A DNA stretch of 64,000 nucleotides from Pelosinus sp. UFO1. GTDB lineage: Bacteria > Bacillota > Negativicutes > DSM-13327. This document shows positions 1 through 64,000 of the stretch, piece after piece (positions within the stretch are counted from its first letter, which is position 1; the number at the start of each line of letters is the position of its first letter). A program made the translations under genes and the position numbers. Location of the stretch: assembly GCF_000725345.1 (NCBI RefSeq), contig NZ_CP008852.1, positions 4,146,001-4,210,000 on the forward strand, written 5' to 3'. Under the pieces are notes generated by a model. The model was not told the origin of the DNA. It did not search any database and saw only the letters and a list, made by a program, of their open reading frames with translations.

Positions 1-823
1 GAGACAATCGATGCTCTTCTCCAGAAGCTGGCCGGGAATTTCCTATCATTCCAATACACATGCCAGATAAAATTAGACCTTCGATGATACTACGGATGGC
101 TTCTGGCGTCCTTACCATAATCCCAGCAGCACTAGAAACACATTGCCTAACAGCTTTTTCTACTAGCGCTGCTGTAATTTCGCAATAATATTCATCATTG
201 ATAATATTGGCTAATTTCCACTCGGCTAGCGCACTATATTTTCCCACAATGTCTCCAAATCCAGCATGAAGCATATGAAAGGGAGCCTCTTTCATGATAG
301 CGATATCCGCAATTATGCAGTATGGATAAACGGCAGAATAGGTAACTTTAACGCCCTTAGTAATCAGTGGTGAAACCATCGAAGCGTATCCATCCATAGA
401 AGGCGCAGTACATACCACGATATAGGGAATCTTTGTTTCACAGCTTAGATAACGAGCAAGATCATTTAATGTCCCAGAACCAACTACTACAATCGCTGTA
501 ATGTTCGGATTGATAGCGGCTCTTAATTGTTCCATTGCAGCTTCATCAGGGTGAAGATGAGTGTTAGAAAAAATCACCTTTTCTAAAGCAAAGTCTTTAG
601 AAAGTATGGATTCAACTTTTCGCCCCCCCACCTCATAGGTCGTACTATCTGCAATAAATAACACTGTACCACTTGGCAAGGACTGTAACGATTTCACAAT
701 ATCAGATAGGATACCGCTACCAATGCGGACACCATTGATATCAATGCTATGAGTTCTGCCACAGGAACAAGGAAATGTTAAGCCTGCCATCTCTTCTGGA
801 TTTTTCATTAATAATTCATTCAT
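1..823 (-). CDS. sn-glycerol-1-phosphate dehydrogenase family protein (3' end beyond window)
   Basis: 274 codons are visible before the left edge cuts the gene. The protein starts MNELLMKNPEEMAGL and carries the family's early Cys-rich CSCGRTH segment, a nucleotide-binding VVVGSGTLNDLARY stretch near residue 115, the APSMDGYASMVSPL segment, and SRPASGEEHRL near the cut. The last matches the metal-binding Ser-Gly-x-Glu-His motif of the Fe-ADH-like glycerol-1-phosphate dehydrogenases (EgsA/AraM). The family reduces dihydroxyacetone phosphate with NAD(P)H. The start at 823 has an AGGTG ribosome binding site 8 bases upstream. It lies 322 bases downstream of the polyol dehydrogenase on the same strand, so it may be the last gene of the PTS operon or have its own promoter. 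AraM-type genes often sit with pentitol or arabinose genes. The family call is firm; the substrate is inferred. Confidence 0.85.
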   Translation of the reverse strand, partial: MNELLMKNPEEMAGLTFPCSCGRTHSIDINGVRIGSGILSDIVKSLQSLPSGTVLFIADSTTYEVGGRKVESILSKDFALEKVIFSNTHLHPDEAAMEQLRAAINPNITAIVVVGSGTLNDLARYLSCETKIPYIVVCTAPSMDGYASMVSPLITKGVKVTYSAVYPYCIIADIAIMKEAPFHMLHAGFGDIVGKYSALAEWKLANIINDEYYCEITAALVEKAVRQCVSSAAGIMVRTPEAIRSIIEGLILSGMCIGMIGNSRPASGEEHRLS

Positions 824-1145
824 TTTTTTATTCACCTCGTATGCTTATTTCTCTAGTCCTTACTATTTGGCTAATCTACACCTGCAATTTTTTATAAAAA
901 AACCATCACAATATATAAAATACCAAGATAATTATTCATAATATTCTGTTATTTTATATATTTAGTTGGCTCACTTTTTTCTAAATTAAATGTACTTTTA
1001 TCACTTTAGAAGAATAGATACTGAGCTCAGAACAGACTTCCTAATAATCGAACAGCTAGGCCTAACTGTATCAGCTTACTTTAATAACAGTCAACTTGCA
1101 TTAAATCCTACTTATACTTTTGTATCATCAAACTCTTTTCAGGGA
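824..1145. other. intergenic, no gene seen
   Basis: This is a very AT-rich 322-base gap between the polyol dehydrogenase and the glycerol-1-phosphate dehydrogenase-like gene. I see no convincing terminator after the upstream gene and no clear promoter for the downstream one, so co-transcription with the PTS operon remains possible. Confidence 0.5.
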
Positions 1146-2174
1146 TTATTCTACTTTTAAAACTACCTTAATGGCATCCCCACTTTTTATCGTTGCATAT
1201 GCTTTATCCCACTCAGTAATGTTAAATTGATGAGATATCAACGCCTTTGCATTTACACTATTATCATTCATAAGCTGTAACGATGGTTCCCAATCACTCG
1301 GCTTTTGACTTCTGCAACCAGTTATTGAAAGTTCTTTTTGTATAATTTTTTCAAAATCTGTAAGAATTTCTGCTGTTGGAAAAATCCCAACCTGAACATA
1401 CTGTCCTTTTTTAGTTAAAAGATCTAAACCAAAGTTTACAGAAGGAGGGGCACCTGTACATTCAAAAACAACGTCCGCACCATATCCTTGTGTTAATTCA
1501 TTTACAGTCTGTTTTAAATCTTGGTTTTGAATGTCAACTGTAACATCAATCCCTAGCTCTTTTCCTTTTTCTAATCTACCTTTATCTTTCTCTAGTCCAG
1601 TAATGATTACTTTCGCATCGTAGGTTTTTGCAATCTGTGCCACAAACAGTCCAATAGGACCAGGCCCCAGGACAACTACAACGTCACCCTTTTTTATCTT
1701 ACTTTTGGCCACTGCATGGTGCGCACAAGCCAATGCCTCGGTAAGAGCACCTGATTGATAATCTACATTTTCAGGTAGTTTGTGTATACTTTCTTTGCGG
1801 GCGACTACGTATTTGGTAAAGGCTCCATCTTGCTGGTTCCCTAATCCTTTACGTTCTTTACATAGGTTATAATCTTTTGATTTACAGTATTTGCACTGTC
1901 CGCAGATATAAAAGGTAGTTTCAGAGGTAACCCGCTCACCTACTTTCACTTCTGTTACATTTTCACCAACTTCTACAACTTCACCAGCGAACTCATGACC
2001 TAGAGTAACAGGAGCATTTACCTTATATCTCCCTTCATACATATGCAAATCAGAGCCGCAGATACCCGCGTACTTTACTAAAATTTTAACTTCGTCTTTA
2101 CCCACTTTAGGTTCTTCTCTTTCCATAACATGTAAATTACCATAACCTAGTTCTGTTTTTACTAATGCTAACAT
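1146..2174 (-). CDS. zinc-dependent polyol dehydrogenase (sorbitol/threonine dehydrogenase family)
   Basis: A 342-residue medium-chain dehydrogenase/reductase. It has the catalytic zinc motif AGICGSDLHMYEG near residue 36, the GHEFAG segment near 60, a structural zinc lobe CGQCKYCKSKDYNLC near 91-105, and a Rossmann dinucleotide site VVVLGPGPIGLFVAQ near 170. The family oxidises secondary alcohols of polyols or polyol phosphates with NAD+. It follows a galactitol-type PTS on the same strand, 110 bases after the EIIC gene, so the likely substrate is the phosphorylated polyol delivered by that transporter, converting it to a ketose phosphate. The SD is weak and buried in a GGTGGGGGG run before the start. 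The exact polyol (galactitol, arabitol, ribitol) cannot be read from sequence. Confidence 0.9.
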   Translation of the reverse strand: MLALVKTELGYGNLHVMEREEPKVGKDEVKILVKYAGICGSDLHMYEGRYKVNAPVTLGHEFAGEVVEVGENVTEVKVGERVTSETTFYICGQCKYCKSKDYNLCKERKGLGNQQDGAFTKYVVARKESIHKLPENVDYQSGALTEALACAHHAVAKSKIKKGDVVVVLGPGPIGLFVAQIAKTYDAKVIITGLEKDKGRLEKGKELGIDVTVDIQNQDLKQTVNELTQGYGADVVFECTGAPPSVNFGLDLLTKKGQYVQVGIFPTAEILTDFEKIIQKELSITGCRSQKPSDWEPSLQLMNDNSVNAKALISHQFNITEWDKAYATIKSGDAIKVVLKVE

Positions 2175-2210
2175 TATATCTGGCCCCCCACCTTTAATTT
2201 CCTAATCGGT

Positions 2211-2257
2211 ATCTTGAGCTAGCATTTTTCGGCTACATTTTCATGCTAGCCCAAGAT
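2211..2257. other. 15-bp stem-loop between EIIC and dehydrogenase genes
   Basis: An inverted repeat with arms at 2211-2225 and 2243-2257 matches in 14 of 15 positions around a 17-base loop. No T-run follows on the minus strand, so it is more likely an mRNA processing or stability hairpin, setting different levels of the PTS and dehydrogenase parts of the transcript, than a full terminator. Confidence 0.5.
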
Positions 2258-2284
2258 GGTGATTTCCATATTCAAACAACCATT

Positions 2285-3541
2285 TTAATGAAATAGTGTA
2301 AATACTTTGTAAATTACATAGTGAATGACATTACCACCTTGGTCGATACTGGATATAGTCGTTGCCCCTGCTGGCATTTTAAAATGTGCATCCACTGCCA
2401 TTTGCGTGTGGAAGTTTGCAACATCAGTTGCCATATATAAGCTCATTGCTATAACAACAGCACCAACAAGTACGGAATGAACAATATTTCCTCTTGCTGC
2501 TCCGACGATAAAACAAACGATAAATGGAATGGTTGCTAAGTCACCGAAAGGTAATACATTATTTCCAGGTAACACTACAGCTAAAGCAATGGTTATCGGC
2601 ACTAAGATCAAAGCAGTTGCGATTACGGAAGGATGCCCAATAGCAACGGCAGCATCTAAACCAATATAAATATCTCTATCGCCAAATCGTTTGCTCAGGA
2701 AAGTGCGCGCAGACTCAGCAAGCGGGATAAGACCTTCCATCAAAATTTTCACCATTCTAGGCATTAGTACCATAACGCCACCCATTGCCATACCAACTTT
2801 TATAATCTGCCCTGCCGGGTATCCTGCTAACGCACCTAGCACAACTCCTAAGAATACCCCCATAAAAAGTGGTTCACCAAATACACCAAATCTTTTTTGA
2901 ATTGTTTCTGGATCTGCATGCAAATCTTTGATTACTGGAATTCTTTGAACTAGCCTTACTAATGGAATCCCAATTGCATAGGATACAGTACTACCTGTTG
3001 GTACAGAAATCCCAGGTAACTCAAAGTAATTTGCTAGCATCGGTGCCGTCCAATCTGCGATTTTTAAAACGACAATTTCAAAAATAACTGCTGCTACTAA
3101 ACCTTGAACAAGGCTTCCAGTTGCAGAATATACAAACGCCCCCATAAAAGTGAAGTGCCAATAATTCCAAAGATCGATATCCATTGTTTTTGTTGTTTTT
3201 GTAACCAGCATAATCACATTAACTAATAAACCTAAGGGAAGAATAAATGCCGCGATAGGAGAAGCCCATGCTATACTTGCAGCCCCTGGCCAGCCAATAT
3301 CAATAATATTTAACTGTACACCAAACCGTGATACCATACCGTGCGCTGCAGGTGCAAGATTGGAAACAAGCAAATCAACAACTAAGAAGATACCCGTAAA
3401 ACCTACGCCGATAATTAAACCTGAACGAAAGGCCTTACTTGCTGGTTGCCCAAATGCCATCCCTAGTAAAAAAACTGCAACTGGCAAAATAACCGTTGGT
3501 CCCAGCCCTAAGAATGCTTGAAATACCTGAACGATATCCAC
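2285..3541 (-). CDS. PTS EIIC component, galactitol family
   Basis: A 418-residue polytopic membrane protein with about ten hydrophobic segments, alternating with GatC-type signatures such as the N-terminal FLGLGPTVILPVAVFLLG, a central DLWNYWHF segment and a C-terminal FGDLATIPF stretch. This component forms the membrane channel of a galactitol-type phosphotransferase system, importing a polyol that EIIB phosphorylates. It starts 19 bases after the EIIB stop, with an AGAGGAGG-type SD. Family membership is clear and the length matches GatC (about 420-450). The actual polyol is not determined; the adjacent zinc dehydrogenase supports a hexitol or pentitol. Confidence 0.9.
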   Translation of the reverse strand: MDIVQVFQAFLGLGPTVILPVAVFLLGMAFGQPASKAFRSGLIIGVGFTGIFLVVDLLVSNLAPAAHGMVSRFGVQLNIIDIGWPGAASIAWASPIAAFILPLGLLVNVIMLVTKTTKTMDIDLWNYWHFTFMGAFVYSATGSLVQGLVAAVIFEIVVLKIADWTAPMLANYFELPGISVPTGSTVSYAIGIPLVRLVQRIPVIKDLHADPETIQKRFGVFGEPLFMGVFLGVVLGALAGYPAGQIIKVGMAMGGVMVLMPRMVKILMEGLIPLAESARTFLSKRFGDRDIYIGLDAAVAIGHPSVIATALILVPITIALAVVLPGNNVLPFGDLATIPFIVCFIVGAARGNIVHSVLVGAVVIAMSLYMATDVANFHTQMAVDAHFKMPAGATTISSIDQGGNVIHYVIYKVFTLFH

Positions 3542-3560
3542 AATAATACCTCCTCTTTTT

Positions 3561-3848
3561 TTATTTTTTAAGCTCTTCTAAAATTTGCTCTTTTAATTTA
3601 TCTAAGCCAATACCTGTCAAGAAAGCTCTTGCATTAATGATTGGGAAAGGATACTGCTTGGAAACAATGGTAGTCGTTACAAGCAAATTTGCCCTTAATT
3701 CGTATGCAGGAACTTCGGTAACCTTACATTGAATAATTTCTACCTGAATCTTGTTTTCTTTTGCCATTTTTTCTATTGCATCTGAAACAACTGTAGATGT
3801 TGCGATACCAGTACCACAAGCGACTAAAACTACTTTTTTCGTACTCAT
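3561..3848 (-). CDS. PTS EIIB component, galactitol family
   Basis: A 95-residue cytosolic protein with the lactose/cellobiose/galactitol-type IIB fold. Its N-terminus reads KKVVLVACGTGIATSTVV, where the cysteine in ACGTGIATS is the phosphorylation site of the GatB family. It receives phosphate from EIIA (next gene upstream) and passes it to the sugar carried by EIIC. It overlaps the EIIA gene by four bases (ATGA), indicating translational coupling. Length is normal for the family. Confidence 0.92.
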   Translation of the reverse strand: MSTKKVVLVACGTGIATSTVVSDAIEKMAKENKIQVEIIQCKVTEVPAYELRANLLVTTTIVSKQYPFPIINARAFLTGIGLDKLKEQILEELKK

Positions 3849-4336
3849 TTTTTTTCACCCCCTTTCAAAATAGATAAATTTAACTTACTAACAACTTCAT
3901 CTTTAATTTTAGCTTCACTTTCTTCCGTTGCTAAATAAGTCAAAACTTCCTCATCCTGAAAAATACCCATTAGACTTTGTAGCATACTTAGTTGGGAATG
4001 GCTATCATGCATAGCTAACATAAACACCAATTTTACGGGAGTTTTTTCAGTTTCTTCCCCCATGATCCCAAAATCTACAGGCCTCTTTAAAATCCCGACA
4101 CTTATAGCCGATTGATTTACATGCTCAATATCCGTATGAGGAATGGCAACTCCACAACCTCCCGTAGGTAACCCTGTAGCAAACTTCTTTTCTCTTGCGA
4201 CAACGGCTTCCGCATAGCTTGCTTTTACAAAACCTTGGTTATATAAATTTGCCGCCATATACTTTAAAATATCTGAACTATTTTCGCCTTCTATATTTTT
4301 TAAAACGAGTGTTTCATCAAAATTAATATAACTCAT
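3845..4336 (-). CDS. PTS EIIA component (fructose/galactitol-type)
   Basis: A 163-residue EIIA type 2 domain. The active-site histidine lies in the segment GGCGVAIPHTDIEHV near residue 67, the family's phosphorylation site, and VKLVFMLAMHDSHSQ follows as in GatA/FruA-type domains. It takes phosphate from HPr and donates it to the adjacent EIIB. The start overlaps the end of the regulator gene by 14 bases, so regulator and transporter are one transcription unit. A GAGGG-type SD lies inside the regulator's last codons. Confidence 0.92.
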   Translation of the reverse strand: MSYINFDETLVLKNIEGENSSDILKYMAANLYNQGFVKASYAEAVVAREKKFATGLPTGGCGVAIPHTDIEHVNQSAISVGILKRPVDFGIMGEETEKTPVKLVFMLAMHDSHSQLSMLQSLMGIFQDEEVLTYLATEESEAKIKDEVVSKLNLSILKGGEKK

Positions 4337-7265
4337 TTAGTAGTGCCTCCCTAATATCTTCTTCTGTTTGCATTTGGCCAATTTGAGTTGTAAATTTTTC
4401 ATTATTAAACTTATTAAATAAAAATCTTACACCATCTTTTCCATCTATATCTAACGCTAATAAACAAATCAAGGATACTTTATTATCGTCATCCCAAAAA
4501 ATTGGTTTCGCTGTTTTTGCAACAACAATTACAGGATGATTTACGTAGCTGCTATCGGCATGGGGCAATGCAACTTTTTGGTTTATGATATAACTGCCCA
4601 TATTCTCTCGCTCCATAACTGCTTCGTAATAGCCAGCTCTTACGTACCCTTCTTGTAGTAACGTATTGCAAATGTTTTTAAGTACTTGTTTTTTATCATG
4701 CTCTTCAGTCAGCATGATACACTTAGCATCCTTTACTACTTTGGGAATCAAGCCCCTATGGGTTATCATTCCGCCTTGTTTATTGTGATGTTCGATTAGG
4801 CTAATCATTTGATTTTTACCACTTTGGTTAAATAACGCTTCCAATGATATAAAGGGAATTCCATGGTATTTGGGATCTATACTTCCAATTATCGCAATAA
4901 TTTCATAGGTACTTATCGTTTCTTGTATTTGTTTATGTAGATCTCTTTTCCCAATAACGCCCATGTGAATCAGTTCGATATTATTTAATTTTTCACCAAA
5001 TATCTTTTTCAAATGACTGCCGCATTGCAGTGCAACCCCTTCACCGGTTAAACAAACGGTGATAATTGCTTTTTTCCGTTTTAAGACTCTGCTATCAACT
5101 CTGGCCTTCTTAAAGGTATAATTCAAATTTTCTACTGCATAGACGACATCTTTGCTAGTGGCACCAGGTAAAATGCTCCGCCGAATCGCTTCTATGACCA
5201 TCACTGTATCTACGCGATCAATTGTCTCTATATGGATGCCTGTTTTCTCCGAAATCATTTCTCCTAATGTTAATAAAGAGCCCATATCCACTAGCATTAC
5301 AATGCCTTTGCCTTCATCTGCCTCTTCTACAACCGTTGTAAGCCGTTCTAACACATCACTAGGATTCTCTTCTAATGTCATCACGACTGCTTTTCCATGG
5401 TTCATATTTAGCAGCTTGTTAGCAATTTCCAACATACCTATGCTCACATATCCATGGGTAACAATAACAATACCAACTTTAGCTTCCTCTTCCTGTTTAT
5501 TACCCCTTAGATATAAAGCAATAAATCCAACCTCATCTTCTGGCAGAATTGTTCCATAGTATTTTTTTATATGCTGTACCATTTCCAAAGCAACTGCATA
5601 TTCAATGCTATACTTTCTTTTTATTTCGTCTAGATTAGGGTTAATAATTTCTCGACCTTGCTTAACGCGATTAAAAGTAGCATTCAGATGAATTGCTAAA
5701 CAATAGAATATGGACGGGTCCATTTCCCCTAACGAATTTTCTGCAAGTTTCAAAAGCTCTTCTACTAGGGAAATAATCTCAACGCCTACTACTTTCGCAA
5801 TCTCATCTGTAGATAATGGATGTAAGTTGTCCTTTACATGTTTGATGACATTTTGTAACTTTCTTTCTATTTCAATCCCAATAATTTGATTAATTTCTTC
5901 TGTATTTAAGCCTTGCTTCGCATATTCTGTATAGGTTTTTTCAATGTCACTATAAAATTCTTTTGGAAAACTATAGAGATCATTTTCAATTTCAACCATT
6001 TTATTATATTGCTTTGGACTAAACTTAAAATCTTGCCACACGAGACTTTCAATATCAGTCCTCATGCTATTTATTTTCATTAGACCTTTTTTAACATGCA
6101 GATTCAAATCTCGTACATCGATTTTTACGCATTCTTCTTTTTCCATTACGTAAGTTAAAAAGCTTTTTGCACAAGCAACCTGTATGTCACTTTTCAACTG
6201 TCCTATATTACCAAAGCATTCATATAATAAATAGGATTTCATGACATCTAAGGAGACGTGGATTGGCGCATTCATTCTTGTTGATTCATAACCAAAGAAG
6301 TTTTTAATTAATTTTAACCTTTCATTCAAGGGTCTTTTATTTAAAGAAGGCACTTCGATAATCATAGGAATTCTTCTTTTAAATGTGGCTAGCAGGGATG
6401 TTTCAATATTTTCAGTTGTGGCGGCGATTAATTGAACTTGCGCCTGCCTAGTACAATCAGACTCTCCGAGTCTTCGAAAACATCCTTTGTCTATCAACTG
6501 GAATAGCATTTCCTGCCCCTCAGATGTGAGACGGTGTACTTCATCTAAAAATAAGATTCCTCCGTCTGCTTGTTCAATTAAGCCTTTTCGATCACTCAAT
6601 GCGCCTGTATAAGCTCCCTTTAGACTCCCAAATAAGTGGGAGATAAGGAGTTGTGGATTCTCTGCGTAGTCTGCGCAGTTAAATACAATAAAAGGTGAAT
6701 CCTTTGTCAATCTGCCGCTTTCAACCGAAAATTTATACATGGCTTCAGCAAGTTCACTTTTTCCGACACCTGTTTCTCCTAGAATTAAGCAATGAAGACC
6801 ATTGGGCGGATACAACACTGCTGCTTTCGCTTGTTGTATTTGAATTTCTAAACTTCCACTTTCGCCAACTAGATTTTTGAAGGATATATATTTTAGATTT
6901 TCAGGATGATTATCTTTCGTCTCCTTTGGAATTACATCTCGTTGGATTTCGCATTGATTGTTGTTCACTTCTTTGATTTCTTCTAAATATTTGACCACAA
7001 GATAACGAGATAATTTATATCCTCTAGCTTTTATTGTGCTTGTAATTTCGCGATAAGATAAAGTTTTATTCGATTGGAGAAGTTGGACAATCTCTTCACA
7101 TATGTATCTTTTTTTACGATCTCGAGAATCTAAAATATCTAATTCTTTACGTAATGATGTTATATATTCTCTACTTACCAATAATTTTTCGCCTAACTGC
7201 ATATCCGTAAGTGGTTCTTTTTTATCTTCTTTTAAAATAATACTTCGAAGCTTTCTCTTCACCAT
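4323..7265 (-). CDS. LevR-type sigma-54 activator with PTS-responsive domains and a C-terminal EIIA-like domain
   Basis: A 980-residue enhancer-binding protein. Residues 1-90 form an HTH region. An AAA+ domain follows with Walker A GETGVGKS (163-170), the sigma-54 contact loop GAYTGA (217-222) and Walker B ILFLDE (237-242). After it come a PRD (about 440-590, with a conserved His in FYCLAIHLN), an EIIA-Man-like domain (IVTHGYVSIG), an EIIB-Gat-like domain (VCLTGEGVALQC), and at the end an EIIA type 2-like domain with the phosphorylatable-looking VALPHADSSYVNHP. In Bacillus LevR the last domain is a second PRD, so the terminal EIIA is a different arrangement. It is the first gene of the operon it should activate, and the sigma-54 promoter just before it implies autoactivation. 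Phosphorylation by HPr or EIIB most likely sets its activity. Confidence 0.9.
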   Translation of the reverse strand: MVKRKLRSIILKEDKKEPLTDMQLGEKLLVSREYITSLRKELDILDSRDRKKRYICEEIVQLLQSNKTLSYREITSTIKARGYKLSRYLVVKYLEEIKEVNNNQCEIQRDVIPKETKDNHPENLKYISFKNLVGESGSLEIQIQQAKAAVLYPPNGLHCLILGETGVGKSELAEAMYKFSVESGRLTKDSPFIVFNCADYAENPQLLISHLFGSLKGAYTGALSDRKGLIEQADGGILFLDEVHRLTSEGQEMLFQLIDKGCFRRLGESDCTRQAQVQLIAATTENIETSLLATFKRRIPMIIEVPSLNKRPLNERLKLIKNFFGYESTRMNAPIHVSLDVMKSYLLYECFGNIGQLKSDIQVACAKSFLTYVMEKEECVKIDVRDLNLHVKKGLMKINSMRTDIESLVWQDFKFSPKQYNKMVEIENDLYSFPKEFYSDIEKTYTEYAKQGLNTEEINQIIGIEIERKLQNVIKHVKDNLHPLSTDEIAKVVGVEIISLVEELLKLAENSLGEMDPSIFYCLAIHLNATFNRVKQGREIINPNLDEIKRKYSIEYAVALEMVQHIKKYYGTILPEDEVGFIALYLRGNKQEEEAKVGIVIVTHGYVSIGMLEIANKLLNMNHGKAVVMTLEENPSDVLERLTTVVEEADEGKGIVMLVDMGSLLTLGEMISEKTGIHIETIDRVDTVMVIEAIRRSILPGATSKDVVYAVENLNYTFKKARVDSRVLKRKKAIITVCLTGEGVALQCGSHLKKIFGEKLNNIELIHMGVIGKRDLHKQIQETISTYEIIAIIGSIDPKYHGIPFISLEALFNQSGKNQMISLIEHHNKQGGMITHRGLIPKVVKDAKCIMLTEEHDKKQVLKNICNTLLQEGYVRAGYYEAVMERENMGSYIINQKVALPHADSSYVNHPVIVVAKTAKPIFWDDDNKVSLICLLALDIDGKDGVRFLFNKFNNEKFTTQIGQMQTEEDIREALLNELY

Positions 7266-7287
7266 CTAACCCTCCTGTCTATTATTA

Positions 7288-7304
7288 TTGCAATATCCAT
7301 GCCA
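7288..7304 (-). promoter_or_regulatory. sigma-54 (-24/-12) promoter of the galactitol-type PTS operon
   Basis: Read on the minus strand: TGGCATGGATATTGCAA, with the GG and GC dinucleotides exactly 10 bases apart as in the consensus TGGCAC-N5-TTGCA. The predicted start site is near 7278, just two bases before the AGGAGG (7271-7276) of the regulator gene, leaving a leader of only about 13 bases. The encoded activator has the GAYTGA loop required by this promoter class. Confidence 0.85.
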
Positions 7305-7577
7305 TATAGTGGTTAATTTGGGTACTAGCACCTGTTGGACCACATAATTACTAGATTGAATTTATTAATTTTTTCAGAATTTTGTTACTATATTTGATTC
7401 CATTTACACTTTTACTCACCCACTTACCTTTTTTACACACCTTTTTTTACCATGATAGTCTTTCTCTCAGAGAAGTTTCCCTTGCCAGTTAATAGTACAT
7501 TACCAGTCCACGTCAGGTAAACAAAAATGTAAACATACTACGTTTATTTCGGCCCTCACCGAACGCTTACGCGCGAA

Positions 7578-7615
7578 AAGGTTCAACTGCAATGAATAAT
7601 TGCAAGTTGAACCTT
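7578..7615. other. long hairpin in the regulator/bioY gap
   Basis: Arms at 7578-7593 and 7599-7615 (AAGGTTCAACTGCAAT and its near-complement with one bulge) form a strong stem. No T-run follows on the plus strand. It lies between the two divergent transcription units, 270-310 bases upstream of the LevR-type start, and may be a decayed terminator or an activator-binding dyad; I cannot tell which. Confidence 0.4.
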
Positions 7616-7695
7616 AAAATTAAATACGACTTTTGACTACGCTAGGGGGTGCCATAGAACTCCACCTGTATTTATTGTTTTTACTTATGACCATC

Positions 7696-7746
7696 GTAAA
7701 CCACTTTCAATAATCAGGTTTACATTTCAGTCCAAGATATTATAAA
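7696..7746 (+). promoter_or_regulatory. BirA operator and promoter of bioY
   Basis: GTAAACC (7696-7702), 14 bases, then GGTTTAC (7717-7723) is the bipartite dyad bound by the biotin repressor BirA in Firmicutes. A -35 TTTACA (7719-7724) lies inside the right half-site and a -10 TATAAA (7741-7746) follows after 16 bases. Bound BirA-biotinyl-AMP would therefore occlude RNA polymerase. bioY begins 39 bases after the -10. Confidence 0.8.
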
Positions 7747-7784
7747 CTATATATAAAGATTCAAAATGATAGGAGGATTTTTTT

Positions 7785-8351
7785 ATGAAACTGACACTTA
7801 GGGAAATGATCTTAATTTCAATTTTTGCCGCATTAACTGCAGTAGGAGCATTTATAAAAATTCCTACGCCCCTTGTACCTTTTACACTGCAATTCTTATT
7901 TTGTGCCTATTCAGGGATTTTTTTAGGTGGAAGTAAGGGTCTTTATTCACAATTACTATATGTAAGTATCGGGTTAATGGGCATTCCGATCTTTGCTAGT
8001 GGTGGTGGTCCAACCTATATATTACAACCAACCTTTGGTTATCTTTTAGGTTTCATGGCCTGCTCCTATACAGTAGGTCGATTGGTTCAAAATTTTACTA
8101 CAATAAGTTTCATGAAAATATTTATCTCCGTACTCCTCGGATTACTCCTTGTTTATTTATGTGGTGTAGGTTATTTATATCTCATCGTGAATTTCTACTT
8201 ACATAAACAGATGACACTGCAGGCAGCCATCGGAGCTGGCTTTCTCCCCTACATAACTTCTGATTTAATTTTAAGTGTGATAATATCCCTTACCGCTGTT
8301 CGTATTATACCTATATTGAAAAAAAGTGGTTACTATATATCGACTCACTAA
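7785..8351 (+). CDS. bioY: biotin transporter substrate-binding component BioY
   Basis: A 188-residue membrane protein with about six hydrophobic helices and BioY-family signatures: the N-terminal REMILISIFAALTAVGAFIKIP, the PLVPFTLQ segment that shapes the biotin pocket, and the GGPTYILQPTFGYLLGF segment near residue 75. BioY is the S component of an ECF-type biotin uptake system; no energising ATPase genes lie nearby, so it would share a common ECF module. The start at 7785 has an AGGAGG SD 8 bases upstream. A BirA-type operator in the promoter supports biotin-repressed expression. Confidence 0.93.
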   Translation: MKLTLREMILISIFAALTAVGAFIKIPTPLVPFTLQFLFCAYSGIFLGGSKGLYSQLLYVSIGLMGIPIFASGGGPTYILQPTFGYLLGFMACSYTVGRLVQNFTTISFMKIFISVLLGLLLVYLCGVGYLYLIVNFYLHKQMTLQAAIGAGFLPYITSDLILSVIISLTAVRIIPILKKSGYYISTH

Positions 8352-8399
8352 TAGAAATTCGGAAAAAATAAACTCCTAATACCACAGATATTGTAATAT

Positions 8400-8495
8400 A
8401 AGAAAAGACTTGGCTTAAGCCAAGTCCTCAGACGCAGGCAAAAGCCTTAGTCGTTCTTACTTGGAATCAAGAAAGTGTTATTCTTTCTGATTCCG
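8400..8495. repeat. 96-nt structured dispersed repeat, copy 1
   Basis: This block recurs at 23741-23836 with only four substitutions over 96 bases and no indels. It folds into three consecutive hairpins: a perfect palindrome of GACTTGGCTT with its complement, a GAC..AGGC/GCCT..GTC stem, and a GGAATCA..TGATTCC stem enclosing an AGAAAG/CTTTCT extension. Both copies lie in intergenic DNA. I do not recognise the family. Confidence 0.75.
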
Positions 8496-8502
8496 TAAAA
8501 AT

Positions 8503-8543
8503 AACCCAAGAGTCCTTTTTTATGTGACTCTTGGGTTGTTTTA
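8503..8543. terminator. bidirectional terminator between bioY and the MFS gene
   Basis: Perfect 12-base arms (AACCCAAGAGTC at 8503-8514 and its complement at 8526-8537) are followed on the plus strand by GTTTTAT and on the minus strand by ATTTTTA. The position suits ending both convergent transcripts. Confidence 0.8.
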
Positions 8544-8557
8544 TAATTATTTACAGG

Positions 8558-9904
8558 TTACGTGTTTAAAGGATCTTCGACGGGTTCGGTTATTGTCGAA
8601 ATAATCAATAGGCTCATAAAAGAACTAGCGGCTAAAAACATGAATACCGCATCCCAACTGTACGCATCGAGAATCATCCCTGTAATTAGCGGAGCACAAG
8701 CGCCGCCAAGTTGCCCGCCTGTATTAATTACAGAACCAGCAATCGGAAATGTTTTTTTAGTCGTCAGCCCCATAGGATATACCATATAGGCTGAAAAGCC
8801 GAAATTCATTAGGATACCCGTCATGAACAAAAGCGTGCCGAGAAAAAATGGATCGTTAGGCGCACTTATTAATGCATACATCATAAAAGCTGTGGACAAT
8901 GAGCTCATCATCATGAGGGGCTTGCGACGTTTATTTATCACCTTGTCTGAAAACCAACCACCCAACATATTCCCTACTACCGCTCCTACCCAGGGAGCCG
9001 AGGCAACAAAACCCATTTTCATAATCGTGAAGTGTTTAACAGTTACTAAATAAGTGGGGATCCAGGCCAATAAGACATTAGTAATACCCATCATAAAGAA
9101 GTAACCAAGGGTACTTCCCCATATATCCCAAGAGCGGAATATCCTGGAGTTAGTGTCTAAAGGATCCGCTTTTCTTGCCCGGATGAATTGATCTAACCAT
9201 TTAAGCGTGTATGGTCTCTTTTGTACCACAGTTTTTTGATCACTCTGTTCAGACTCAATATACTTCAATTCTGCAGGAGAACAGTATGGACTTTCCGATG
9301 GATGATTTTTCACTAGAATGTACCAAATGATAGAGAGGAATATACCTGGCAAAGCAAATAAGTAAAAAATATAATGCCAACTGGACATTTGGATGATTAG
9401 AGCACATAGCGGTGGAACTAATACTGGGCCAAACTTAGCTGCGGAAAGGAAAAGACCTGTTGTAAATCCTTTTTCTCTTGGCGGAAACCAATTATTAATC
9501 GTAGATGTAATCCCAATCGGTAGCGGTCCTTCTGCCAATCCCAGTCCGAAACGATATATTTTCATCATGAGAGGTGAACTCGAAGTTCCTATGAGCCCTG
9601 TGAAAATAGACGTCATAATCATTGCTAATGAAAATATTTTTTGTACCCCAAACTTACTAAACGCAAACCCAGAAGGTATCTGGGCAATCGCATACGCCAA
9701 CAAAAACAGACTGACAAGAGCTCCTGCCTCTGTATTGCTCATCTGGAATTCACTCCTGATAAACGGCAAGGCCATTCCCATATTCGCACGATCAGCGGCA
9801 GCCACTGTATATACCAAAAAAATAAGTCCTGCAACAACCCATCGAAACTTAGTAGGTTTCCCTGCTATGGCTTTTGTTTCTATACCTGCTGTGTTTTGAG
9901 ACAT
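8558..9904 (-). CDS. MFS transporter, anion:cation symporter (ACS) family
   Basis: A 448-residue major facilitator with twelve predicted transmembrane helices. The ACS-type helix 1-2 region reads AADRANMGMALPFIRSEF, and IPSGFAFSKFGVQK is the MFS loop 2-3 motif. A cytoplasmic loop sits near residues 200-240. ACS members carry hexuronates, galactonate, tartrate, phthalate and similar organic anions with a cation. The gene lies 94 bases downstream of an RraA-family gene on the same strand, so the two are probably co-transcribed and act on the same organic acid. Start supported by AAGGAGGAG. The substrate is unknown. Confidence 0.88.
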   Translation of the reverse strand: MSQNTAGIETKAIAGKPTKFRWVVAGLIFLVYTVAAADRANMGMALPFIRSEFQMSNTEAGALVSLFLLAYAIAQIPSGFAFSKFGVQKIFSLAMIMTSIFTGLIGTSSSPLMMKIYRFGLGLAEGPLPIGITSTINNWFPPREKGFTTGLFLSAAKFGPVLVPPLCALIIQMSSWHYIFYLFALPGIFLSIIWYILVKNHPSESPYCSPAELKYIESEQSDQKTVVQKRPYTLKWLDQFIRARKADPLDTNSRIFRSWDIWGSTLGYFFMMGITNVLLAWIPTYLVTVKHFTIMKMGFVASAPWVGAVVGNMLGGWFSDKVINKRRKPLMMMSSLSTAFMMYALISAPNDPFFLGTLLFMTGILMNFGFSAYMVYPMGLTTKKTFPIAGSVINTGGQLGGACAPLITGMILDAYSWDAVFMFLAASSFMSLLIISTITEPVEDPLNT

Positions 9905-9998
9905 TTTTTCTCCTCCTTACTATTAAATCGACTTATTCTTACTAGTCGAAATTACAAAGTCTTCATTCTTATTTGCGCTATTGGGTTACGTTTTCGAC

Positions 9999-10676
9999 TC
10001 AGTCAATATACTCGCATCCCTTATCGTGTAGTATTTTATCTACCCATGTCCTATCCCATGTTTTGCTTTTAATGGATTCCATCATCCCCATTTCTTTCAG
10101 TACCGTTGCTTTAGACCTTATCAGAATTTCCGGTGCATCTTTAGGATCAATAACAACTACACCATCTTCATCACCGACAATTATATCCCCCGGATTTATC
10201 ACAACACCACCACATGATATTGAAACATTAATTTCACCAGGTCCATCCTTATATGGTCCTTTCGGGGTTACACCTGCTGCGTAAACGGGAAAAGTCATTT
10301 TTCTTATGACTCCAGCATCACGAACCGCTCCATCAATAATAAAACCAGCGATTCCCCTTTGTTGTGCCCAGGTAATCATCATCTCACCAGTAATTGCATT
10401 TCCTGTTTCACCAGCAGTGTCTACGATTATCACATCGCCGGAAGCAGCCATATCAATTGCTTTATTTAACATCAGGTTATCTCCAGGTCTGGATTTTACT
10501 GTGAATGCAGTTCCCAAAAGTGGAGTTCCGTTCATATTTCTAATTCTAGCGTCCATGCATGATGTCCGATTCATGTTATCTGCGATATTTGCAACTGGTA
10601 TTCCCCTAAATCCTTCTACCAGCCCTCTTGGTGGTCTAACTACTTTGCTGTAAATTCGAAATCCTACATTTTTCAT
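9999..10676 (-). CDS. RraA / 4-hydroxy-4-methyl-2-oxoglutarate aldolase family protein
   Basis: 225 residues with the RraA fold. It has an N-terminal VANIADNMNRT segment, a central GDVIIVDTAGETGNAITGEMM glycine-rich loop, and the metal/substrate segment IDGAVRDAGVI near residue 113-123 (Gly-x-x-Arg-Asp type). True aldolases of this family cleave 4-hydroxy-4-methyl-2-oxoglutarate or oxaloacetate using a divalent metal held by the Arg-Asp motif, which is present here; RNase E-inhibiting RraA proteins are shorter. A divergent LysR gene and the downstream organic-anion transporter make a catabolic aldolase or lyase role more likely than RNase inhibition. The substrate cannot be assigned. Confidence 0.8.
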   Translation of the reverse strand: MKNVGFRIYSKVVRPPRGLVEGFRGIPVANIADNMNRTSCMDARIRNMNGTPLLGTAFTVKSRPGDNLMLNKAIDMAASGDVIIVDTAGETGNAITGEMMITWAQQRGIAGFIIDGAVRDAGVIRKMTFPVYAAGVTPKGPYKDGPGEINVSISCGGVVINPGDIIVGDEDGVVVIDPKDAPEILIRSKATVLKEMGMMESIKSKTWDRTWVDKILHDKGCEYID

Positions 10677-10789
10677 ACATCTTACTTCCTCTCACCAAAA
10701 TCAAAAGCGATTGATTTTATGCCAAAACTAATTCAAAACAGCACTATAATATAACTTATTATATCGTTACCAGTGCTCACTTTTTTCTA

Positions 10790-10816
10790 TTGACAAAATC
10801 TTTTAACTATTATAAT
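10790..10816 (+). promoter_or_regulatory. probable promoter of the LysR gene
   Basis: TTGACA at 10790-10795 and TATAAT at 10811-10816 are perfect consensus hexamers but only 15 bases apart, shorter than the optimal 17. It is the only good candidate in the 224-base divergent gap, and leaves a leader of about 80 bases. Confidence 0.45.
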
Positions 10817-10900
10817 TTTAATTTATAGATGAATAATAGTAAAACGAATTAATTACCTATTAAATATCTATATAATCGATATTAATTAAGAGGTGGGGTA

Positions 10901-11791
10901 GTGTATACTCTTGGAATTGAAGCATTCTTAGCCATCGTACGTACTCAAAGTTTAAGTCGGGCAGCAGAAAAGTTGCATCTTGCGCAGTCTAGCGTTAGTC
11001 ACAGGCTCAAAATATTAGAAGAAATGATGGGAGCGACCCTGATAGATCGTGGTAAAGGAATTAAAGAAATTAGCTTAACGCCTATGGGAGCAGAATTTCT
11101 ACAGTTAGCAGAAAGATGGAATTCCCTTTGGCTAGAAACTCAGATTTTAAAGTCACAAGGCCCTAAACTTTCCTTATCCTTTGGTGCCGTAAACAGTCTT
11201 AATACCTTTGTTTTCCCACCACTATTTAGTGCAATGACCCAGCACCAACCACCAGTGATATTGGATATTCATACATTACATTCTATCCCCCTTTACGAAG
11301 AACTAGAAAAAGGACAAATACACGTTGGATTTGCCCTTAGGGAACAAACCCTTCCCGGAGTAAATGTTGAACGTTTCTTGACAGTACCAATGGTAGTCCT
11401 TCGCCTGGGAGAACCTTCTGATTCTAACTCAAAGTTAATAAATCCTAATGAACTAGATCCAAACTATGAACTCTATATACCCTGGGGACCACTCTTCCAA
11501 ATTTGGCATGATCGCTGGTGGAATCCGCTCTGTCTGTCAAGAATCAAACTAGAAAGTGCTCAACTATTATTTACCTTGTTGCAACATCCCCTCCAGTGGG
11601 CTATAGTGCCCATGTGGATAGCAAAGTCAGCTTTAAAAGAAGGGAAATTTTCTTATTACAAATTATCTGATCCCCCACCAGACATTGTTTGTTACAAACT
11701 TACCCATAAATACCCCAAACCAAGTACCCTGCAAAGTTTAACCATCCTAGATCATTATCTTGATTTATTAATAACGAAAGATTTTTATTAA
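10901..11791 (+). CDS. LysR-family transcriptional regulator
   Basis: A 296-residue regulator. The N-terminal winged helix reads EAFLAIVRTQSLSRAAEKLH and then QSSVSHRLKILEE (residues 5-40), the standard LysR HTH. A co-inducer binding domain follows. The start is a GTG at 10901 with AGGTGGGG just upstream. It is divergent from the RraA-MFS operon across 224 bases, the usual layout for a LysR protein controlling its neighbour in response to the substrate or a pathway intermediate. It has unusual Trp-rich stretches (PWGPLFQIWHDRWW) in the ligand domain. Confidence 0.9.
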   Translation: MYTLGIEAFLAIVRTQSLSRAAEKLHLAQSSVSHRLKILEEMMGATLIDRGKGIKEISLTPMGAEFLQLAERWNSLWLETQILKSQGPKLSLSFGAVNSLNTFVFPPLFSAMTQHQPPVILDIHTLHSIPLYEELEKGQIHVGFALREQTLPGVNVERFLTVPMVVLRLGEPSDSNSKLINPNELDPNYELYIPWGPLFQIWHDRWWNPLCLSRIKLESAQLLFTLLQHPLQWAIVPMWIAKSALKEGKFSYYKLSDPPPDIVCYKLTHKYPKPSTLQSLTILDHYLDLLITKDFY

Positions 11792-11826
11792 ATTTATTTT
11801 ATTTACCTAAATACCTAAAATCGTAA

Positions 11827-11867
11827 AAGCCGCTAATTACACCTTAAATGGTAATAATTAGCGGCTT
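11827..11867. terminator. hairpin after the LysR gene (probable terminator)
   Basis: Perfect 13-base arms (AAGCCGCTAATTA at 11827-11839, complement at 11855-11867) lie 36 bases after the LysR stop. The tail is ATAACATAAT rather than a T-run, so termination would be weak. Confidence 0.5.
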
Positions 11868-12052
11868 ATAACATAATGATCCGTGTCATTAAAAAAGTTG
11901 GATAACCTAATAAGTATTTCGTACGCACCTTATATATTTTCCACATACTAGGATTCTAACCATATTTTATGTTGATTTTTGTAAAAGAATAAAGGAATTT
12001 AAGTATTTTAATTGAAATAAGAATCTACAAAACATAAACGGGGTGTGTGCAG

Positions 12053-13126
12053 ATGAGTAATATAGAATCTCCTAAAGTACAAAAAATAGTCGAACAAAAA
12101 ATTGAATTTTTAGTACCAGGAATGGAATTAGCTCGTGATGTCTATACAAGCGATGGAAAAATTTTGGCAAATGAAAATACGATCATCAATAAATCAATTG
12201 TAAAGAATTTGCAAAATTGGGATATCGACAAGGTTTCTATACTTGCTGAAATAACAGTTAATCCTATAACAGATCCCAAAATCCAACAATTTATCAACAG
12301 CTATAATCAATCTGTAACCATAGTTCAAAAAACCTTTGAAGATATTCGTCAAACACAAGAAGTCCCCATTGAAACCTTTACCCAAACTGCCGATGATATC
12401 GTTGATAATATATCTGCCACTGGCAATGTTATCGACCAATTATATAATTTACCCCAATGTGATGACTATACATTTCGTCATAGCGTTAATGTCAGTGCCA
12501 TAGCAGCTCTCATAGCTACGTGGCTAAAATTCCCCCCCGAAAGTGTTAGCGCCATTGCTTTAGCTGGGTTACTACATGATGTAGGTAAATCTCAACTGCC
12601 ACAGGAAATATTAAATAAATCCCATCTTCTTGCTCCTAAGGACTATGAATTATACAAAACACATACTACTCTTGGTTATAATTTAGTCAGCAAAATACCA
12701 AATATAGCCCAAAGTGTACTTTCGGGAATATTAGACCATCATGAAAGAGAAGATGGAAATGGTTATCCTAATAATTTGACCTCAGAAGATATTCATCCTT
12801 ATGCCAAGATTATAGCGGTTGCGGATTTATTTGATGAATCTTTAACTATAAACTGCGATACTCCTGGTGCATTGAGCCCTTATTTAAGTTTAGATAAATT
12901 ACGCCAAGACATTTACTCGATTGATGCTAAAACTTGTCTTACTTTTACTGAAAATATGATGAACTTTCTCTCTGGCAACCTGGTCGCTCTCACAAATGGT
13001 CAACAGGGACGAGTTGTTTTTGTAAATAAAGATAAACCATCTAACTCCATTGTGCAGCAACATAATGGTAAAGTTATTGATCTATCAGAGACAGATAATC
13101 TTTGTATCCATTATATTGTTAGGTAG
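12053..13126 (+). CDS. HD-GYP domain cyclic-di-GMP phosphodiesterase
   Basis: 357 residues from ATG 12053. I prefer this start to the GTG at 12047 because the GGGGTG SD lies 7-8 bases before the ATG but only 2 before the GTG. An N-terminal DUF3391-like region begins IEFLVPGMELARDVYTSDG. The HD-GYP catalytic domain (about 130-310) shows HSVNVSAIA, LLHDVGK, and HHEREDGNGYP, i.e. complete HD and GYP signatures. The family hydrolyses c-di-GMP to GMP or pGpG. It lacks a receiver domain, so its input is unknown. It forms a monocistronic unit ending at the 13184 terminator. Confidence 0.92.
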   Translation: MSNIESPKVQKIVEQKIEFLVPGMELARDVYTSDGKILANENTIINKSIVKNLQNWDIDKVSILAEITVNPITDPKIQQFINSYNQSVTIVQKTFEDIRQTQEVPIETFTQTADDIVDNISATGNVIDQLYNLPQCDDYTFRHSVNVSAIAALIATWLKFPPESVSAIALAGLLHDVGKSQLPQEILNKSHLLAPKDYELYKTHTTLGYNLVSKIPNIAQSVLSGILDHHEREDGNGYPNNLTSEDIHPYAKIIAVADLFDESLTINCDTPGALSPYLSLDKLRQDIYSIDAKTCLTFTENMMNFLSGNLVALTNGQQGRVVFVNKDKPSNSIVQQHNGKVIDLSETDNLCIHYIVR

Positions 13127-13183
13127 TAGCAATGTCATTAATGGTAGCTTTTTTATACCCAAGTGTATTTTAAAATATCGTTT

Positions 13184-13226
13184 AAGGCTCAACATGCAGT
13201 AGAACGCTGCCGATTGAGCCTTTTTT
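13184..13226 (+). terminator. intrinsic terminator after the HD-GYP gene
   Basis: AAGGCTCAA (13184-13192) pairs with TTGAGCCTT and is followed by six T residues (13221-13226), 57 bases after the stop codon. Confidence 0.88.
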
Positions 13227-13379
13227 GTCGCATAAACTTAGTATTGTACTAGCATTTTGCGAATAGTTATTATTTATTGTATTATTATATGGGTTAACTA
13301 CATTAATAATTATTAAATTTGGTATCTATAATACATGTATTTATTAGTCAGATTAAAGAACCATACGGGGGGAAATATC

Positions 13380-13679
13380 ATGGAGATTGTTATAATAAGC
13401 CTATTGGCTGGTTGTTTACTGGGAGCCAGTAATTTGATTACCGAAAGATGGATTGGGCATTTAGATAAAATTGTAATGATGATTGTATTCATTTTATTAG
13501 TTTCGGTCGGTATTGGAATTGGCAGTAATCAAGAACTCATCACCAATTTGACCATATTAGGCTGGAAAGCACTGGTGATTGCAGCATTAAGTACTGCTGG
13601 TAGTATATTCGCCTTATGGTTTCTAGTCTCTAAAGCAAATTTTCTACAAAATCACGCCACAGAGGAAAAACAATTATGA
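13380..13679 (+). CDS. LysO-type lysine exporter, N-terminal half as a separate subunit
   Basis: 99 residues from ATG 13380, chosen because GGGGGGAAA lies directly upstream; an in-frame ATG at 13335 has no SD. Three hydrophobic helices with ERWIGHLDKIVMM and VGIGIGSN, matching the amino-terminal repeat of DUF340/LysO membrane proteins. In E. coli LysO both halves are one chain of about 300 residues; here the second half is the next gene, overlapping by four bases. The complex would export L-lysine or a related diamino acid. Confidence 0.78.
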   Translation: MEIVIISLLAGCLLGASNLITERWIGHLDKIVMMIVFILLVSVGIGIGSNQELITNLTILGWKALVIAALSTAGSIFALWFLVSKANFLQNHATEEKQL

Positions 13680-14287
13680 AAATGATTGGCTGTATTGTAG
13701 CAGCAGTTTTAGCGGGTATTTCTCTTGGATGGCTGATGCCTTCTGTTATGAATTCCCAAGTATTAGATAATGTAATCACCTACGTATTGGCGGCCATGTT
13801 ATTTGGCGTAGGTATTAGTATTGGACATAACCGCCGAGAATTAGTAAAAATAAAAGCAGTCGGCTGGCGCATTCTACTAGTTCCCTTAGCCATTGCTGCT
13901 GGCAGTCTTTTAGGTGCTTCCATAGCTAGCTTATTTTTCAACATGTCTTTGAAAGAAGTATTAGTTGTTGGAGCAGGGTTTGGCTGGTACAGTTTATCAA
14001 GTGTGTTAATTACCCAGCTTTATAACGCTGAATTAGGAGCTATTGCATTTTTGGCAAACGTTTTTCGTGAATTAATGGCTTTTGTGTTAATTCCGTTTTT
14101 AGCTATTCAAATTGATAAAATTGTGGCGATTGCTCCTGGGGGTGCGACGACGATGGACTCCACTTTACCGCTTATCGCTAAAATGACGGATACGCCCACG
14201 GCAATGATTGCTTTCGTAAGCGGCCTTATCTTAACAACCTTAGTACCATTTCTTATCCCCTTATTGTTGACAATTCACTATGGATAG
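13676..14287 (+). CDS. lysO: LysO-type lysine exporter, C-terminal half
   Basis: 203 residues, about six transmembrane helices. The repeat segment AMLFGVGISIGHNRRELVKIK mirrors the VGIGIGSNQELITNL segment of the preceding small subunit, as expected for inverted or tandem halves of LysO. The GAGFGWYSLSSVLITQLYNAELGAIAFLANVFRELMA region is the conserved core of the family. It starts at an ATGA overlap with the small subunit, so the two are translationally coupled. A strong hairpin follows within five bases of the stop. No lysine riboswitch was seen upstream. Confidence 0.85.
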   Translation: MKMIGCIVAAVLAGISLGWLMPSVMNSQVLDNVITYVLAAMLFGVGISIGHNRRELVKIKAVGWRILLVPLAIAAGSLLGASIASLFFNMSLKEVLVVGAGFGWYSLSSVLITQLYNAELGAIAFLANVFRELMAFVLIPFLAIQIDKIVAIAPGGATTMDSTLPLIAKMTDTPTAMIAFVSGLILTTLVPFLIPLLLTIHYG

Positions 14288-14291
14288 AATC

Positions 14292-14326
14292 GGCTCAACG
14301 TGCAGAATTATACTGCACGTTGAGCC
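14292..14326. terminator. hairpin after the lysine exporter genes
   Basis: Perfect 14-base arms (GGCTCAACGTGCAG and its complement) around a seven-base loop. The tail TTACACGTTCTATT is only moderately T-rich, so it may attenuate rather than fully stop transcription toward the MocR gene. Confidence 0.6.
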
Positions 14327-14471
14327 TTACACGTTCTATTCGTGATGATTTAAAATTCATAAGCACTAAAGTCTGGACCTATAAAACTTCCCCAAAACTG
14401 GCCCTTTCAAAATTGTGATCTGCATTGTCTAATAAAAACATAGTTTTTTGCATACAAGGAGGAATTCTCTA

Positions 14472-14549
14472 GTGAAGTATCAATCTAAACATGTACAAAA
14501 GAAAAAATTTGAATTCTTATCGGTGAGGCACTATGTTCGTATTAAATGA
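14472..14549 (+). CDS. possible 25-codon lysine-rich leader peptide overlapping the MocR start
   Basis: A GTG at 14472 lies 9 bases after a strong AAGGAGG (14457-14463). The frame runs 25 codons to TGA at 547-549 of this kilobase, ending 17 bases inside the MocR gene in another frame. The peptide begins MKYQSKHVQKKKFEF and has seven lysines in 25 residues. The strong SD belongs to this frame and not to the regulator, which has only GGTGAGG, so ribosomes finishing the peptide could feed re-initiation at 14533. With a lysine exporter upstream this could sense lysyl-tRNA; that is inference. Confidence 0.45.
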   Translation: MKYQSKHVQKKKFEFLSVRHYVRIK

Positions 14550-15948
14550 AAAACTAAAAACTCCTTTATACACCCAGCTCTACGAGCAAATCAGGACTCA
14601 AATTTTAAGTGGGCACCTTTCTCCCGGTACAAAGATTCCATCCAGCCGTAAACTCTCAAATGATTTACATATTAGTCGTACTACTGTTGAAATGGCTTAT
14701 CAACAACTCTATTCTGAAGGATACATTTACGCCAAATCGCGGATTGGGTATTATATTGAAGCACTGGACTTAAACAGTGTCTCTACTCCTCTAGAATCAG
14801 CAGTTATTCCAACGGAAGTTATGCAGCCAACAAATATACAAGGGAAATACGACCTTCGGTATGGCAAACTTGATCCAGGGCTCATTCCCTTCTCACATTG
14901 GCAACGGCTTATCAATAAATGTATTCGGGAAGAAAAAGATAATCTCACCGATTACGGGGCGCCCAATGGTAATATTGGCCTCCGTAAAGAAATAGCGAGA
15001 TATTTGCATGACTATCGAGGTGTGAAATGTAGTGTTGAGCAGATCATTCTTACTTCCGGAACACAACATAGTCTTACCTTGGCTTGTCAGCTGCTAAAAG
15101 AAAAAACAGATAGTATCGCAGTAGAAGATCCTGGTTTTTTCGGTGCCCATTCCGTCTTTGCTAATGCCGGATTTACGATTCTACCTATTCCATTGAATCA
15201 TCATGGTTTAGCTGTTAAAGTACTTGCTGCAACCAAAGCTGGAGCAGTCTACGTTACCCCTTCCCATCAATTCCCGACTGGCCGCATCATGCCAATTACT
15301 CGGCGACTGCGTCTCGTTGCTTGGGCACGTACCAACAATACCTTCATTATAGAAGACGATTACAGTTCTCATCTTCGTTATAACGTTAAACCGATACAAT
15401 CCCTTCAAAGTCTAGCATCAGACAAAGTCATTTATATGGGTAGTTTTTCGAAAGCTTTGCTACCTTCTCTGCGAACTGCTTACGTAGTTCTGCCTGAGCA
15501 GCTTATTAAATCATCTCGCACTCTGCTATCTGGTATTCCCTCATCTGTTCCCCATATAATACAGAGGTCACTGGAATTTTTTATGCAAGAAGGTCATTGG
15601 GAACGTCACCTACGAAAAATGACACGGCAGTTGAAGAAGAGGCATGACATGCTGATGGGGATACTTAAAGCTGAATTTAAAGATCATATTTGCATATCCG
15701 GAATGAATGCTGGGGTCCATCTTCTAGTAGAGTTAGATTGCCTTGCTTCGGAACAGGAACTAATTGCAGCTGCTGGGCGTAAAGGCGTGCAGATACGTTC
15801 CAGCGGCAATCTATGGATGAACCAATCAGACGAAGGAAAAGTACATGTTTTGCTAGGTTTTAGCGCGATATCTCCCGAGCTCATTTCAAAGGCAGTGCAA
15901 GCTTTACATAATGCTTGGCTACCTTATCTTTGCGATAAGCCTTTGTAA
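14533..15948 (+). CDS. MocR-type regulator (GntR HTH plus aminotransferase-like domain)
   Basis: 471 residues. A GntR winged helix lies at the N-terminus (PLYTQLYEQIRTQILSGHL, then PSSRKLSNDLHISRTTVEMAYQQL). The fold type I aminotransferase domain from about residue 110 has AVEDPGF, a TPSHQFPTGRIM segment, the Asp of IIEDDYSS that contacts the pyridine nitrogen, and the PLP lysine in GSFSKALLPSLR. MocR proteins bind PLP and amino-acid-like ligands and regulate genes of vitamin B6 or amino-acid metabolism. It follows the lysine exporter on the same strand. Start ATG 14533 with GGTGAGG. Confidence 0.9.
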   Translation: MFVLNEKLKTPLYTQLYEQIRTQILSGHLSPGTKIPSSRKLSNDLHISRTTVEMAYQQLYSEGYIYAKSRIGYYIEALDLNSVSTPLESAVIPTEVMQPTNIQGKYDLRYGKLDPGLIPFSHWQRLINKCIREEKDNLTDYGAPNGNIGLRKEIARYLHDYRGVKCSVEQIILTSGTQHSLTLACQLLKEKTDSIAVEDPGFFGAHSVFANAGFTILPIPLNHHGLAVKVLAATKAGAVYVTPSHQFPTGRIMPITRRLRLVAWARTNNTFIIEDDYSSHLRYNVKPIQSLQSLASDKVIYMGSFSKALLPSLRTAYVVLPEQLIKSSRTLLSGIPSSVPHIIQRSLEFFMQEGHWERHLRKMTRQLKKRHDMLMGILKAEFKDHICISGMNAGVHLLVELDCLASEQELIAAAGRKGVQIRSSGNLWMNQSDEGKVHVLLGFSAISPELISKAVQALHNAWLPYLCDKPL

Positions 15949-15988
15949 TATGACTAAAACATGCCCACTTTTCCGGAAATATACTAGG

Positions 15989-16591
15989 TTACCTAAAAGT
16001 ATTCTCCTTCACACCTGGCAGCAAATCGTAAATAGACCTGCCAATCCTTTGTTCAAATCTTGCCTTATTTTCAAACAGTAGCTTCCACTTGGCCGTAGTA
16101 TACTCAGTCGTGCCATATCGCAGGGCAACATCGACTAATCTTTTTTCCAGTAGGCAAAATCCGGTAGGAAGTGCTAGGCAATCACATAACTGAATAAGCC
16201 GATCATATTCATTATAATCAATCGATGTTATGTAGGATTTTAAAAAATGTATTTCCTCTGCTGAGCAATCCCACTTCCCAGGATAATCCTCTAGGCCATT
16301 GAACCAAAATGTATGGGTAATACAAATCCTCGCAGCATCCTCATATCCTTGTTGTTGTAAAAAATGATAACCATCAAGAGAATGACGCAGATACGTTATC
16401 CCTGCCCGTCTGCCGATATCATGCAAATATCCCATCACATAAGCCACTTCACTATCAAGCTCTGGATGCACTTTCGCAATCGCCTCAGCAGCCTGGGCAG
16501 TAAACAAAGAGTGTGGTACCCAATTCCCTGGATTGAATTTTTCTGCTTCTAGTAAGAACTGTTTAGCCGTATCCCTGTCGGGGATTTTCAT
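15989..16591 (-). CDS. HD-domain phosphohydrolase
   Basis: 200 residues from ATG 16591, chosen over a TTG 21 bases upstream because GAGGTGG sits 6 bases before the ATG. The HD superfamily signature is present: HSLFTAQAAEAIAK (first His), YLHDIGRRAG (HD pair) and later ITHTFW and ITSIDYNEYDRL. The family hydrolyses phosphomonoesters, often of nucleotides. The substrate is unknown. It is convergent with the MocR gene with only 40 bases between stops and stands alone. Confidence 0.8.
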   Translation of the reverse strand: MKIPDRDTAKQFLLEAEKFNPGNWVPHSLFTAQAAEAIAKVHPELDSEVAYVMGYLHDIGRRAGITYLRHSLDGYHFLQQQGYEDAARICITHTFWFNGLEDYPGKWDCSAEEIHFLKSYITSIDYNEYDRLIQLCDCLALPTGFCLLEKRLVDVALRYGTTEYTTAKWKLLFENKARFEQRIGRSIYDLLPGVKENTFR

Positions 16592-16733
16592 AAATTTCCA
16601 CCTCAAATTCAATCTGTATGAAGACCGATCCCATTATCTTCCCCAAACTTGATTTTATGATAACTATTCAATAGGATAATTCAAGAATACATTCTGCTAC
16701 ACTTATCCTACAATAAATCAACGTAACGATTTA

Positions 16734-16763
16734 AATGAGTCAGGGAACCATCCCTGACTCATT
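16734..16763. terminator. palindrome after the mannose-family PTS operon (REP-like, probable terminator)
   Basis: Perfect 13-base arms: AATGAGTCAGGGA at 16734-16746 and its complement at 16751-16763. It lies 68 bases after the EIIA stop on the minus strand. The TGAGTCAGG..GGTTC core resembles the conserved core of the elements at 46388-46480 and 47376-47460, so it may be a minimal member of the same repeat family. Confidence 0.55.
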
Positions 16764-16830
16764 CCATTTTAACACGCTTTTTTTGTTAGCTCATCTAGAA
16801 TTTAAGTTTTAAAATGTCTCTCCTAATTCT

Positions 16831-17259
16831 TCAAATACCTTCCTCAGGATCGATAACAGTATTTTTATTAACAGTTTCAAATCTTACAGTTGTCCTTTTA
16901 CTTGAAGAAACCATCGAATCAGCCAGTTCTCTAACTGAAATCTTATCTTTTTGGAACACGCCTTCTAATATAGAACCTATATTACATCCTGCAACAACTT
17001 CCATATGATCACTATTGTTAGCAATTTCTACTGAAACTTTAAAAGGAGTCCCACCTAGGATGTCACAAATAAATAACACGCTGGAACCTTTATTTTTTTT
17101 CACCACATTTGTCATTTGTTCTTTTAGCATTTGGTCTGTATCGTTTACCATCAAATCGAGATAATATAAATCTCCATTTTGTCCAGCGAGGAGTTCTATT
17201 GAGCTTTTAAGGCCTGTCGCATAATTCCCATGACCCGTTATTACTATTACTGTTTTCAT
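16831..17259 (-). CDS. PTS EIIA component, mannose family
   Basis: 142 residues. The phosphorylation histidine is His10 in VIVITGHGNYATGLKSS, the hallmark of mannose-family IIA domains; GSVLFICDILGGTPFKVS follows near 75. It relays phosphate from HPr to the IIB subunit. It is the last gene of the operon, starting one base after the IID stop. A stand-alone IIA at the end of a IIB-IIC-IID-IIA order is typical of N-acetylgalactosamine/gluconate-like members. Confidence 0.92.
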   Translation of the reverse strand: MKTVIVITGHGNYATGLKSSIELLAGQNGDLYYLDLMVNDTDQMLKEQMTNVVKKNKGSSVLFICDILGGTPFKVSVEIANNSDHMEVVAGCNIGSILEGVFQKDKISVRELADSMVSSSKRTTVRFETVNKNTVIDPEEGI

Positions 17260-17260
17260 C

Positions 17261-18058
17261 CTATAATATCCCTACCCCTGAAAGTAATATTGCTATCGCA
17301 AATGTTCCAAATATTAATAATGGGGGACTCATCTTTTTCCTTAATAAAAACAACATAAATAGCGTATATCCCATAGGTAAAATATTGGGGAAAATTCGAT
17401 CGATAAAATCTTTTTGTATGGATAAGATATGACCATCACTTATGGAAACCTGAGTTGCAATATCAATATGTACATAGGAAGCTATCAATCCACCTATAAC
17501 TGTAACACCCAATATGGTAGCAGCTTTTGTTATCGTCTGCGAGCTTGTTTTTATCTTTTCGATTGCCTTTATCCCTAGGTTGTAACCTAAATGTGTCCAT
17601 ACAATACGCAATACAAATATCCCCAAATACACAAGGAAAAATATGATGGGTCCTAACACACTTCCCTGCGCCGCGAAGGATGCGCATACACCTGCCACTA
17701 TTGGTAATACAGTAAACCAGAATATGGCATCACCAATACCTGCCAAAGGACCAAACAATGCTATTTTTAATCCCTTTATTAAACTTCGATCCTCATTATT
17801 TTCTTCCAGTGACAGTAATAATCCCATTAATAATCCAGCAAAATTAGTATTTGTGTTGATAAAATCTAGGTTATTCTTCATCGCTTCTGATAGCCCTTGT
17901 TTGTCACCTTTATATATCTTACTTAAAAAGGGTAACATTGCTAATGTGAATCCCCCAGCTTGCATTCTTTCATAATTAAAACTAGCCTGAAGGAAGGATG
18001 ATGTTAATCCTAATTTTGTAATATCGCTTTTAGATAAAACCTTTCTAGATTCCTTCAC
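17261..18058 (-). CDS. PTS EIID component, mannose family
   Basis: 265 residues. The N-terminal soluble part contains SSFLQASFNYERMQAGGFTLAMLPFL, the conserved IID signature, and GPLAGIGDAIFWFTVLPI in the membrane-domain entry. The C-terminal part is hydrophobic. With IIC it forms the sugar-translocating membrane complex. It overlaps the end of the IIC gene by 14 bases. Confidence 0.92.
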   Translation of the reverse strand: MKESRKVLSKSDITKLGLTSSFLQASFNYERMQAGGFTLAMLPFLSKIYKGDKQGLSEAMKNNLDFINTNTNFAGLLMGLLLSLEENNEDRSLIKGLKIALFGPLAGIGDAIFWFTVLPIVAGVCASFAAQGSVLGPIIFFLVYLGIFVLRIVWTHLGYNLGIKAIEKIKTSSQTITKAATILGVTVIGGLIASYVHIDIATQVSISDGHILSIQKDFIDRIFPNILPMGYTLFMLFLLRKKMSPPLLIFGTFAIAILLSGVGIL

Positions 18059-18839
18059 TATAATCCTCTCCTTTCCTAGAATTATTGTGTACTATAGAAG
18101 CCTTATCTTTTGAATTATAGTATTCATACATTGCTAAAGCAGTACCGAACAGTGCCACAGGTAGTAAATTGGCGAATTTTACAAAGGACGCAACTACAAA
18201 TCCGATGATTAAATAGGGAACATATTGACCTTTAAGCATAACTTTTAGTAACATGCCGAATCCGACTGCTGGCAATATACCCCCGGCAATTTCAAACCCA
18301 TGGGTGAGCCATTCAGGCATTGAGCTTACCAAAACTTGCATGGAATCTTGAGCAACATAAGTGCTTAAAAATACTACAATTCCATAAGTTGCTGCCACAA
18401 TAGCAGTCGTTAAGATATTCAATCTCCAGAAAGCTTTTACATTTGCTTCCTCTGCATACTGATCTGCTTTAACCATGAAAAACGAAAAACAAGAATAATA
18501 AAATAAAATTATATACTGCATTAAAAAACTAAATGGCAGCGCCAGACCAATTGCAGTCTTTGGATCCACTCCTGTTGTATATGCAATTACCGTTGTCATT
18601 ACACCTGCAAGAACGGGGTTTGGTGGTTGTGTCCCACCAGCTGGTGTTAAACCTGCAAAAGCTAACTCCGTTAAGCTACCTGCAATCAAGCCTGTTTGTA
18701 AATCTCCAATGATCCATCCTGTTACGCTGCAAACAATGATCGGTCTAAATATATATAAACTCTCAAGCCAGAAGTCAATACCTATAATAATCGACATGAC
18801 TGCTAACCAAATTCCTTGGTCAAAAGTAATACTGTGCAC
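18045..18839 (-). CDS. PTS EIIC component, mannose family
   Basis: 264 residues, about seven transmembrane helices, with the IIC features FRPIIVCSVTGWIIGDLQTGLIAGSLTEL (split across helices) and LTPAGGTQPPNPVLAGVMTT. The PPNP-containing loop is well conserved in the AgaW/SorA-like branch. It follows IIB by 12 bases. The branch suggests an amino sugar or mannose/sorbose-like substrate; manA nearby would fit mannose. Confidence 0.92.
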   Translation of the reverse strand: MHSITFDQGIWLAVMSIIIGIDFWLESLYIFRPIIVCSVTGWIIGDLQTGLIAGSLTELAFAGLTPAGGTQPPNPVLAGVMTTVIAYTTGVDPKTAIGLALPFSFLMQYIILFYYSCFSFFMVKADQYAEEANVKAFWRLNILTTAIVAATYGIVVFLSTYVAQDSMQVLVSSMPEWLTHGFEIAGGILPAVGFGMLLKVMLKGQYVPYLIIGFVVASFVKFANLLPVALFGTALAMYEYYNSKDKASIVHNNSRKGEDYSEGI

Positions 18840-18851
18840 AACACTTCCTCC

Positions 18852-19322
18852 TTACTCTATATTATATTTAATATCGCCCGGAGTATCTTGAATAAACACA
18901 TTGACACCTTTTGCTTGCACATACTTTAACTCTGCTAAGTCCTTATCATCCACATAAACCTTTTTGGCAATTGCCTTTTTGCCTGGCAAGAAGTGCATAT
19001 TTCCAACATTTACATCCTTAATTGGCACACCTCCATCCACAAGTTGTTTGACTACATTGGGATTTCTACATACGATAAATATTTTTTGTGATGGTGCTGC
19101 TTTGTTAATAACTTCGATCGTGTGCTCTACTGTAAAAAATCGAATTCCTACACTAGAAGCCTCAGCCGTCATAGCCATTAATTGTTGTTGCAATGGATCT
19201 CCAGCGGCTGCATCATCAACGACGACTAGTAAATTTGCCCCTAAAGACGGAGTCCAGATACTTCCCACTTGTCCGTGAACTAGCCTATTGTCAATCCGAG
19301 TTAATAAAATGTTGGGTCCCAC
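18852..19322 (-). CDS. PTS EIIB component, mannose family
   Basis: 156 residues from a GTG at 19322 (AGGAGG eight bases upstream; an ATG two bases earlier is out of frame). The active-site histidine is in DNRLVHGQVGSIW (His15), and VVVDDAAAGDPLQQ follows, both typical of mannose-family IIB. It transfers phosphate from IIA to the sugar. First gene of the operon, about 28 bases from the predicted sigma-54 start site. Confidence 0.93.
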   Translation of the reverse strand: MGPNILLTRIDNRLVHGQVGSIWTPSLGANLLVVVDDAAAGDPLQQQLMAMTAEASSVGIRFFTVEHTIEVINKAAPSQKIFIVCRNPNVVKQLVDGGVPIKDVNVGNMHFLPGKKAIAKKVYVDDKDLAELKYVQAKGVNVFIQDTPGDIKYNIE

Positions 19323-19359
19323 ATCGTTTGCCTCCTTTATTAAATCCCACCATATACAA

Positions 19360-19376
19360 TAGCAAGAAGCATGCCA
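19360..19376 (-). promoter_or_regulatory. sigma-54 (-24/-12) promoter of the mannose-family PTS operon
   Basis: On the minus strand: TGGCATGCTTCTTGCTA, GG and GC ten bases apart. The predicted start is near 19350. The 221 bases between it and the regulator gene have room for activator sites, but I could not pick a clear dyad. Confidence 0.85.
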
Positions 19377-19564
19377 TTTAGTGTACTTCTTTGCTAACGC
19401 CTGTAACCATCAATTTTCATCTCATTTGGCTACTATTTTAGATTCAAATTGGTTTCTGTTCTATTACACTATCAATTCTTTCACAACTTTTTCCCAGTGT
19501 ATATGCCACTAGTTTCTCTCTTCATTTTAATAACTCTCTAGTCAGCTAGCGGTAATACTTATAC

Positions 19565-19597
19565 AAAAAACATGACAAACGTGCTGTTTGCCATGTT
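19565..19597 (-). terminator. terminator of the second LevR-type gene
   Basis: Arms ACATGacAAAC (within 19571-19580) and GTTTgcCATGT (19586-19596) form a stem with one mismatch pair region. On the minus strand it is followed by TTTTTTG. It begins at the stop codon of the regulator and separates it from the PTS genes. Confidence 0.7.
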
Positions 19598-22354
19598 TCA
19601 CATACAAAACTCTTTTACTCTCGCCTTTATACTATCATAAATAACCTTTATTTCAGAATTTGGTATCTCAATTTTGTAAAATTGTTCTATCGTACTAAAT
19701 GCTTTTCGTATTAGTTTTTGAAATTGTACATTACACTGTTCAGGCTCTTGTGTTTCCTTGTATTTCACAATTGGTTCTTTGATTACTAATCTTTCTATCA
19801 TACAACAGATATGTATATATAAGCTTATTTTTAAGTTGTTTTGAAGTTTAAACCCTAACCCTATTTCTAAAGTATACAGTGCCTGCTCCACTTGATCTAG
19901 AATTTTATCAGGGTTCAAGATTGTCAAATAATTTACTACGTTATATAAAGTAAAGGATTTAACAACTTCCCTATTAATGTGTTCTATTATTTCCTTATCT
20001 ACTAGTTCACTTAAGGCATTAGCTAGGACAACATCTCCCCTTTTCATAATTAAATCTTCTAAGGATATGTACGGGATTTCTTCAATTCGAGGATTATCTG
20101 TTCCAATGATCAGCTTTATATTATATTGCCTAAATATATAATTCTCTTTTCCGCTCTCTTTTAATTTATCATAATCATAAGCAATCACCATAACTTCCTC
20201 ATTTACAAAACATCGATTTAGTAAATCCTTTATCTTCATTGCAATTCCGATACCTGTAAAACATGTGGTGATGATAGCATCTTTCTTTTTCTTCTTTGCG
20301 GGGACATAACTATATCTACATACATTTTTATCAACCACTTCCTTGGCGACTTGCTCTACTGGCTGAGAATTGAGTATTCTATTTCCAACGTCCAATGCTA
20401 ATTGGGTAGAGATATTATTAATGATAACGATATCACCATAAAATTCTTCATCTATTTCTTTATAGACATTCTCCAGTGAACCCATATCTACTAAAATGAC
20501 TAGTCCTTTCGAGGTATCAATTGTTTTAATATAAGAATTCAGTTTCTTACCTATTTCAGCAGCGGAAAGCTCAAAAGGCATATCAAAAGCTTCAAATATA
20601 TATTTTCCCAGCATCCTATTTGCCAAGCTAGCAATACTGCTTGCAGTACTATATCCGTGAGCAATAATTACGGCATAAATATGATCAAGGCTTAGATCTC
20701 GATTTATAGACCTTACATATAACACTATGTATAGAATTACGGTCTTACTTAATATTAGATTTAAATTATGTTCGATTGCTTCTATTAGATGATAAGCAAT
20801 TTTGTATTCCTTGGAGTACAATTTACTTAAATAATCAATACACCTATCAGTGTTATCCTCATCTTCCTCATAGTTGTATTCTATAAAATAGGTCAGCAAA
20901 TAGGTTAGAATCTGAACACTATTGCCATAATGCTTTATTCCATAATTGGATTGTATATACATCAAAGTATTTTCCACTATCTTCTCTATTGAGTTAAAAA
21001 TAACGGTATTTGTATTTCTATCTATCTCATTAAATATGATGTCGTCAATTAATTCATTAAATATAACTAAGCTTTTATTAAAGAACTGATCATAATTCAC
21101 TTCGCATCTTTGATAGGAATTTATGAGATTTATCATATTCGTTGTTAATGTTGCTGCCTTTTTTAGATCTTTCGTCACATAACTAAACTCATTTTTATCT
21201 GAACAGGATAATAACATGTCATTACAATTCATTTGATTTAAAATGATGCCCTCATAATTATTTATAAGTTCTTTTGGTAAGTTATTGATGTTTATCCGAA
21301 TGGACTTGGAACGTTTCTCGTTATAAAGATTGAATGCATTGGCGCAACTAAGTTTTATCGCATTACTTAACTTGCCGATGTTACCATTTACTTTGCTCTT
21401 TAGCAAGATGTCAATTGCTTGATTGCTAACTGATATATCTTTTTTTATCGCTACCGATTCTTTCTTATAAAAATTATAGATTAGCTCTAATTTTTCTTTC
21501 ATCGGACGCTCTTGGAATGTTGGAATTCTCACTACAAGGGGGATTCTCCGTAAAAAAGTTTGGAGAAAACTATTTTCCGGATCTTCCGTAGTCGCAAACA
21601 TCATTCTTACTTTTGCATTTCGTCCCTTTCCTGATTCTCCTACTCTGCGAAAAATACCTTGATCTAAAAATAAGAATAATTTTTCTTGTCCTGCGGGAGG
21701 TAATCTATGTATCTCATCTAAAAACAAAAATCCACCGTCAGCTTCTTCGATTAATCCCATTCTATCATTATCGGCCCCTGTATAAGCTCCCTTGCAGTGT
21801 CCAAATAAAGTAGCTGAAAGAAGTTCCGGATTATTCGCATATTCGGCACAGTTAAATAAGATAAAGGGTGCGGTTTCCTTTATGACCGTCATGGCTTTCG
21901 CATACTGAAATACTAATTGAGCTAAAAAGCTTTTGCCTACACCTGAACTTCCAACAAGTAACAAGGGAAGTCCATTCGGTGGATATGACACAGCAGACTT
22001 ACACTGCTCTATAACATGTCTAAGGCTACCATCAAAGCCAATCAATACTTTAAATACTTCTCTATCCTCTGGAGCTTTTATATTGTCTAAATTTTCCGAA
22101 AAATATTTCGCCACTAATTTTAATTCTTTCTTTCTTTTCTCATATATTTCTTTATCTATAAAATATACGGGTCTCGTATTAATCTTTGTAACAAATCCTT
22201 CTTTGTTTAATTGATTTAACAGATGACTGACTATATTTCTTTGGAGTTTAAGGCTATCTGCAACGTCCGTTGCCGTTATCCCATATTCCTTGGTACCATC
22301 CATTGCAAGAGAACGTTCCCTTAATGCTAGAAAAACCTTCTCTTTATTTGTCAT
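19598..22354 (-). CDS. LevR-type sigma-54 activator of the mannose-family PTS
   Basis: 918 residues. N-terminal HTH (TATDVADSLKLQRNIVSHLL, residues 27-46). The AAA+ domain has Walker A GSSGVGKS (135-142), GAYTGA (189-194) and Walker B FLFLDE (209-214). A PRD around 390-540, an EIIA-Man-like domain with VIIAHGYSTASS, an EIIB-Gat-like domain with TTCFTGIGIAMK, and a second C-terminal PRD (ISLYIHICCMIERLV) give the classic LevR order. It should activate the sigma-54 promoter at 19360-19376 when the PTS substrate is present, with activity set by phosphorylation of its PRDs. Unlike the first LevR protein it sits in its own transcription unit, upstream of its target operon. Confidence 0.92.
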   Translation of the reverse strand: MTNKEKVFLALRERSLAMDGTKEYGITATDVADSLKLQRNIVSHLLNQLNKEGFVTKINTRPVYFIDKEIYEKRKKELKLVAKYFSENLDNIKAPEDREVFKVLIGFDGSLRHVIEQCKSAVSYPPNGLPLLLVGSSGVGKSFLAQLVFQYAKAMTVIKETAPFILFNCAEYANNPELLSATLFGHCKGAYTGADNDRMGLIEEADGGFLFLDEIHRLPPAGQEKLFLFLDQGIFRRVGESGKGRNAKVRMMFATTEDPENSFLQTFLRRIPLVVRIPTFQERPMKEKLELIYNFYKKESVAIKKDISVSNQAIDILLKSKVNGNIGKLSNAIKLSCANAFNLYNEKRSKSIRININNLPKELINNYEGIILNQMNCNDMLLSCSDKNEFSYVTKDLKKAATLTTNMINLINSYQRCEVNYDQFFNKSLVIFNELIDDIIFNEIDRNTNTVIFNSIEKIVENTLMYIQSNYGIKHYGNSVQILTYLLTYFIEYNYEEDEDNTDRCIDYLSKLYSKEYKIAYHLIEAIEHNLNLILSKTVILYIVLYVRSINRDLSLDHIYAVIIAHGYSTASSIASLANRMLGKYIFEAFDMPFELSAAEIGKKLNSYIKTIDTSKGLVILVDMGSLENVYKEIDEEFYGDIVIINNISTQLALDVGNRILNSQPVEQVAKEVVDKNVCRYSYVPAKKKKKDAIITTCFTGIGIAMKIKDLLNRCFVNEEVMVIAYDYDKLKESGKENYIFRQYNIKLIIGTDNPRIEEIPYISLEDLIMKRGDVVLANALSELVDKEIIEHINREVVKSFTLYNVVNYLTILNPDKILDQVEQALYTLEIGLGFKLQNNLKISLYIHICCMIERLVIKEPIVKYKETQEPEQCNVQFQKLIRKAFSTIEQFYKIEIPNSEIKVIYDSIKARVKEFCM

Positions 22355-22481
22355 GTAGAATCACCTCCGAGCTTCTTTTTTGCTCCCTAAAAATAACACT
22401 GCCATTAATTACTACAATATACTCCAATTACAAGTAAATCCCTGCATCTCCAAGGAGCGGCTATACTATTTAATATGATAG

Positions 22482-22520
22482 AAAAAGACTTACAAGCCAT
22501 TAACCGAGTGCTTGTAAGTC
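22482..22520 (-). terminator. terminator between manA and the LevR-type gene
   Basis: Perfect 11-base arms GACTTACAAGC (22487-22497) and complement (22510-22520). The minus strand continues with TTTTTC, so it ends the manA transcript; a T-run on the plus strand also exists. Confidence 0.85.
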
Positions 22521-22549
22521 CTTTTTTACTATAAATGCAATTTATTTTT

Positions 22550-23470
22550 TTAAGTTATTTTTAGCAATTCAATATTTCCTTTTATGTTAAACTCACCTAG
22601 ACATGCTGGAATCAATACAGTTTCTCCAGCATGTAAGGATTCAATAGTGTCCTTATATACGATCTCGCCCGTACCTGCTGTTACACAGTATATGATAAAT
22701 TGATTATTTGTCTTCTCGGTTTTTTCACCCTGAATCATCATTTTTTCCATGGTGAAATACTGACAATGAATATAATTATTCCTAAAACTACAACTAGGCT
22801 GTTCTTTAAAGTTAATGACTTCAATGGCTTTTTCTATATGCAGCTCTCGTTTTTTTCCATCATCACCAACTCGATCATAATCATATACACGATAGGTGGT
22901 ATCCGAATTCTGCTGTACTTCATAGACCATAACTCCTTCAAGCAAAGCATGAACCGTACCTGCAGGAACAAAAATCATATCGCCAGCTACTACCGGCTCT
23001 ATTTTCAGCGTATCACCAATCGTATTTGATTCCACTGCTTTAATAAAATCTTCTTTAGTAATATCTTTTCTAAGACCATAAACAATTTTTGCATCTTCTT
23101 TGGCATTTATCACATACCATGCCTCTGTTTTGCCAGCTTCTCCTTCGACTTGATGCGCGTATTTATCCTCAGGGTGTACCTGAATGGATAATTTGTCATT
23201 CGCATCAATAATCTTAATTAATAATGGAAAGCAAATTTGATTTTTAAACGTTTTACCCATTAATCTTTCTTTGAACTCTGCCATAAGCTCATTAATGTTT
23301 TTACCCGCCAAATTCCCATTTGTTACAACACTAGTGCCACTATCATGGCCCGATATCTCCCAGCTTTCCCCTATACAATCGCCAGGCAACTGCCTGCCAA
23401 AAACTTTCCTTAAGTTATTTCCGCCCCAGATTCGCTCTTTATAAATTGGTATAAACTTTAATGGATACAT
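22550..23470 (-). CDS. manA: mannose-6-phosphate isomerase, class I (Firmicutes type)
   Basis: 306 residues. The zinc-binding QVHPEDKYA segment (near 97-105), the following KTEAWYVI with its metal-ligand Glu, and GTVHALLEG with the late His are all present. The N-terminus FIPIYKERIWGG is typical of short bacterial ManA. It interconverts mannose-6-phosphate and fructose-6-phosphate, which would complete catabolism of a sugar imported by the adjacent mannose-family PTS. A separate transcription unit ending at the 22482-22520 terminator. SD GGGAGGG before the start. Confidence 0.93.
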   Translation of the reverse strand: MYPLKFIPIYKERIWGGNNLRKVFGRQLPGDCIGESWEISGHDSGTSVVTNGNLAGKNINELMAEFKERLMGKTFKNQICFPLLIKIIDANDKLSIQVHPEDKYAHQVEGEAGKTEAWYVINAKEDAKIVYGLRKDITKEDFIKAVESNTIGDTLKIEPVVAGDMIFVPAGTVHALLEGVMVYEVQQNSDTTYRVYDYDRVGDDGKKRELHIEKAIEVINFKEQPSCSFRNNYIHCQYFTMEKMMIQGEKTEKTNNQFIIYCVTAGTGEIVYKDTIESLHAGETVLIPACLGEFNIKGNIELLKIT

Positions 23471-23740
23471 AAATTATCCCTCCCATTAGATTATAAATGA
23501 ACCATTAACTTTCTCCAATAAGGCTTCCATTTATCTAAAATCTATTTTTGATCAAAATCCTGTTCAGTAATATAAAAAAACAAACGCTACCTATATTTCA
23601 TTAAATCAATTGCTACATATATCCTTCTTCCAGATTATAACACATTTTAAAGATAAGTTCTTTACGTGTATTGAATTTTTACTTCTAAGACTCTCCTCGT
23701 CTTCACCCATCACAACGATTGTAGTAATAAAAAGTAAGTT
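23471..23740. other. intergenic upstream of manA, no gene seen
   Basis: AT-rich DNA that must hold the manA promoter; no hexamer pair with good spacing stands out. The adjoining 23837-24078 stretch after the repeat copy is also empty of recognisable features. Confidence 0.4.
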
Positions 23741-23836
23741 AAGAAAAGACTTGGCTTAGGCCAAGTCCTCAGACGCAGGCAGAAGCCTTAGTCGTTCTTA
23801 CTTGGAATCAAGGAAGTGTTATACTTTCTGATTCCG
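23741..23836. repeat. 96-nt structured dispersed repeat, copy 2
   Basis: Identical in length to the copy at 8400-8495 and differing at four positions. The same three hairpins can form; one change (A to G in the first palindrome) and one in the third stem weaken but do not abolish pairing. It lies in the 608-base gap between manA and the KimA-type permease. Confidence 0.75.
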
Positions 23837-24078
23837 CAAAAAAATCTGAACCATACTTTAAATGGTCCAGACATTTTGACTAACTCTCTGTCCTCCCGAC
23901 AGCAGATGATTTCTCTTTTTCAAGTATTTATTTGATCCACAATTTCGCTAGAATTATCTCGATAACTCTTTACCCCAACAGCAGAAGGTTCATTTCCTAA
24001 TATTAGTCAAGTTAGTAACTTATATACCTCTAGTAATTTACATTAATTGCACTCCTTATTCAAAGCCCATTACACTTG

Positions 24079-25923
24079 CTATTTGGTTAAATGATATGGT
24101 ATCGTCGATACTACAACCTTTTCTTGTAGAATCAAACGCGTCCGTAGGATTAATCCCGTCTGATTATGGAGAAGGCGATGCCACCACTTTTTTGTTTGAA
24201 ATTCAGAAATAAGAACTGAGATAATGTCTTCTCTATTAGTCTCTTTACGTAGGCTTTCAATAAAGCGAATCAGAGGGGTAATCGTCAGTCTATAGGGGGA
24301 ATAGATCATTGTTAAAGGTATATCGGGCTGCCATTGCTTCCACTGTTCCTCCACCTTTTGTCCAGACTCTTCATTGAGTGCCACATGAACTGCAATAACG
24401 TCTTTACTAATCATCTGTGCATAATGCAAGGTTTCCACAACAATGCGCGTAGGGGTGGCGACAGGAATGACTACGATATTTTTTCCACGTCTAGGCTCAC
24501 CAAAATTCGCGGTGAGCTCTTCCTTGGGAAGGCGAAGTTGTTCACTTACGTCACTATAATGAATACGTATTAGCTTAAAAATATAAATCATAGTCGGTAT
24601 AAAAATTAGTACAATCCATGCCCCATCAGAAAATTTACTAACAGCAATAATGAGAACAACGAGTCCTGTTATACTCGCCCCGAAAGCATTAATCGCTACA
24701 CGCGTTGCCCACTGCTGACCCCTTTTTCGGTACCAATGAACGACTAAACCCATTTGCGCAATGGTAAAGGAAAGAAACACGCCTACGGCATATAAGGAGA
24801 TCAGATGCTCTACATTTCCACGAAAAACGTATATTAGTATCCCGGCCATCCCACTTAGTAGGATGATACCATTGGAAAAACTAAGACGTTCTCCCCGATT
24901 ACCAAGATATCGTGGCATGTACCCATCCCTTGCCATCAAAGAAAGAAGAGGAGGTAATCCATTATACGAAGTATTGGCCGCAAGATAGAGTATAAGCATT
25001 GTGCTTATTTGTATATAGTAATAAAACCAATTACGAGCAAAAACACTTTCAGTTAATTGAGATAACATGGTTACATTTTCTATAGGTAGTAGATGCTGAT
25101 GCAAAATTAGAAAGGATATACCAGCGGTCATCACCCCGAGAATACTTGACATCCAGTACGTAGTAGTTATGGCATTGAGTACCTCCGGCTGCCTAAATGT
25201 CGGTACTCCGTTCGATATCGCTTCAATCCCAGTCATAGAACTACAACCATTCGCAAAGGCACGTAGAACCAGGAACCAAACAGTCCAATCCAGTGGCGCC
25301 CGTACCACTGACTCCGCAGGTAATAACGGGGCTGAACTAGTAAATGCTTGATATAGCCCGAAAATAATTAACACCAAGATCCCGACAATAAATAGATAGG
25401 TAGGAATAACAAATACATTAGCCGACTCCTGGACACCTCGCATATTGATAAGCATCAATATGCCAAATAGTACTGCAAGATTTATCAATATTTCGTATTC
25501 AATAAGACTTGGAAAAGCGGAGATTAAGGCGGCAGTTCCAGAAGAGACACTTACAGCTACTGTCAGAACATAATCTGCAAATAAAGACGCCGCTGCAATC
25601 AATGCCGGATATTCGCCCAAATTGTGAAGTGCAACCGAATAGGACCCGCCACCTCCCGGGTTTGCTCTTGCAACCTGAGCGTATGAAATGGTGACCACCG
25701 TAAGGAGTATTAGTACTGCAATTAAGACATAAGAAAAATAACCATAAACTAGCAAACCAGAAAGTGCGAAGGTTAACGCAATCTGCTCAGGCCCATACCC
25801 TACAGAAGACAAGGCATCTGAGGAGAAAATAGAAAGCGCTTTCCATCTTGGCAGTTTTTGGTGAGTTAACTCTTTGTTATGTAAAGGCCGCCCAAAAAGC
25901 ATTCGGCGAATTTTTTTTATCAT
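24079..25923 (-). CDS. kimA: KimA-type potassium importer (APC superfamily)
   Basis: 614 residues from ATG 25923 (AGAAAGAGG 7 bases upstream). Twelve hydrophobic helices precede a cytosolic C-terminal domain (about 460-614). The N-terminus FGRPLHNKELTHQKLPRWKALSIFSSDALSSVGYGPEQI and NPGGGGSYSVALHNLGEYPALIA closely follow Bacillus subtilis KimA (YdaO), a high-affinity K+/H+ symporter inhibited by c-di-AMP; length also matches (607). In B. subtilis this gene is under a c-di-AMP riboswitch; none is recognisable upstream here, where a separate small cistron and its terminator lie. It was earlier annotated generally as an amino-acid permease, which remains the alternative. Confidence 0.8.
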   Translation of the reverse strand: MIKKIRRMLFGRPLHNKELTHQKLPRWKALSIFSSDALSSVGYGPEQIALTFALSGLLVYGYFSYVLIAVLILLTVVTISYAQVARANPGGGGSYSVALHNLGEYPALIAAASLFADYVLTVAVSVSSGTAALISAFPSLIEYEILINLAVLFGILMLINMRGVQESANVFVIPTYLFIVGILVLIIFGLYQAFTSSAPLLPAESVVRAPLDWTVWFLVLRAFANGCSSMTGIEAISNGVPTFRQPEVLNAITTTYWMSSILGVMTAGISFLILHQHLLPIENVTMLSQLTESVFARNWFYYYIQISTMLILYLAANTSYNGLPPLLSLMARDGYMPRYLGNRGERLSFSNGIILLSGMAGILIYVFRGNVEHLISLYAVGVFLSFTIAQMGLVVHWYRKRGQQWATRVAINAFGASITGLVVLIIAVSKFSDGAWIVLIFIPTMIYIFKLIRIHYSDVSEQLRLPKEELTANFGEPRRGKNIVVIPVATPTRIVVETLHYAQMISKDVIAVHVALNEESGQKVEEQWKQWQPDIPLTMIYSPYRLTITPLIRFIESLRKETNREDIISVLISEFQTKKWWHRLLHNQTGLILRTRLILQEKVVVSTIPYHLTK

Positions 25924-26010
25924 AATAAAACCTCTTTCTAAAAATTTGATCTTTTTATTATGCGCAAAAATGCTACTCTCTATTTGCAATCAGTTACATA
26001 TAAATAAGAA

Positions 26011-26044
26011 AAAAGAAAGTACTGGCAATCCAATACTTTCTTTT
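26011..26044 (-). terminator. terminator of the 57-residue small protein gene
   Basis: 11-base arms AAAAGAAAGTA / TACTTTCTTTT with an extended inner TGG/CCA pairing, followed on the minus strand by a T-rich tail. It lies 38 bases after the small gene's stop and before kimA. Confidence 0.75.
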
Positions 26045-26082
26045 CGTCTTATTTATTAAGAGTAATTAAATCAAATTCAACC

Positions 26083-26256
26083 TTAGCTTTCCCTTACACA
26101 TTCACCGTGAATTGGTATTAGGGCAAACCAAGTATTAGGTCTCTTTCTACGCATAGTTAGGCGGTCGTATCTTTGCCTGGCCTGACGAAGACTTCCACAG
26201 GTTTTTGTTAAACAGGTCCTACCGAAACGAACGTAAATACCCCAAGATATATTCAT
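26083..26256 (-). CDS. small basic protein, 57 residues, unknown
   Basis: Starts ATG 26256 eight bases after a perfect AAGGAGG and ends at TAA 26083-26085. The protein begins MNISWGIYVRFGRTC, is rich in Arg/Lys (a QARQRYDRLTMRRKRP core), and has three cysteines. It has no hydrophobic segment. It forms a full cistron: promoter at 26320-26349, leader of about 57 bases, own terminator at 26011-26044. I recognise no family. The basic core suggests nucleic-acid binding, but that is only compositional. Confidence 0.6.
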   Translation of the reverse strand: MNISWGIYVRFGRTCLTKTCGSLRQARQRYDRLTMRRKRPNTWFALIPIHGECVRES

Positions 26257-26319
26257 AGTATGTACCTCCTTGTCGAAACTAGTTACTTATAGAAAAGTTA
26301 ACAACAGGAATCTGATTCT

Positions 26320-26349
26320 ATTATATCATTTTTTCAATCATCTTGTCAT
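26320..26349 (-). promoter_or_regulatory. promoter of the 57-residue small protein gene
   Basis: On the minus strand: -35 ATGACA (26344-26349), an 18-base spacer, -10 TATAAT (26320-26325). Confidence 0.55.
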
Positions 26350-26487
26350 AACATATTTACATAATCTTATCGCTACTACTAGCTCAGGCAATTATCTTAG
26401 CTTTGCTATATCGATAATAGTTACACAAATAAACATAGTAATGTTCTGGCATTCTTCTATTTTTAAATAAAGTTAAGTTCCTTATAT

Positions 26488-27042
26488 TTAAGGTACCTTA
26501 TCATTTAATAAGACCATGTGTATATGGTCTTCCCATTTACCATTTATTTTTAAATATTTATATGCCAACCCCTCGTTATAAAATCCTAACTTTTCTACTA
26601 CTCTTAAAGAATGTTTATTTCTAGGCATAATATTGGCTTCAATTCGATGTAGCCCAAATTCGTTAAATATAATTTCAATTCCTTTTTGAACTGCTTCCGT
26701 CATATAGCCCTTATTAATTTCATCTTTATCCGATTTATAACCAAGATGGCAGGATAGAAACGCACCTCTTACAATGTTGTTAAAAGCAACAGTACCTATT
26801 ACTTTGCTATTATCATCCTTCTTGAAAATCCATAATCTAATTAGGTTTTTATTTTCAATATTAACTAGATCCTTAGCTAATTGTTCTACTTGATATTTTC
26901 TTGTATAAAATTCTTCACTTCTTATTGGCTCCCACTCTGCTAAAAAGGCTCTATTCCTTGAGTAATAGTCTAAAACTAATTCTCCGTCGGTTTTGTCTAG
27001 TACTTTTAAAACAAGCCTTTTTGACTCATAAAGTCTTTGCAT
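26488..27042 (-). CDS. GNAT acetyltransferase, RimJ/RimL type
   Basis: 184 residues with the RimJ/RimL-like N-terminus SKRLVLKVLDKTDGELVLDYYSRNR, the acetyl-CoA binding region near ISNKGYMTEA-type NKGYMTEAVQKGIEIIF, and RIEANIMPRNKHSLRVVEKLGF, the GNAT motif B. It transfers an acetyl group to an N-terminal amine of a protein or small molecule. AGGAGG seven bases before ATG. It stands alone; the substrate is unknown. Confidence 0.85.
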   Translation of the reverse strand: MQRLYESKRLVLKVLDKTDGELVLDYYSRNRAFLAEWEPIRSEEFYTRKYQVEQLAKDLVNIENKNLIRLWIFKKDDNSKVIGTVAFNNIVRGAFLSCHLGYKSDKDEINKGYMTEAVQKGIEIIFNEFGLHRIEANIMPRNKHSLRVVEKLGFYNEGLAYKYLKINGKWEDHIHMVLLNDKVP

Positions 27043-27113
27043 GAAAATTCCTCCTGATGTTTATCCATATACCTATGCAAGTTTTCACCTAAGAGAATAG
27101 CGGGCTTGTTTTA

Positions 27114-28739
27114 TTATTTGTTAAATGTTTTCGGCCAAGTAAAGGTAACACTAACGCCCTGCCCCACCTGAGAATCTAGAGCAATGATACCGCCATGATA
27201 CTGAATAATTTTCTTTACAATCGTCAACCCCACTCCTGTACTCTCACTTTTATCTCTGGGTGCTAATGTTTGAAACATCCCAAATACCTTCTCATGAAAT
27301 TGAGGATCAATTCCTACACCGTTATCTTTTACATTAAACTGGTAATATTGGTCAAGATCCTTTACTGTGATGGAAATATGTCCTTCTCTTTCAATATCCC
27401 TGTACCTTATTCCATTGCCAATTAAATTAGCAAAAACTTGCCGCATCATCGTTGGATTGCTCTGTAATCTGGGCATACCATCCCCTATTGTAATGATCAC
27501 ATCATCAGGAGGCATCAACTCTTCAATGACCTGCTTAATGAGATAGCCAACATCAACATCAGCAATTTCCAGATTAACCCGTCCAATCCGTGAATATTGT
27601 AAAATACCATTAATTAATTGTTCCATCCGTTCTGTTCTACTCCGTATTAAGCCTAAATATTCTTTGGTTGTTTCACTAAGTTCTTTATCACTTAGATCTT
27701 CCTCAACCCATTGGGATAGGTGAGTAATGGCACGTAATGGCGCTTTTAAATCATGAGATGTTACATAGGCAAACTGCTCCAATTCTAAATTACTCGCTTG
27801 GAGGCAAGCAACGGCGTGATTCAACTCATCGCTTTTTTCTCTTAATTCTCCTGTACGTATCATCACCTTATGCTTTAGTTGTTCCTGCCAAATCAGCGCA
27901 GTATACAATAAACCTAGTAATAATACTAAAATAGAATAACCCAGTACCCTTACGACTGTCATTTGATGTTTTACAGACTCAGTCCATGAAATCCGTGGTC
28001 CTGCAGCGAACTCCCATTGACTATCAGGCAATAATACGGGTAAAATCAGAGGTTCCTCTTGAAAAAGCTGCTCATCTCCATAGAATACCTTCCCACCCAA
28101 CTGACGAAGAGAGAATCGAGTGTATTCGCCTTGCTGATCAAGACCAGCTTCTGCTAAAACTGCATTCATATCGATGACCATTGTTGCAAGGCCCCAGAAT
28201 TGTTGTTCTCTATATATGGACTGCCGCGCTACCAAGCCAAAACCACCTTGCAAAAGCTGATAAGGTCCATTAAGCACCATCTGCTGTGATGAAAGGGTCC
28301 GCAGTAAAGCTTCCCTTTGTTCAGGGCGAGCCGTCGAGAAAATATTTGTACCAATTATTTTTTCGTTCCCTTCGTGTGGATAAACAAGACTTGCAGTTCC
28401 ATTCGGTGCAATAATCAACGTCCGAATTCCACTTGTGGTCTTTATCAAGCCTTCCGCAAATTCATCAAAATGCATAGTCATATCGCCATGATTCCTAACA
28501 GCATCGGTAAATGCTATTAACCCTTGTAAAATTGCAAAACGTCGATTAACAGCAGCACTTAAAGCAGATGTCTTCCCAGCCAATTCAGATGCAACTGTTA
28601 CTTGAACATCCCTAATTAAGCTCTCCTCATAATGCTTTAATAAGACTAGCTCTAGCATCATACCTAGGCCAATTGTCAAAGCAAAAACAATCGTAATCTG
28701 TCGCTTGCGCCATAAAATTTGCGTATTGTTTTTTACCAT
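27114..28739 (-). CDS. membrane sensor histidine kinase with CHASE-type sensor
   Basis: 541 residues: TM1 about 14-34, an extracytoplasmic CHASE-like domain (about 40-245, with SGIRTLIIAPNG and VYPHEGNEKIIGTN), TM2 about 264-283, a short coiled linker, then HisKA with His329 in YVTSHDLKAPLRAI and a HATPase domain with NLIGNGIRYRD, DNGVGIDPQ and GVGLTIVKKI. The DLKAPLR form of the H-box is typical of phytochrome-like kinases that signal to stand-alone Rcp1-type receivers. Exactly such a receiver is encoded divergently 300 bases away. Confidence 0.92.
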   Translation of the reverse strand: MVKNNTQILWRKRQITIVFALTIGLGMMLELVLLKHYEESLIRDVQVTVASELAGKTSALSAAVNRRFAILQGLIAFTDAVRNHGDMTMHFDEFAEGLIKTTSGIRTLIIAPNGTASLVYPHEGNEKIIGTNIFSTARPEQREALLRTLSSQQMVLNGPYQLLQGGFGLVARQSIYREQQFWGLATMVIDMNAVLAEAGLDQQGEYTRFSLRQLGGKVFYGDEQLFQEEPLILPVLLPDSQWEFAAGPRISWTESVKHQMTVVRVLGYSILVLLLGLLYTALIWQEQLKHKVMIRTGELREKSDELNHAVACLQASNLELEQFAYVTSHDLKAPLRAITHLSQWVEEDLSDKELSETTKEYLGLIRSRTERMEQLINGILQYSRIGRVNLEIADVDVGYLIKQVIEELMPPDDVIITIGDGMPRLQSNPTMMRQVFANLIGNGIRYRDIEREGHISITVKDLDQYYQFNVKDNGVGIDPQFHEKVFGMFQTLAPRDKSESTGVGLTIVKKIIQYHGGIIALDSQVGQGVSVTFTWPKTFNK

Positions 28740-28873
28740 GCCACACCTTCCTCACCGACTCTCTTATCAAATAATCCCTATCCCTCTTCTATTATTTTAA
28801 AAGGAGTATTCCAATTTCATCGAATTAATAAATGCGTGCAGGATTCTCATTGTAAGTCGAGAATTATTAATTA

Positions 28874-28901
28874 TTGACTCAATTCGTCAAAATATTATAA
28901 T
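28874..28901 (+). promoter_or_regulatory. promoter of the response regulator operon, with an overlapping dyad
   Basis: TTGACT (28874-28879), 16 bases, TATAAT (28896-28901). The -35 is part of an inverted repeat TTGAC-N7-GTCAA, a possible operator. The leader is about 130 bases. Confidence 0.65.
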
Positions 28902-29039
28902 TTTTTTACATAACAATACAGGTTTCTAGTCTTGATTTTTCTTCTACTGCTATCATACACGTTAATAGTGCTGTTGTTAACTATTTTATCGCAATTCGCA
29001 TTACCATAGGTTAGCCTGTTATGAAGGAGCGTAAAGGGA

Positions 29040-29471
29040 ATGACCAGTAAAGAACTACATCTTTTACTTGTAGAAGATGATGCTGTAGACATCCTTAATG
29101 TACAGCGATCTTTCCGAAAAATGAATCTATTGAACCCGATGCATGTTGCCTACGATGGTTTAGAAGCTCTAGCCCTACTCCGCGGTACGGAAACCGCCCC
29201 TCCGATTCCTTTTCCAACACTCATTCTCCTCGACATCAATATGCCTCGTATGAACGGTCTCGAATTTTTGCGTGAACTTCGTTCTGATCAACGACTACAG
29301 CATTTAAGTGTTGTTGTATTTACGACCTCGGATGAGGAAAAGGATATCATAGAAGCTTATAATTTCCATGTGGCAGGTTATATTTTAAAACCTGTTGTTC
29401 CCGAAAAATTCTTTGAAGTTATGATTGCTATCGAAAAATATTGGAGTTTATGTGAAAATATAACCTCCTGA
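29040..29471 (+). CDS. single-domain response regulator, Rcp1-like
   Basis: 143 residues, a receiver domain only: acidic pair in LLVEDDAVD (12-17), phospho-acceptor Asp65 in LILLDINMPRMNG, Thr/Ser in VVFTTSD, Lys in GYILKPV. The long N-terminal variable part and YDGLEALALLRG match the Rcp1 family, which takes phosphate from phytochrome-type kinases. The likely partner is the divergent CHASE kinase. It precedes the REC-GGDEF-EAL gene by 10 bases, so phosphate flow to c-di-GMP output is plausible. Confidence 0.92.
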   Translation: MTSKELHLLLVEDDAVDILNVQRSFRKMNLLNPMHVAYDGLEALALLRGTETAPPIPFPTLILLDINMPRMNGLEFLRELRSDQRLQHLSVVVFTTSDEEKDIIEAYNFHVAGYILKPVVPEKFFEVMIAIEKYWSLCENITS

Positions 29472-29481
29472 GGTGATAAAA

Positions 29482-31191
29482 ATGATCAAAGATACGCTCT
29501 GCATTTTAATTATTGATGATGATAGCATTGACCGCCAAATTATTATTCGCGCCTTACGATCTAGTCAAATTATATGCACTATTTTAGAGGCAGCTGATGA
29601 AGCAAGTGGCTTAATCCTGTTAAAAGAACATACTGTTGATCTGATCTTTATTGATTATCAATTGCCAGGCAATGACGGATTGACAGTATTGCGTCGGATG
29701 AACAGCGAAGGACTTGCTATTCCCATTATCATGCTTACGGGGCATGGCGACGAAACCATCGCCGTTGAAGTAATGAAAGCTGGGGCCTATGACTATTGTT
29801 CCAAAAGCAAAATTACTCCAGATTTTCTACAAAAGCTAATCCAATACAGTCTTGAATCCTATGCCTCTCGTCAAAAAATTCTGCAAGCTAAGGAGCGAAT
29901 TCATAAACTAGCTTACTACGATAGCTTGACAACACTACCCAACCGCACCCTCTTTCATGAGCATGTTGCCCAACAACTAAATAACGCCTTGATCAATCAA
30001 GAAAGTTTGGCCCTCATCTTTCTTGACATTGATAATTTCAAATTTATTAACAATACTTGGGGTCACTCAGTGGGAGACAGTTTACTACAAGGCATTAGTG
30101 CCCGTCTCCAAAGAGCCCTCCCAGAGCAGTTTATTGCCCGCATGGGTGGCGATGAATTTATGGTATTGTTAACAAATGCGTCCATCCAAAAGACTGAAGA
30201 AGTGGTAAAAACAATCCAAACTATATTAGAACCAGTTTTCATTTATAACGACTACCATTTCTATATTACTAGTAGCATTGGTATTGCTCTTTATCCTGAC
30301 CATGGTAATCAGATGGATTTTCTACTACGTAATGCTGATACTGCTATGTATACAGCAAAAAATTTAGGGAGAAATAACTATCAATTTTATACTGCCGACA
30401 TCGGAATTGCACTCGCTGAATCTATGTCCTTAACCAATGAACTACGCCCAGCCCTGGCTAATGATGAATTTCTGCTGTATTACCAACCAAAAGTAAGTAT
30501 AAAAACTGGTCGGATTATCGGTGCTGAGGCTTTGGTACGTTGGATCAGCCCAAAATATGGGATGGTTGGGCCTGATAAATTTATTAAACTTGCCGAGGAA
30601 ACAGGCTTTATTATCACATTAGGGGAGTGGGTTTTCTATACGGCTTGTAGCCAACTTCATCAATGGCAAAAAAGAGAGCTCCCCATTGTTCCAATCGCTG
30701 TGAATTTTTCTCCGAAACAATTATTCCATCAACAAGTTCTATCAATGATTAAATCTACCCTCAATGCAACGGGTGTTGCTGCTCATTACCTAGAGATTGA
30801 AATTACTGAAAGCGCCGCTATCGAAAATGAACTATTCCTCCAATCTTTACTCCAAGAGTTGCGTAATATGGGTATCAAAATTGCTATTGATGATTTTGGG
30901 ACTGGTTACTCTTCTCTCCACAATATTGTTCAATATGCGGTAGATACTTTGAAAATTGATAGAAGTTTCATCCAAAAAGCCACTAAAGAAAATAGTAAGA
31001 CAATATTATTAGTAAGTACTATTATTACCATGGCACAAAATCTAGGGCTCAGTGTAATCGCCGAAGGAGTCGAGACTGAAGAGCAACTGGCTTTATTACA
31101 GAAACAAGGCTGCGATGAATATCAAGGTTACTTATATAGTAAACCACTCCCCGCTGAGGAATTTATTCAATTACTCCTGAAACAGCAATAA
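29482..31191 (+). CDS. REC-GGDEF-EAL c-di-GMP signalling protein
   Basis: 569 residues from ATG 29482; an in-frame GTG nine bases earlier lies inside the GAGGTGAT SD. Receiver domain with Asp58 in LIFIDYQLPG. GGDEF domain with intact RMGGDEF (222-226) but no RxxD inhibitory site at the usual position. EAL domain with GAEALVRW, NFSPKQLF, EITESA, DDFGTGYSS and AEGVETEEQ, i.e. a complete catalytic set. Both synthesis and hydrolysis of c-di-GMP look possible, with phosphorylation of the receiver likely to set the balance. It is co-transcribed with the Rcp1-like regulator and ends at a strong terminator. Confidence 0.93.
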   Translation: MIKDTLCILIIDDDSIDRQIIIRALRSSQIICTILEAADEASGLILLKEHTVDLIFIDYQLPGNDGLTVLRRMNSEGLAIPIIMLTGHGDETIAVEVMKAGAYDYCSKSKITPDFLQKLIQYSLESYASRQKILQAKERIHKLAYYDSLTTLPNRTLFHEHVAQQLNNALINQESLALIFLDIDNFKFINNTWGHSVGDSLLQGISARLQRALPEQFIARMGGDEFMVLLTNASIQKTEEVVKTIQTILEPVFIYNDYHFYITSSIGIALYPDHGNQMDFLLRNADTAMYTAKNLGRNNYQFYTADIGIALAESMSLTNELRPALANDEFLLYYQPKVSIKTGRIIGAEALVRWISPKYGMVGPDKFIKLAEETGFIITLGEWVFYTACSQLHQWQKRELPIVPIAVNFSPKQLFHQQVLSMIKSTLNATGVAAHYLEIEITESAAIENELFLQSLLQELRNMGIKIAIDDFGTGYSSLHNIVQYAVDTLKIDRSFIQKATKENSKTILLVSTIITMAQNLGLSVIAEGVETEEQLALLQKQGCDEYQGYLYSKPLPAEEFIQLLLKQQ

Positions 31192-31246
31192 AACTAAAGA
31201 CTTCTCATCAAGCTATTATCACTTATTCTATTTAAAAATAATGAAA

Positions 31247-31285
31247 AAGGCCTGCAAAGTCAAAGAACTTTGCAGGCCTTTTTTT
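31247..31285. terminator. bidirectional terminator between the GGDEF-EAL and permease genes
   Basis: Perfect 14-base arms AAGGCCTGCAAAGT (31247-31260) and complement, then TTTTTTT. A short A-run on the other side serves the convergent permease gene. Confidence 0.92.
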
Positions 31286-31294
31286 GTCATTATT

Positions 31295-32704
31295 TTATTT
31301 ATCAAGTGGAAGATTTACTGATTGTTCTTGCTCTGCAAGAGTGCTATGATGGCGACTGTAGGAGAAATATACCACCATGCCAATTACATACCATATACCG
31401 AAGAAAATGAAGGTATTCGATGGCAAATTACTAATCAAATAACCGCAGAATAGTACAGCAAGAGGTACTGTCAAAGCAACGGCAGGACAACGGAAAGGTC
31501 TGAGGGCATCTGGTTGTGTTTTTCGAAGCACCCAAACACCCGCGGAAACAATACAAAATGCAAATAACGTTCCCAAATTGCATAATTCAGCGATAATGTT
31601 GATAGGTAATAAGCCGCTTAATATACATACCACTGCACCTGTAATCATTGTAATTACATGAGGTGTACCATGAATGGGATGGATTTTTACCAAGCTTTGC
31701 GGAATCATCCCATCACGGCTCATGGCTAAGAATACACGTGTTTGCCCAAATATCATGACTAGTAATACCGTGGTAATACCACAGATTGCGCCAAGGGCTA
31801 CCACTGCGCTACCAAAATTCATGCCAATTGCGCGAAGGGCGAAAGCTACTGGCTCGCTATTGTTTAACGAGGAATAAGGGACGACGCCTGTAAGAACGGC
31901 TGCGACCGCGATATATAATACGGTACAGACCAGCAGTGAACCAACAATTCCGATGGGAATGTCTCGATTAGGATTTTTACATTCTTCTGCAGCGGTGGAT
32001 ACTGCATCAAAACCGATGTAGGCAAAGAATACAATTGCTGCGCCACTGGCAACACCACCTAAACCGAAGGGAAGGAAAGGTTCCCAGTTCGATGGGTTTA
32101 CATGAGGTGTTGCTAACAATAGGAAGAGGGCAACACACCCAAGTTTGATAAAGACCAAGACTCTATTTAATTTCGCACTTTCTTTTGTACCTAGTACAAG
32201 TAAGTAGGTCAAAAAGGAGACAATTAACACAGCGGGAACGTTAAGAATACCACCATCTGCGGGAACGGCAGTCCAAGCCTTAGGGAGGATAATTCCTGCG
32301 GTCTTCAATAAACCAACTGTATAACCAGACCAACCAGCGGCAACCGCTGCCGCTCCTACAGTGTATTCACATATAAGTGCCCACCCCACAATGAAAGCAA
32401 TAATTTCCCCTAATGACGCATAGGCAAAGGTATAGGCACTACCTGCCACCGGTATCATAGCGGCCAATTCTGCATAGGCTAATGCAGCGAACCCGCAGGC
32501 CAGACCTGATAAAACGAAGGAGAGCATGATCCCTGGTCCGGCATATTTCGCTGCTGCGACTCCAGTAAGTACAAAAATACCGGTACCGATAATACAGCCA
32601 ATTCCCAGTAACACCAAATCCACTGAACCAAGAGACTTTTTCAAGGCATGTTGTTCTGTGCCTTTTACCATATCTGCTATGCTCTTTGTACGAAACAGAT
32701 TCAT
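31295..32704 (-). CDS. amino-acid permease (APC family, cationic amino-acid transporter type)
   Basis: 469 residues with twelve helices. The N-terminal GSVDLVLLGIGCIIGTGIFVLTGVAAA and the helix 2-3 region ALAYAELAAMIPVAGSAYTFAYASLGE are typical of the CAT/YfnA-like branch. It lies 143 bases downstream of alanine dehydrogenase on the same strand, so alanine or a small neutral amino acid is a plausible substrate. A GGGAGG SD precedes the start. Substrate by context only. Confidence 0.88.
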   Translation of the reverse strand: MNLFRTKSIADMVKGTEQHALKKSLGSVDLVLLGIGCIIGTGIFVLTGVAAAKYAGPGIMLSFVLSGLACGFAALAYAELAAMIPVAGSAYTFAYASLGEIIAFIVGWALICEYTVGAAAVAAGWSGYTVGLLKTAGIILPKAWTAVPADGGILNVPAVLIVSFLTYLLVLGTKESAKLNRVLVFIKLGCVALFLLLATPHVNPSNWEPFLPFGLGGVASGAAIVFFAYIGFDAVSTAAEECKNPNRDIPIGIVGSLLVCTVLYIAVAAVLTGVVPYSSLNNSEPVAFALRAIGMNFGSAVVALGAICGITTVLLVMIFGQTRVFLAMSRDGMIPQSLVKIHPIHGTPHVITMITGAVVCILSGLLPINIIAELCNLGTLFAFCIVSAGVWVLRKTQPDALRPFRCPAVALTVPLAVLFCGYLISNLPSNTFIFFGIWYVIGMVVYFSYSRHHSTLAEQEQSVNLPLDK

Positions 32705-32847
32705 TTGGTTTCCTCCCTCTTTTTAATTGCGCTAATTTTCCGTTAATTTAAACGAAAATGATTGGATGCCAAAGTGGCGACTACTGATGCAAGGATACAG
32801 CACTCCCACCTTTAGTAATAACAATCAATCGGTTCTCTTATGGTTTA

Positions 32848-33996
32848 TTAGCCTACTAGCTCGCTAGGCAATTCGGAGGCAGTTACAATTGCCTCTGTCC
32901 AAGGAATATATTTCATGCCAAGAGAATCAGCGACTGCTTTATAAGTCACCATGCCACCTACCACATTAAGTCCTTTAGCGAGAGATTCATTTTCCTTCAC
33001 AGCCTTCTTCCATCCCTTATTCGCAATCTGCAGAGCATAATCCAAGGTTGCATTGGCTAGAGCAAAGGTGGATGTGCGGGCTACAGCGCCAGGCATATTT
33101 GCAACAGCATAATGGACCACGCCATGTTTTACGTAGGTCGGTTCGCTATGGGTAGTAATTCGATCAATGGTTTCTACGGAACCACCTTGGTCAATGGCAA
33201 CATCTACAATTACAGATCCGTCACTCATGGACTTAACCATATCTTCGCTAACAAGTTTGGGCGCTTTCGCTCCTGGCACTAACACTGCTCCTACAAGGAG
33301 GTCAGCCTTCTTCACCCAGGAGCCGATATTATAGCTATTGGACATAACAGTGGTAACTCTCCCTTGAAAGATATCATCGAGATACTGTAATCTTTCCGTT
33401 GACTTATCCAAAATTGTCACTCGAGCCCCCAGGCCTAGTGCCATTTTTGCAGCATTGGTTCCCACTATGCCGCCGCCAACGATAACGACTTGTGCTGATT
33501 CCACTCCAGGTACTCCTCCGAGAAGAATCCCCTTTCCTCCGCATGGTTTTTCTAAAAATTGTGCACCAATTTGCACTGACATACGCCCCGCTACTTCGCT
33601 CATTGGCAATAATAGAGGCAACGTACGGCCTACTTCAATTGTTTCGTAGGCTATACCTGTAACTTTATTAGCCAAAAGGGCTTTGGTTAACTCAGGTTCA
33701 GGAGCAAGATGCAAATACGTAAATAAGATTTGACCAGGTTTGAACAAATCATACTCAGAAGGCAGTGGTTCTTTGACTTTCATAATCATGTCCGCTTTAG
33801 AAAAAACTTCTTTTGCAGTGAGTAGAATTCTGGCACCAGCCGATTGATAAGCTTCATTGCTAATACCACTGCCTAATCCAGCATTATGCTCAATGACAAC
33901 AGTATGACCAGCCTTGTTCATTGCCTCTACACCAGCAGGTGTAATGGCGACGCGGTTCTCGTTGTTTTTGATTTCCCTTGGCACTCCAACAATCAT
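32848..33996 (-). CDS. ald: alanine dehydrogenase
   Basis: 382 residues. The conserved catalytic set is present: Arg15 in ENRVAITP, Lys75 in MKVKEPLP, His96 in [10 protein letters not shown], and the NAD site [19 protein letters not shown] near 170. [12 protein letters not shown] near 268 is the family signature. It catalyses L-alanine + NAD+ + water to pyruvate, ammonia and NADH. It is preceded by an excellent sigma-54 promoter and three upstream dyads, and the divergent gene encodes a sigma-54 activator with an ACT domain, so alanine-induced expression is likely. Confidence 0.95.
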
Positions 33997-34026
33997 AAAA
34001 ATGACCTCCTTTTAGTATAACTATTA

Positions 34027-34043
34027 TTGCAATTGTTGTGCCA
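34027..34043 (-). promoter_or_regulatory. sigma-54 promoter of ald
   Basis: On the minus strand TGGCACAACAATTGCAA, matching the full consensus TGGCAC-N5-TTGCA. The predicted start is near 34017, 21 bases before the ald ATG and immediately before its AAAGGAGG. Confidence 0.92.
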
Positions 34044-34147
34044 AATACTGGTAGTACAAAAACATAGGCCCTAAATTCAGCATCTATTCGTTTTTCTATA
34101 CATGGTTAATTTTTAAAACAAATAGTATTGCAACGTCCACAAATCAA

Positions 34148-34210
34148 TTGGAACAAAATCGCTCCAACAATCGGAACAATTTTGTTCCAATTGGATTAAA
34201 ATCGTTCCAA
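34148..34210. promoter_or_regulatory. three tandem 20-bp dyads, probable activator (UAS) sites
   Basis: Sites at 34148-34167 (TTGGAACAAAATCGCTCCAA), 34171-34190 (TCGGAACAATTTTGTTCCAA) and 34191-34210 (TTGGATTAAAATCGTTCCAA) share the consensus TTGGAACAAAATTGTTCCAA. Centres are 23 and 20 bases apart, 140-185 bases upstream of the sigma-54 start of ald, the usual enhancer distance. The likely ligand is the divergently encoded ACT-domain activator. Confidence 0.8.
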
Positions 34211-34269
34211 TAGTTCCTTGCAAAGACTTTTGTATACGGACATTACTTGCTTACGTGATTAATTTTTAT

Positions 34270-34298
34270 ACCATTGTAGATATTTACAATGGTATAAT
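34270..34298 (+). promoter_or_regulatory. dyad over the promoter of the ACT-domain activator gene
   Basis: A perfect 9-bp inverted repeat, ACCATTGTA (34270-34278) and TACAATGGT (34285-34293), abuts a TATAAT -10 (34293-34298). The -35 position falls within the dyad and is a poor match. It differs in sequence from the three upstream sites, so another regulator, or weak autoregulation, is possible. Confidence 0.5.
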
Positions 34299-34400
34299 AT
34301 AGTTGTCATGCTATATTTTTCCAATATGTAGTAACAGTTTCAGATAAATCTTCATATAACCATGTGACCAATTTGCTATTTGGATGGAGAGTGAATCACC

Positions 34401-35966
34401 ATGGCTACTATTTGTCTGAGAATTACCAATCAGGATCGGGTGGGACTTGTTCTTGATATCTCGCAAGTCCTGGCAAGGGATAATATTAATATCTTATCAA
34501 TGGAAGTCTCACCAAATATTATGTATCTAGAAATAGAATCACTATCACCTAATAAATATGCTTTTATCCATAAACAATTGTGTTTAATTCCACAAATTAT
34601 TACTGTCGACCTAATCTCTAATATGCCTCACCAAGAGAGAGAACAACAGCTCAAAGCTGTCATGGATACGATTGGTGATGGCATTTTAGCAATTGACAAA
34701 GAAGAAGTTATAACCCATTTCAATCCCGCCGCTGAAAAAATTCTAAGTTACCAAAGTAATGAGGTACTAGGTAAAAAAATTAAAGATATTTTCGTATCTG
34801 AGATACCTTTATTGGAAGCACTACATGAGGGGACGCCTTATAGCAATTGCGAATTCGTAGTCTCAACGACGAGAGGTAAGAGTCATTATATTACTAGTGG
34901 GTGTCCAATAAGGGACGCCAACGGTATTACTATTGGTGCAGTAGCAGTATTAAAAGCCATGCATGATGTTAAAGAGCTGGTATATTCCGTAACAAAACCT
35001 CACATTAATCGATTTGCTGACATCTTGCATGTGAGCGAAAAGATGAAACATGTCATTAATCTGGCGAAGCTTGTTGCAAAAAATGACTCTACAGTACTGA
35101 TTCGTGGAGAAAGTGGTACTGGTAAGGAACTTTTTGCCCGCTCTATCCATATGGAAAGCCTTCGTCGAGAAAAAATATTTGCTCCCATTAATTGTGCAGC
35201 TCTGCCAGATGCTTTGCTCGAAAGTGAATTATTTGGTTATGAAGACGGATCTTTTTCAGGGGCAAAAAAAGGTGGTAAAAGTGGCCTTTTTGAATATGCT
35301 AACGCTGGGACGATCTTTTTGGATGAGATTGGTGAACTCTCCGCTAGTCTTCAGGCTAAACTATTACGGGTACTGCAAGACGGCAAGATCCGGCGCATTG
35401 GCAGCAATCAAGAAATTTCTGTTGATGTTCGAATTATTGCTGCCACTCACCGGAATCTAGAAGAAATGATTCGAAAAAAAGAGTTTCGCGATGACTTATA
35501 CTATCGCCTTAATGTCATTCCTATCTACATCCCCCCACTGCGTGATCGCAAAGAAGATTTGCCTCTATTAATTGAAAGTTTATTATTAAAAATAAACCAT
35601 CGCTTAAAAAAGCAAGTAACCCATCTCTCACAGCCTGCAATGAGTAAACTGATGCAACACGATTGGCTGGGAAATGTTCGCGAATTAAGAAATGTTATTG
35701 AACGAGCAGTTAGTCTGGTTTCCCAAGGGGAAATTACCCCAGAACATATTATGTTGGATCAAATGAACTTACAAACAGCTTCTAGTGTGTTACCCATTAC
35801 AAATCGAAAATTGAAGGAAGTTCTAGCAGAAATGGAGTGCCATATTCTTCGCGAAGCGATTAAGACTCATGGGACATCACGTCAGGTTGGTAATGTCCTT
35901 GGTTTATCCCATACAGGTGTATTAAATCGAATGCGAAAATATGATCTTTCAGAAAAAAAGGTCTAG
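34401..35966 (+). CDS. ACT-PAS sigma-54 enhancer-binding protein (TyrR-like)
   Basis: 521 residues: an ACT domain at 1-70 (LRITNQDRVGLVLDISQVLARDNINILS), a PAS domain about 85-190, AAA+ domain with Walker A GESGTGKE (236-243), sigma-54 loop GSFSGA (283-288) in place of GAFTGA, Walker B TIFLDE (304-309), and a C-terminal Fis-type HTH (SRQVGNVLGLSHTGVLNRMRKY). The organisation is that of TyrR, whose E. coli form cannot use sigma-54; here the loop keeps the key Phe and Gly, and the target ald promoter is a perfect sigma-54 site, so activity with sigma-54 is likely. The ACT domain probably binds an amino acid, plausibly alanine. SD GGAGAG. Confidence 0.92.
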   Translation: MATICLRITNQDRVGLVLDISQVLARDNINILSMEVSPNIMYLEIESLSPNKYAFIHKQLCLIPQIITVDLISNMPHQEREQQLKAVMDTIGDGILAIDKEEVITHFNPAAEKILSYQSNEVLGKKIKDIFVSEIPLLEALHEGTPYSNCEFVVSTTRGKSHYITSGCPIRDANGITIGAVAVLKAMHDVKELVYSVTKPHINRFADILHVSEKMKHVINLAKLVAKNDSTVLIRGESGTGKELFARSIHMESLRREKIFAPINCAALPDALLESELFGYEDGSFSGAKKGGKSGLFEYANAGTIFLDEIGELSASLQAKLLRVLQDGKIRRIGSNQEISVDVRIIAATHRNLEEMIRKKEFRDDLYYRLNVIPIYIPPLRDRKEDLPLLIESLLLKINHRLKKQVTHLSQPAMSKLMQHDWLGNVRELRNVIERAVSLVSQGEITPEHIMLDQMNLQTASSVLPITNRKLKEVLAEMECHILREAIKTHGTSRQVGNVLGLSHTGVLNRMRKYDLSEKKV

Positions 35967-36006
35967 CTACATACTTATTTTCTCCTATGATGGTCAATTG
36001 AATAAC

Positions 36007-36058
36007 AAAAAAAGTCCCGATGAATGCTCCCCCAAAAAGGAGTCTATCATCGGGATTA
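36007..36058 (-). terminator. terminator between the ACT activator and a small gene
   Basis: AGTCCCGATGA (36013-36023) pairs with TCATCGGGATT (36047-36057). On the minus strand seven T residues follow, ending the small-protein/chemoreceptor side; the plus side has only ATTATTTTA. Confidence 0.85.
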
Positions 36059-36060
36059 TT

Positions 36061-36189
36061 TTATAAACTATAACTATTATTGTCAGTTATATATTGCTCG
36101 AGTTCCTTTAAAATTTGGGGAAGATTCTTAAGTAACTCCTCTAGTTCTTCTTTTCCCATCTCCAATCCTACCACCATTTCTTCTTTCAT
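36061..36189 (-). CDS. small acidic protein, 42 residues, unknown
   Basis: ATG 36189 with AGGAGTG six bases before it. The sequence MKEEMVVGLEMGKEELEELLKNLPQILKELEQYI is amphipathic, acidic and mostly helical. It is 73 bases downstream of the chemoreceptor gene on the same strand and ends just before the terminator, so it may share the riboswitch-controlled transcript. An upstream in-frame extension exists but lacks an SD. Function unknown. Confidence 0.6.
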   Translation of the reverse strand: MKEEMVVGLEMGKEELEELLKNLPQILKELEQYITDNNSYSL

Positions 36190-36262
36190 TAAACACACTC
36201 CTATAGTAATTTCAGATTTTTTTACCTGTATAAGTATGATCAACTAAAAGTAAATTATTGCA

Positions 36263-38230
36263 TTAAATTGTAAACTTTCTAACGGCTTTCTGCATTTCCT
36301 CTGCCAGATTCGCTAACGCATGGCTTGAAGAAGCAATTTCTTGCATCGAAGCTGATTGTTCCTCTGTGGCTGCAGAGATACTTTGGGTTTCTCCAGAATT
36401 GTTTTTTGTTATTGCATTAATATCCTGTATCGCGGTAACAATTTTATTACTGCCAACGTCTACTTTTTGAATAGAACTAGTAATCTCACGAACCTGACTT
36501 AGAACTGTCTCAACCAATATTTCTATCTGCTTAAAGGATTCTCCAGCCTTATTAACCACTTCGCTTCCAATGTGTACTTCCCTTGTACCATTATTCATAG
36601 CTACTACAGCCGTATCTGTATCTACTTGAATTTCGTTAATCATTTCGGCAATTTGCTTTGCTGCATGCTGAGATTGTTCCGCTAATTTACGTACTTCCTC
36701 TGCTACAACGGCAAATCCACGCCCTTGCTCACCAGCACGAGCTGCTTCAATCGCTGCATTTAATGCCAATAAGTTTGTTTGTCCAGCAATTCCAGAAATA
36801 GTATCTACAATTTGTCCAATCTCTTTCGATCGATTCCCTAACTTAGCTACTACTTCCGCCGATCCCGAAACAGTCTTTTCGATGATATTCATTTGACTCA
36901 CAGCACTACCAATCGCCACATTACCATCACTCGCAGCACTAGCCGCCTGTTCCGATGTTGCCGCTACTGTCCTTGCATTTCCTACAACACGCTGAATACT
37001 TGCTGACATTTCCTCAACTACAAGAGAAGCTTCTTCCACTGCATTCGATTGTTTTTCTGTTCCTTGTGCTACCTCAGTTATCGATGTAGCTACTTGGACT
37101 GATGCATGAGCTGACTGCTCGGCACTAGCGGTCAATTCTTCCGAAGATGCCGCCAATTGTTCTGCTGTTTGCGCCACATTTTTCATTAGATTTCGTAAGT
37201 TTTCTGCCATTTTTGAAAAGGCTAATGCTAGCTGTCCTATTTCATCATTAGACTTAATTATCAGATTCTGCTCTGTTAGATCTCCGCTAGCTAGTCGCTC
37301 AGCCTGCTCAGTTAATTTTGTAACGTTTCCTGTTATTTTACTAGCCAATACCCAGCTTGCAGCAATTGAAATTATAATGCCGATTAAAGCAATCAGTCCA
37401 AACTCATAACCTAACTGTTTGACTTGGCTATAAACATCTTCTTTGTCAACTGTAATACCCAATATCCATCCCGTAGATGGTATTTTGGTATAAATCATTA
37501 ATTTTGATACGTTATTCTCTTCATAACTTTGAACACCGTTATCTTGAGATAACATTTCTTTTGCCATCTGTTTTAATTGTGGATTTTCATTAATATTGGT
37601 CGAAATTTTCGTTGAATCTGGATGGGCCAACGTAATTCCTTGTTGATCTACAATAAAACCGTTTCCTTTCCCATGTAAATTAATCTCTTTAATTCTCTCA
37701 CTTAAGATATCTAGTGTAATATCAATCCCAACAATACCTTTTGTATTTCCTGCTGTATTTTTCAATGGAACAACTGCTGATACAATATACTTTTTAGTTA
37801 ATGCATCAACATAGGCATCAGTAAATGTTAATTTATTTGTTTCTTTTCCTTGCTTGTACCACCCACGTTTACGAGGGTCATACCCCTCTGGAAGGGCTGA
37901 TCCTGAGCCATCAATCATCCTGCCATCTTCTAACCCTACATACAAATCAAGTACGCCAGGATCAGACTTATAATTTTGCACAAAAGAAACTGGTATATCA
38001 TTATCACCTAATACTACCTGAATGTTTTGACTAGTCACTACTGCCGTTTGAGCCTTTGTTAATAACCAACCATCTAGTTGTTTTGAGTGACTGTTAACAA
38101 TAGAAAACATTTCATTTTTGATATTTTCTGTTACTTGCTTTTTAGCATCAAGATATCCCATGATTGTAACTGCCAATAAAACAGAACTCGTAATAAACAC
38201 CAATGCTAAAAACTTCATTTTCAATTTCAT
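36263..38230 (-). CDS. methyl-accepting chemotaxis protein with double-Cache sensor
   Basis: 655 residues: TM1 about 7-26, a periplasmic/extracellular dCache domain about 30-275 (with DLYVGLEDGRMIDGSGSALPEGYDPRKRGWYKQG, the dCache signature, spread over 95-130), TM2 about 277-297, HAMP, and a signalling domain with the hairpin tip EAARAGEQGRGFAVVAEEVRKLAEQS. dCache domains bind amino acids or carboxylates. It signals through CheA/CheW, not encoded here. Its transcript begins with a c-di-GMP riboswitch, linking receptor level to the second messenger. SD AAGTGGTG. Confidence 0.95.
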   Translation of the reverse strand: MKLKMKFLALVFITSSVLLAVTIMGYLDAKKQVTENIKNEMFSIVNSHSKQLDGWLLTKAQTAVVTSQNIQVVLGDNDIPVSFVQNYKSDPGVLDLYVGLEDGRMIDGSGSALPEGYDPRKRGWYKQGKETNKLTFTDAYVDALTKKYIVSAVVPLKNTAGNTKGIVGIDITLDILSERIKEINLHGKGNGFIVDQQGITLAHPDSTKISTNINENPQLKQMAKEMLSQDNGVQSYEENNVSKLMIYTKIPSTGWILGITVDKEDVYSQVKQLGYEFGLIALIGIIISIAASWVLASKITGNVTKLTEQAERLASGDLTEQNLIIKSNDEIGQLALAFSKMAENLRNLMKNVAQTAEQLAASSEELTASAEQSAHASVQVATSITEVAQGTEKQSNAVEEASLVVEEMSASIQRVVGNARTVAATSEQAASAASDGNVAIGSAVSQMNIIEKTVSGSAEVVAKLGNRSKEIGQIVDTISGIAGQTNLLALNAAIEAARAGEQGRGFAVVAEEVRKLAEQSQHAAKQIAEMINEIQVDTDTAVVAMNNGTREVHIGSEVVNKAGESFKQIEILVETVLSQVREITSSIQKVDVGSNKIVTAIQDINAITKNNSGETQSISAATEEQSASMQEIASSSHALANLAEEMQKAVRKFTI

Positions 38231-38404
38231 ATGTACACCACTTTCTATTTAATTTCCAACCATATTGAAACATTATCTTAAATCTTGAACCATTTATTCA
38301 GCTAGTGTTTTGCATTTTTTTAGTTTCGTGCATATTAGCACATCAACAATTCCATTCACTCTTTTGTTAACTTTTGGGACAAGCGATACCTCCTCTTTTA
38401 ATAA

Positions 38405-38455
38405 CAAAAACTGCCAGGTAACATAATGTAAATTTACAAAATGCAACCTGGCAGT
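38405..38455 (-). terminator. riboswitch expression platform: terminator
   Basis: ACTGCCAGGT (minus strand, 38455-38446) pairs with ACCTGGCAGT (38419-38410), then TTTTTG. The first arm is also the 3' part of the c-di-GMP aptamer, so ligand binding and terminator formation exclude each other. Confidence 0.85.
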
Positions 38456-38525
38456 CATGAATTAATATTGTTAGACCCATGGCTTTGCGTCCCTACCTTT
38501 CGATAGGTTTGCCTATATAGTTATA
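38441..38525 (-). ncRNA. cyclic-di-GMP-I (GEMM) riboswitch upstream of the chemoreceptor gene
   Basis: The minus strand carries the GEMM-I core in order: AGGCAAACC, a hairpin capped by a GAAA tetraloop (CCTATCGAAAGGTAGG), GGGACGCAAAGCCATGGGTC, TAA, and the 3' part GACTGCCAGGTTGC. The 3' part overlaps the first arm of a downstream terminator. The predicted logic is an ON switch: c-di-GMP holds the aptamer and prevents the terminator, letting transcription reach the chemoreceptor start at 38230. Confidence 0.9.
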
Positions 38526-38618
38526 AATTGTCATTTTCGACACAAAAATATAAACTCCTCTAAAATATGCCATTTTTTTCAAAAATATAGTGGCTTCAGA
38601 TTATTATGTTTTTGCTAT

Positions 38619-38667
38619 AAAAAAATAAAGCATAACTTTGCCATTACGGCAAAACTTACGCTTTATA
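38619..38667 (-). terminator. terminator of the hpd operon
   Basis: On the minus strand ATAAAGC...TTTTGCC pairs with GGCAAAG...GCTTTAT, followed by TTTTTTTA. It lies 43-91 bases after the hpdA stop. Confidence 0.85.
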
Positions 38668-38709
38668 TTACATTGCTAAACCATCGTGGGTTTAAATTAC
38701 ATTATAAAT

Positions 38710-39645
38710 TTAAAACGCTGTATCATGACCGATATAGCAGGCTATATTATTGTGAAGAAATAGATCCTGTATTTCTTCCATCTGGGCATCGCTTACACTA
38801 CCACTAGTCGCATAATCATAATTTTTCCCTAGTTGGCGCCATTTCGATTCGCCTAGTGTATGAAAAGGTAGAATGTTTATTTCAAATAGATTATTTTCCT
38901 GCATAAAGTATATCAACTTTGACATATTCTCAACATCATCATTAAAGCCACCGATAACTGGCACTCTGATGATAATCCTTCCCTGCCACTGTGAATTCGC
39001 AACAGAAGATATATTGGAAAGAATAATATCGTTATATACCCCAGTTTTTTCTTTATGCTTTTGTCTGTCCATGTGTTTTATGTCAACGAATACAAAATCT
39101 ACATATTTCATTACATTCAAATATACTTCTTCATCAGTATATGCTGTTGTTTCGATTGCTGTATGGAAACCATTTTTTACACACTCTTTTAGGATTTCAA
39201 CTAGAAACTTATTCTGCATCAAAGGTTCGCCACCACTAAAGGTTACACCACCTTTTCCGCCCCAATTATTAGAATCCCTTTTTAATATTTTCATTAACTG
39301 ATCAACAGTATACTCTTTTGCACATTGCTTTAAGCCACTATAACAACAAGCCTCAGCACATTCAAAGGTTGTACAAGCATCACATGTTTCCCAATTCAAC
39401 ACTGGTTTTCCATTAGCAAAGCTTAGCCCGCCTCTATTACAGGTATCCTTACACAATGAACAGCCTTTATTATACCTGCAACTTCTTTCGCTAAACATGA
39501 TATGAGGTGTTCTGCTCCAACTTTCAGGGTTCGCACACCATCGACAACTTAGAGGACATCCACTCATAAATACAGTCGTTCTACAACCTGGTCCATCATG
39601 AACTGAAAAACTCTGTATATCAAATATTACTCCTGTTGTATCCAC
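38710..39645 (-). CDS. hpdA: 4-hydroxyphenylacetate decarboxylase activating enzyme
   Basis: 311 residues. Radical SAM motif CPLSCRWC (Cys30, Cys34, Cys37), followed by a ferredoxin-like insert with cysteine clusters CRYNKGCSLCKDTC and CDACTTFECAEAC for two extra [4Fe-4S] clusters, and VTFSGGEPLMQ for SAM binding. It generates the glycyl radical on HpdB. The start is GTG 39645 with AGAGGT, three bases after the hpdC stop. Length matches known HpdA (about 316). Confidence 0.92.
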   Translation of the reverse strand: MDTTGVIFDIQSFSVHDGPGCRTTVFMSGCPLSCRWCANPESWSRTPHIMFSERSCRYNKGCSLCKDTCNRGGLSFANGKPVLNWETCDACTTFECAEACCYSGLKQCAKEYTVDQLMKILKRDSNNWGGKGGVTFSGGEPLMQNKFLVEILKECVKNGFHTAIETTAYTDEEVYLNVMKYVDFVFVDIKHMDRQKHKEKTGVYNDIILSNISSVANSQWQGRIIIRVPVIGGFNDDVENMSKLIYFMQENNLFEINILPFHTLGESKWRQLGKNYDYATSGSVSDAQMEEIQDLFLHNNIACYIGHDTAF

Positions 39646-39648
39646 TCT

Positions 39649-39915
39649 TTACCTCTTATCTTTAAATTCATGGGCAGCACAAGTTCCTGCATTAAGGCTG
39701 CCATATACCCAATCTTCCTTAGATAACCCTTTGCATATTCCGATACCTTGTTCATCCTCATCATGAAACTGTTTACAATTGTTACATTTTGGTGCTACTG
39801 CTAGTCTGTCACATACGTCAGTATCTATATTGATGAACTGCTTTGTTAATCTGCATATTCCTTTACTTGCATCAATACTGCAAAAATGTAAACAATCAAT
39901 ATGTTTTAATGCCAT
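39649..39915 (-). CDS. hpdC: 4-hydroxyphenylacetate decarboxylase small subunit
   Basis: 88 residues from ATG 39915; an upstream in-frame ATG at 39933 would overlap hpdB and has a worse SD. Eight cysteines in the HpdC pattern (HIDCLHFC, GICRL, DVC, KCNNC, GIC, GTC) and the GLSKEDWVYGSLNAGTC segment closely follow Clostridium HpdC, which binds two [4Fe-4S] clusters. The small subunit is specific to this decarboxylase among glycyl radical enzymes; phenylacetate and indoleacetate decarboxylases lack it, so its presence fixes the substrate call. Confidence 0.94.
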   Translation of the reverse strand: MALKHIDCLHFCSIDASKGICRLTKQFINIDTDVCDRLAVAPKCNNCKQFHDEDEQGIGICKGLSKEDWVYGSLNAGTCAAHEFKDKR

Positions 39916-39919
39916 CTTC

Positions 39920-42622
39920 CTATACTCCTTCATGTTCAGTTCTAGATATTACTTCATCCTGTATTGGTTTGCCTAATTCACACCAATATTGTGTAAAACC
40001 AGCTACACGAACCAGTAAATCACGATGCTCCCCTGGGGCTTTTTGTGCTTGTTTTAATATAGTAGAATCTATTATATTATATTGGACATGGGTGCCGCCT
40101 CTGCGCATATAGGCCTTAGTCAAATCCAATAATTTTCTTGTTCCTTGAATACCTTGTAATGCACCTGGATGAATTTTAAGATTCATCTGAGAGTTTTGGG
40201 ATGTGGTGTGATCCCAAATGTTAGCTGATTCAAATAAAGCATATAAACCGCTTGTATCTGTTCCTGGATATGCAGATACGGAGCCATCAGAGTAAGTAGT
40301 TCCACCTAATCGTCCGTCTGGAGTCGCCAACGTAGCCGCACCTTGTGGACCATGAGTTGATACTGATATTTGACAAGGATACATTTTCTTACCATATAAA
40401 GATTCGGCACGAGAACAAGCAATAACTAACCATTCCTCATACTCTTTTAAAATAGTATCAACATAAGCATTGTTATTGCCAAATTTAGGAGTTGTTAAGC
40501 AATCAGCATATATTCTGTCATACTGATTATTTTCGGCAATCTTTACCTGCTCTGCTAATGAATAATTATTAATTTCAGCGGCTTGTTTATAGCCAAAGTT
40601 GTTTAAAATACCATCTGTCATTTCTTCAAGAGTATATTTCTTGCTGTCATATACTAAACTTTTTAAGGACGCTAGAGAGTTGACCATTGTGATGGTTCCA
40701 CAAGTTTCCACATTAAATGTTCCATTATACCGGTAACCCATATTCCCTATATGTTGCCCTTTATCTAAAGAGTCTGGTTTAAGAAAAGAGTTGATAACCG
40801 ACATATTTTGTTTCCGCCAAATATCATGTTCGATATTATTCGTTTTAGCAAGAATCCCTATCGTATCTTCATAATATTGATTAAATGTTGCAAGTAATTC
40901 TTCAAAGCTGGCAAGTTTTTTATTATGCGGTGGATAAACCTGCATTCCAGTACGATGATCTTTTCCGTTAGTCAAAACAAGTTCCAAAATTTTCGGATTT
41001 GCGATAAAGTGAACACCAACACTAGTAGGTTGGCCAGCGCCACCTGGAATTTCATACACCTTGCCATTGAGTGTTAATGTTTTCCAACAACAAGGAGATA
41101 TTTCTAAACATCCTCCGATTGCGACGGATCGCGCCTCTTCAATTGTCATTCCTTCAGAGCCATATTGGTTTATCAAGAAATCCATAGCATTTCTATTATT
41201 AATCCAAGCAGGATATCCCGTTCCAGTTTTACAACACTCAGTACCTTTTATTAAAAACGTTTCTGGAAGTTTTTCTTCATACATAATTGTTAGCGTTGGC
41301 TGCGGAGTCCTACAACTGATCCCTGCGTCCAATATGATTTCCTCTAATTCATTCGCTGCCGATTGATTCTGTCTTGTTAACCCGCCCAGAGATAGATTAT
41401 TAAAGGTATTACCTGATAATACCCCACCATTAACCCCTGCAGAAGCAAAAACATCGATACAAGTTATTTTAATTCTATATAGCTCCATTAACTCAAGGGC
41501 TTCTTCTTTGGTTAACTTACCACTATCGATATCCTGCTCATACCATGGATATAATATTTGTCCAAGTTTCCCGATGGATAGACCTGATATTACATCTTCA
41601 TTTAATACTGCAATATGCAGGGTATAGGACAGCTGTAATGCCTCTCTAAAATTACGAGGTTGATTATGGGCAATGGATTCTAGGCACTCAGCTATCTCTC
41701 TATATTCTTCTTTCTCTTGATTACCTACTGCCGTTGTTTCTAGAAATCTTGCATGTTTGGCATAATTAATAATCCACTGTTGTAATCCTTCTATTCCATG
41801 TATAACAGCTTCATAAAAATAAAGACGATCCATACCGATTAAGCCATCACCATCTGCATTTCCAGCAACTTGATTTCTACATTCCTCTGCCATTTCCTTA
41901 AGCTTATCAAAACCATATTGTAGAGGATAATAATAATTTATGACCTCGCGCCCCTGTGGTATTGTATAACCAGAGTCAAACATACAGATTAAACTTCTCA
42001 TTATCTTTTCTTTGGTATCATATTCTGGTACCATTTTTTCATACCTAAGGCTTACATCCTCAACAGATTTTCCAACCCATTCCTTCGCAACTTTTAACAA
42101 TACAGGTATCTCTTCTTTTCTCATTCCAAACTTACCAGCGATGGAAACTACTTCCCCAAAACTTTTCGTTACATTTCCACCGCCTTGCCCTATATGGCTG
42201 AGTTCATCTGCAGCACTTCCGATGGACCTGGCAGCCTCCTTTTCTATCTCATCTCCTTGAGCGATGAAAAAACTTTCGCTTAGCCAAGGCATTGGGAATG
42301 ATCCTCTATAATGGCGGGTCTTTTGCATGACCAGTTTTTCACCTGGCACAATATTAGGTGTAGCGCGAGAAAATGCTTCTTTTAACGCTTTCGCTCTTCT
42401 GACTACTGTAACCTCGCCATCTAATTCTTTCCATTTCCGATTATACCAATATGGAAACTCCATATCTGCTGTCCCCAAAGTATTATAAAAAATATCCCTT
42501 AAAGCATTCGCCCTAGGTGTTGGTTCTTTTAATGCTTGTGTACTCTGATTAGAGAGCTTATCAGAGTTTATCCCTTTCGCTGCTAGAATACTTTTAATTT
42601 TAGCTTCTTTTAACTCGTCCAT
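39920..42622 (-). CDS. hpdB: 4-hydroxyphenylacetate decarboxylase, glycyl radical subunit
   Basis: 900 residues, matching HpdB (about 902). The thiyl-radical Cys505 and Glu507 lie in [10 protein letters not shown], the pair characteristic of hydroxyphenylacetate decarboxylases, and the glycyl radical is Gly875 in RVAGFTQYW. It converts 4-hydroxyphenylacetate (from tyrosine fermentation) to p-cresol and CO2. It is oxygen-sensitive, consistent with an anaerobe. First gene of hpdB-hpdC-hpdA, with a GAAAGGAAGG SD; the hpdC start is four bases past its stop. Confidence 0.95.
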
Positions 42623-42765
42623 GTATTTACCTTCCTTTCTCCCATCTATACACCATTTTAGTATTATTTTTAATCACAAGATAGTGTAAATTGCACGAAT
42701 AATAAAAATCCACCTAAAATTCCTGTGTTTAAACAAATACCCCCACCTAAAATTCATTAATTACA

Positions 42766-42819
42766 AAAGAAAGACTTGTCCCATGCCAGATATCAATAAC
42801 CGGCAAAAGGTCAAGTCTT
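42766..42819 (-). terminator. terminator after the transporter gene
   Basis: AAGACTTG (42771-42778) pairs with CAAGTCTT (42812-42819), with an inner TGCC/GGCA pairing. A T-rich tail (TTTCTTTTG) follows on the minus strand. It separates the transporter from hpdB. Confidence 0.7.
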
Positions 42820-42896
42820 CCTAATTTTATAACGCAATTCATTATATTACACACTATTCTATGTGTAGGCTTGGAAATTCTGAGTGAAGAAGTTTA

Positions 42897-44225
42897 CTAT
42901 TGCCACATCCTTAACAATATAGCGGCAAGAACTACCACACTCGCTCCACCAAGACGGGTTGCCACCTGAGCAAAAGGCATCATTTCCATTCGATTCGATG
43001 CTGAAAGAATCGCAACATCACCAGTACCGCCTAATCCACTGTGACAGGCAGTTACAATTGCTGATTCCACTGGATACATGTTCATTACTTTACCAATATA
43101 GAACCCAGAGGAAATCATAGCGATAACTGTTGCCGCTACTGTTAACACATAGGCGGGAGTTAGCGCTGCAACAACATCACCCCAAGGTGTGTATAACACA
43201 CCAAGTCCTACCATTAAACCCCAAGTCAAGCTAGCAGCGACAAACTTGTACATATGATAAGCACCTTGTTCCATTTTCGCTGGCATAATATTTAATGCTT
43301 TGACAATAGCTGCTGAGAAAATCATGATAATAGCTGCTGGGATACTAATAAACACATTAGCAATTTGCCCAAATATAAAGAATGAACACGCCAAAAGGAG
43401 ACCGGCCCCCATAAGAGGAAACTCCACTGGTTTATTATTACCTTCTTGAGCAGCCTTTAATAATGCATCATCGCCTGCTTTAACTAACATACCATTTCCA
43501 GTTAGATGAGGTTTACGTTCACCTAATTTTTTCAAATAACCAGCTAACATAATTGCTACCACATTTCCGAGCATGGCTGCTGGAACCAACTGAGGGATAA
43601 ACTTTTCATAGGGTTGATTCAAAATCTCGGAATAAGCCATGGAAAGAGGTAGAATCCCCTCACCGATACCGCCAGAAATAATTGGAATTACAATATAAAA
43701 GAAAGTGTGATGCGCTCCAAGTCCTGCAAGCACTCCTACGGATACACCCACAATGACACTCCCTAAAGTTCCCACTACTAATGGTACAAACAACCGCAAA
43801 AAGCCTTGAATCAATACTTGACGTTGCATACCTAGAATACTTCCTGTAACTAAGCAAGCAATATAGAAGTATAAGAAATTAGAAGTTTTCATTATAGCAG
43901 TAATTGCTTTCATCGATGCTGGATTCAATAAATTATAAAATACCATTATAGATGGAACAAACATACACAAAATAGCCGGACCGCCAATGTCTTTAAGAAT
44001 AGGCAACTTAATTCCTACATCCCCTAGAAAAATCCCCATAATCATCATAATAGCAAATCCACCAATCATATCAGCGGGTAATTTTCCGTAAACAGAAGCG
44101 GCATAAATGACAGCTGCAATAATCAAATATAAGGGAAGAGGAATCACACCTATTTTGAATGTGCGCACTTTGTCCCACGGACTAGATCCCATTTGATCCA
44201 TAACCAACGTTTCTTCCGTTTTCAT
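42897..44225 (-). CDS. 2-hydroxycarboxylate transporter family (CitS-like) permease
   Basis: 442 residues, about eleven hydrophobic helices. The GGIGEGILPLSMAYSEIL segment and the late CHSGLGGTGDVAILSASNRMEMMPFAQ segment are the two GGxG-type re-entrant loop signatures of CitS/CimH transporters. The family exchanges or symports citrate, malate, lactate or related hydroxy acids. It lies upstream of hpdB but a terminator separates them, so a direct role in 4-hydroxyphenylacetate transport is unproven. It overlaps the preceding small gene by four bases (ATGA). Confidence 0.88.
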   Translation of the reverse strand: MKTEETLVMDQMGSSPWDKVRTFKIGVIPLPLYLIIAAVIYAASVYGKLPADMIGGFAIMMIMGIFLGDVGIKLPILKDIGGPAILCMFVPSIMVFYNLLNPASMKAITAIMKTSNFLYFYIACLVTGSILGMQRQVLIQGFLRLFVPLVVGTLGSVIVGVSVGVLAGLGAHHTFFYIVIPIISGGIGEGILPLSMAYSEILNQPYEKFIPQLVPAAMLGNVVAIMLAGYLKKLGERKPHLTGNGMLVKAGDDALLKAAQEGNNKPVEFPLMGAGLLLACSFFIFGQIANVFISIPAAIIMIFSAAIVKALNIMPAKMEQGAYHMYKFVAASLTWGLMVGLGVLYTPWGDVVAALTPAYVLTVAATVIAMISSGFYIGKVMNMYPVESAIVTACHSGLGGTGDVAILSASNRMEMMPFAQVATRLGGASVVVLAAILLRMWQ

Positions 44226-44479
44226 ACTATCCCTCTTTTCAAATTAATAATTTTACAATGTGCAATTCTAGCGGTCGCTCTTGTTTTTACAAATTTAGGA
44301 TCCACGTTAACTCTGGCAACATCCGTTCTAATGGCTTCACCTGCTCCTGCAGGTGAAGAAGATATAAGACCCAAAACACGAGTACCATCACTCACCACTA
44401 GTCTACAACCATAACCGCCCATATAAATTTTGTATTTTTTTGTAGAACTTTGCAAAGTAATAACCGTATTGTAATGCAT
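44222..44479 (-). CDS. small protein coupled to the 2-hydroxycarboxylate transporter
   Basis: 85 residues, beginning MHYNTVITLQSSTKK, with a glycine-rich centre MGGYGCRLVVSDGTRVLGLISSSPAGAG. The stop codon overlaps the transporter start in ATGA, and the transporter's SD lies in its last codons. It has no SD of its own; a consensus promoter (44498-44526) would start RNA about 12 bases before its ATG, so it may be read as a nearly leaderless message. The four-base overlap and coherent composition favour a real gene; no family recognised. Confidence 0.55.
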   Translation of the reverse strand: MHYNTVITLQSSTKKYKIYMGGYGCRLVVSDGTRVLGLISSSPAGAGEAIRTDVARVNVDPKFVKTRATARIAHCKIINLKRGIV

Positions 44480-44497
44480 TTTCAGAAATAAGTGTAT

Positions 44498-44526
44498 ATT
44501 ATAAATTTTTAATAAATAATAAGCAA
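44498..44526 (-). promoter_or_regulatory. promoter of the small protein / transporter operon
   Basis: On the minus strand: TTGCTT (44521-44526), 17-base spacer, TATAAT (44498-44503). The predicted start is near 44491. Confidence 0.7.
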
Positions 44527-44593
44527 TTAAAATAACTTAGTTAAATATTTATCTAACTAGTGCATGTCCTATATAATGTGATTTTTTTGCATA

Positions 44594-44621
44594 ATAAAAG
44601 CCCCCCCGAAGGATGCTTTTT
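44594..44621 (-). terminator. terminator of the 71-residue coiled-coil protein gene
   Basis: AAAAGCATCC pairs with GGGGGGCTTTT on the minus strand around a TTCG turn, followed by ATTAT. It lies about 80 bases after the stop. Confidence 0.6.
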
Positions 44622-44699
44622 ATAAGCGAGAATGACTACTCAAATAATGGATAGCCTCTTACTCGATTAATTATTACTACTCCGACTTCCCTTAGCCTA

Positions 44700-44915
44700 T
44701 TAACCATTAGAGATGATTTGAGCTTTTAATTGATCAATTTCCTTATGAATTTCGTTTAATTCATTTCTAAGTTTTATCTCATTTTCCAGATATTCTTTGT
44801 CATCCTTTCTATCTTCGTCTTCACCTAGGAATCCAGCAATCAGTCCAATAAGACTTGAAGCAAAGGATAATACCAATGCCAGTCTAATTAATGTTTTTAA
44901 ACTGTCACGGCTCAT
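44700..44915 (-). CDS. small membrane protein with C-terminal coiled coil
   Basis: 71 residues. A single membrane helix (about 8-29, TLIRLALVLSFASSLIGLIAGFL) is followed by a highly charged heptad region EDEDRKDDKEYLENEIKL and NELNEIHKEIDQLKAQI. GGAG lies 8 bases before the ATG. It is divergent from another small coiled-coil protein at 45228 across a 312-base gap. The shared C-terminal heptad pattern hints that the two proteins may pair; that is inference. Confidence 0.75.
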   Translation of the reverse strand: MSRDSLKTLIRLALVLSFASSLIGLIAGFLGEDEDRKDDKEYLENEIKLRNELNEIHKEIDQLKAQIISNG

Positions 44916-45009
44916 ATTATCAACTCCATAAGTAAGTTACAACCCACTATTCTTTCTACTATAGGTTCCTACTTATAGTATGTAATATCTTATTTTTGTG
45001 TCCCTGTCT

Positions 45010-45085
45010 TTCATTTTGGCCATAAGCACTCACAGCTGTCCGTAGCAGACGATGCGGTCCCCAGGCCTGTCGACCCTCTAAAAAT
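45010..45085. other. GC-rich, structured-looking segment between divergent coiled-coil genes
   Basis: About 75 bases much richer in G+C than the surrounding intergenic DNA, containing short complements such as CAGCTGTCCG / CGGTCCCCAGG and CCAGGCCTG. It has no open frame and no tRNA-like arms. It could be a structured RNA or leader for either divergent gene. Confidence 0.35.
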
Positions 45086-45227
45086 GGGCAAGATCTGGCT
45101 AAATAATAGCGGCTTATTCTTTATGACAAACTCCTCTGAAAAAGATTCTGTTGTGAAAATACATCGGCACAACGAATAATACATATGTTGTAGAGATACA
45201 GAGTTCTATTTGATGAGGTGAAAGACC

Positions 45228-45572
45228 TTGGAAGAATTTAAATTACTCCCGGACCAATCCATATTTTTTGACTTAACTCCAGAAGAAGTCACTTTGGTTT
45301 TCTATTTATTAGGTATCACTTTCTCACAAGCGTTAACTATTGATGAACTTAATCTTGTGGCAAATGGGTTCTTTGAAATAGCACAAATAATGTTTGTCAT
45401 TGCCTCGAGTCGAGAGTTAATTAATGACGCTATAGAAGCACAACAAAAAAAGGAAGATACAGAAAAAGAGAAAATTGAAAGAAAATCCATTGGAGAGTTA
45501 GAGGCAGAGATAAAAAAACTACAAGACCATATTGAAAACATGCAAAAACAAATTAACGAATTAAAGAGATAA
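45228..45572 (+). CDS. small coiled-coil protein, unknown
   Basis: 114 residues from a TTG at 45228, supported by GAGGTG seven bases upstream. The N-terminal half is compact and hydrophobic (LTPEEVTLVFYLLGITFSQAL, then LVANGFFEIAQIMFVIASSR). The C-terminal third is a charged coiled coil ending HIENMQKQINELKR. Its tail resembles that of the divergent 71-residue protein in heptad character. No family recognised. Confidence 0.75.
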   Translation: MEEFKLLPDQSIFFDLTPEEVTLVFYLLGITFSQALTIDELNLVANGFFEIAQIMFVIASSRELINDAIEAQQKKEDTEKEKIERKSIGELEAEIKKLQDHIENMQKQINELKR

Positions 45573-45655
45573 GAAAAAGGAAGAAAGTTTAATTGAAATA
45601 TATCATAGCAAGAATTTGATGCTTTTTGCCTTGAAAAGCAAGTTAAACCCAAAAC

Positions 45656-45691
45656 AAAAATCTGGATGACCTTAAAAAGATCAACCAGATT
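45656..45691 (-). terminator. terminator-like hairpin after recurring element C
   Basis: AATCTGG (45659-45665) pairs with CCAGATT (45685-45691), with inner GATC pairing. The minus strand continues TTTTTG. It is 53 bases downstream (minus sense) of the element at 45744-45802. Confidence 0.6.
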
Positions 45692-45743
45692 AATTGAAAA
45701 AATGTTATGAGGAACGCATTGAGGTGTTCTTATTTTATTATAC

Positions 45744-45802
45744 ATCGAATGGTGAAGGCGATCCGTGCCTTACTAATCCACTCTTACATGACTTTACTCA
45801 TT
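45744..45802 (-). repeat. recurring RNA-like element, degenerate copy C
   Basis: On the minus strand it keeps GTGGATTAGTAAGG and CGGATCGCCTTCACC, aligned with the core of copies at 46388-46480 and 47376-47460, but the TGAGTCAGG part is eroded. A terminator-like hairpin follows in the same sense. Confidence 0.55.
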
Positions 45803-45834
45803 GTTACTAATACTTATCATGGTACTTCATCTTC

Positions 45835-46170
45835 TTATTTTTCAAGTGTTTTTTCTTTTCCGCCATTTAAAGTTTTTTGTAGCATTTCAGCGGCAGACTG
45901 CACAGCCTTCTTCGTCTTTCCGCCAACTATAATATGGTATTCGGGTTTCCACCAAGATCCGCCGATCTTATCAAAAATAATGTTAGCCTGGGGGTGCGCC
46001 TCTACTGTCTTTCTAACGCTACGAGAAATATGGGATTTAAGCAGGAAAAATATAGATAACGATAGTTCGCTACGGACAGGGTTCTGTGTACGATATATTT
46101 TATGGTCACCTTTAATTAATGGCTTGTTGTTGATTTGCATTTGTTTTTCTTGTCTATATTGGTGTTGCAC
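45835..46170 (-). CDS. small conserved-looking protein, unknown
   Basis: 111 residues from GTG 46170; AAGGGGGG lies six bases upstream. Basic and mixed alpha/beta in character (IIFDKIGGSWWKPEYHIIVGGKTKKAVQSAAEMLQKTL), without signal or membrane segment. It lies between recurring elements A and C on the same strand. No family recognised. A start at the internal MQINNKP is possible but has no better SD. Confidence 0.6.
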   Translation of the reverse strand: MQHQYRQEKQMQINNKPLIKGDHKIYRTQNPVRSELSLSIFFLLKSHISRSVRKTVEAHPQANIIFDKIGGSWWKPEYHIIVGGKTKKAVQSAAEMLQKTLNGGKEKTLEK

Positions 46171-46353
46171 GTTTGTCCCCCCTTATTTATTATATTCTAT
46201 ATTTTATCAGGTATTATCATGAAAACATATACCCAATATTTCTCAGTGAATTTTCTACAGATATATATTCATTAATCAGTGGGTAATTATCCAAACAATA
46301 CAACAGCTATACCAAAAAATCATTTAATGCTCTTAATAAAAACCACACAAAGC

Positions 46354-46377
46354 AAAAAAGCCACGAATTCGTGGCTT
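46354..46377 (-). terminator. terminator after recurring element A
   Basis: Perfect palindrome AAGCCACGAATTCGTGGCTT (46358-46377); the minus strand continues with TTTTTTG. It would end the YmaF transcript after element A. Confidence 0.8.
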
Positions 46378-46387
46378 AATAAGTAAT

Positions 46388-46480
46388 CGGGATTTGCTTG
46401 GTGGAGGCGATCCGCGACCTTGCAAATCCACCTATCTAATGGTTTATGGAACCGTCACCTGACTCATATAGGCAGGTCCT
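46388..46480 (-). repeat. recurring RNA-like element, copy A
   Basis: On the minus strand: a CCTG..CAGG hairpin, ATGAGTCAGGTGACGGTTC, a variable stretch, then GGTGGATTTGCAAGG, CGGATCGCCTCCACC and GCAAATCC. GGTGGA pairs with TCCACC, but GGATTTGC can instead pair with the later GCAAATCC, so two folds compete. An intrinsic terminator follows within 11 bases. It lies in the 3' region of the YmaF gene and upstream of the 111-residue gene. Confidence 0.65.
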
Positions 46481-46533
46481 TCAGTAAATATCAAAACCCC
46501 GCAAATTAAGCGGAGCTTTGATCGATAAATAGG

Positions 46534-46908
46534 CTAATCGCCAATTGGGTCTAGAATTAGGGTAGCGAATTGGAATTCGTGAAAATGCCCATCAGCCACA
46601 GTGGTTACGCCAGTTGCAAAATGCACATGTCTGCCATTACCTACATCAATTGGGAGACCTGTCCTGATTCCAACTTCGTGATGATGATCTTCGTAAAAAT
46701 CTGTGCTAGTTAATATTTCATGTACATGACTGTTTCCCTGCGGTATAACTTCACTTGAAACCCCGGCAAACCGATGGTTATGCGGGTCCGTGTCCGCTTC
46801 AGCAATCTTGACGCTTCCTTGAAATTCATGTACATGTGTTTGGGTTGGAGAGCACTCACACTCACACTCACAGTCATCCTCATGTTTCTTTCTAATGTCT
46901 TCCGTCAT
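46534..46908 (-). CDS. ymaF: YmaF family protein
   Basis: 124 residues from ATG 46908, eight bases after AAGGAGG; the frame is open further upstream without SD. The sequence is full of the family's His-x-His repeats: THVHEFQGSV, DPHNHRFAGVSSE, NSHVHEI, DHHHEV, GRHVHFATG and GHFHEFQF. The acidic Cys-rich start (DDCECECECSP) is a possible extra metal site. YmaF is a small family of unknown function; the histidine pattern suggests metal binding. Confidence 0.85.
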   Translation of the reverse strand: MTEDIRKKHEDDCECECECSPTQTHVHEFQGSVKIAEADTDPHNHRFAGVSSEVIPQGNSHVHEILTSTDFYEDHHHEVGIRTGLPIDVGNGRHVHFATGVTTVADGHFHEFQFATLILDPIGD

Positions 46909-47302
46909 TATATATACCTCCTTCAGTTTTATACGGCATTGAATAATATGCTCGTGGAGAGCCAAATATACGCTCAAGTTGGTTCTGGTGCAAAAAAAAA
47001 ATCCATGATATAAGCTCACCCCCGAGGTGCAGAGAATGCCACAGAATTTGTTTAAATGGAAACATTTCGAGTCTGAAATTATAATGTTGTGCGTTCGCTG
47101 GTATCTTAAGTATCCAATCAGTCCACCGTTTGAACTAATAAATTGGTTAATCCCTTATATATATAGTAACGGTTAGCTATGCTTTGATACAGAATGAGTT
47201 AAGGTATTCTCTTAGCTGATTTAGTTCAAGGAGAGCAATCACAGACTACAATTGATAGAGTCTTTTTTTGTCCAAAATCAGCAATTAAAATTAACAGAGC
47301 CT
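46909..47302. other. intergenic upstream of YmaF, no gene seen
   Basis: No gene with an SD was found. A weak hairpin (AGACT...AGTCT with TTTTTTT, around 47244-47271) could terminate plus-strand RNA, but no plus-strand gene precedes it. The ymaF promoter must lie here; I cannot place it. Confidence 0.35.
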
Positions 47303-47359
47303 AAAAAAAAGTAAAACCCGCTAATCACTCTCCTTGAAAGGTAGATAATTAGCGGGTTT
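47303..47359 (-). terminator. terminator after recurring element B
   Basis: AAACCCGCTAAT (47314-47325) pairs with ATTAGCGGGTTT (47348-47359). On the minus strand the tail is TTACTTTTTTTT. Confidence 0.8.
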
Positions 47360-47375
47360 ACTACTTTTCAAATTT

Positions 47376-47460
47376 CCGGATTTGTATGGTGGAGGCAAAC
47401 CGTGACCTTGCAAATCCACCCACGTCATGAGCCAAAGAACCGTCACCTGACTCATTCAGG
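47376..47460 (-). repeat. recurring RNA-like element, copy B
   Basis: Shares with copy A the minus-strand blocks ATGAGTCAGGTGACGGTTC, GGTGGATTTGCAAGGTC, GCCTCCACCA and CAAATCC in the same order and spacing. Here a TGAGTCA..TGGCTCA hairpin around the GGTTC core is complete. It lies 144 bases downstream of the M3 peptidase stop, and a terminator follows. Confidence 0.65.
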
Positions 47461-47603
47461 AAAAAGAATTTCTAAGGGTAATAAATAAGTTTGCTTTCCC
47501 AGTAAAGCTACCTATTTCTTGTTATGAAGAATTTCTAATTACACAAAATTAATTACACTCCCGTAAAAATGTACATTTATAGCTAATACCTTCTGCGTAA
47601 TCA

Positions 47604-49283
47604 CTATAATTTAATCTTCTCAACAAGTTCTTTCATAAATCCATCTTCAAAAGGACTTTTGAGCCCAACATTATGAAGCATATTAGGGAAATAATCTTTT
47701 GCTGATTCCAAACAGAATGCAATATATCTTTGCCAAGCATCCTTGTAATCTTCATCCATTCTTATTTTAAATTGAAGTGCACATGTTTGTGCAAGACAAT
47801 AATCAATATAATAGAATGGCCAGTTATACACATGCTTCTGTAACTGCCAAGTACGTCCATCACTATAGAATTCATCTTCTTCAAAAGCAAGATGTGGCTT
47901 ATATTCTTTTTCTAACTGTTTCCAAACTTCTCTTCGTGCGCTAGGAGTAAGTTCTGGTTTGGCATAAATTATTTCCTGAAATTCATCTATCATACATCCA
48001 TATGGTATAAATGCAATGGCCTCTTCAAGGTGCATTCTTCTATAATCATCGCCTCTGTTACCAAAGAATACATCCATCCATTTGCCTGTAAAAAATTCCA
48101 TTGACATTGAGTGGACTTCAGCGGTTTCATTAGTTATGTTGTTATGTTCTACTATTTCATCATTTCTTGTCAGGTATCCTTGAAAGGCATGACCACATTC
48201 ATGTGTCATCACATCCACATCACCACTTGTACCATTAAAATTAGCAAAAATAATTGGTGCCTTATAAAGCATAAGCATCTCCATATAGCCACCTGTAGCT
48301 TTATTAGGCCTTCCTAGTACATCAAATAATTCATGTTTTAACATAAAGTTAAAAAATTCCTTTGTCTCAGAAGATAATTCGCTATACATATTTTTGCCTG
48401 CTGCAAAAATATCATCAGCAGTTCCAAGAGGAATAGGATTTCCTTCAAGGAAATAAACTCCTTCATCAACAAAGTCAAGTTTTTCTAAACCAAGGCGTTT
48501 TCTTCTCTCTTCATGAATCTTAGATGCAACTGGAACAAGAAATTTCTTAACTTGATTTCTAAATTTAGCCACATCATTTTTATCATATGAATTACGTTTC
48601 ATATTGTAATAACCAAGTTCAACATAATTACCATATTTCATTGCCTTTGCCTGTTTATTACGGTTAGCTACAAGCTTATCAAAAATCTCATCTAATTCAT
48701 CTGCAATAGTAAGTAGCTTTTCACTTCTCACTTTTGATGCTTCCATTCTTGTTGCCCTATCGTTTGACTTTAAATATTTTCCTAATAAAGAAAGATTAAG
48801 TGTTTCTCCTTTAAATTCAACCTTAGTTTGTGCTATTAATTTATTATATCTTGATGTAAGAATATTTTCTTCCTGTTTAAGTGGAATAAGTACATCATCA
48901 AAAGCTTTTAACTGAATTTCAATATCTTTAAAGGGAACTTGTCCTATCTTATTTTCAAAGTAAGTTCTATAGTTAGAATTAAAAAGTAGTTTTTGATATT
49001 TTACTTTGAAACTGTCAATTTTAGGAGATACTTCATCATAATAGTCCTGTTCCCCTTCATAAAATTTATCTGTCACATTACCATCATGTCTCATTCCCGC
49101 TAAAATCATTGCAGTACTGACTTTTCCCATTACAGTGTAATATTCTTTATGAACTAAAAATTGTTCTTCTCCATTTTTTGCAGCATTAAAGTCTTTTATT
49201 ATTTTCGAAGTTTCTTTTTCAAAAGATTCAATTGTTATTCTTTCATAAGGAAGCTCTGATAATTTGAAATTTTCGTCTTTCAT
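47604..49283 (-). CDS. M3 family oligoendopeptidase
   Basis: 559 residues. Zinc site HECGH in VMTHECGHAFQGYL, with the downstream Glu in NETAEVHSMSMEFF (HExxH plus Glu, M3 family). The shape matches the PepF-related non-PepF branch of M3 oligoendopeptidases (about 560 residues). It is cytosolic (no signal peptide) and cleaves short peptides, with roles in peptide nutrition and turnover. Its neighbours give no pathway. GGAGGGAC precedes the start. Confidence 0.92.
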   Translation of the reverse strand: MKDENFKLSELPYERITIESFEKETSKIIKDFNAAKNGEEQFLVHKEYYTVMGKVSTAMILAGMRHDGNVTDKFYEGEQDYYDEVSPKIDSFKVKYQKLLFNSNYRTYFENKIGQVPFKDIEIQLKAFDDVLIPLKQEENILTSRYNKLIAQTKVEFKGETLNLSLLGKYLKSNDRATRMEASKVRSEKLLTIADELDEIFDKLVANRNKQAKAMKYGNYVELGYYNMKRNSYDKNDVAKFRNQVKKFLVPVASKIHEERRKRLGLEKLDFVDEGVYFLEGNPIPLGTADDIFAAGKNMYSELSSETKEFFNFMLKHELFDVLGRPNKATGGYMEMLMLYKAPIIFANFNGTSGDVDVMTHECGHAFQGYLTRNDEIVEHNNITNETAEVHSMSMEFFTGKWMDVFFGNRGDDYRRMHLEEAIAFIPYGCMIDEFQEIIYAKPELTPSARREVWKQLEKEYKPHLAFEEDEFYSDGRTWQLQKHVYNWPFYYIDYCLAQTCALQFKIRMDEDYKDAWQRYIAFCLESAKDYFPNMLHNVGLKSPFEDGFMKELVEKIKL

Positions 49284-49297
49284 TCTTGTCCCTCCTA

Positions 49298-49513
49298 CTA
49301 TGTAGCATATTTAAATAGTCTTACATCTTCTATTATATCGTTTTTCCTAATATTACCATACATAATTTTTATTATCTTTTTCTTAATTTCTTCTTGTGCC
49401 CAATAATAATCAGCTGATACATGCTCTAGCCTTCTTAACGTATTCTCATTATGCATGCTCCGTACTTCTTGGGTCGCCGTTTCAAAAACACTCATATTCG
49501 CAACCCCCGCCAC
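49298..49513 (-). CDS. hypothetical protein or remnant upstream of the M3 peptidase
   Basis: 71 codons from GTG, or 65 from the internal ATG 49495 (MSVFETATQEVRS). It has a charged helical sequence with SADYYWAQEEIKKKIIKIMYG. The frame is open a little further upstream (QYAQYVAGVANMSVF), which suggests either a longer lost N-terminus or a chance extension. The SD is unclear. It ends 14 bases before the peptidase start. Not recognised; may be the decayed end of another gene. Confidence 0.3.
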   Translation of the reverse strand: MAGVANMSVFETATQEVRSMHNENTLRRLEHVSADYYWAQEEIKKKIIKIMYGNIRKNDIIEDVRLFKYAT

Positions 49514-49647
49514 ATACTGGGCGTACTGCTGAGGTAACCTGCTTTGCAGGCGTTTTCACGTCTCTTTTGAGTCTGTCTTAGTGGTTTTATTTATCAGTCC
49601 CTATTCCTGGCAGACTAGCAATCTAAATGCAATTTCTTTAACGTATT

Positions 49648-49740
49648 CTATCTATTAATCTCGCCCCTCTTTTGCTGGCGTCGTACTTCCTTTTCTTCTT
49701 TTTCAAACTCAATTCCACATTGGCGACAAGTTACTTTCAT
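49648..49740 (-). CDS. 30-residue Cys-containing peptide
   Basis: ATG 49740 with GGTGGAGG nine bases upstream; stop TAG 49648-49650. Begins MKVTCRQCGIEFEKEEKEVRR. The CxxC followed by FEK resembles the first half of a zinc ribbon as in HNH-type or phage small proteins, but a second CxxC is missing. Either a tiny gene or the truncated start of a longer one. Confidence 0.4.
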   Translation of the reverse strand: MKVTCRQCGIEFEKEEKEVRRQQKRGEINR

Positions 49741-49785
49741 AAAACAAAACCTCCACCTAGTATAGAATAGATTCTATTGTGACTG

Positions 49786-49922
49786 GAACCATAATGTGGC
49801 CATAAACAGAACCATAACTTGACCTAAAATCTCAAACATGATGATTTTAAGTTATTTTTATATTATATACGGAATCATAAAGTAGCCTAAAGTTCAAAAT
49901 GCAAGCATAAAATGGCCAACAG
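49786..49922. repeat. four degenerate direct repeats, possible remnant of an IS end
   Basis: About 21-base repeats at 49786, 49809, 49872 and 49902 share the pattern GAACCATAAnnTGGCCTAAA. Multiple spaced copies of a ~20-bp transposase-binding sequence at an end are a feature of IS21-like elements. No transposase gene or fragment lies nearby, so this would be a relic. Confidence 0.35.
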
Positions 49923-50040
49923 TACTAAAATCACCGAGCTTTTCGCGCATTGACACCTGCATAGTGACACTACCTACAAAAGCAAATTACAGACCTAATC
50001 TTAGACTAACTTTATTAAATACAAAAAGGAGGCTTTACTC

Positions 50041-50205
50041 TTGGCAGACGAAAATTTAAAAAGTCCAAATAAGACTATTACCGAGCAATCCTCTTCCTGC
50101 TGTAAATTTTCAAACACTCAAGAATCAAATCATTATAAGGAAATACTGAGAGCATGCTTAAAACAAAATCCGGACTTAATTTCGAAAATACCCGAAAAAT
50201 ATTGA
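50041..50205 (+). CDS. 54-residue protein overlapping the membrane metallopeptidase gene
   Basis: TTG at 50041, eight bases after a perfect AAGGAGG. Begins MADENLKSPNKTITEQ and ends RACLKQNPDLISKIPEKY. Soluble, with three cysteines. Its last 52 bases overlap the next gene in a different frame, so the two are probably translationally coupled; the next gene's own SD is weak. No family recognised. Confidence 0.55.
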   Translation: MADENLKSPNKTITEQSSSCCKFSNTQESNHYKEILRACLKQNPDLISKIPEKY

Positions 50206-51239
50206 CAATAATATCAAAAGCAGTTAAAAGAGCGTCTTATTGCACCCTTTTAACTGCTTTTGTACTTTCAATGAAAATAGAGGATTTTTCATTAAAATCG
50301 CCTAACAATAATAAATTACACTTTATTATTGTCGGGATATTCGCAATGCTTTTTTATTTTTGGATTACATTGTTTTATCTCATTACCAAGCCCCTCGTTG
50401 GCTACTTAACTAACTACTATTTGATTGGAGTGAAACAAATGGAGAGATTTCCCTCTATGCTTTTAGAGGTCCAGCCCGAAATAAACGTAATTTGGAATTC
50501 CTTTGATAAAAAGACAAAAAAATACTGGGATGAAATACAAGCTACACTCAATAATACTCTTATTGTTCCCGGCTATCAGAGTGCTGAGATAAACAAAAAT
50601 AATTACGCAACTAACCAGTTGGTTACCACACATCCTATTATTCAACAGGAAACCGGTTATTCTTATTTTATTTTGTTATATCTTAATAGAAAAGAAGCTC
50701 AAATGTATGATGTTGCCCATGAACTAGCTCATATAGAAGTAGTTACCATGCATGGATATAGTTATCTGATGCTAAAAAGTCAGGTAGATTCTGATCATAT
50801 TGGGAATTTAACACCCCATATTTCATTAGTTTGCGACGTGGCAATTCACCCAGTCATTGACGGTATCTTGAAGGAACGCCGTCTTTTTTCAGATAAATTC
50901 TATCAAAGGAAGTATACAGGAATTCTTAATGGTTTGGAAAGAGCAGCAAAGGCATTTGCAATTTCCTCAAAAATTAATTTTCTAGATGCTTTCATTATAA
51001 TTGAAGCAAAGCATCGATTACGAAAACATATTTATAAACAGATAGTGAATCGAGCGGAAAGCATGGGACTGAATCCGTTGATTTCATTTGCACAAAAACT
51101 CCCCCTCTTCGAATTCAATCATAAGGATCCCCGAGAACTTGATGCAGCTATTCTTGCAACATGCAAGGAAATTGAAATTGATCTAGATAGTCTTGGATTA
51201 TTTCAACTAGTTAATAGGAATAGCGTGCCATTTGGGTAA
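50154..51239 (+). CDS. membrane-anchored putative zinc metallopeptidase
   Basis: 361 residues. Two hydrophobic segments (about 28-43 and 56-82) anchor it, then a soluble domain contains DVAHELAHIEV near 185, an HExxH zinc-binding motif (HELAH), followed by SDHIGNLTPHISLVCDVAIHPVIDGILKER, which could supply the third ligand. No known family is recognised; the fold could relate to M48-like or ImmA-like peptidases. Start ATG 50154 lies within the preceding small gene. It is isolated at the left edge of the accessory region. Confidence 0.6.
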   Translation: MLKTKSGLNFENTRKILTIISKAVKRASYCTLLTAFVLSMKIEDFSLKSPNNNKLHFIIVGIFAMLFYFWITLFYLITKPLVGYLTNYYLIGVKQMERFPSMLLEVQPEINVIWNSFDKKTKKYWDEIQATLNNTLIVPGYQSAEINKNNYATNQLVTTHPIIQQETGYSYFILLYLNRKEAQMYDVAHELAHIEVVTMHGYSYLMLKSQVDSDHIGNLTPHISLVCDVAIHPVIDGILKERRLFSDKFYQRKYTGILNGLERAAKAFAISSKINFLDAFIIIEAKHRLRKHIYKQIVNRAESMGLNPLISFAQKLPLFEFNHKDPRELDAAILATCKEIEIDLDSLGLFQLVNRNSVPFG

Positions 51240-51643
51240 ATTAAAAAATCCTTTTGAATTTACCCAAATTTTGAGAATAATATTCTAAAAGTAAGCCATC
51301 TCAACTGATCTGAGCCTTTGCCATTGGATACAAGCTTTGGGTTTAGGTCATTAATCAAATAGAGCTATATCAATGAAGAGAAACCCACTCAAGGACGGTC
51401 CAGAAAGCTTTGTGGCATTTTAAATTACATTATTTTCTTCAATCCTATAAGTAATTTTAAAATAAACCCTCCACTCTTCGACTAGTTCTCCAGAATCTCC
51501 TCATTTATATGAACTTATTTACTCCATCAATATAGGCTTCAAAATCCGCTTCTTTTATTGATCTACCCGAACTAATTTGAATTATTTGAACACCTGTAGC
51601 CTTGTAAAAAAGTTTGAACAGAAGCTACATAAATTCTATTCTA
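51240..51643. other. intergenic, no gene seen
   Basis: About 400 AT-rich bases after the metallopeptidase gene with no open frame that has an SD. There are short repeats of TTTGAACA also found beyond the palindrome at 51644-51711. Possibly decayed DNA. Confidence 0.4.
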
Positions 51644-51711
51644 ATTATTTTAAATACGCCATCATTTTGTTTTAAAAATTTTGAACAAAATGATGGCGTA
51701 TTTAAAATAAT
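51644..51711. repeat. perfect 28-bp inverted repeat (68-bp palindrome)
   Basis: Arms 51644-51671 and 51684-51711 are exact complements over 28 bases around a 12-base A/T loop; the arm core is ACGCCATCATTTTGTT. GTTTGAACA-like words flank both sides. It is far larger than needed for a terminator. Candidates are a miniature transposable element, a recombination site, or a very strong RNA hairpin downstream of thyX. Confidence 0.75.
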
Positions 51712-51827
51712 TTGTAGTTGTTTATAATAGTTTGAACATAGTAACTTTCTAACTGGTTTTTGATAAAATCTAAGGAACTTAATACCATTTTTCTGAGAAT
51801 ATTATGTTATATTATCCAAAAGTATCC

Positions 51828-52472
51828 TCAAGATATTTTAAAATCGATATCATCAAAAATGACTGGGATACGCTCCTTAAATTCCCTCAAAATTATGTTA
51901 GCTACTTCACGCATCTGAGGATGTGCTTTTATATCTGTTCTTAATTTCAAAAAATGTCTCCATTCTCTCAAATTCATTGTCATTACTATCTCTGTTTTCA
52001 AAGAGTTGGGTAAAACTGTTCGTGCTTCTTGTGGTGTGGCACCTAAACTAATCAATGAAAGATAATTAGTTTCAACTTCTTTTAAACTTGCTTCCCATAT
52101 GCGATACATTTCGGCATCTTCTGCGCTATTACCAGTCCAAAAGCACGGCTTAATAAATACTAATTCGTTACCGAATTTTTCGTTGGAATAATTACAATAT
52201 CTAGTACTTTCTTGACTGTAACTCGCAATTCTATGCCTAACTATTTCATGTGATACTCCACGGTCACAAATCACACGAACGGTAACACTACAGTGCTCAA
52301 TAACCGATTCGTGTCCCATCTTCATTATACTTTTTGCAAAATTTTGAGCAGATATATCTGTAATCTTATCCTCGCTTTTATAACAAACACGCCCATAGCG
52401 TTCAATCGACTTTAAAAGTTGTTCTCCTATAACATCACTTTCAATATAAGCCTGAGCATTAATTATTTTCAT
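51828..52472 (-). CDS. thyX: flavin-dependent thymidylate synthase ThyX
   Basis: 214 residues with the ThyX motif RHR-x7-S (Arg79-His-Arg81 to Ser89 in RHRIASYSQESTR), and LPNSLKTEIVMTMNLREWRHFLKLR, which holds the FAD and dUMP contacts. It makes dTMP from dUMP with FAD and methylene-tetrahydrofolate. It is the last gene of a tight operon with two PRTase proteins and a GHKL protein, starting 5 bases after the preceding stop with AAGGAG inside that gene. It may be the cell's own dTMP synthase captured in this locus, or a dedicated part of the system. Confidence 0.95.
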   Translation of the reverse strand: MKIINAQAYIESDVIGEQLLKSIERYGRVCYKSEDKITDISAQNFAKSIMKMGHESVIEHCSVTVRVICDRGVSHEIVRHRIASYSQESTRYCNYSNEKFGNELVFIKPCFWTGNSAEDAEMYRIWEASLKEVETNYLSLISLGATPQEARTVLPNSLKTEIVMTMNLREWRHFLKLRTDIKAHPQMREVANIILREFKERIPVIFDDIDFKIS

Positions 52473-52477
52473 GATAA

Positions 52478-54196
52478 TTACTCCTTTGTATAAAATTCGT
52501 GAATTTGTTCAAGTTTGTGCTTTACAATTGGGCATTCTTCTGGTTCTTTACCACAATGTCCAAACTTTATTTCATTACATATCGCATAAATTCTTAGATT
52601 CTCGAATTTTTCATATAATTCTTTGAGCCGTTTTTCATCTCCAGTAAAAAACAAGGTAATAACCCTTAATTCTTCAGCTTCAGATAAAAACCTATAATCG
52701 GTGTTGCTAATTATATTAGTAATGGTACTTGCTGTCGATATAACATCTGCTAATAACAATATTCTTTTCGAATTTACTTTTGCATACAATTCATATTCAT
52801 TGTATGCTTTTCGATAAGGGACTGGAATATAGGTATAAGGTTTATTGGTTGCAGCAGCTACTAGCGCACCTAATATATTACCTTCCATCCCTAATCCTAC
52901 GATCCCGTCGAATTGAACTTCTTTCGTTTTAATAACAGAAAATATAGCTTTACCGATTATTTCAATGTCCCTATCTTCTATTAATAATGAACCCGTATCT
53001 ATCCACCCGTGAGACCTTGAAGTATCAGACCAATGAAAGTGTCCAGATAAGACAGCATTTTTCTCACGAACCATTGATAAAATTTCGTCAGAGTAAATTC
53101 TTTGTTCATTACGTTCTTCAACTAAAAACGCTTGCTCAACTCCAGTTGTTTCCGGCAATATATCAGTTGGCCTACGCGCACTAATAATAGGCACACATTG
53201 TTTGACTTTTACACCATGTTTACCAATCTTTATATCCTTATTGTATTTAGTTGTATCAATATCCCATGCACCTTTTCCATAAAGACCATTGCCATCACAA
53301 ATATATCGTAATCTTTCAAGTTTGAAAAATAATACTCCGCTTTCTTCTTTTTCATATACTAGAAGCGCAGATGTATTTGAAATTTCAGGATCTTCTTTTG
53401 CAAAGCTTCCTACTGAACAAAAACAATTAGTTTCAGTTGTTTTTACTTCTAAGTTTTCACTAGTATGAACATGTCCACAAAGAAATGAAAATATACCCAT
53501 TGAATTTAAGGAGCCTTTTACTTCATCCCAGTTTTTAATGCTTTTTTCGGCAGAATCGAGGTTAGGGTTATGATGAACAACCGCTACCTTATAATAATCC
53601 TTAAACTCGCCCAATAAAGCACTCTCAATTTTTAAAATATCTTCTAAATTTAAATAACCGTAATGATCTTTAGACATACAACTTTCTTTATAATTTGAAT
53701 TCAAACAGACAAAAGCTATTTTTTTATCGTCAAACTCAAAAGGAATTATTGAAGGTTTACATGGCTCAAAATCATTGCCAAAAAAATCATTATAAAACTT
53801 TATAAAATATTGAAATTTAGCATCATGAAATTGATTAGGTTCTGGTTTAGGAACAGCATCACTATCCTGATGTACCGAACTATTTTTACCACGGTGTATA
53901 TCGTGATTACCTGGAACTATAATAAAATCCTGAGATTCTAAGTTAAATCCTTCTTTCAATTTTGTTAATTCCTTGAAAACGATTTCATAGTCATCTCTTG
54001 AACCTTCATTAGCTAAGTCACCTGTGACAACGACTTTTTTTAGTTCTGCATCCCAATCATGAAGTTTCTCTTTAGTGTCATGAATAAACTGTTCTATATA
54101 ATATTGTTTACTAATTGTTCGGGAGGGAATACGTCCGTTGCCAGGATTAAACTCAGTTAAGTGTAAATCAGAAATGTGAAGGATTGCAGTTTTCAT
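52478..54196 (-). CDS. metallophosphoesterase fused to an orotate-PRTase-like domain
   Basis: 572 residues. N-terminal calcineurin-like phosphoesterase (1-290) with all metal motifs: HISDLHL (Asp10, His12), VVTGDLANEG, VPGNHDIHR, VVHHNP and CGHVHTS. A linker follows, then a C-terminal PRTase domain (about 370-572) with an OPRT-like LSGHFHWSDTSRSHGWIDTG entry and a PRPP loop ILLLADVISTASTI (Asp484) in which the usual first acidic residue is Ala. The tail has CGKEPEECPIVKHKL. The fusion suggests a protein that makes or releases nucleotides or phospho-sugars and acts with the other PRTase protein. It abuts the preceding gene with no spacing. Confidence 0.8.
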   Translation of the reverse strand: MKTAILHISDLHLTEFNPGNGRIPSRTISKQYYIEQFIHDTKEKLHDWDAELKKVVVTGDLANEGSRDDYEIVFKELTKLKEGFNLESQDFIIVPGNHDIHRGKNSSVHQDSDAVPKPEPNQFHDAKFQYFIKFYNDFFGNDFEPCKPSIIPFEFDDKKIAFVCLNSNYKESCMSKDHYGYLNLEDILKIESALLGEFKDYYKVAVVHHNPNLDSAEKSIKNWDEVKGSLNSMGIFSFLCGHVHTSENLEVKTTETNCFCSVGSFAKEDPEISNTSALLVYEKEESGVLFFKLERLRYICDGNGLYGKGAWDIDTTKYNKDIKIGKHGVKVKQCVPIISARRPTDILPETTGVEQAFLVEERNEQRIYSDEILSMVREKNAVLSGHFHWSDTSRSHGWIDTGSLLIEDRDIEIIGKAIFSVIKTKEVQFDGIVGLGMEGNILGALVAAATNKPYTYIPVPYRKAYNEYELYAKVNSKRILLLADVISTASTITNIISNTDYRFLSEAEELRVITLFFTGDEKRLKELYEKFENLRIYAICNEIKFGHCGKEPEECPIVKHKLEQIHEFYTKE

Positions 54197-55297
54197 TTAC
54201 TTTGAGTCCCTCCCTGAACATTTATCACAAAAGTCTGTGCGTATAATGTAGTCAATTGGATTGTACTGTTTATTAATTGTTATTAACCCCAGTTTATGTT
54301 CTGAATTACCTACATCGGTTAATTGACAGTCTACAATACATACACTACCAATACACTCTCCCCCGCTAACTTGAATAATACTTTCAACTCTTTTCACTTC
54401 CGTGCCTAAGCAAATAACATCAGCAACAATAAGATACTTATTATTCTTACGGATTTCCTTCGAAAAACTTGTTTTGTAAATATTGGCTATTGGTCCTAAA
54501 TGATCTAAATACATAAAATTTACACACAATAGCCTAGATAATATCAAAGCAATGTATGATCCGTTTAGTGATTGACAAAACAATGATATTTCATCGTGCT
54601 TTGTCATATCTTTAGGTATCATTTCTTTTTTTATAATTTTAAGTGCCAGTTGAAAAATACAGTAATTAAAAAAGTTAGTTTTTTGCATCAAACCTTTAAT
54701 ATTAATATATTTAGACGAATATACCGTACTTGAAAATTGTGGTTTATCTGTAGTTATACTATGTTCATCTATTGCTTTCTCAAGTATTGATTTAAAACCT
54801 TGCTGTTTTTCTAATGCCCAGTTCTTGCTACCAACCTGATATAAATGTTGCAAATTAGTATAGGTAAAATAATGCTCAAACATATTGCTGTTAAAAGAAT
54901 TTTTCTCAATTACTTCATTGTTCTTCATAATTTTTAAAACAATTTTATCTACATCACTAACCAAACACATCCCTATATTTGCAAATACAACCGATCTTTT
55001 TTGGGACAATATCAGTAATACTATCTTACTAAATATCTCTTCAGTATTTGATTGAATGGCTCTTATGTAACTAAAATCAAAAACTATGTATTGCGATGTA
55101 GAATACTCTATACCAGATAAGCAATTAAACAAATTACTTAACACCGACTGTGTAAGAGTATATGAATTCATTCCTCTCTCAAGCTTTGTTTGACCCCCTT
55201 CATATGTTGAGCAGTGGTTTTCTATTGAGCCAAAGACTTGTTCTGCATATAAATCAATTATTATATTTTCACCTTGTGAAATTAGATAATTTAACAT
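54197..55297 (-). CDS. STAS-like / phosphoribosyltransferase-like protein
   Basis: 366 residues. The N-terminal part has a STAS-like strand-helix pattern, SQYIVFDFSYIRAIQSNTEEIFSKIV then SVVFANIGMCLVS. The C-terminal part (about 225-366) is a type I PRTase-like fold with loop NKYLIVADVICLGTEV (Asp293), again with Ala before the Asp, as in the neighbouring fusion protein. The end TDFCDKCSG forms a CxxC. It overlaps the preceding GHKL gene by seven bases and abuts the next gene. Catalytic activity is uncertain given the altered loop. Confidence 0.65.
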   Translation of the reverse strand: MLNYLISQGENIIIDLYAEQVFGSIENHCSTYEGGQTKLERGMNSYTLTQSVLSNLFNCLSGIEYSTSQYIVFDFSYIRAIQSNTEEIFSKIVLLILSQKRSVVFANIGMCLVSDVDKIVLKIMKNNEVIEKNSFNSNMFEHYFTYTNLQHLYQVGSKNWALEKQQGFKSILEKAIDEHSITTDKPQFSSTVYSSKYINIKGLMQKTNFFNYCIFQLALKIIKKEMIPKDMTKHDEISLFCQSLNGSYIALILSRLLCVNFMYLDHLGPIANIYKTSFSKEIRKNNKYLIVADVICLGTEVKRVESIIQVSGGECIGSVCIVDCQLTDVGNSEHKLGLITINKQYNPIDYIIRTDFCDKCSGRDSK

Positions 55298-56337
55298 CCG
55301 TATCCCTCTTGTCGTGTAAATTCAACTTCAACATGAACACCTGGAAATTTAGTTTTAAAAAATCTGGCAGACGAATATTGCGGATCTCTGTCAGCAGTTT
55401 CTAATAAACAATCTAAACATTTTTTTATATCTTCTTCACAATTTTTACATTTATTATGTGTAAAAATTACTTGAGCTGATTGATAATGAATTCTTAAGAT
55501 GCCATTATTCTTTGTTATAATATTTTTTAACTCCCATAGATTTTCTCTTTCTTTTGATTTTGAGTAGCTTAGAACATCCATTATCACTAAAAAATCTTCT
55601 AAATCTATGCCGGTTTTTTGGGAATAAATCTTATAATTAGCTTCTAAAACCTTGAGTTTTATATTTTTTCTCTCTAAAGACTTTCGAAAGCCAATCCCGT
55701 AATCGCTTAAAGATATCTTAGAACCGTACTTATTAGTTTGCATAAATGCAAAACATTCTGTACCACTATAGAGAATTGAATTACAAATTAGTTCTGTTAA
55801 TACATCTAAAGTTTTCTTCACTTCTTGACTATCAAGAGATCCTTGATCTTCAATAACATCCTTATAATCGTTTAATACCTTTCCAAACCTCATTTTTTCA
55901 AATAATTCATTTCGATAAAACTCTTGATCTTCAAGTTTCTTATTATAATAATCAGCAAGTGGTAAATAATACTGCAACTTATGTTTATCGCGATATTGTT
56001 TATCAACAGGAAAGCCGCCTAGAAAACGCTCATCAATCTCATAAACACTAAACTTAGATTGAACGATTTTAAAGAAACCTATCTCGTTTAAGAAAAAAAG
56101 AATTCGTGGATTCCACGAAATTTGTAAGGGAATTTGACTATGATGAAATTTACTTAGATATAAACCTAACGATAAGATATTCGGAATTACCAGTGTATCC
56201 ATCCATTCCACTTTCTCTAAGGATAAATTAGGTGCAATCCTTCCACCGTTCGTCTTATAAAAAGAAGAAAGTTCTTGCAGAAATTTGTTATAGAAGTTAT
56301 ATGATGTAATCTTACTCTCAAAAAAAATTGTTTGCAC
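55291..56337 (-). CDS. STAS-like domain fused to a GHKL ATPase
   Basis: 348 residues from GTG 56337, nine bases after AAGGTGG (a TTG six bases earlier is too close to the SD). The N-terminal region KVEWMDTLVIPNILSLGLYLSK...IPLQISW resembles a STAS fold. Residues about 175-300 form a GHKL ATPase with an N-box ELICNSILYSG and a DYGIGFRKS G1-like motif. A knuckle CKNCEEDIKKCLDC near 305 looks like a zinc site. No H-box is present, so it is not a classical kinase; it looks like an anti-sigma-type or signalling ATPase. First gene of the four-gene operon. Confidence 0.65.
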   Translation of the reverse strand: MQTIFFESKITSYNFYNKFLQELSSFYKTNGGRIAPNLSLEKVEWMDTLVIPNILSLGLYLSKFHHSQIPLQISWNPRILFFLNEIGFFKIVQSKFSVYEIDERFLGGFPVDKQYRDKHKLQYYLPLADYYNKKLEDQEFYRNELFEKMRFGKVLNDYKDVIEDQGSLDSQEVKKTLDVLTELICNSILYSGTECFAFMQTNKYGSKISLSDYGIGFRKSLERKNIKLKVLEANYKIYSQKTGIDLEDFLVIMDVLSYSKSKERENLWELKNIITKNNGILRIHYQSAQVIFTHNKCKNCEEDIKKCLDCLLETADRDPQYSSARFFKTKFPGVHVEVEFTRQEGYGC

Positions 56338-56775
56338 TTGCAAAATCCACCTTTAAATAAATTTTATCTCATCCATCGTAGGTTTGCTAAACGCAATTAA
56401 CTATTTATTTAACCAATCTGAATTAATTATTGACGTAATTTAAACAGATATTATATGTTATGTCCCGCTATACGCATGGCTCATTTGAAACCATAGCACT
56501 AATCCTATTAACTTTCAAAATATCCCATTAAATATTTACATTCGCTATATCATCCTAAATTCCTTGCAATATAATGCATATTTCCATTTTAAGAGCAATA
56601 TCTTTTCAATGGAAATATGCAATTTCCCTAGATCTTTCTTCTGTTACCCAAATTCTTTTCACCACAGAAGTCTTCAATTATACTTTCATAGTTTTTTACG
56701 ATATATCCACGGTAAGCGTAAAATAGCTAAGTGGATAGTTTTCAACCTAACTCCATGAGATAATATCTCTAAATT

Positions 56776-56812
56776 AGAGTTTTTCAAGTTTTCGAGTTGC
56801 TTGAAAAACTCC
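56776..56812. other. 12-bp hairpin between the four-gene operon and decayed genes
   Basis: GAGTTTTTCAAG (56777-56788) pairs exactly with CTTGAAAAACTC (56800-56811). There is no T-run. It may be a relic terminator. Confidence 0.45.
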
Positions 56813-56878
56813 AAGGAGGAATTATCTTGGACACTCGAAAAGTCCAATAGGCTTACCGATTAAATCAATGGACTGAAA

Positions 56879-57352
56879 TTATCCAGCAATGTCGCAGTAG
56901 CGGACAGACCGTTGCGGCCGTATAATTTCGTCCTCTAGTTTTTCAGATAATTCCCAAACGAGATTAAACCAACCATCTTTACAGTCAAAATGAAATAAAA
57001 TTTCTTCGTTAAGAAATAGTGGATAATATTTAGGGTATAAATTTGGAAACGCATTTGCTATGGTAAATCCCTAAACCACGTCATTAAATTTTTTGCGTCT
57101 TCCTCCTTGCTAGTTCCTAAAACATACATAGCCCTAATGAATTGAGCGTGGGTAAACATTACTATAAACCTTTCTTCAAGTCGGTTTAGACGGTCAATTG
57201 CAGTCTTTGCACGGGATAGCAGCATATTAAAACTCTCCACTCCTTCTCCACCTACATAGTCAGGATCAAACCGTTCCCAGTATTCATTTACCCTTTCCTT
57301 GCGTTCAGCAGCTTTTCTTCATTTGTAATATGTACTCTTCTATAGTAAGCAT
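56879..57352 (-). pseudogene. decayed gene fragments (histidine phosphatase-like and others)
   Basis: A good start, ATG 57352 with AAAGGAG, gives MLTIEEYILQMKKSC and then stops. A +1 shift resumes as KAAERKERVNEYWERFDPDYVGG...RLEERFIVMFTHAQFIRAMYVLG to a stop at 57058; THAQFIRAM resembles the C-terminal His motif of histidine phosphatases. A third frame then reads PNLYPKYYPLFLNEEILFHFDCKDGW to a stop at 56879. At least two frame changes are needed, so this is a broken gene or a mosaic of two. Confidence 0.5.
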
Positions 57353-57533
57353 TCTGTATTCTCCTTTCTTCATTCCATAACACTACTTAATTTAATCAAT
57401 GGTTTTTATAACATAGCGATATATAAAACGTTTCACCTCCCAGTGACAGATCAATTTATCACTTAAAAAAAGAGACCTTTTTAATATTCCATTAATTTAC
57501 ACTATAGCATAATTATCACTATATATAGGTATT
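57353..57533. other. intergenic, no gene seen
   Basis: AT-rich gap holding the SD of the decayed gene and nothing else recognisable. Confidence 0.4.
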
Positions 57534-57574
57534 AAAAAAGTCAGTTAAGATGATTTCTAACCACCCCAACCGAC
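57534..57574 (-). terminator. terminator of the Wadjet operon
   Basis: On the minus strand GTCGGTT (57574-57568) pairs with AACTGAC (57546-57540) with one wobble, an inner GGTTAG/CTTAAC stem adds stability, and six T residues follow (57539-57534). It lies 170 bases after the jetD stop. Confidence 0.6.
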
Positions 57575-57742
57575 TCATTTTTCTCATTTGCTAAACCAAG
57601 AATAATGGCTCTTTTTCACACTTTTTGTTAATGATATTGACTCCTGAGGAATGAATACTAATCGAGTATGAATACATCTCCTTAATAAACAAATTGTACG
57701 TTTAACTCACACTTCATATCTACTGAAGGAGTAGTATTCCAA

Positions 57743-59035
57743 TCACGGAAGTCTGCTTTCAACATACTCATAAAATAGCATTAGTTCTTCTTGTTCCATC
57801 GTTTTACCTGCCTTAATCATCTCGACCACTTCGCCAAATAGTGGGACCAGATCATGATTATCCAGTTTAGAGTGATTCGATCCACAAAACTTTCCGGCAG
57901 ATAGAGCAATTTCATTTGCGGACATCAACACTACTTTTACAGTCGATCCACAGCCTTCAACAAAGTCCGCAATGTCTTTTGTCAATAGTAATCCATCTGC
58001 ATCAAGATCACTCCAAACATATACAGGTATCTTCCTTGTAGCTAGGATTTTTCCAACTAATCTTTTTTTCGCAGACGACAGATAACCCTCTCCCCATAAA
58101 AGTAGCGTGTTCGACTCAGCCAAATATTTTCGATACAGAATTTCTCTAAAAACGGCCATATTTTCCACAATAAAAATCCTATCAGCGGTGATCCCTATAA
58201 CATCCATATCCTTGATGGTATCATCGCTTAATGCTACAGGAATCCCTGCCGTTGCGATTGCTAATGCCCCATTTGATTTATAGGTCATATTGCCATATAG
58301 GAGCGTTATTTCAAAAGATGCTGTCAAATTAAGTTTGGTTAACGATTCCCCTGTGGCTAGAACTATTTCTCGCTTATACTGGTCAAGCACTTTACTTTTA
58401 CCCCATACCCAAGAAGAGACAATTCGGAGAGGCTCTCTCCTTCCTTCCCGTTGAAGTTTCGCCACATATGCAAGACACATGACTAAAGAACGAAACTTTA
58501 TCCACGCCTGCGGGGTCGCAATAATTTCTCCGCTTGGTGCAACTATTTGCCGCTCAGACAACGCTTTACTTACAAATTCCATTACCCCTTCGCTGCATCC
58601 GCAACTAATACCATCAACCTCTTCCGTAAGTCTTTTAAGTTGGTCTTCTAAAGATTCTTTTGGATCATTACCTTGCATGTCAGCGTGGGCACGGGAATCT
58701 AACTTTATAACTGTGCGAATCCAAACCTTACCCTTCTTAGGGCGCAGATTCTTACTTTCGATTTGTATAACACCTTCAATGAGTAGTACTTCCAGTGCAT
58801 CATCAAAAGCCTTACTAGAATATTTTGCAATAAAACGTGATGCCATTGGACTATATTGCTTAGGGCCTTTTGAAATTTGCTTCAGTAAATCCTGCATCAG
58901 TTCCTGAAGACCACTAGGCATTGTGAGGGTAGAATCGATCCCACCATATGTCTTGCCGCTCTCAATCTTTTTTATTGGAAATCTAGTTCCTTCTTTTGAT
59001 ATATATTCAACGGAAACCCTTTCAGAAATTGACAT
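57743..59035 (-). CDS. jetD: Wadjet subunit JetD, TOPRIM-type nuclease
   Basis: 430 residues. The N-terminal half is a wHTH-like arm region. The C-terminal TOPRIM domain has the catalytic Glu in LLLWGEGYLSS (315-318) and the acidic DxD in VWSDLDADG (343-347), the metal-binding set of JetD/MksG. In Wadjet, JetD cleaves closed-circular plasmid DNA sensed by the JetABC motor, protecting against plasmids. It is last in jetA-jetB-jetC-jetD, 12 bases after jetC. Confidence 0.92.
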   Translation of the reverse strand: MSISERVSVEYISKEGTRFPIKKIESGKTYGGIDSTLTMPSGLQELMQDLLKQISKGPKQYSPMASRFIAKYSSKAFDDALEVLLIEGVIQIESKNLRPKKGKVWIRTVIKLDSRAHADMQGNDPKESLEDQLKRLTEEVDGISCGCSEGVMEFVSKALSERQIVAPSGEIIATPQAWIKFRSLVMCLAYVAKLQREGRREPLRIVSSWVWGKSKVLDQYKREIVLATGESLTKLNLTASFEITLLYGNMTYKSNGALAIATAGIPVALSDDTIKDMDVIGITADRIFIVENMAVFREILYRKYLAESNTLLLWGEGYLSSAKKRLVGKILATRKIPVYVWSDLDADGLLLTKDIADFVEGCGSTVKVVLMSANEIALSAGKFCGSNHSKLDNHDLVPLFGEVVEMIKAGKTMEQEELMLFYEYVESRLP

Positions 59036-59047
59036 AGAATCCTCCGA

Positions 59048-61924
59048 CTAACTTTCTCTCATTTTCTTATAGATCATTGGCGGCGCGAATTTTTTATCTG
59101 TTTCACGAAGAATGCATGTAAATCCATGGTTTATCCAATCTACGGATTTAAGTGATTCCCCCTGCTGGTGAGTAATGAAATACTGGACATCGGTTACTTG
59201 AAGTAATTGCCCAATTTCATTACCACGAGCATCATCAAGACGGGATCGTGGTTCATCTAAAAACATTACTGGGATATGTCTGCCTTCCTTCATATTGCTA
59301 ACAGCAGCCAGGAGCAGCATTAAACTGCAACAAGCTCTTTCACCTGAGGATAGTTTCGGACCATTGACTGGTGATAACTCCTTACCTGGAAACCCAATTT
59401 CCATATGTAATTCCCAAAAGTCTGGGTCCTCTGCAATTTCTTCCAGTTTTCCCTTTGTTTTTGCCCTAAGAAGGTCTGCTAGAGTTTCAAATTCAGAAAT
59501 ATATTCCTTTATTGCTGTTCTTACATGGTTTTTCAGTTCGAACAGACAGTCATTACACTCCTGTTCGCACTCCACTCTTGTCTCTTTTACAATTTGCAGG
59601 CGATTAATCAGAATCTCAATTTGCCCCTCCTGTGTCTTAACTAATAAGGTGATCTTATCGTCAATGTCTTTATAAGCCGCTTCAAAAATCTCAATTTCCT
59701 TATTTAATCCATCCCTCTTGAGTTTGAGTTCTGCAGAAGTATATAACTCCCCATCATCTTTTATATAATCTTTCCCCTGAACATCTTTAAAGATAAAATC
59801 AATGTCGTCTTGGCTAAGACCTCGATCTTTAATCAATTTTTCCGTCACCATATCAAGACGACTTTGACTACTCACCAATTCTCTAGAAAATCTCTTTATA
59901 TAATTCATGAGTTCTTCAATTTTATCATTACTACTTTGCAGTGATTTATTGTTTGAACCTTGAGAAAATTTTATTTCGGAGTGCTTCTTATATAATTCCT
60001 TCCTTTCCGTCTCTGCATTATTCCTATCAACCAAAATAACTCCTCGCTGTTCAGTAAATGCAAGTAGTTCTCGTTCACACGCTTCCTGTTTAGCTATGTA
60101 TTCCGGCAATTGTGCTAGCATTTCCTGTGCCTGAATATCTTCTGCTAAATTTTCCACTTGTGATCGGCATTCATTTACTGTTGCCTGTAATTGACAAGTC
60201 TTTATTTTCTCATTTTCCATAAGACTAGAAACTCTCTGTTTTTCCGTTTCCAAAGCAAGCCGACCACAACACAAGGTATGAGGATCTCGAAACACAGAAC
60301 CATCATTATCTTGCAAAAGTCCCTTTTTAGTTATACTAATAAGCCCCTTCTTCTGAAGCTCATGCCCCTCTTCCACGGAATTAACAAGGTAAATTTTATC
60401 CAGACCAATAAGATATCCCCCAACCTTTTCTGGATGAGTAATGTCCAGTACTGATAATATCGAAGGAGCATCGATAGACGAAATCTGCGAGCTTAATTTT
60501 GCGTTCTTAGGTTGACTCAGTCGAGCAGTATACCGATGGTGTTCCTGCAATTTTTTAGCTTGTAGATATCCATTAGAAACAATAATACGATATCTTTCAT
60601 TCCCCAAGTATGCTTCAATAGCCCGCTGCCATTCTTTATATTTCGGCTTTACGCTAATAGAATCTGCCATCATAAGATAATCAATACCAGCATCGTTCAA
60701 AGCAGATCGAAATGTGGGCACGAAATGGGGGTATATGTGTTTATTATCACTTAGCCTTGTATACTCAGATAGATGCATTTTGAATCTTTGTTCGCTTTGG
60801 CGATGCTCAAATTCAGCATCATGGAGTTCCTCCATGGCAACTGTATGAATCTGTCGCAACTCATCGATATCCGCCAGTTTAATTAATGCCAGTTTTTCAA
60901 CATCCGTATTTAGACTACGCAACAGCTCCTCTTGTTGTTGACATGTAGTACTTTTCTCTATATATCGATCATTGATTTCATTGAAAATACTGGTCATTGT
61001 TTCAATTGCAGCTTCGATATCTAATAGAGACTTATCAGCTTGGGCGATTTCAGCCTCGAGTTTAAGTAACACATCCTGCTCTTTCTTCACTTTGGCTTCC
61101 GCCACTTCCGTCTCTTTCTTAATTTCATCGATGGCCTTAACCGTCTCATAATAAGCAAGTTTATCAATTCTAATATCAAAGGCATCTCGATGTTTTATAT
61201 TAGTGGAATAAACAGCATAAAGTTCCGCCTTGGCTTTTAATTCTTCATATCTGGTTGTTGCTGATATAACTTCCTTTTCCGTCGAGTCGCAAGCCAATCG
61301 CTGTTCATCTAGGAGTTTTTTTGCATCTTTATAGCGGTCCTGGATTTCCTTAATCCCTTTTAGTTCGTATATTTTCTGAAATAATTGATTTGGAGAAAGG
61401 CTGATCATTTCACGAACAGTTTCGGGATTCATCGCCATTAGACGCCGAAAAGCCTTAGTGATCCCTAAACATTGCTCTAGTATATCTCGAAAGTCCTCCT
61501 GTATTTTTAGCCTTTGTTTGTAGGCCTTTGAATTTTCCGCCAGCGAAGATAGATCTATAAACTCGCCGTCAAAAATATAGTATTCTTTACCCCATCTGCC
61601 ATCAGCGTTTTTTAAGCACCTACAACAGACGACAACTTGATCTTCTTTATAACCAAATCGCTCAAATGGTCGATTTCCGTTTACAGGAAGATTATGAAAT
61701 GCCACTCTTATAATCGCCCATGTTGAGTTAGGGTGAACATAATCGATTATATTCCTATGGTTCTCAAAAGTAGTATCCCCTAATACAAGGCGTAAACCAT
61801 CCCAAATCGTTGTCTTGCCATGGCCTGAAGGTCCAATAAATGCATTAACTTTAGGACTAGCAGGATATGGTCTAGAAGTTGGAGGCAGATACCCCCAATT
61901 CATTGTCATAAAGTCTTTTACCAT
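59048..61924 (-). CDS. jetC: Wadjet subunit JetC, SMC-like ATPase
   Basis: 958 residues. ABC-type ATP head halves at each end: Walker A GPSGHGKT (31-38) and a C-terminal signature LSSGERA (858-864) with Walker B VMFLDEPRSRLD (about 886-897). Long coiled coils lie between (about 190-400 and 560-800) with a hinge-like region around 400-560. This is the MukB/MksB-like motor of Wadjet, which forms loops and compresses plasmid DNA. It is shorter than many MksB proteins. GGAGG inside the end of jetB serves its start. Confidence 0.93.
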   Translation of the reverse strand: MVKDFMTMNWGYLPPTSRPYPASPKVNAFIGPSGHGKTTIWDGLRLVLGDTTFENHRNIIDYVHPNSTWAIIRVAFHNLPVNGNRPFERFGYKEDQVVVCCRCLKNADGRWGKEYYIFDGEFIDLSSLAENSKAYKQRLKIQEDFRDILEQCLGITKAFRRLMAMNPETVREMISLSPNQLFQKIYELKGIKEIQDRYKDAKKLLDEQRLACDSTEKEVISATTRYEELKAKAELYAVYSTNIKHRDAFDIRIDKLAYYETVKAIDEIKKETEVAEAKVKKEQDVLLKLEAEIAQADKSLLDIEAAIETMTSIFNEINDRYIEKSTTCQQQEELLRSLNTDVEKLALIKLADIDELRQIHTVAMEELHDAEFEHRQSEQRFKMHLSEYTRLSDNKHIYPHFVPTFRSALNDAGIDYLMMADSISVKPKYKEWQRAIEAYLGNERYRIIVSNGYLQAKKLQEHHRYTARLSQPKNAKLSSQISSIDAPSILSVLDITHPEKVGGYLIGLDKIYLVNSVEEGHELQKKGLISITKKGLLQDNDGSVFRDPHTLCCGRLALETEKQRVSSLMENEKIKTCQLQATVNECRSQVENLAEDIQAQEMLAQLPEYIAKQEACERELLAFTEQRGVILVDRNNAETERKELYKKHSEIKFSQGSNNKSLQSSNDKIEELMNYIKRFSRELVSSQSRLDMVTEKLIKDRGLSQDDIDFIFKDVQGKDYIKDDGELYTSAELKLKRDGLNKEIEIFEAAYKDIDDKITLLVKTQEGQIEILINRLQIVKETRVECEQECNDCLFELKNHVRTAIKEYISEFETLADLLRAKTKGKLEEIAEDPDFWELHMEIGFPGKELSPVNGPKLSSGERACCSLMLLLAAVSNMKEGRHIPVMFLDEPRSRLDDARGNEIGQLLQVTDVQYFITHQQGESLKSVDWINHGFTCILRETDKKFAPPMIYKKMRES

Positions 61925-61927
61925 ATT

Positions 61928-62563
61928 TTAGACCTCCATTTCCCCAATCGAAATATCTTCTGCATTTGTTTCTTCTGCCTCGATTGCTCGTGTAATATCG
62001 TCAATTTTACCTCGCAAAATAACTTCATAGGTTTTATCCAAAAGGTCCTCTCTAAGCATGTACAATGATGGTCCAGCCTGATAAACAGGCGCGCCCACCA
62101 TTGGTTGAACAATAAAACTATACCGTTTAAGAACTTTTAGTAGCCCACCAATCATTGTTTTAGAATCATATCGCTTATGTCTGAACTTTTCTCCATAATT
62201 AAGAAAAATTTCATCAAATGAGATACTTAAAATCTCCTTTTCATCTGCTGTTCCCATTTTTTTAGGTAGGATAAGTTTAACAAAGAGGATGTTAATCATT
62301 GCCAAGTGATTGCGGTTAAAATCTCGATTACGCCGATGGAAAACATCAAAAGCATCAATATCATATTCTTTTTTTAAACGCAGCACATACCATTCAGGTG
62401 TAATGACCATTTCATAGCCAATAACACTAAAAACTTCCTGTACTTGGCAGAAGGTAGAGTAGTTTTCTAACTGTGGCACGTCCTTTTTAGGAATCCAACC
62501 AAAGTGAAACATTGTACATATTTGCCTAATCTCAGAAGTCACTGTAATTGTTGTTGCCTCCAT
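61928..62563 (-). CDS. jetB: Wadjet subunit JetB (MksE-like)
   Basis: 211 residues from ATG 62563; a longer frame to 62602 overlaps jetA without better SD (GAGGCG lies six bases before the chosen ATG). Winged-helix KITE-like protein that bridges JetA and the JetC heads (DUF4194-type). The sequence is helix-rich with VVLKKEYDID-like segments; assigned mainly by position between jetA and jetC and by length. It is one base from the jetA stop. Confidence 0.85.
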   Translation of the reverse strand: MEATTITVTSEIRQICTMFHFGWIPKKDVPQLENYSTFCQVQEVFSVIGYEMVITPEWYVLRLKKEYDIDAFDVFHRRNRDFNRNHLAMINILFVKLILPKKMGTADEKEILSISFDEIFLNYGEKFRHKRYDSKTMIGGLLKVLKRYSFIVQPMVGAPVYQAGPSLYMLREDLLDKTYEVILRGKIDDITRAIEAEETNAEDISIGEMEV

Positions 62564-62564
62564 T

Positions 62565-63812
62565 TTATTCGCCTCGCTTATCTTTGAATATGGAAACATC
62601 ATTCATTTCCTCAACGGGACCAATGGATTGTCTAAACACATCTCTCACATCCATATTGAATTTCCACTCACGACCTAATCCATCTATAGTAGAGAGTTCA
62701 TGTGTAAGCTGTACGGCTTGACCTGTTCGATATAGGGCTATGCCAAATTTATCTCCATGATCAAATAACAATTCATCCAGCGCAGTGCAATCCACATCTC
62801 TCATTTTGGCTGCTATTTCGTGATACAGTAATTCCAGAGGATTTTTCACTTTTTCAATAATAAATTCCTCTTCAATAAAATCTACAATTTCTGGTGGCGG
62901 AGTAATTTCAATTATTTCTTCAGGTTGATCATTCAATAGCGATAGTGTTTTTGTCTCAATCGTCTCTTCTCGAAGCTGACTCACTTGTTTCAACGAAGCA
63001 AAAGTATCCCTTGTAAGTCCTGACAAAAGCTCAACCGAAGCATTGCGAAGATAATCATCTAGCATGTCTGGTGTAATAAACTCTCCAATAGATTTTGAGT
63101 TTTCACTAACTAGTTCTTGACCCATTCTTACAATTTGAGAGACAAGATCTATCATTTGACTAAGAAGAGTATGAATTTCAAACTCCTTCTCGCTATTAGA
63201 GAATATATTGAGATGACTTTTTTTTAGATTTTTACGTAGACGACTAACTTCAGCGATAATTTCCTGTCCCTCGTGGAATATTTTCCATATCCGACGCCGA
63301 TCTTTTTTTTGTAAAATCCGCTGCATATCATCACATTTATTTCTTAATCCAGATAAAAGGCGAAGAAAATAGAGATTTTCCTTCTCATCTTCATCAAGGT
63401 TATAGAAACTTCCACTACCCGCCTCATGCTCATCCAACCTTAATGACTGTGAAAAAGACATATCTCCACGTGGCAATGATGTGAACATAAAATGCACCAG
63501 CGATCTCGCTCGGTCTGGCATCTCGAAATCAACACCATTATATTGTAGCCATCCTGCATCTCGCAGGTGTTTTATAACCTGTACACGAGTCTGTTTTTTC
63601 ATGTAGCTCAGGGCGCTGTCGATTTCGGAGTTTGTCATTGTCCCAAATTTGCCCGCCAATGTCCGAGCAGCGGCTAAAATCAAAGTCACTAGTTGAGTAT
63701 CACGAATTTTAAAAATATCGAATAAGGCATAGTGTTCTTCAAGTTTTTTCGCAGCGGTGATATCAGGTTGATTAAGTTCGTAATCAAATCCTCTTACATC
63801 AGGCACTTGCAC
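62565..63812 (-). CDS. jetA: Wadjet subunit JetA (MksF-like kleisin)
   Basis: 415 residues from a GTG at 63812 with GAGGGTG five bases upstream. An N-terminal winged-helix region (LVTLILAAARTLAGKF, SEIDSALSYMKK) precedes a helical middle with QRILQKKDRRRIWKIFHEG and a C-terminal winged helix (NPLELLYHEIAAKMRD). This matches the kleisin-like DUF3375/JetA role, closing the ring around JetC. First gene of the operon. Subtype I, II or III cannot be fixed from sequence alone. Confidence 0.88.
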   Translation of the reverse strand: MQVPDVRGFDYELNQPDITAAKKLEEHYALFDIFKIRDTQLVTLILAAARTLAGKFGTMTNSEIDSALSYMKKQTRVQVIKHLRDAGWLQYNGVDFEMPDRARSLVHFMFTSLPRGDMSFSQSLRLDEHEAGSGSFYNLDEDEKENLYFLRLLSGLRNKCDDMQRILQKKDRRRIWKIFHEGQEIIAEVSRLRKNLKKSHLNIFSNSEKEFEIHTLLSQMIDLVSQIVRMGQELVSENSKSIGEFITPDMLDDYLRNASVELLSGLTRDTFASLKQVSQLREETIETKTLSLLNDQPEEIIEITPPPEIVDFIEEEFIIEKVKNPLELLYHEIAAKMRDVDCTALDELLFDHGDKFGIALYRTGQAVQLTHELSTIDGLGREWKFNMDVRDVFRQSIGPVEEMNDVSIFKDKRGE

Positions 63813-63903
63813 ATAAACACCCTCTTAATCTAATTTCATTCATCGATCAGTTATATTTAAAATTTGAAATATATGCGGGTGCTACTATATCCCACACCCT
63901 CTC

Positions 63904-64000
63904 TTACAGGAATTCTTTAAGACTATAAGTGAGCGCATAAATATCACTAAACAATTCTTTCCAGTCCCTTGATGCTATCGAAAAATTCAATCTTTGCGCC
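63904..64000 (-). CDS. C-terminal end of a gene running off the right edge
   Basis: One minus-strand frame stays open from the edge to TAA 63904-63906 and reads AQRLNFSIASRDWKELFSDI then YALTYSLKEFL. Another frame stops earlier. It is too short to identify. It lies 91 bases upstream of jetA on the same strand. Confidence 0.35.
   Translation of the reverse strand, partial: AQRLNFSIASRDWKELFSDIYALTYSLKEFL

Follow-up and report, generated by a model that had tools for sequence, protein, structure and literature searches.

Organization of the operon

What purpose is served by an operon that joins a putative ATPase switch, two orotate-PRTase-like domains and a phosphohydrolase to a thymidylate synthase, in a host that has a thymidylate synthase elsewhere? 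This question is raised by four co-directional ORFs at positions 51828-56343 on the minus strand of the window, by which we mean the whole stretch of 64,000 nucleotides analysed here. A previous interpretation made from the letters and their translations, hereafter the sequence-only reading, had described four packed genes, and the ORFs were found as it had them: genes 1 and 2 overlap by 7 bases, genes 2 and 3 abut with 0 bases between, and genes 3 and 4 are 5 bases apart. Gene 1 (55291..56343, minus strand, 350 aa, starting at TTG 56343 or GTG 56337) encodes a STAS-like N-terminal region followed by a putative GHKL (Bergerat) ATPase. Gene 2 (54197..55297, minus strand, 366 aa) encodes an N-terminal region, STAS-like by eye only, and a first orotate-PRTase-like domain (PRTase 1), and gene 3 (52478..54196, minus strand, 572 aa) a calcineurin-like metallophosphoesterase (approximately residues 1-265) joined to a second orotate-PRTase-like domain (PRTase 2, approximately residues 369-572). 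The last gene (51828..52472, minus strand, 214 aa) encodes a flavin-dependent thymidylate synthase, ThyX, which is a phage-type second copy. Just downstream of thyX there is a 34-nt inverted repeat (51643..51712, 94% complementary, with a 2-nt spacer), possibly a bidirectional terminator, which separates the operon from a convergent gene at 50154-51239. The latter encodes a membrane protein of 361 aa with a HELAH metallopeptidase-like motif and no clear family match.

Domain assignment of the encoded proteins

The N box (ELICNSILYSG) and G1 box (LSDYGIG) of gene 1 are kept in the three homologues, while the G2 box is degenerate. A profile search of the PDB gave a sole and weak match, the ATPase domain of the WalK/YycG kinase (E 0.0064), and hhalign aligned gene 1 (E 7.9e-5) with a STAS-HATPase-type protein, the alignment spanning the STAS-like as well as the ATPase part of gene 1. 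This protein (L168:14290-15276), encoded in the same genomic block at a distance of some 20 kb, itself scores 26.1 bits against HATPase_c, slightly below the cut-off. Taken together, the two boxes, the PDB match and the hhalign alignment point to an ATPase of the GHKL kind, with weak profile support. The AlphaFold model of gene 1, obtained from a three-sequence alignment, had a pLDDT of 49.5, and Foldseek with this low-confidence model returned nothing below E 0.3, several of the weak matches being STAS proteins such as SpoIIAA and RsbS. From the domain set put forward in the sequence-only reading, ThyX, the phosphoesterase and both PRTase domains were recovered, and the putative GHKL domain has the support of the N and G1 boxes and the weak profiles; the zinc knuckle claimed for gene 1 is not a conserved feature of the homologues.

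Residues 189-343 of gene 2 match the NCBIfam profile pyrE_Therm (E 5.2e-8), its homologues give orotate-PRTase-like profile matches of 2e-4 and 5.5e-6, and its matches among PDB profiles are mostly OPRTs, the best of them 4paw (2.6e-4). The PRPP loop is altered (ADVICLGTE), reading D-[VF]-I-C-L-G-T-E across all three homologues, and with this changed loop PRTase 1 may be inactive. For the N-terminal region, profile searches yielded no STAS or DUF4325 match, and the AlphaFold model (three-sequence alignment) had a pLDDT of 34. In gene 3, the N-terminal part matches Pfam Metallophos over the cut-off (1.3e-10) and has all of the metal motifs DLH, GDL, GNHD and GHVH intact; residues 2-210 also match NF053862, DS9_1_antiphage, at E 1.4e-24 and 86.8 bits, under the curated cut-off of 420 bits. 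PRTase 2 matches UMP synthase/OPRT by PDB profile (3.1e-6) and is related to PRTase 1 (hhalign E 3e-4). By profile, both domains appear to be type I, orotate-PRTase-like PRTases, their active sites being judged by motif alone. Many weak matches to gene 3 in other genomes were rejected as ordinary PRTases, phosphoesterases or unrelated proteins.

Conservation of the four genes as a unit

The GHKL profile of gene 1 has full-length matches in 2/398 genomes of the phylum, one of the two being the window genome. Short peptide patterns, which are a limited means of searching, were run against 84,980 species genomes and retrieved two distant ones, Desulfosporosinus sp. FKB and a MAG of Thermincola ferriacetica. 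Both show the identical four-gene order, with junctions from a 4-base overlap to a 17-base gap, and the operon set comprises three known members (the window, L046/L077 and L035/L078). All four genes are thus kept in order in the three genomes that carry the GHKL gene, in agreement with the earlier view that they form one unit; the same reading had proposed to look for the trio of genes 1-3 across genomes, and the trio occurs together in all three members, always with thyX. Surveys of ORC-CDC6-like and HD-CE proteins found no further operon members. Among viral contigs, queries with genes 2 and 3 gave nothing, and with alignments only a Desulfosporosinus-type contig; no gene 1 homologue was found on plasmids and no whole gene 3 homologue on plasmids or phages.

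Compared with the window, the relatives share 28-32% identity in gene 1, 23-28% in gene 2 and 19-24% in gene 3, and approximately 62-63% in ThyX. In gene 3 of both relatives, the calcineurin-like slot is occupied by an HD-CE phosphohydrolase (Pfam PF24391, 1e-20 and 3e-16) with intact HD motifs. The presence of either phosphohydrolase fold in one and the same slot suggests that both act on the same type of substrate, which is directly testable. The interchangeable phosphohydrolases would also suit a GHKL-gated small-molecule pathway, in which the PRTases would couple a base with PRPP, ThyX would methylate the pyrimidine nucleotide and the phosphohydrolase would dephosphorylate it, giving a nucleoside-like signal or inhibitor; two PRTase-like domains, a methylating enzyme and a phosphohydrolase make natural consecutive steps. 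We consider such a pathway quite unlikely, however, given that by established enzymology the substrate of ThyX is dUMP and not ribonucleotides, and that a transporter, base-modifying or ligase gene is present in 0/3 operons.

An additional ThyX of phage type

Gene 4 matches Pfam Thy1 (8.2e-53) and NCBIfam TIGR02170 (1.3e-42) over the curated cut-off and has the motifs RHRx7S and NLREWRHF intact, so that by its sequence it is ThyX beyond doubt. The host has its housekeeping ThyX separately, at G000:C1:642551, common to its genus, and no ThyA. The existence of this ordinary copy disposes of the alternative, raised in the sequence-only reading, that the operon ThyX is a housekeeping gene caught in the operon. 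An own ThyX is likewise present, and ThyA absent, in every other host examined (Thermincola, Desulfosporosinus and the genomes G430 and G080), and the ThyX of the operon is therefore an extra copy in every case. A second ThyX was found in none of the seven congeners.

The clade of the window ThyX contains many phage ThyX proteins of 60-70% identity, plus the sole ThyX of some genomes of the phylum. In the ThyX tree, the copies from the two HD-type operons are sisters (100/95) and the window copy is not placed with either, while a single clade of the three operon copies is not rejected (p-AU 0.37). The tree does not place the window ThyX relative to the other two operons, and so a phage-type ThyX may have been recruited independently into the window operon. 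The richness of this clade in phage proteins and the lack of a firm grouping of the window copy with the other operon copies speak for ThyX as a hitch-hiking phage gene, with genes 1-3 alone making up a system that works without it. Against this, thyX is the final gene in 3/3 operons, 5-17 bases after gene 3, and ends two further conflict-type clusters (see below), two of the operon copies are sisters, and a clade of all three is not rejected; we regard a passenger ThyX as unlikely.

A variable genomic block

Synteny with the nearest congener (G403) extends to window position 49541 and starts again at position 82045 of the same frame, with a block of 32.5 kb between. Besides the operon, this block contains a Wadjet system, a WYL regulator, Tn7-like genes (a tnsA-B fusion, tnsC and tniQ), a second STAS/GHKL-type protein and a type I-like restriction fusion. 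The operon is absent from the same site in G403, which has there 59 kb of other DNA including phage-like genes; the other congeners do not have the flanking M3 peptidase, and so the island comparison rests on this one relative. The defence-island setting proposed from the sequence is thus borne out as a variable island with defence genes, absent from G403. The adjoining Wadjet operon had been called complete, and JetB, JetC and JetD do match PADLOC, but JetA falls under the threshold and is placed by position only. Decayed genes had also been claimed nearby, and a histidine-phosphatase remnant is indeed found upstream of the operon (window 56950-57400). An intact histidine-phosphatase homologue and a PP1-like phosphoesterase gene are situated on the other side of Wadjet (L168:5798-6577).

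The Tn7-like genes (L168:8225-13360; G000:C1:4216224-4221359) encode a TnsA-TnsB fusion of 891 aa, a TnsC/TniB-like ATPase and TniQ, and may be what moved the block. At L168:13664-15276 (G000:C1:4221663-4223275), the second STAS/GHKL-type protein is divergent from a STAS-like DUF4325-type protein (sub-threshold match) and is adjoined by a type I-like restriction-methylase fusion of 1271 aa; this region looks like another switch-controlled conflict module. In the relatives, the Desulfosporosinus operon has as its neighbours integrases, an AriA/OLD-type ATPase and a resolvase. The neighbours of the Thermincola operon, as read from the sequence, are tyrosine recombinases, a restriction-like gene and a UvrD-like helicase.

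These surroundings bear on two further explanations. OPRT-like and ThyX domains would be at home in an ordinary operon for pyrimidine salvage or biosynthesis, and a salvage operon conserved outside islands had been named in the sequence-only reading as the finding that would count against its own view; what we observed is an operon absent from G403 and present in 2/398 genomes of the phylum. This rarity, the GHKL switch, the island setting, a host that already has its own ThyX and congeners that do without a second one (0/7) make a plain pyrimidine operon very unlikely. Mobile or variable DNA carries the operon in all three cases, as would be the case for a toxin-antitoxin-like or element-stabilising module of a mobile block, not directed at phages; however, the enzyme and switch parts of the four genes and the absence of a small antitoxin-like gene among them leave such a module highly improbable.

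Proposed function

We interpret the operon, from its sequence and by analogy, as an accessory, horizontally moving conflict system, most likely anti-phage, that works through pyrimidine-nucleotide chemistry, and we hold the chances of this reading to be about even. In its favour we count the four-gene order kept at 19-32% identity in genes 1-3, the exchange of metallophosphoesterase for HD-CE, the OPRT-like PRTases, the ThyX-ended clusters with HD-CE or PRTase-CE, the variable block, and the integrases and AriA/OLD gene near one relative. Against it we count that only three members are known, that the defence library calls none of genes 1, 2 and 4, that the DS-9 match is below the cut-off, that PRTase 1, with its changed loop, may be inactive and that HD-CE often occurs without ThyX or PRTase.

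In the proposed mechanism, gene 1 would act as an ATP-dependent STAS/GHKL switch which, on sensing infection or a partner protein, would set free PRTase 1 and PRTase 2; as type I PRTases dimerise, these two would probably form a heteromer. The fusion protein of phosphohydrolase and PRTase would then act on PRPP or pyrimidine (deoxy)nucleotides and so lower or alter the pool required for phage replication. OPRT and ThyX are both enzymes of pyrimidine nucleotides, which is why we favour these nucleotides or PRPP as the target. ThyX could provide the dTMP that allows host recovery or survival; alternatively, it could feed the substrate or form a pathway step. That the three operons represent a new class of conflict system, composed of a STAS/GHKL switch, an OPRT-like pair and an exchangeable phosphohydrolase acting on the pyrimidine pool, with a phage-derived ThyX as dTMP rescue or pathway step, is a tentative proposal that we find possible but doubtful. 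If true, it would tie pyrimidine nucleotide chemistry to bacterial immunity via a partner-switching ATPase, and ThyX, usually viewed as a housekeeping or phage replication gene, would acquire a part in defence.

Comparison with known systems

The sequence-only reading knew of no described system with this gene set, and our comparison agrees within the sources covered: no model of PADLOC, NCBIfam or Pfam names the four-gene set, PADLOC makes no call on genes 1, 2 and 4, and the set is not described in the open-access literature covered, an absence that is no proof.

Among the nearest systems are the conflict families HD-CE, PRTase-CE and the ORC-CDC6-like ATPases (PF24391, PF24390 and PF24389), of which HD-CE fills the gene 3 effector slot in both relatives. 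The window, by contrast, has a calcineurin-like domain in this slot, a GHKL protein replacing the ORC-CDC6-like ATPase and PRTase domains unlike PRTase-CE, with no PRTase-CE match in Pfam; its proteins have no Pfam match to these families, HD-CE being found, within the operon set, in the two relatives only, and its own genome has no ORC-CDC6-like match. Two clusters end in the same type of ThyX. One (L034:7679-13269) reads DNA methylase, HD-CE, ORC-CDC6-like, unknown and ThyX, and the other (L117:4188-9673) is the same with PRTase-CE in place of HD-CE, the gene before ThyX encoding a protein of 323-329 aa in both. Having been found through ThyX, they establish that the linkage exists and do not give its frequency; around HD-CE genes found independently, the examined flanks contain neither a ThyX nor a PRTase homologue, except in the Thermincola operon. 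Elsewhere HD-CE is fused to HATPase domains, which gives the pairing of a GHKL ATPase with a hydrolase effector a precedent, although in these fusions both reside in one protein and neither ThyX nor an OPRT-like domain was seen.

DS-8 and DS-9, found with DefensePredictor, are metallophosphatase anti-phage systems whose catalytic residues are needed for phage defence (PMC13092281). Gene 3 has a related metallophosphoesterase domain (NF053862), but the window has neither the NACHT of DS-8 nor the HAD partner of DS-9 and adds the PRTase fusion, GHKL protein, second PRTase and ThyX; with 86.8 against 420 bits and no HAD gene in the operon, it falls outside DS-9. The DprA-PRTase pair of P2-like phages is a tested anti-phage operon (PMC9122126) that likewise includes a PRTase, whereas the window has no DprA. 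The support that these systems lend to a defence role is by analogy and is no proof of defence for the window operon. Phage ThyX proteins (phrog_85) resemble gene 4 in identity (approximately 45-71%) and intact motifs, and differ in that the phage copies examined sit among phage genes and outside any operon of this kind. Within the libraries and open-access literature covered, then, the parts of the operon were already known, and their combination and the ThyX tail are new.
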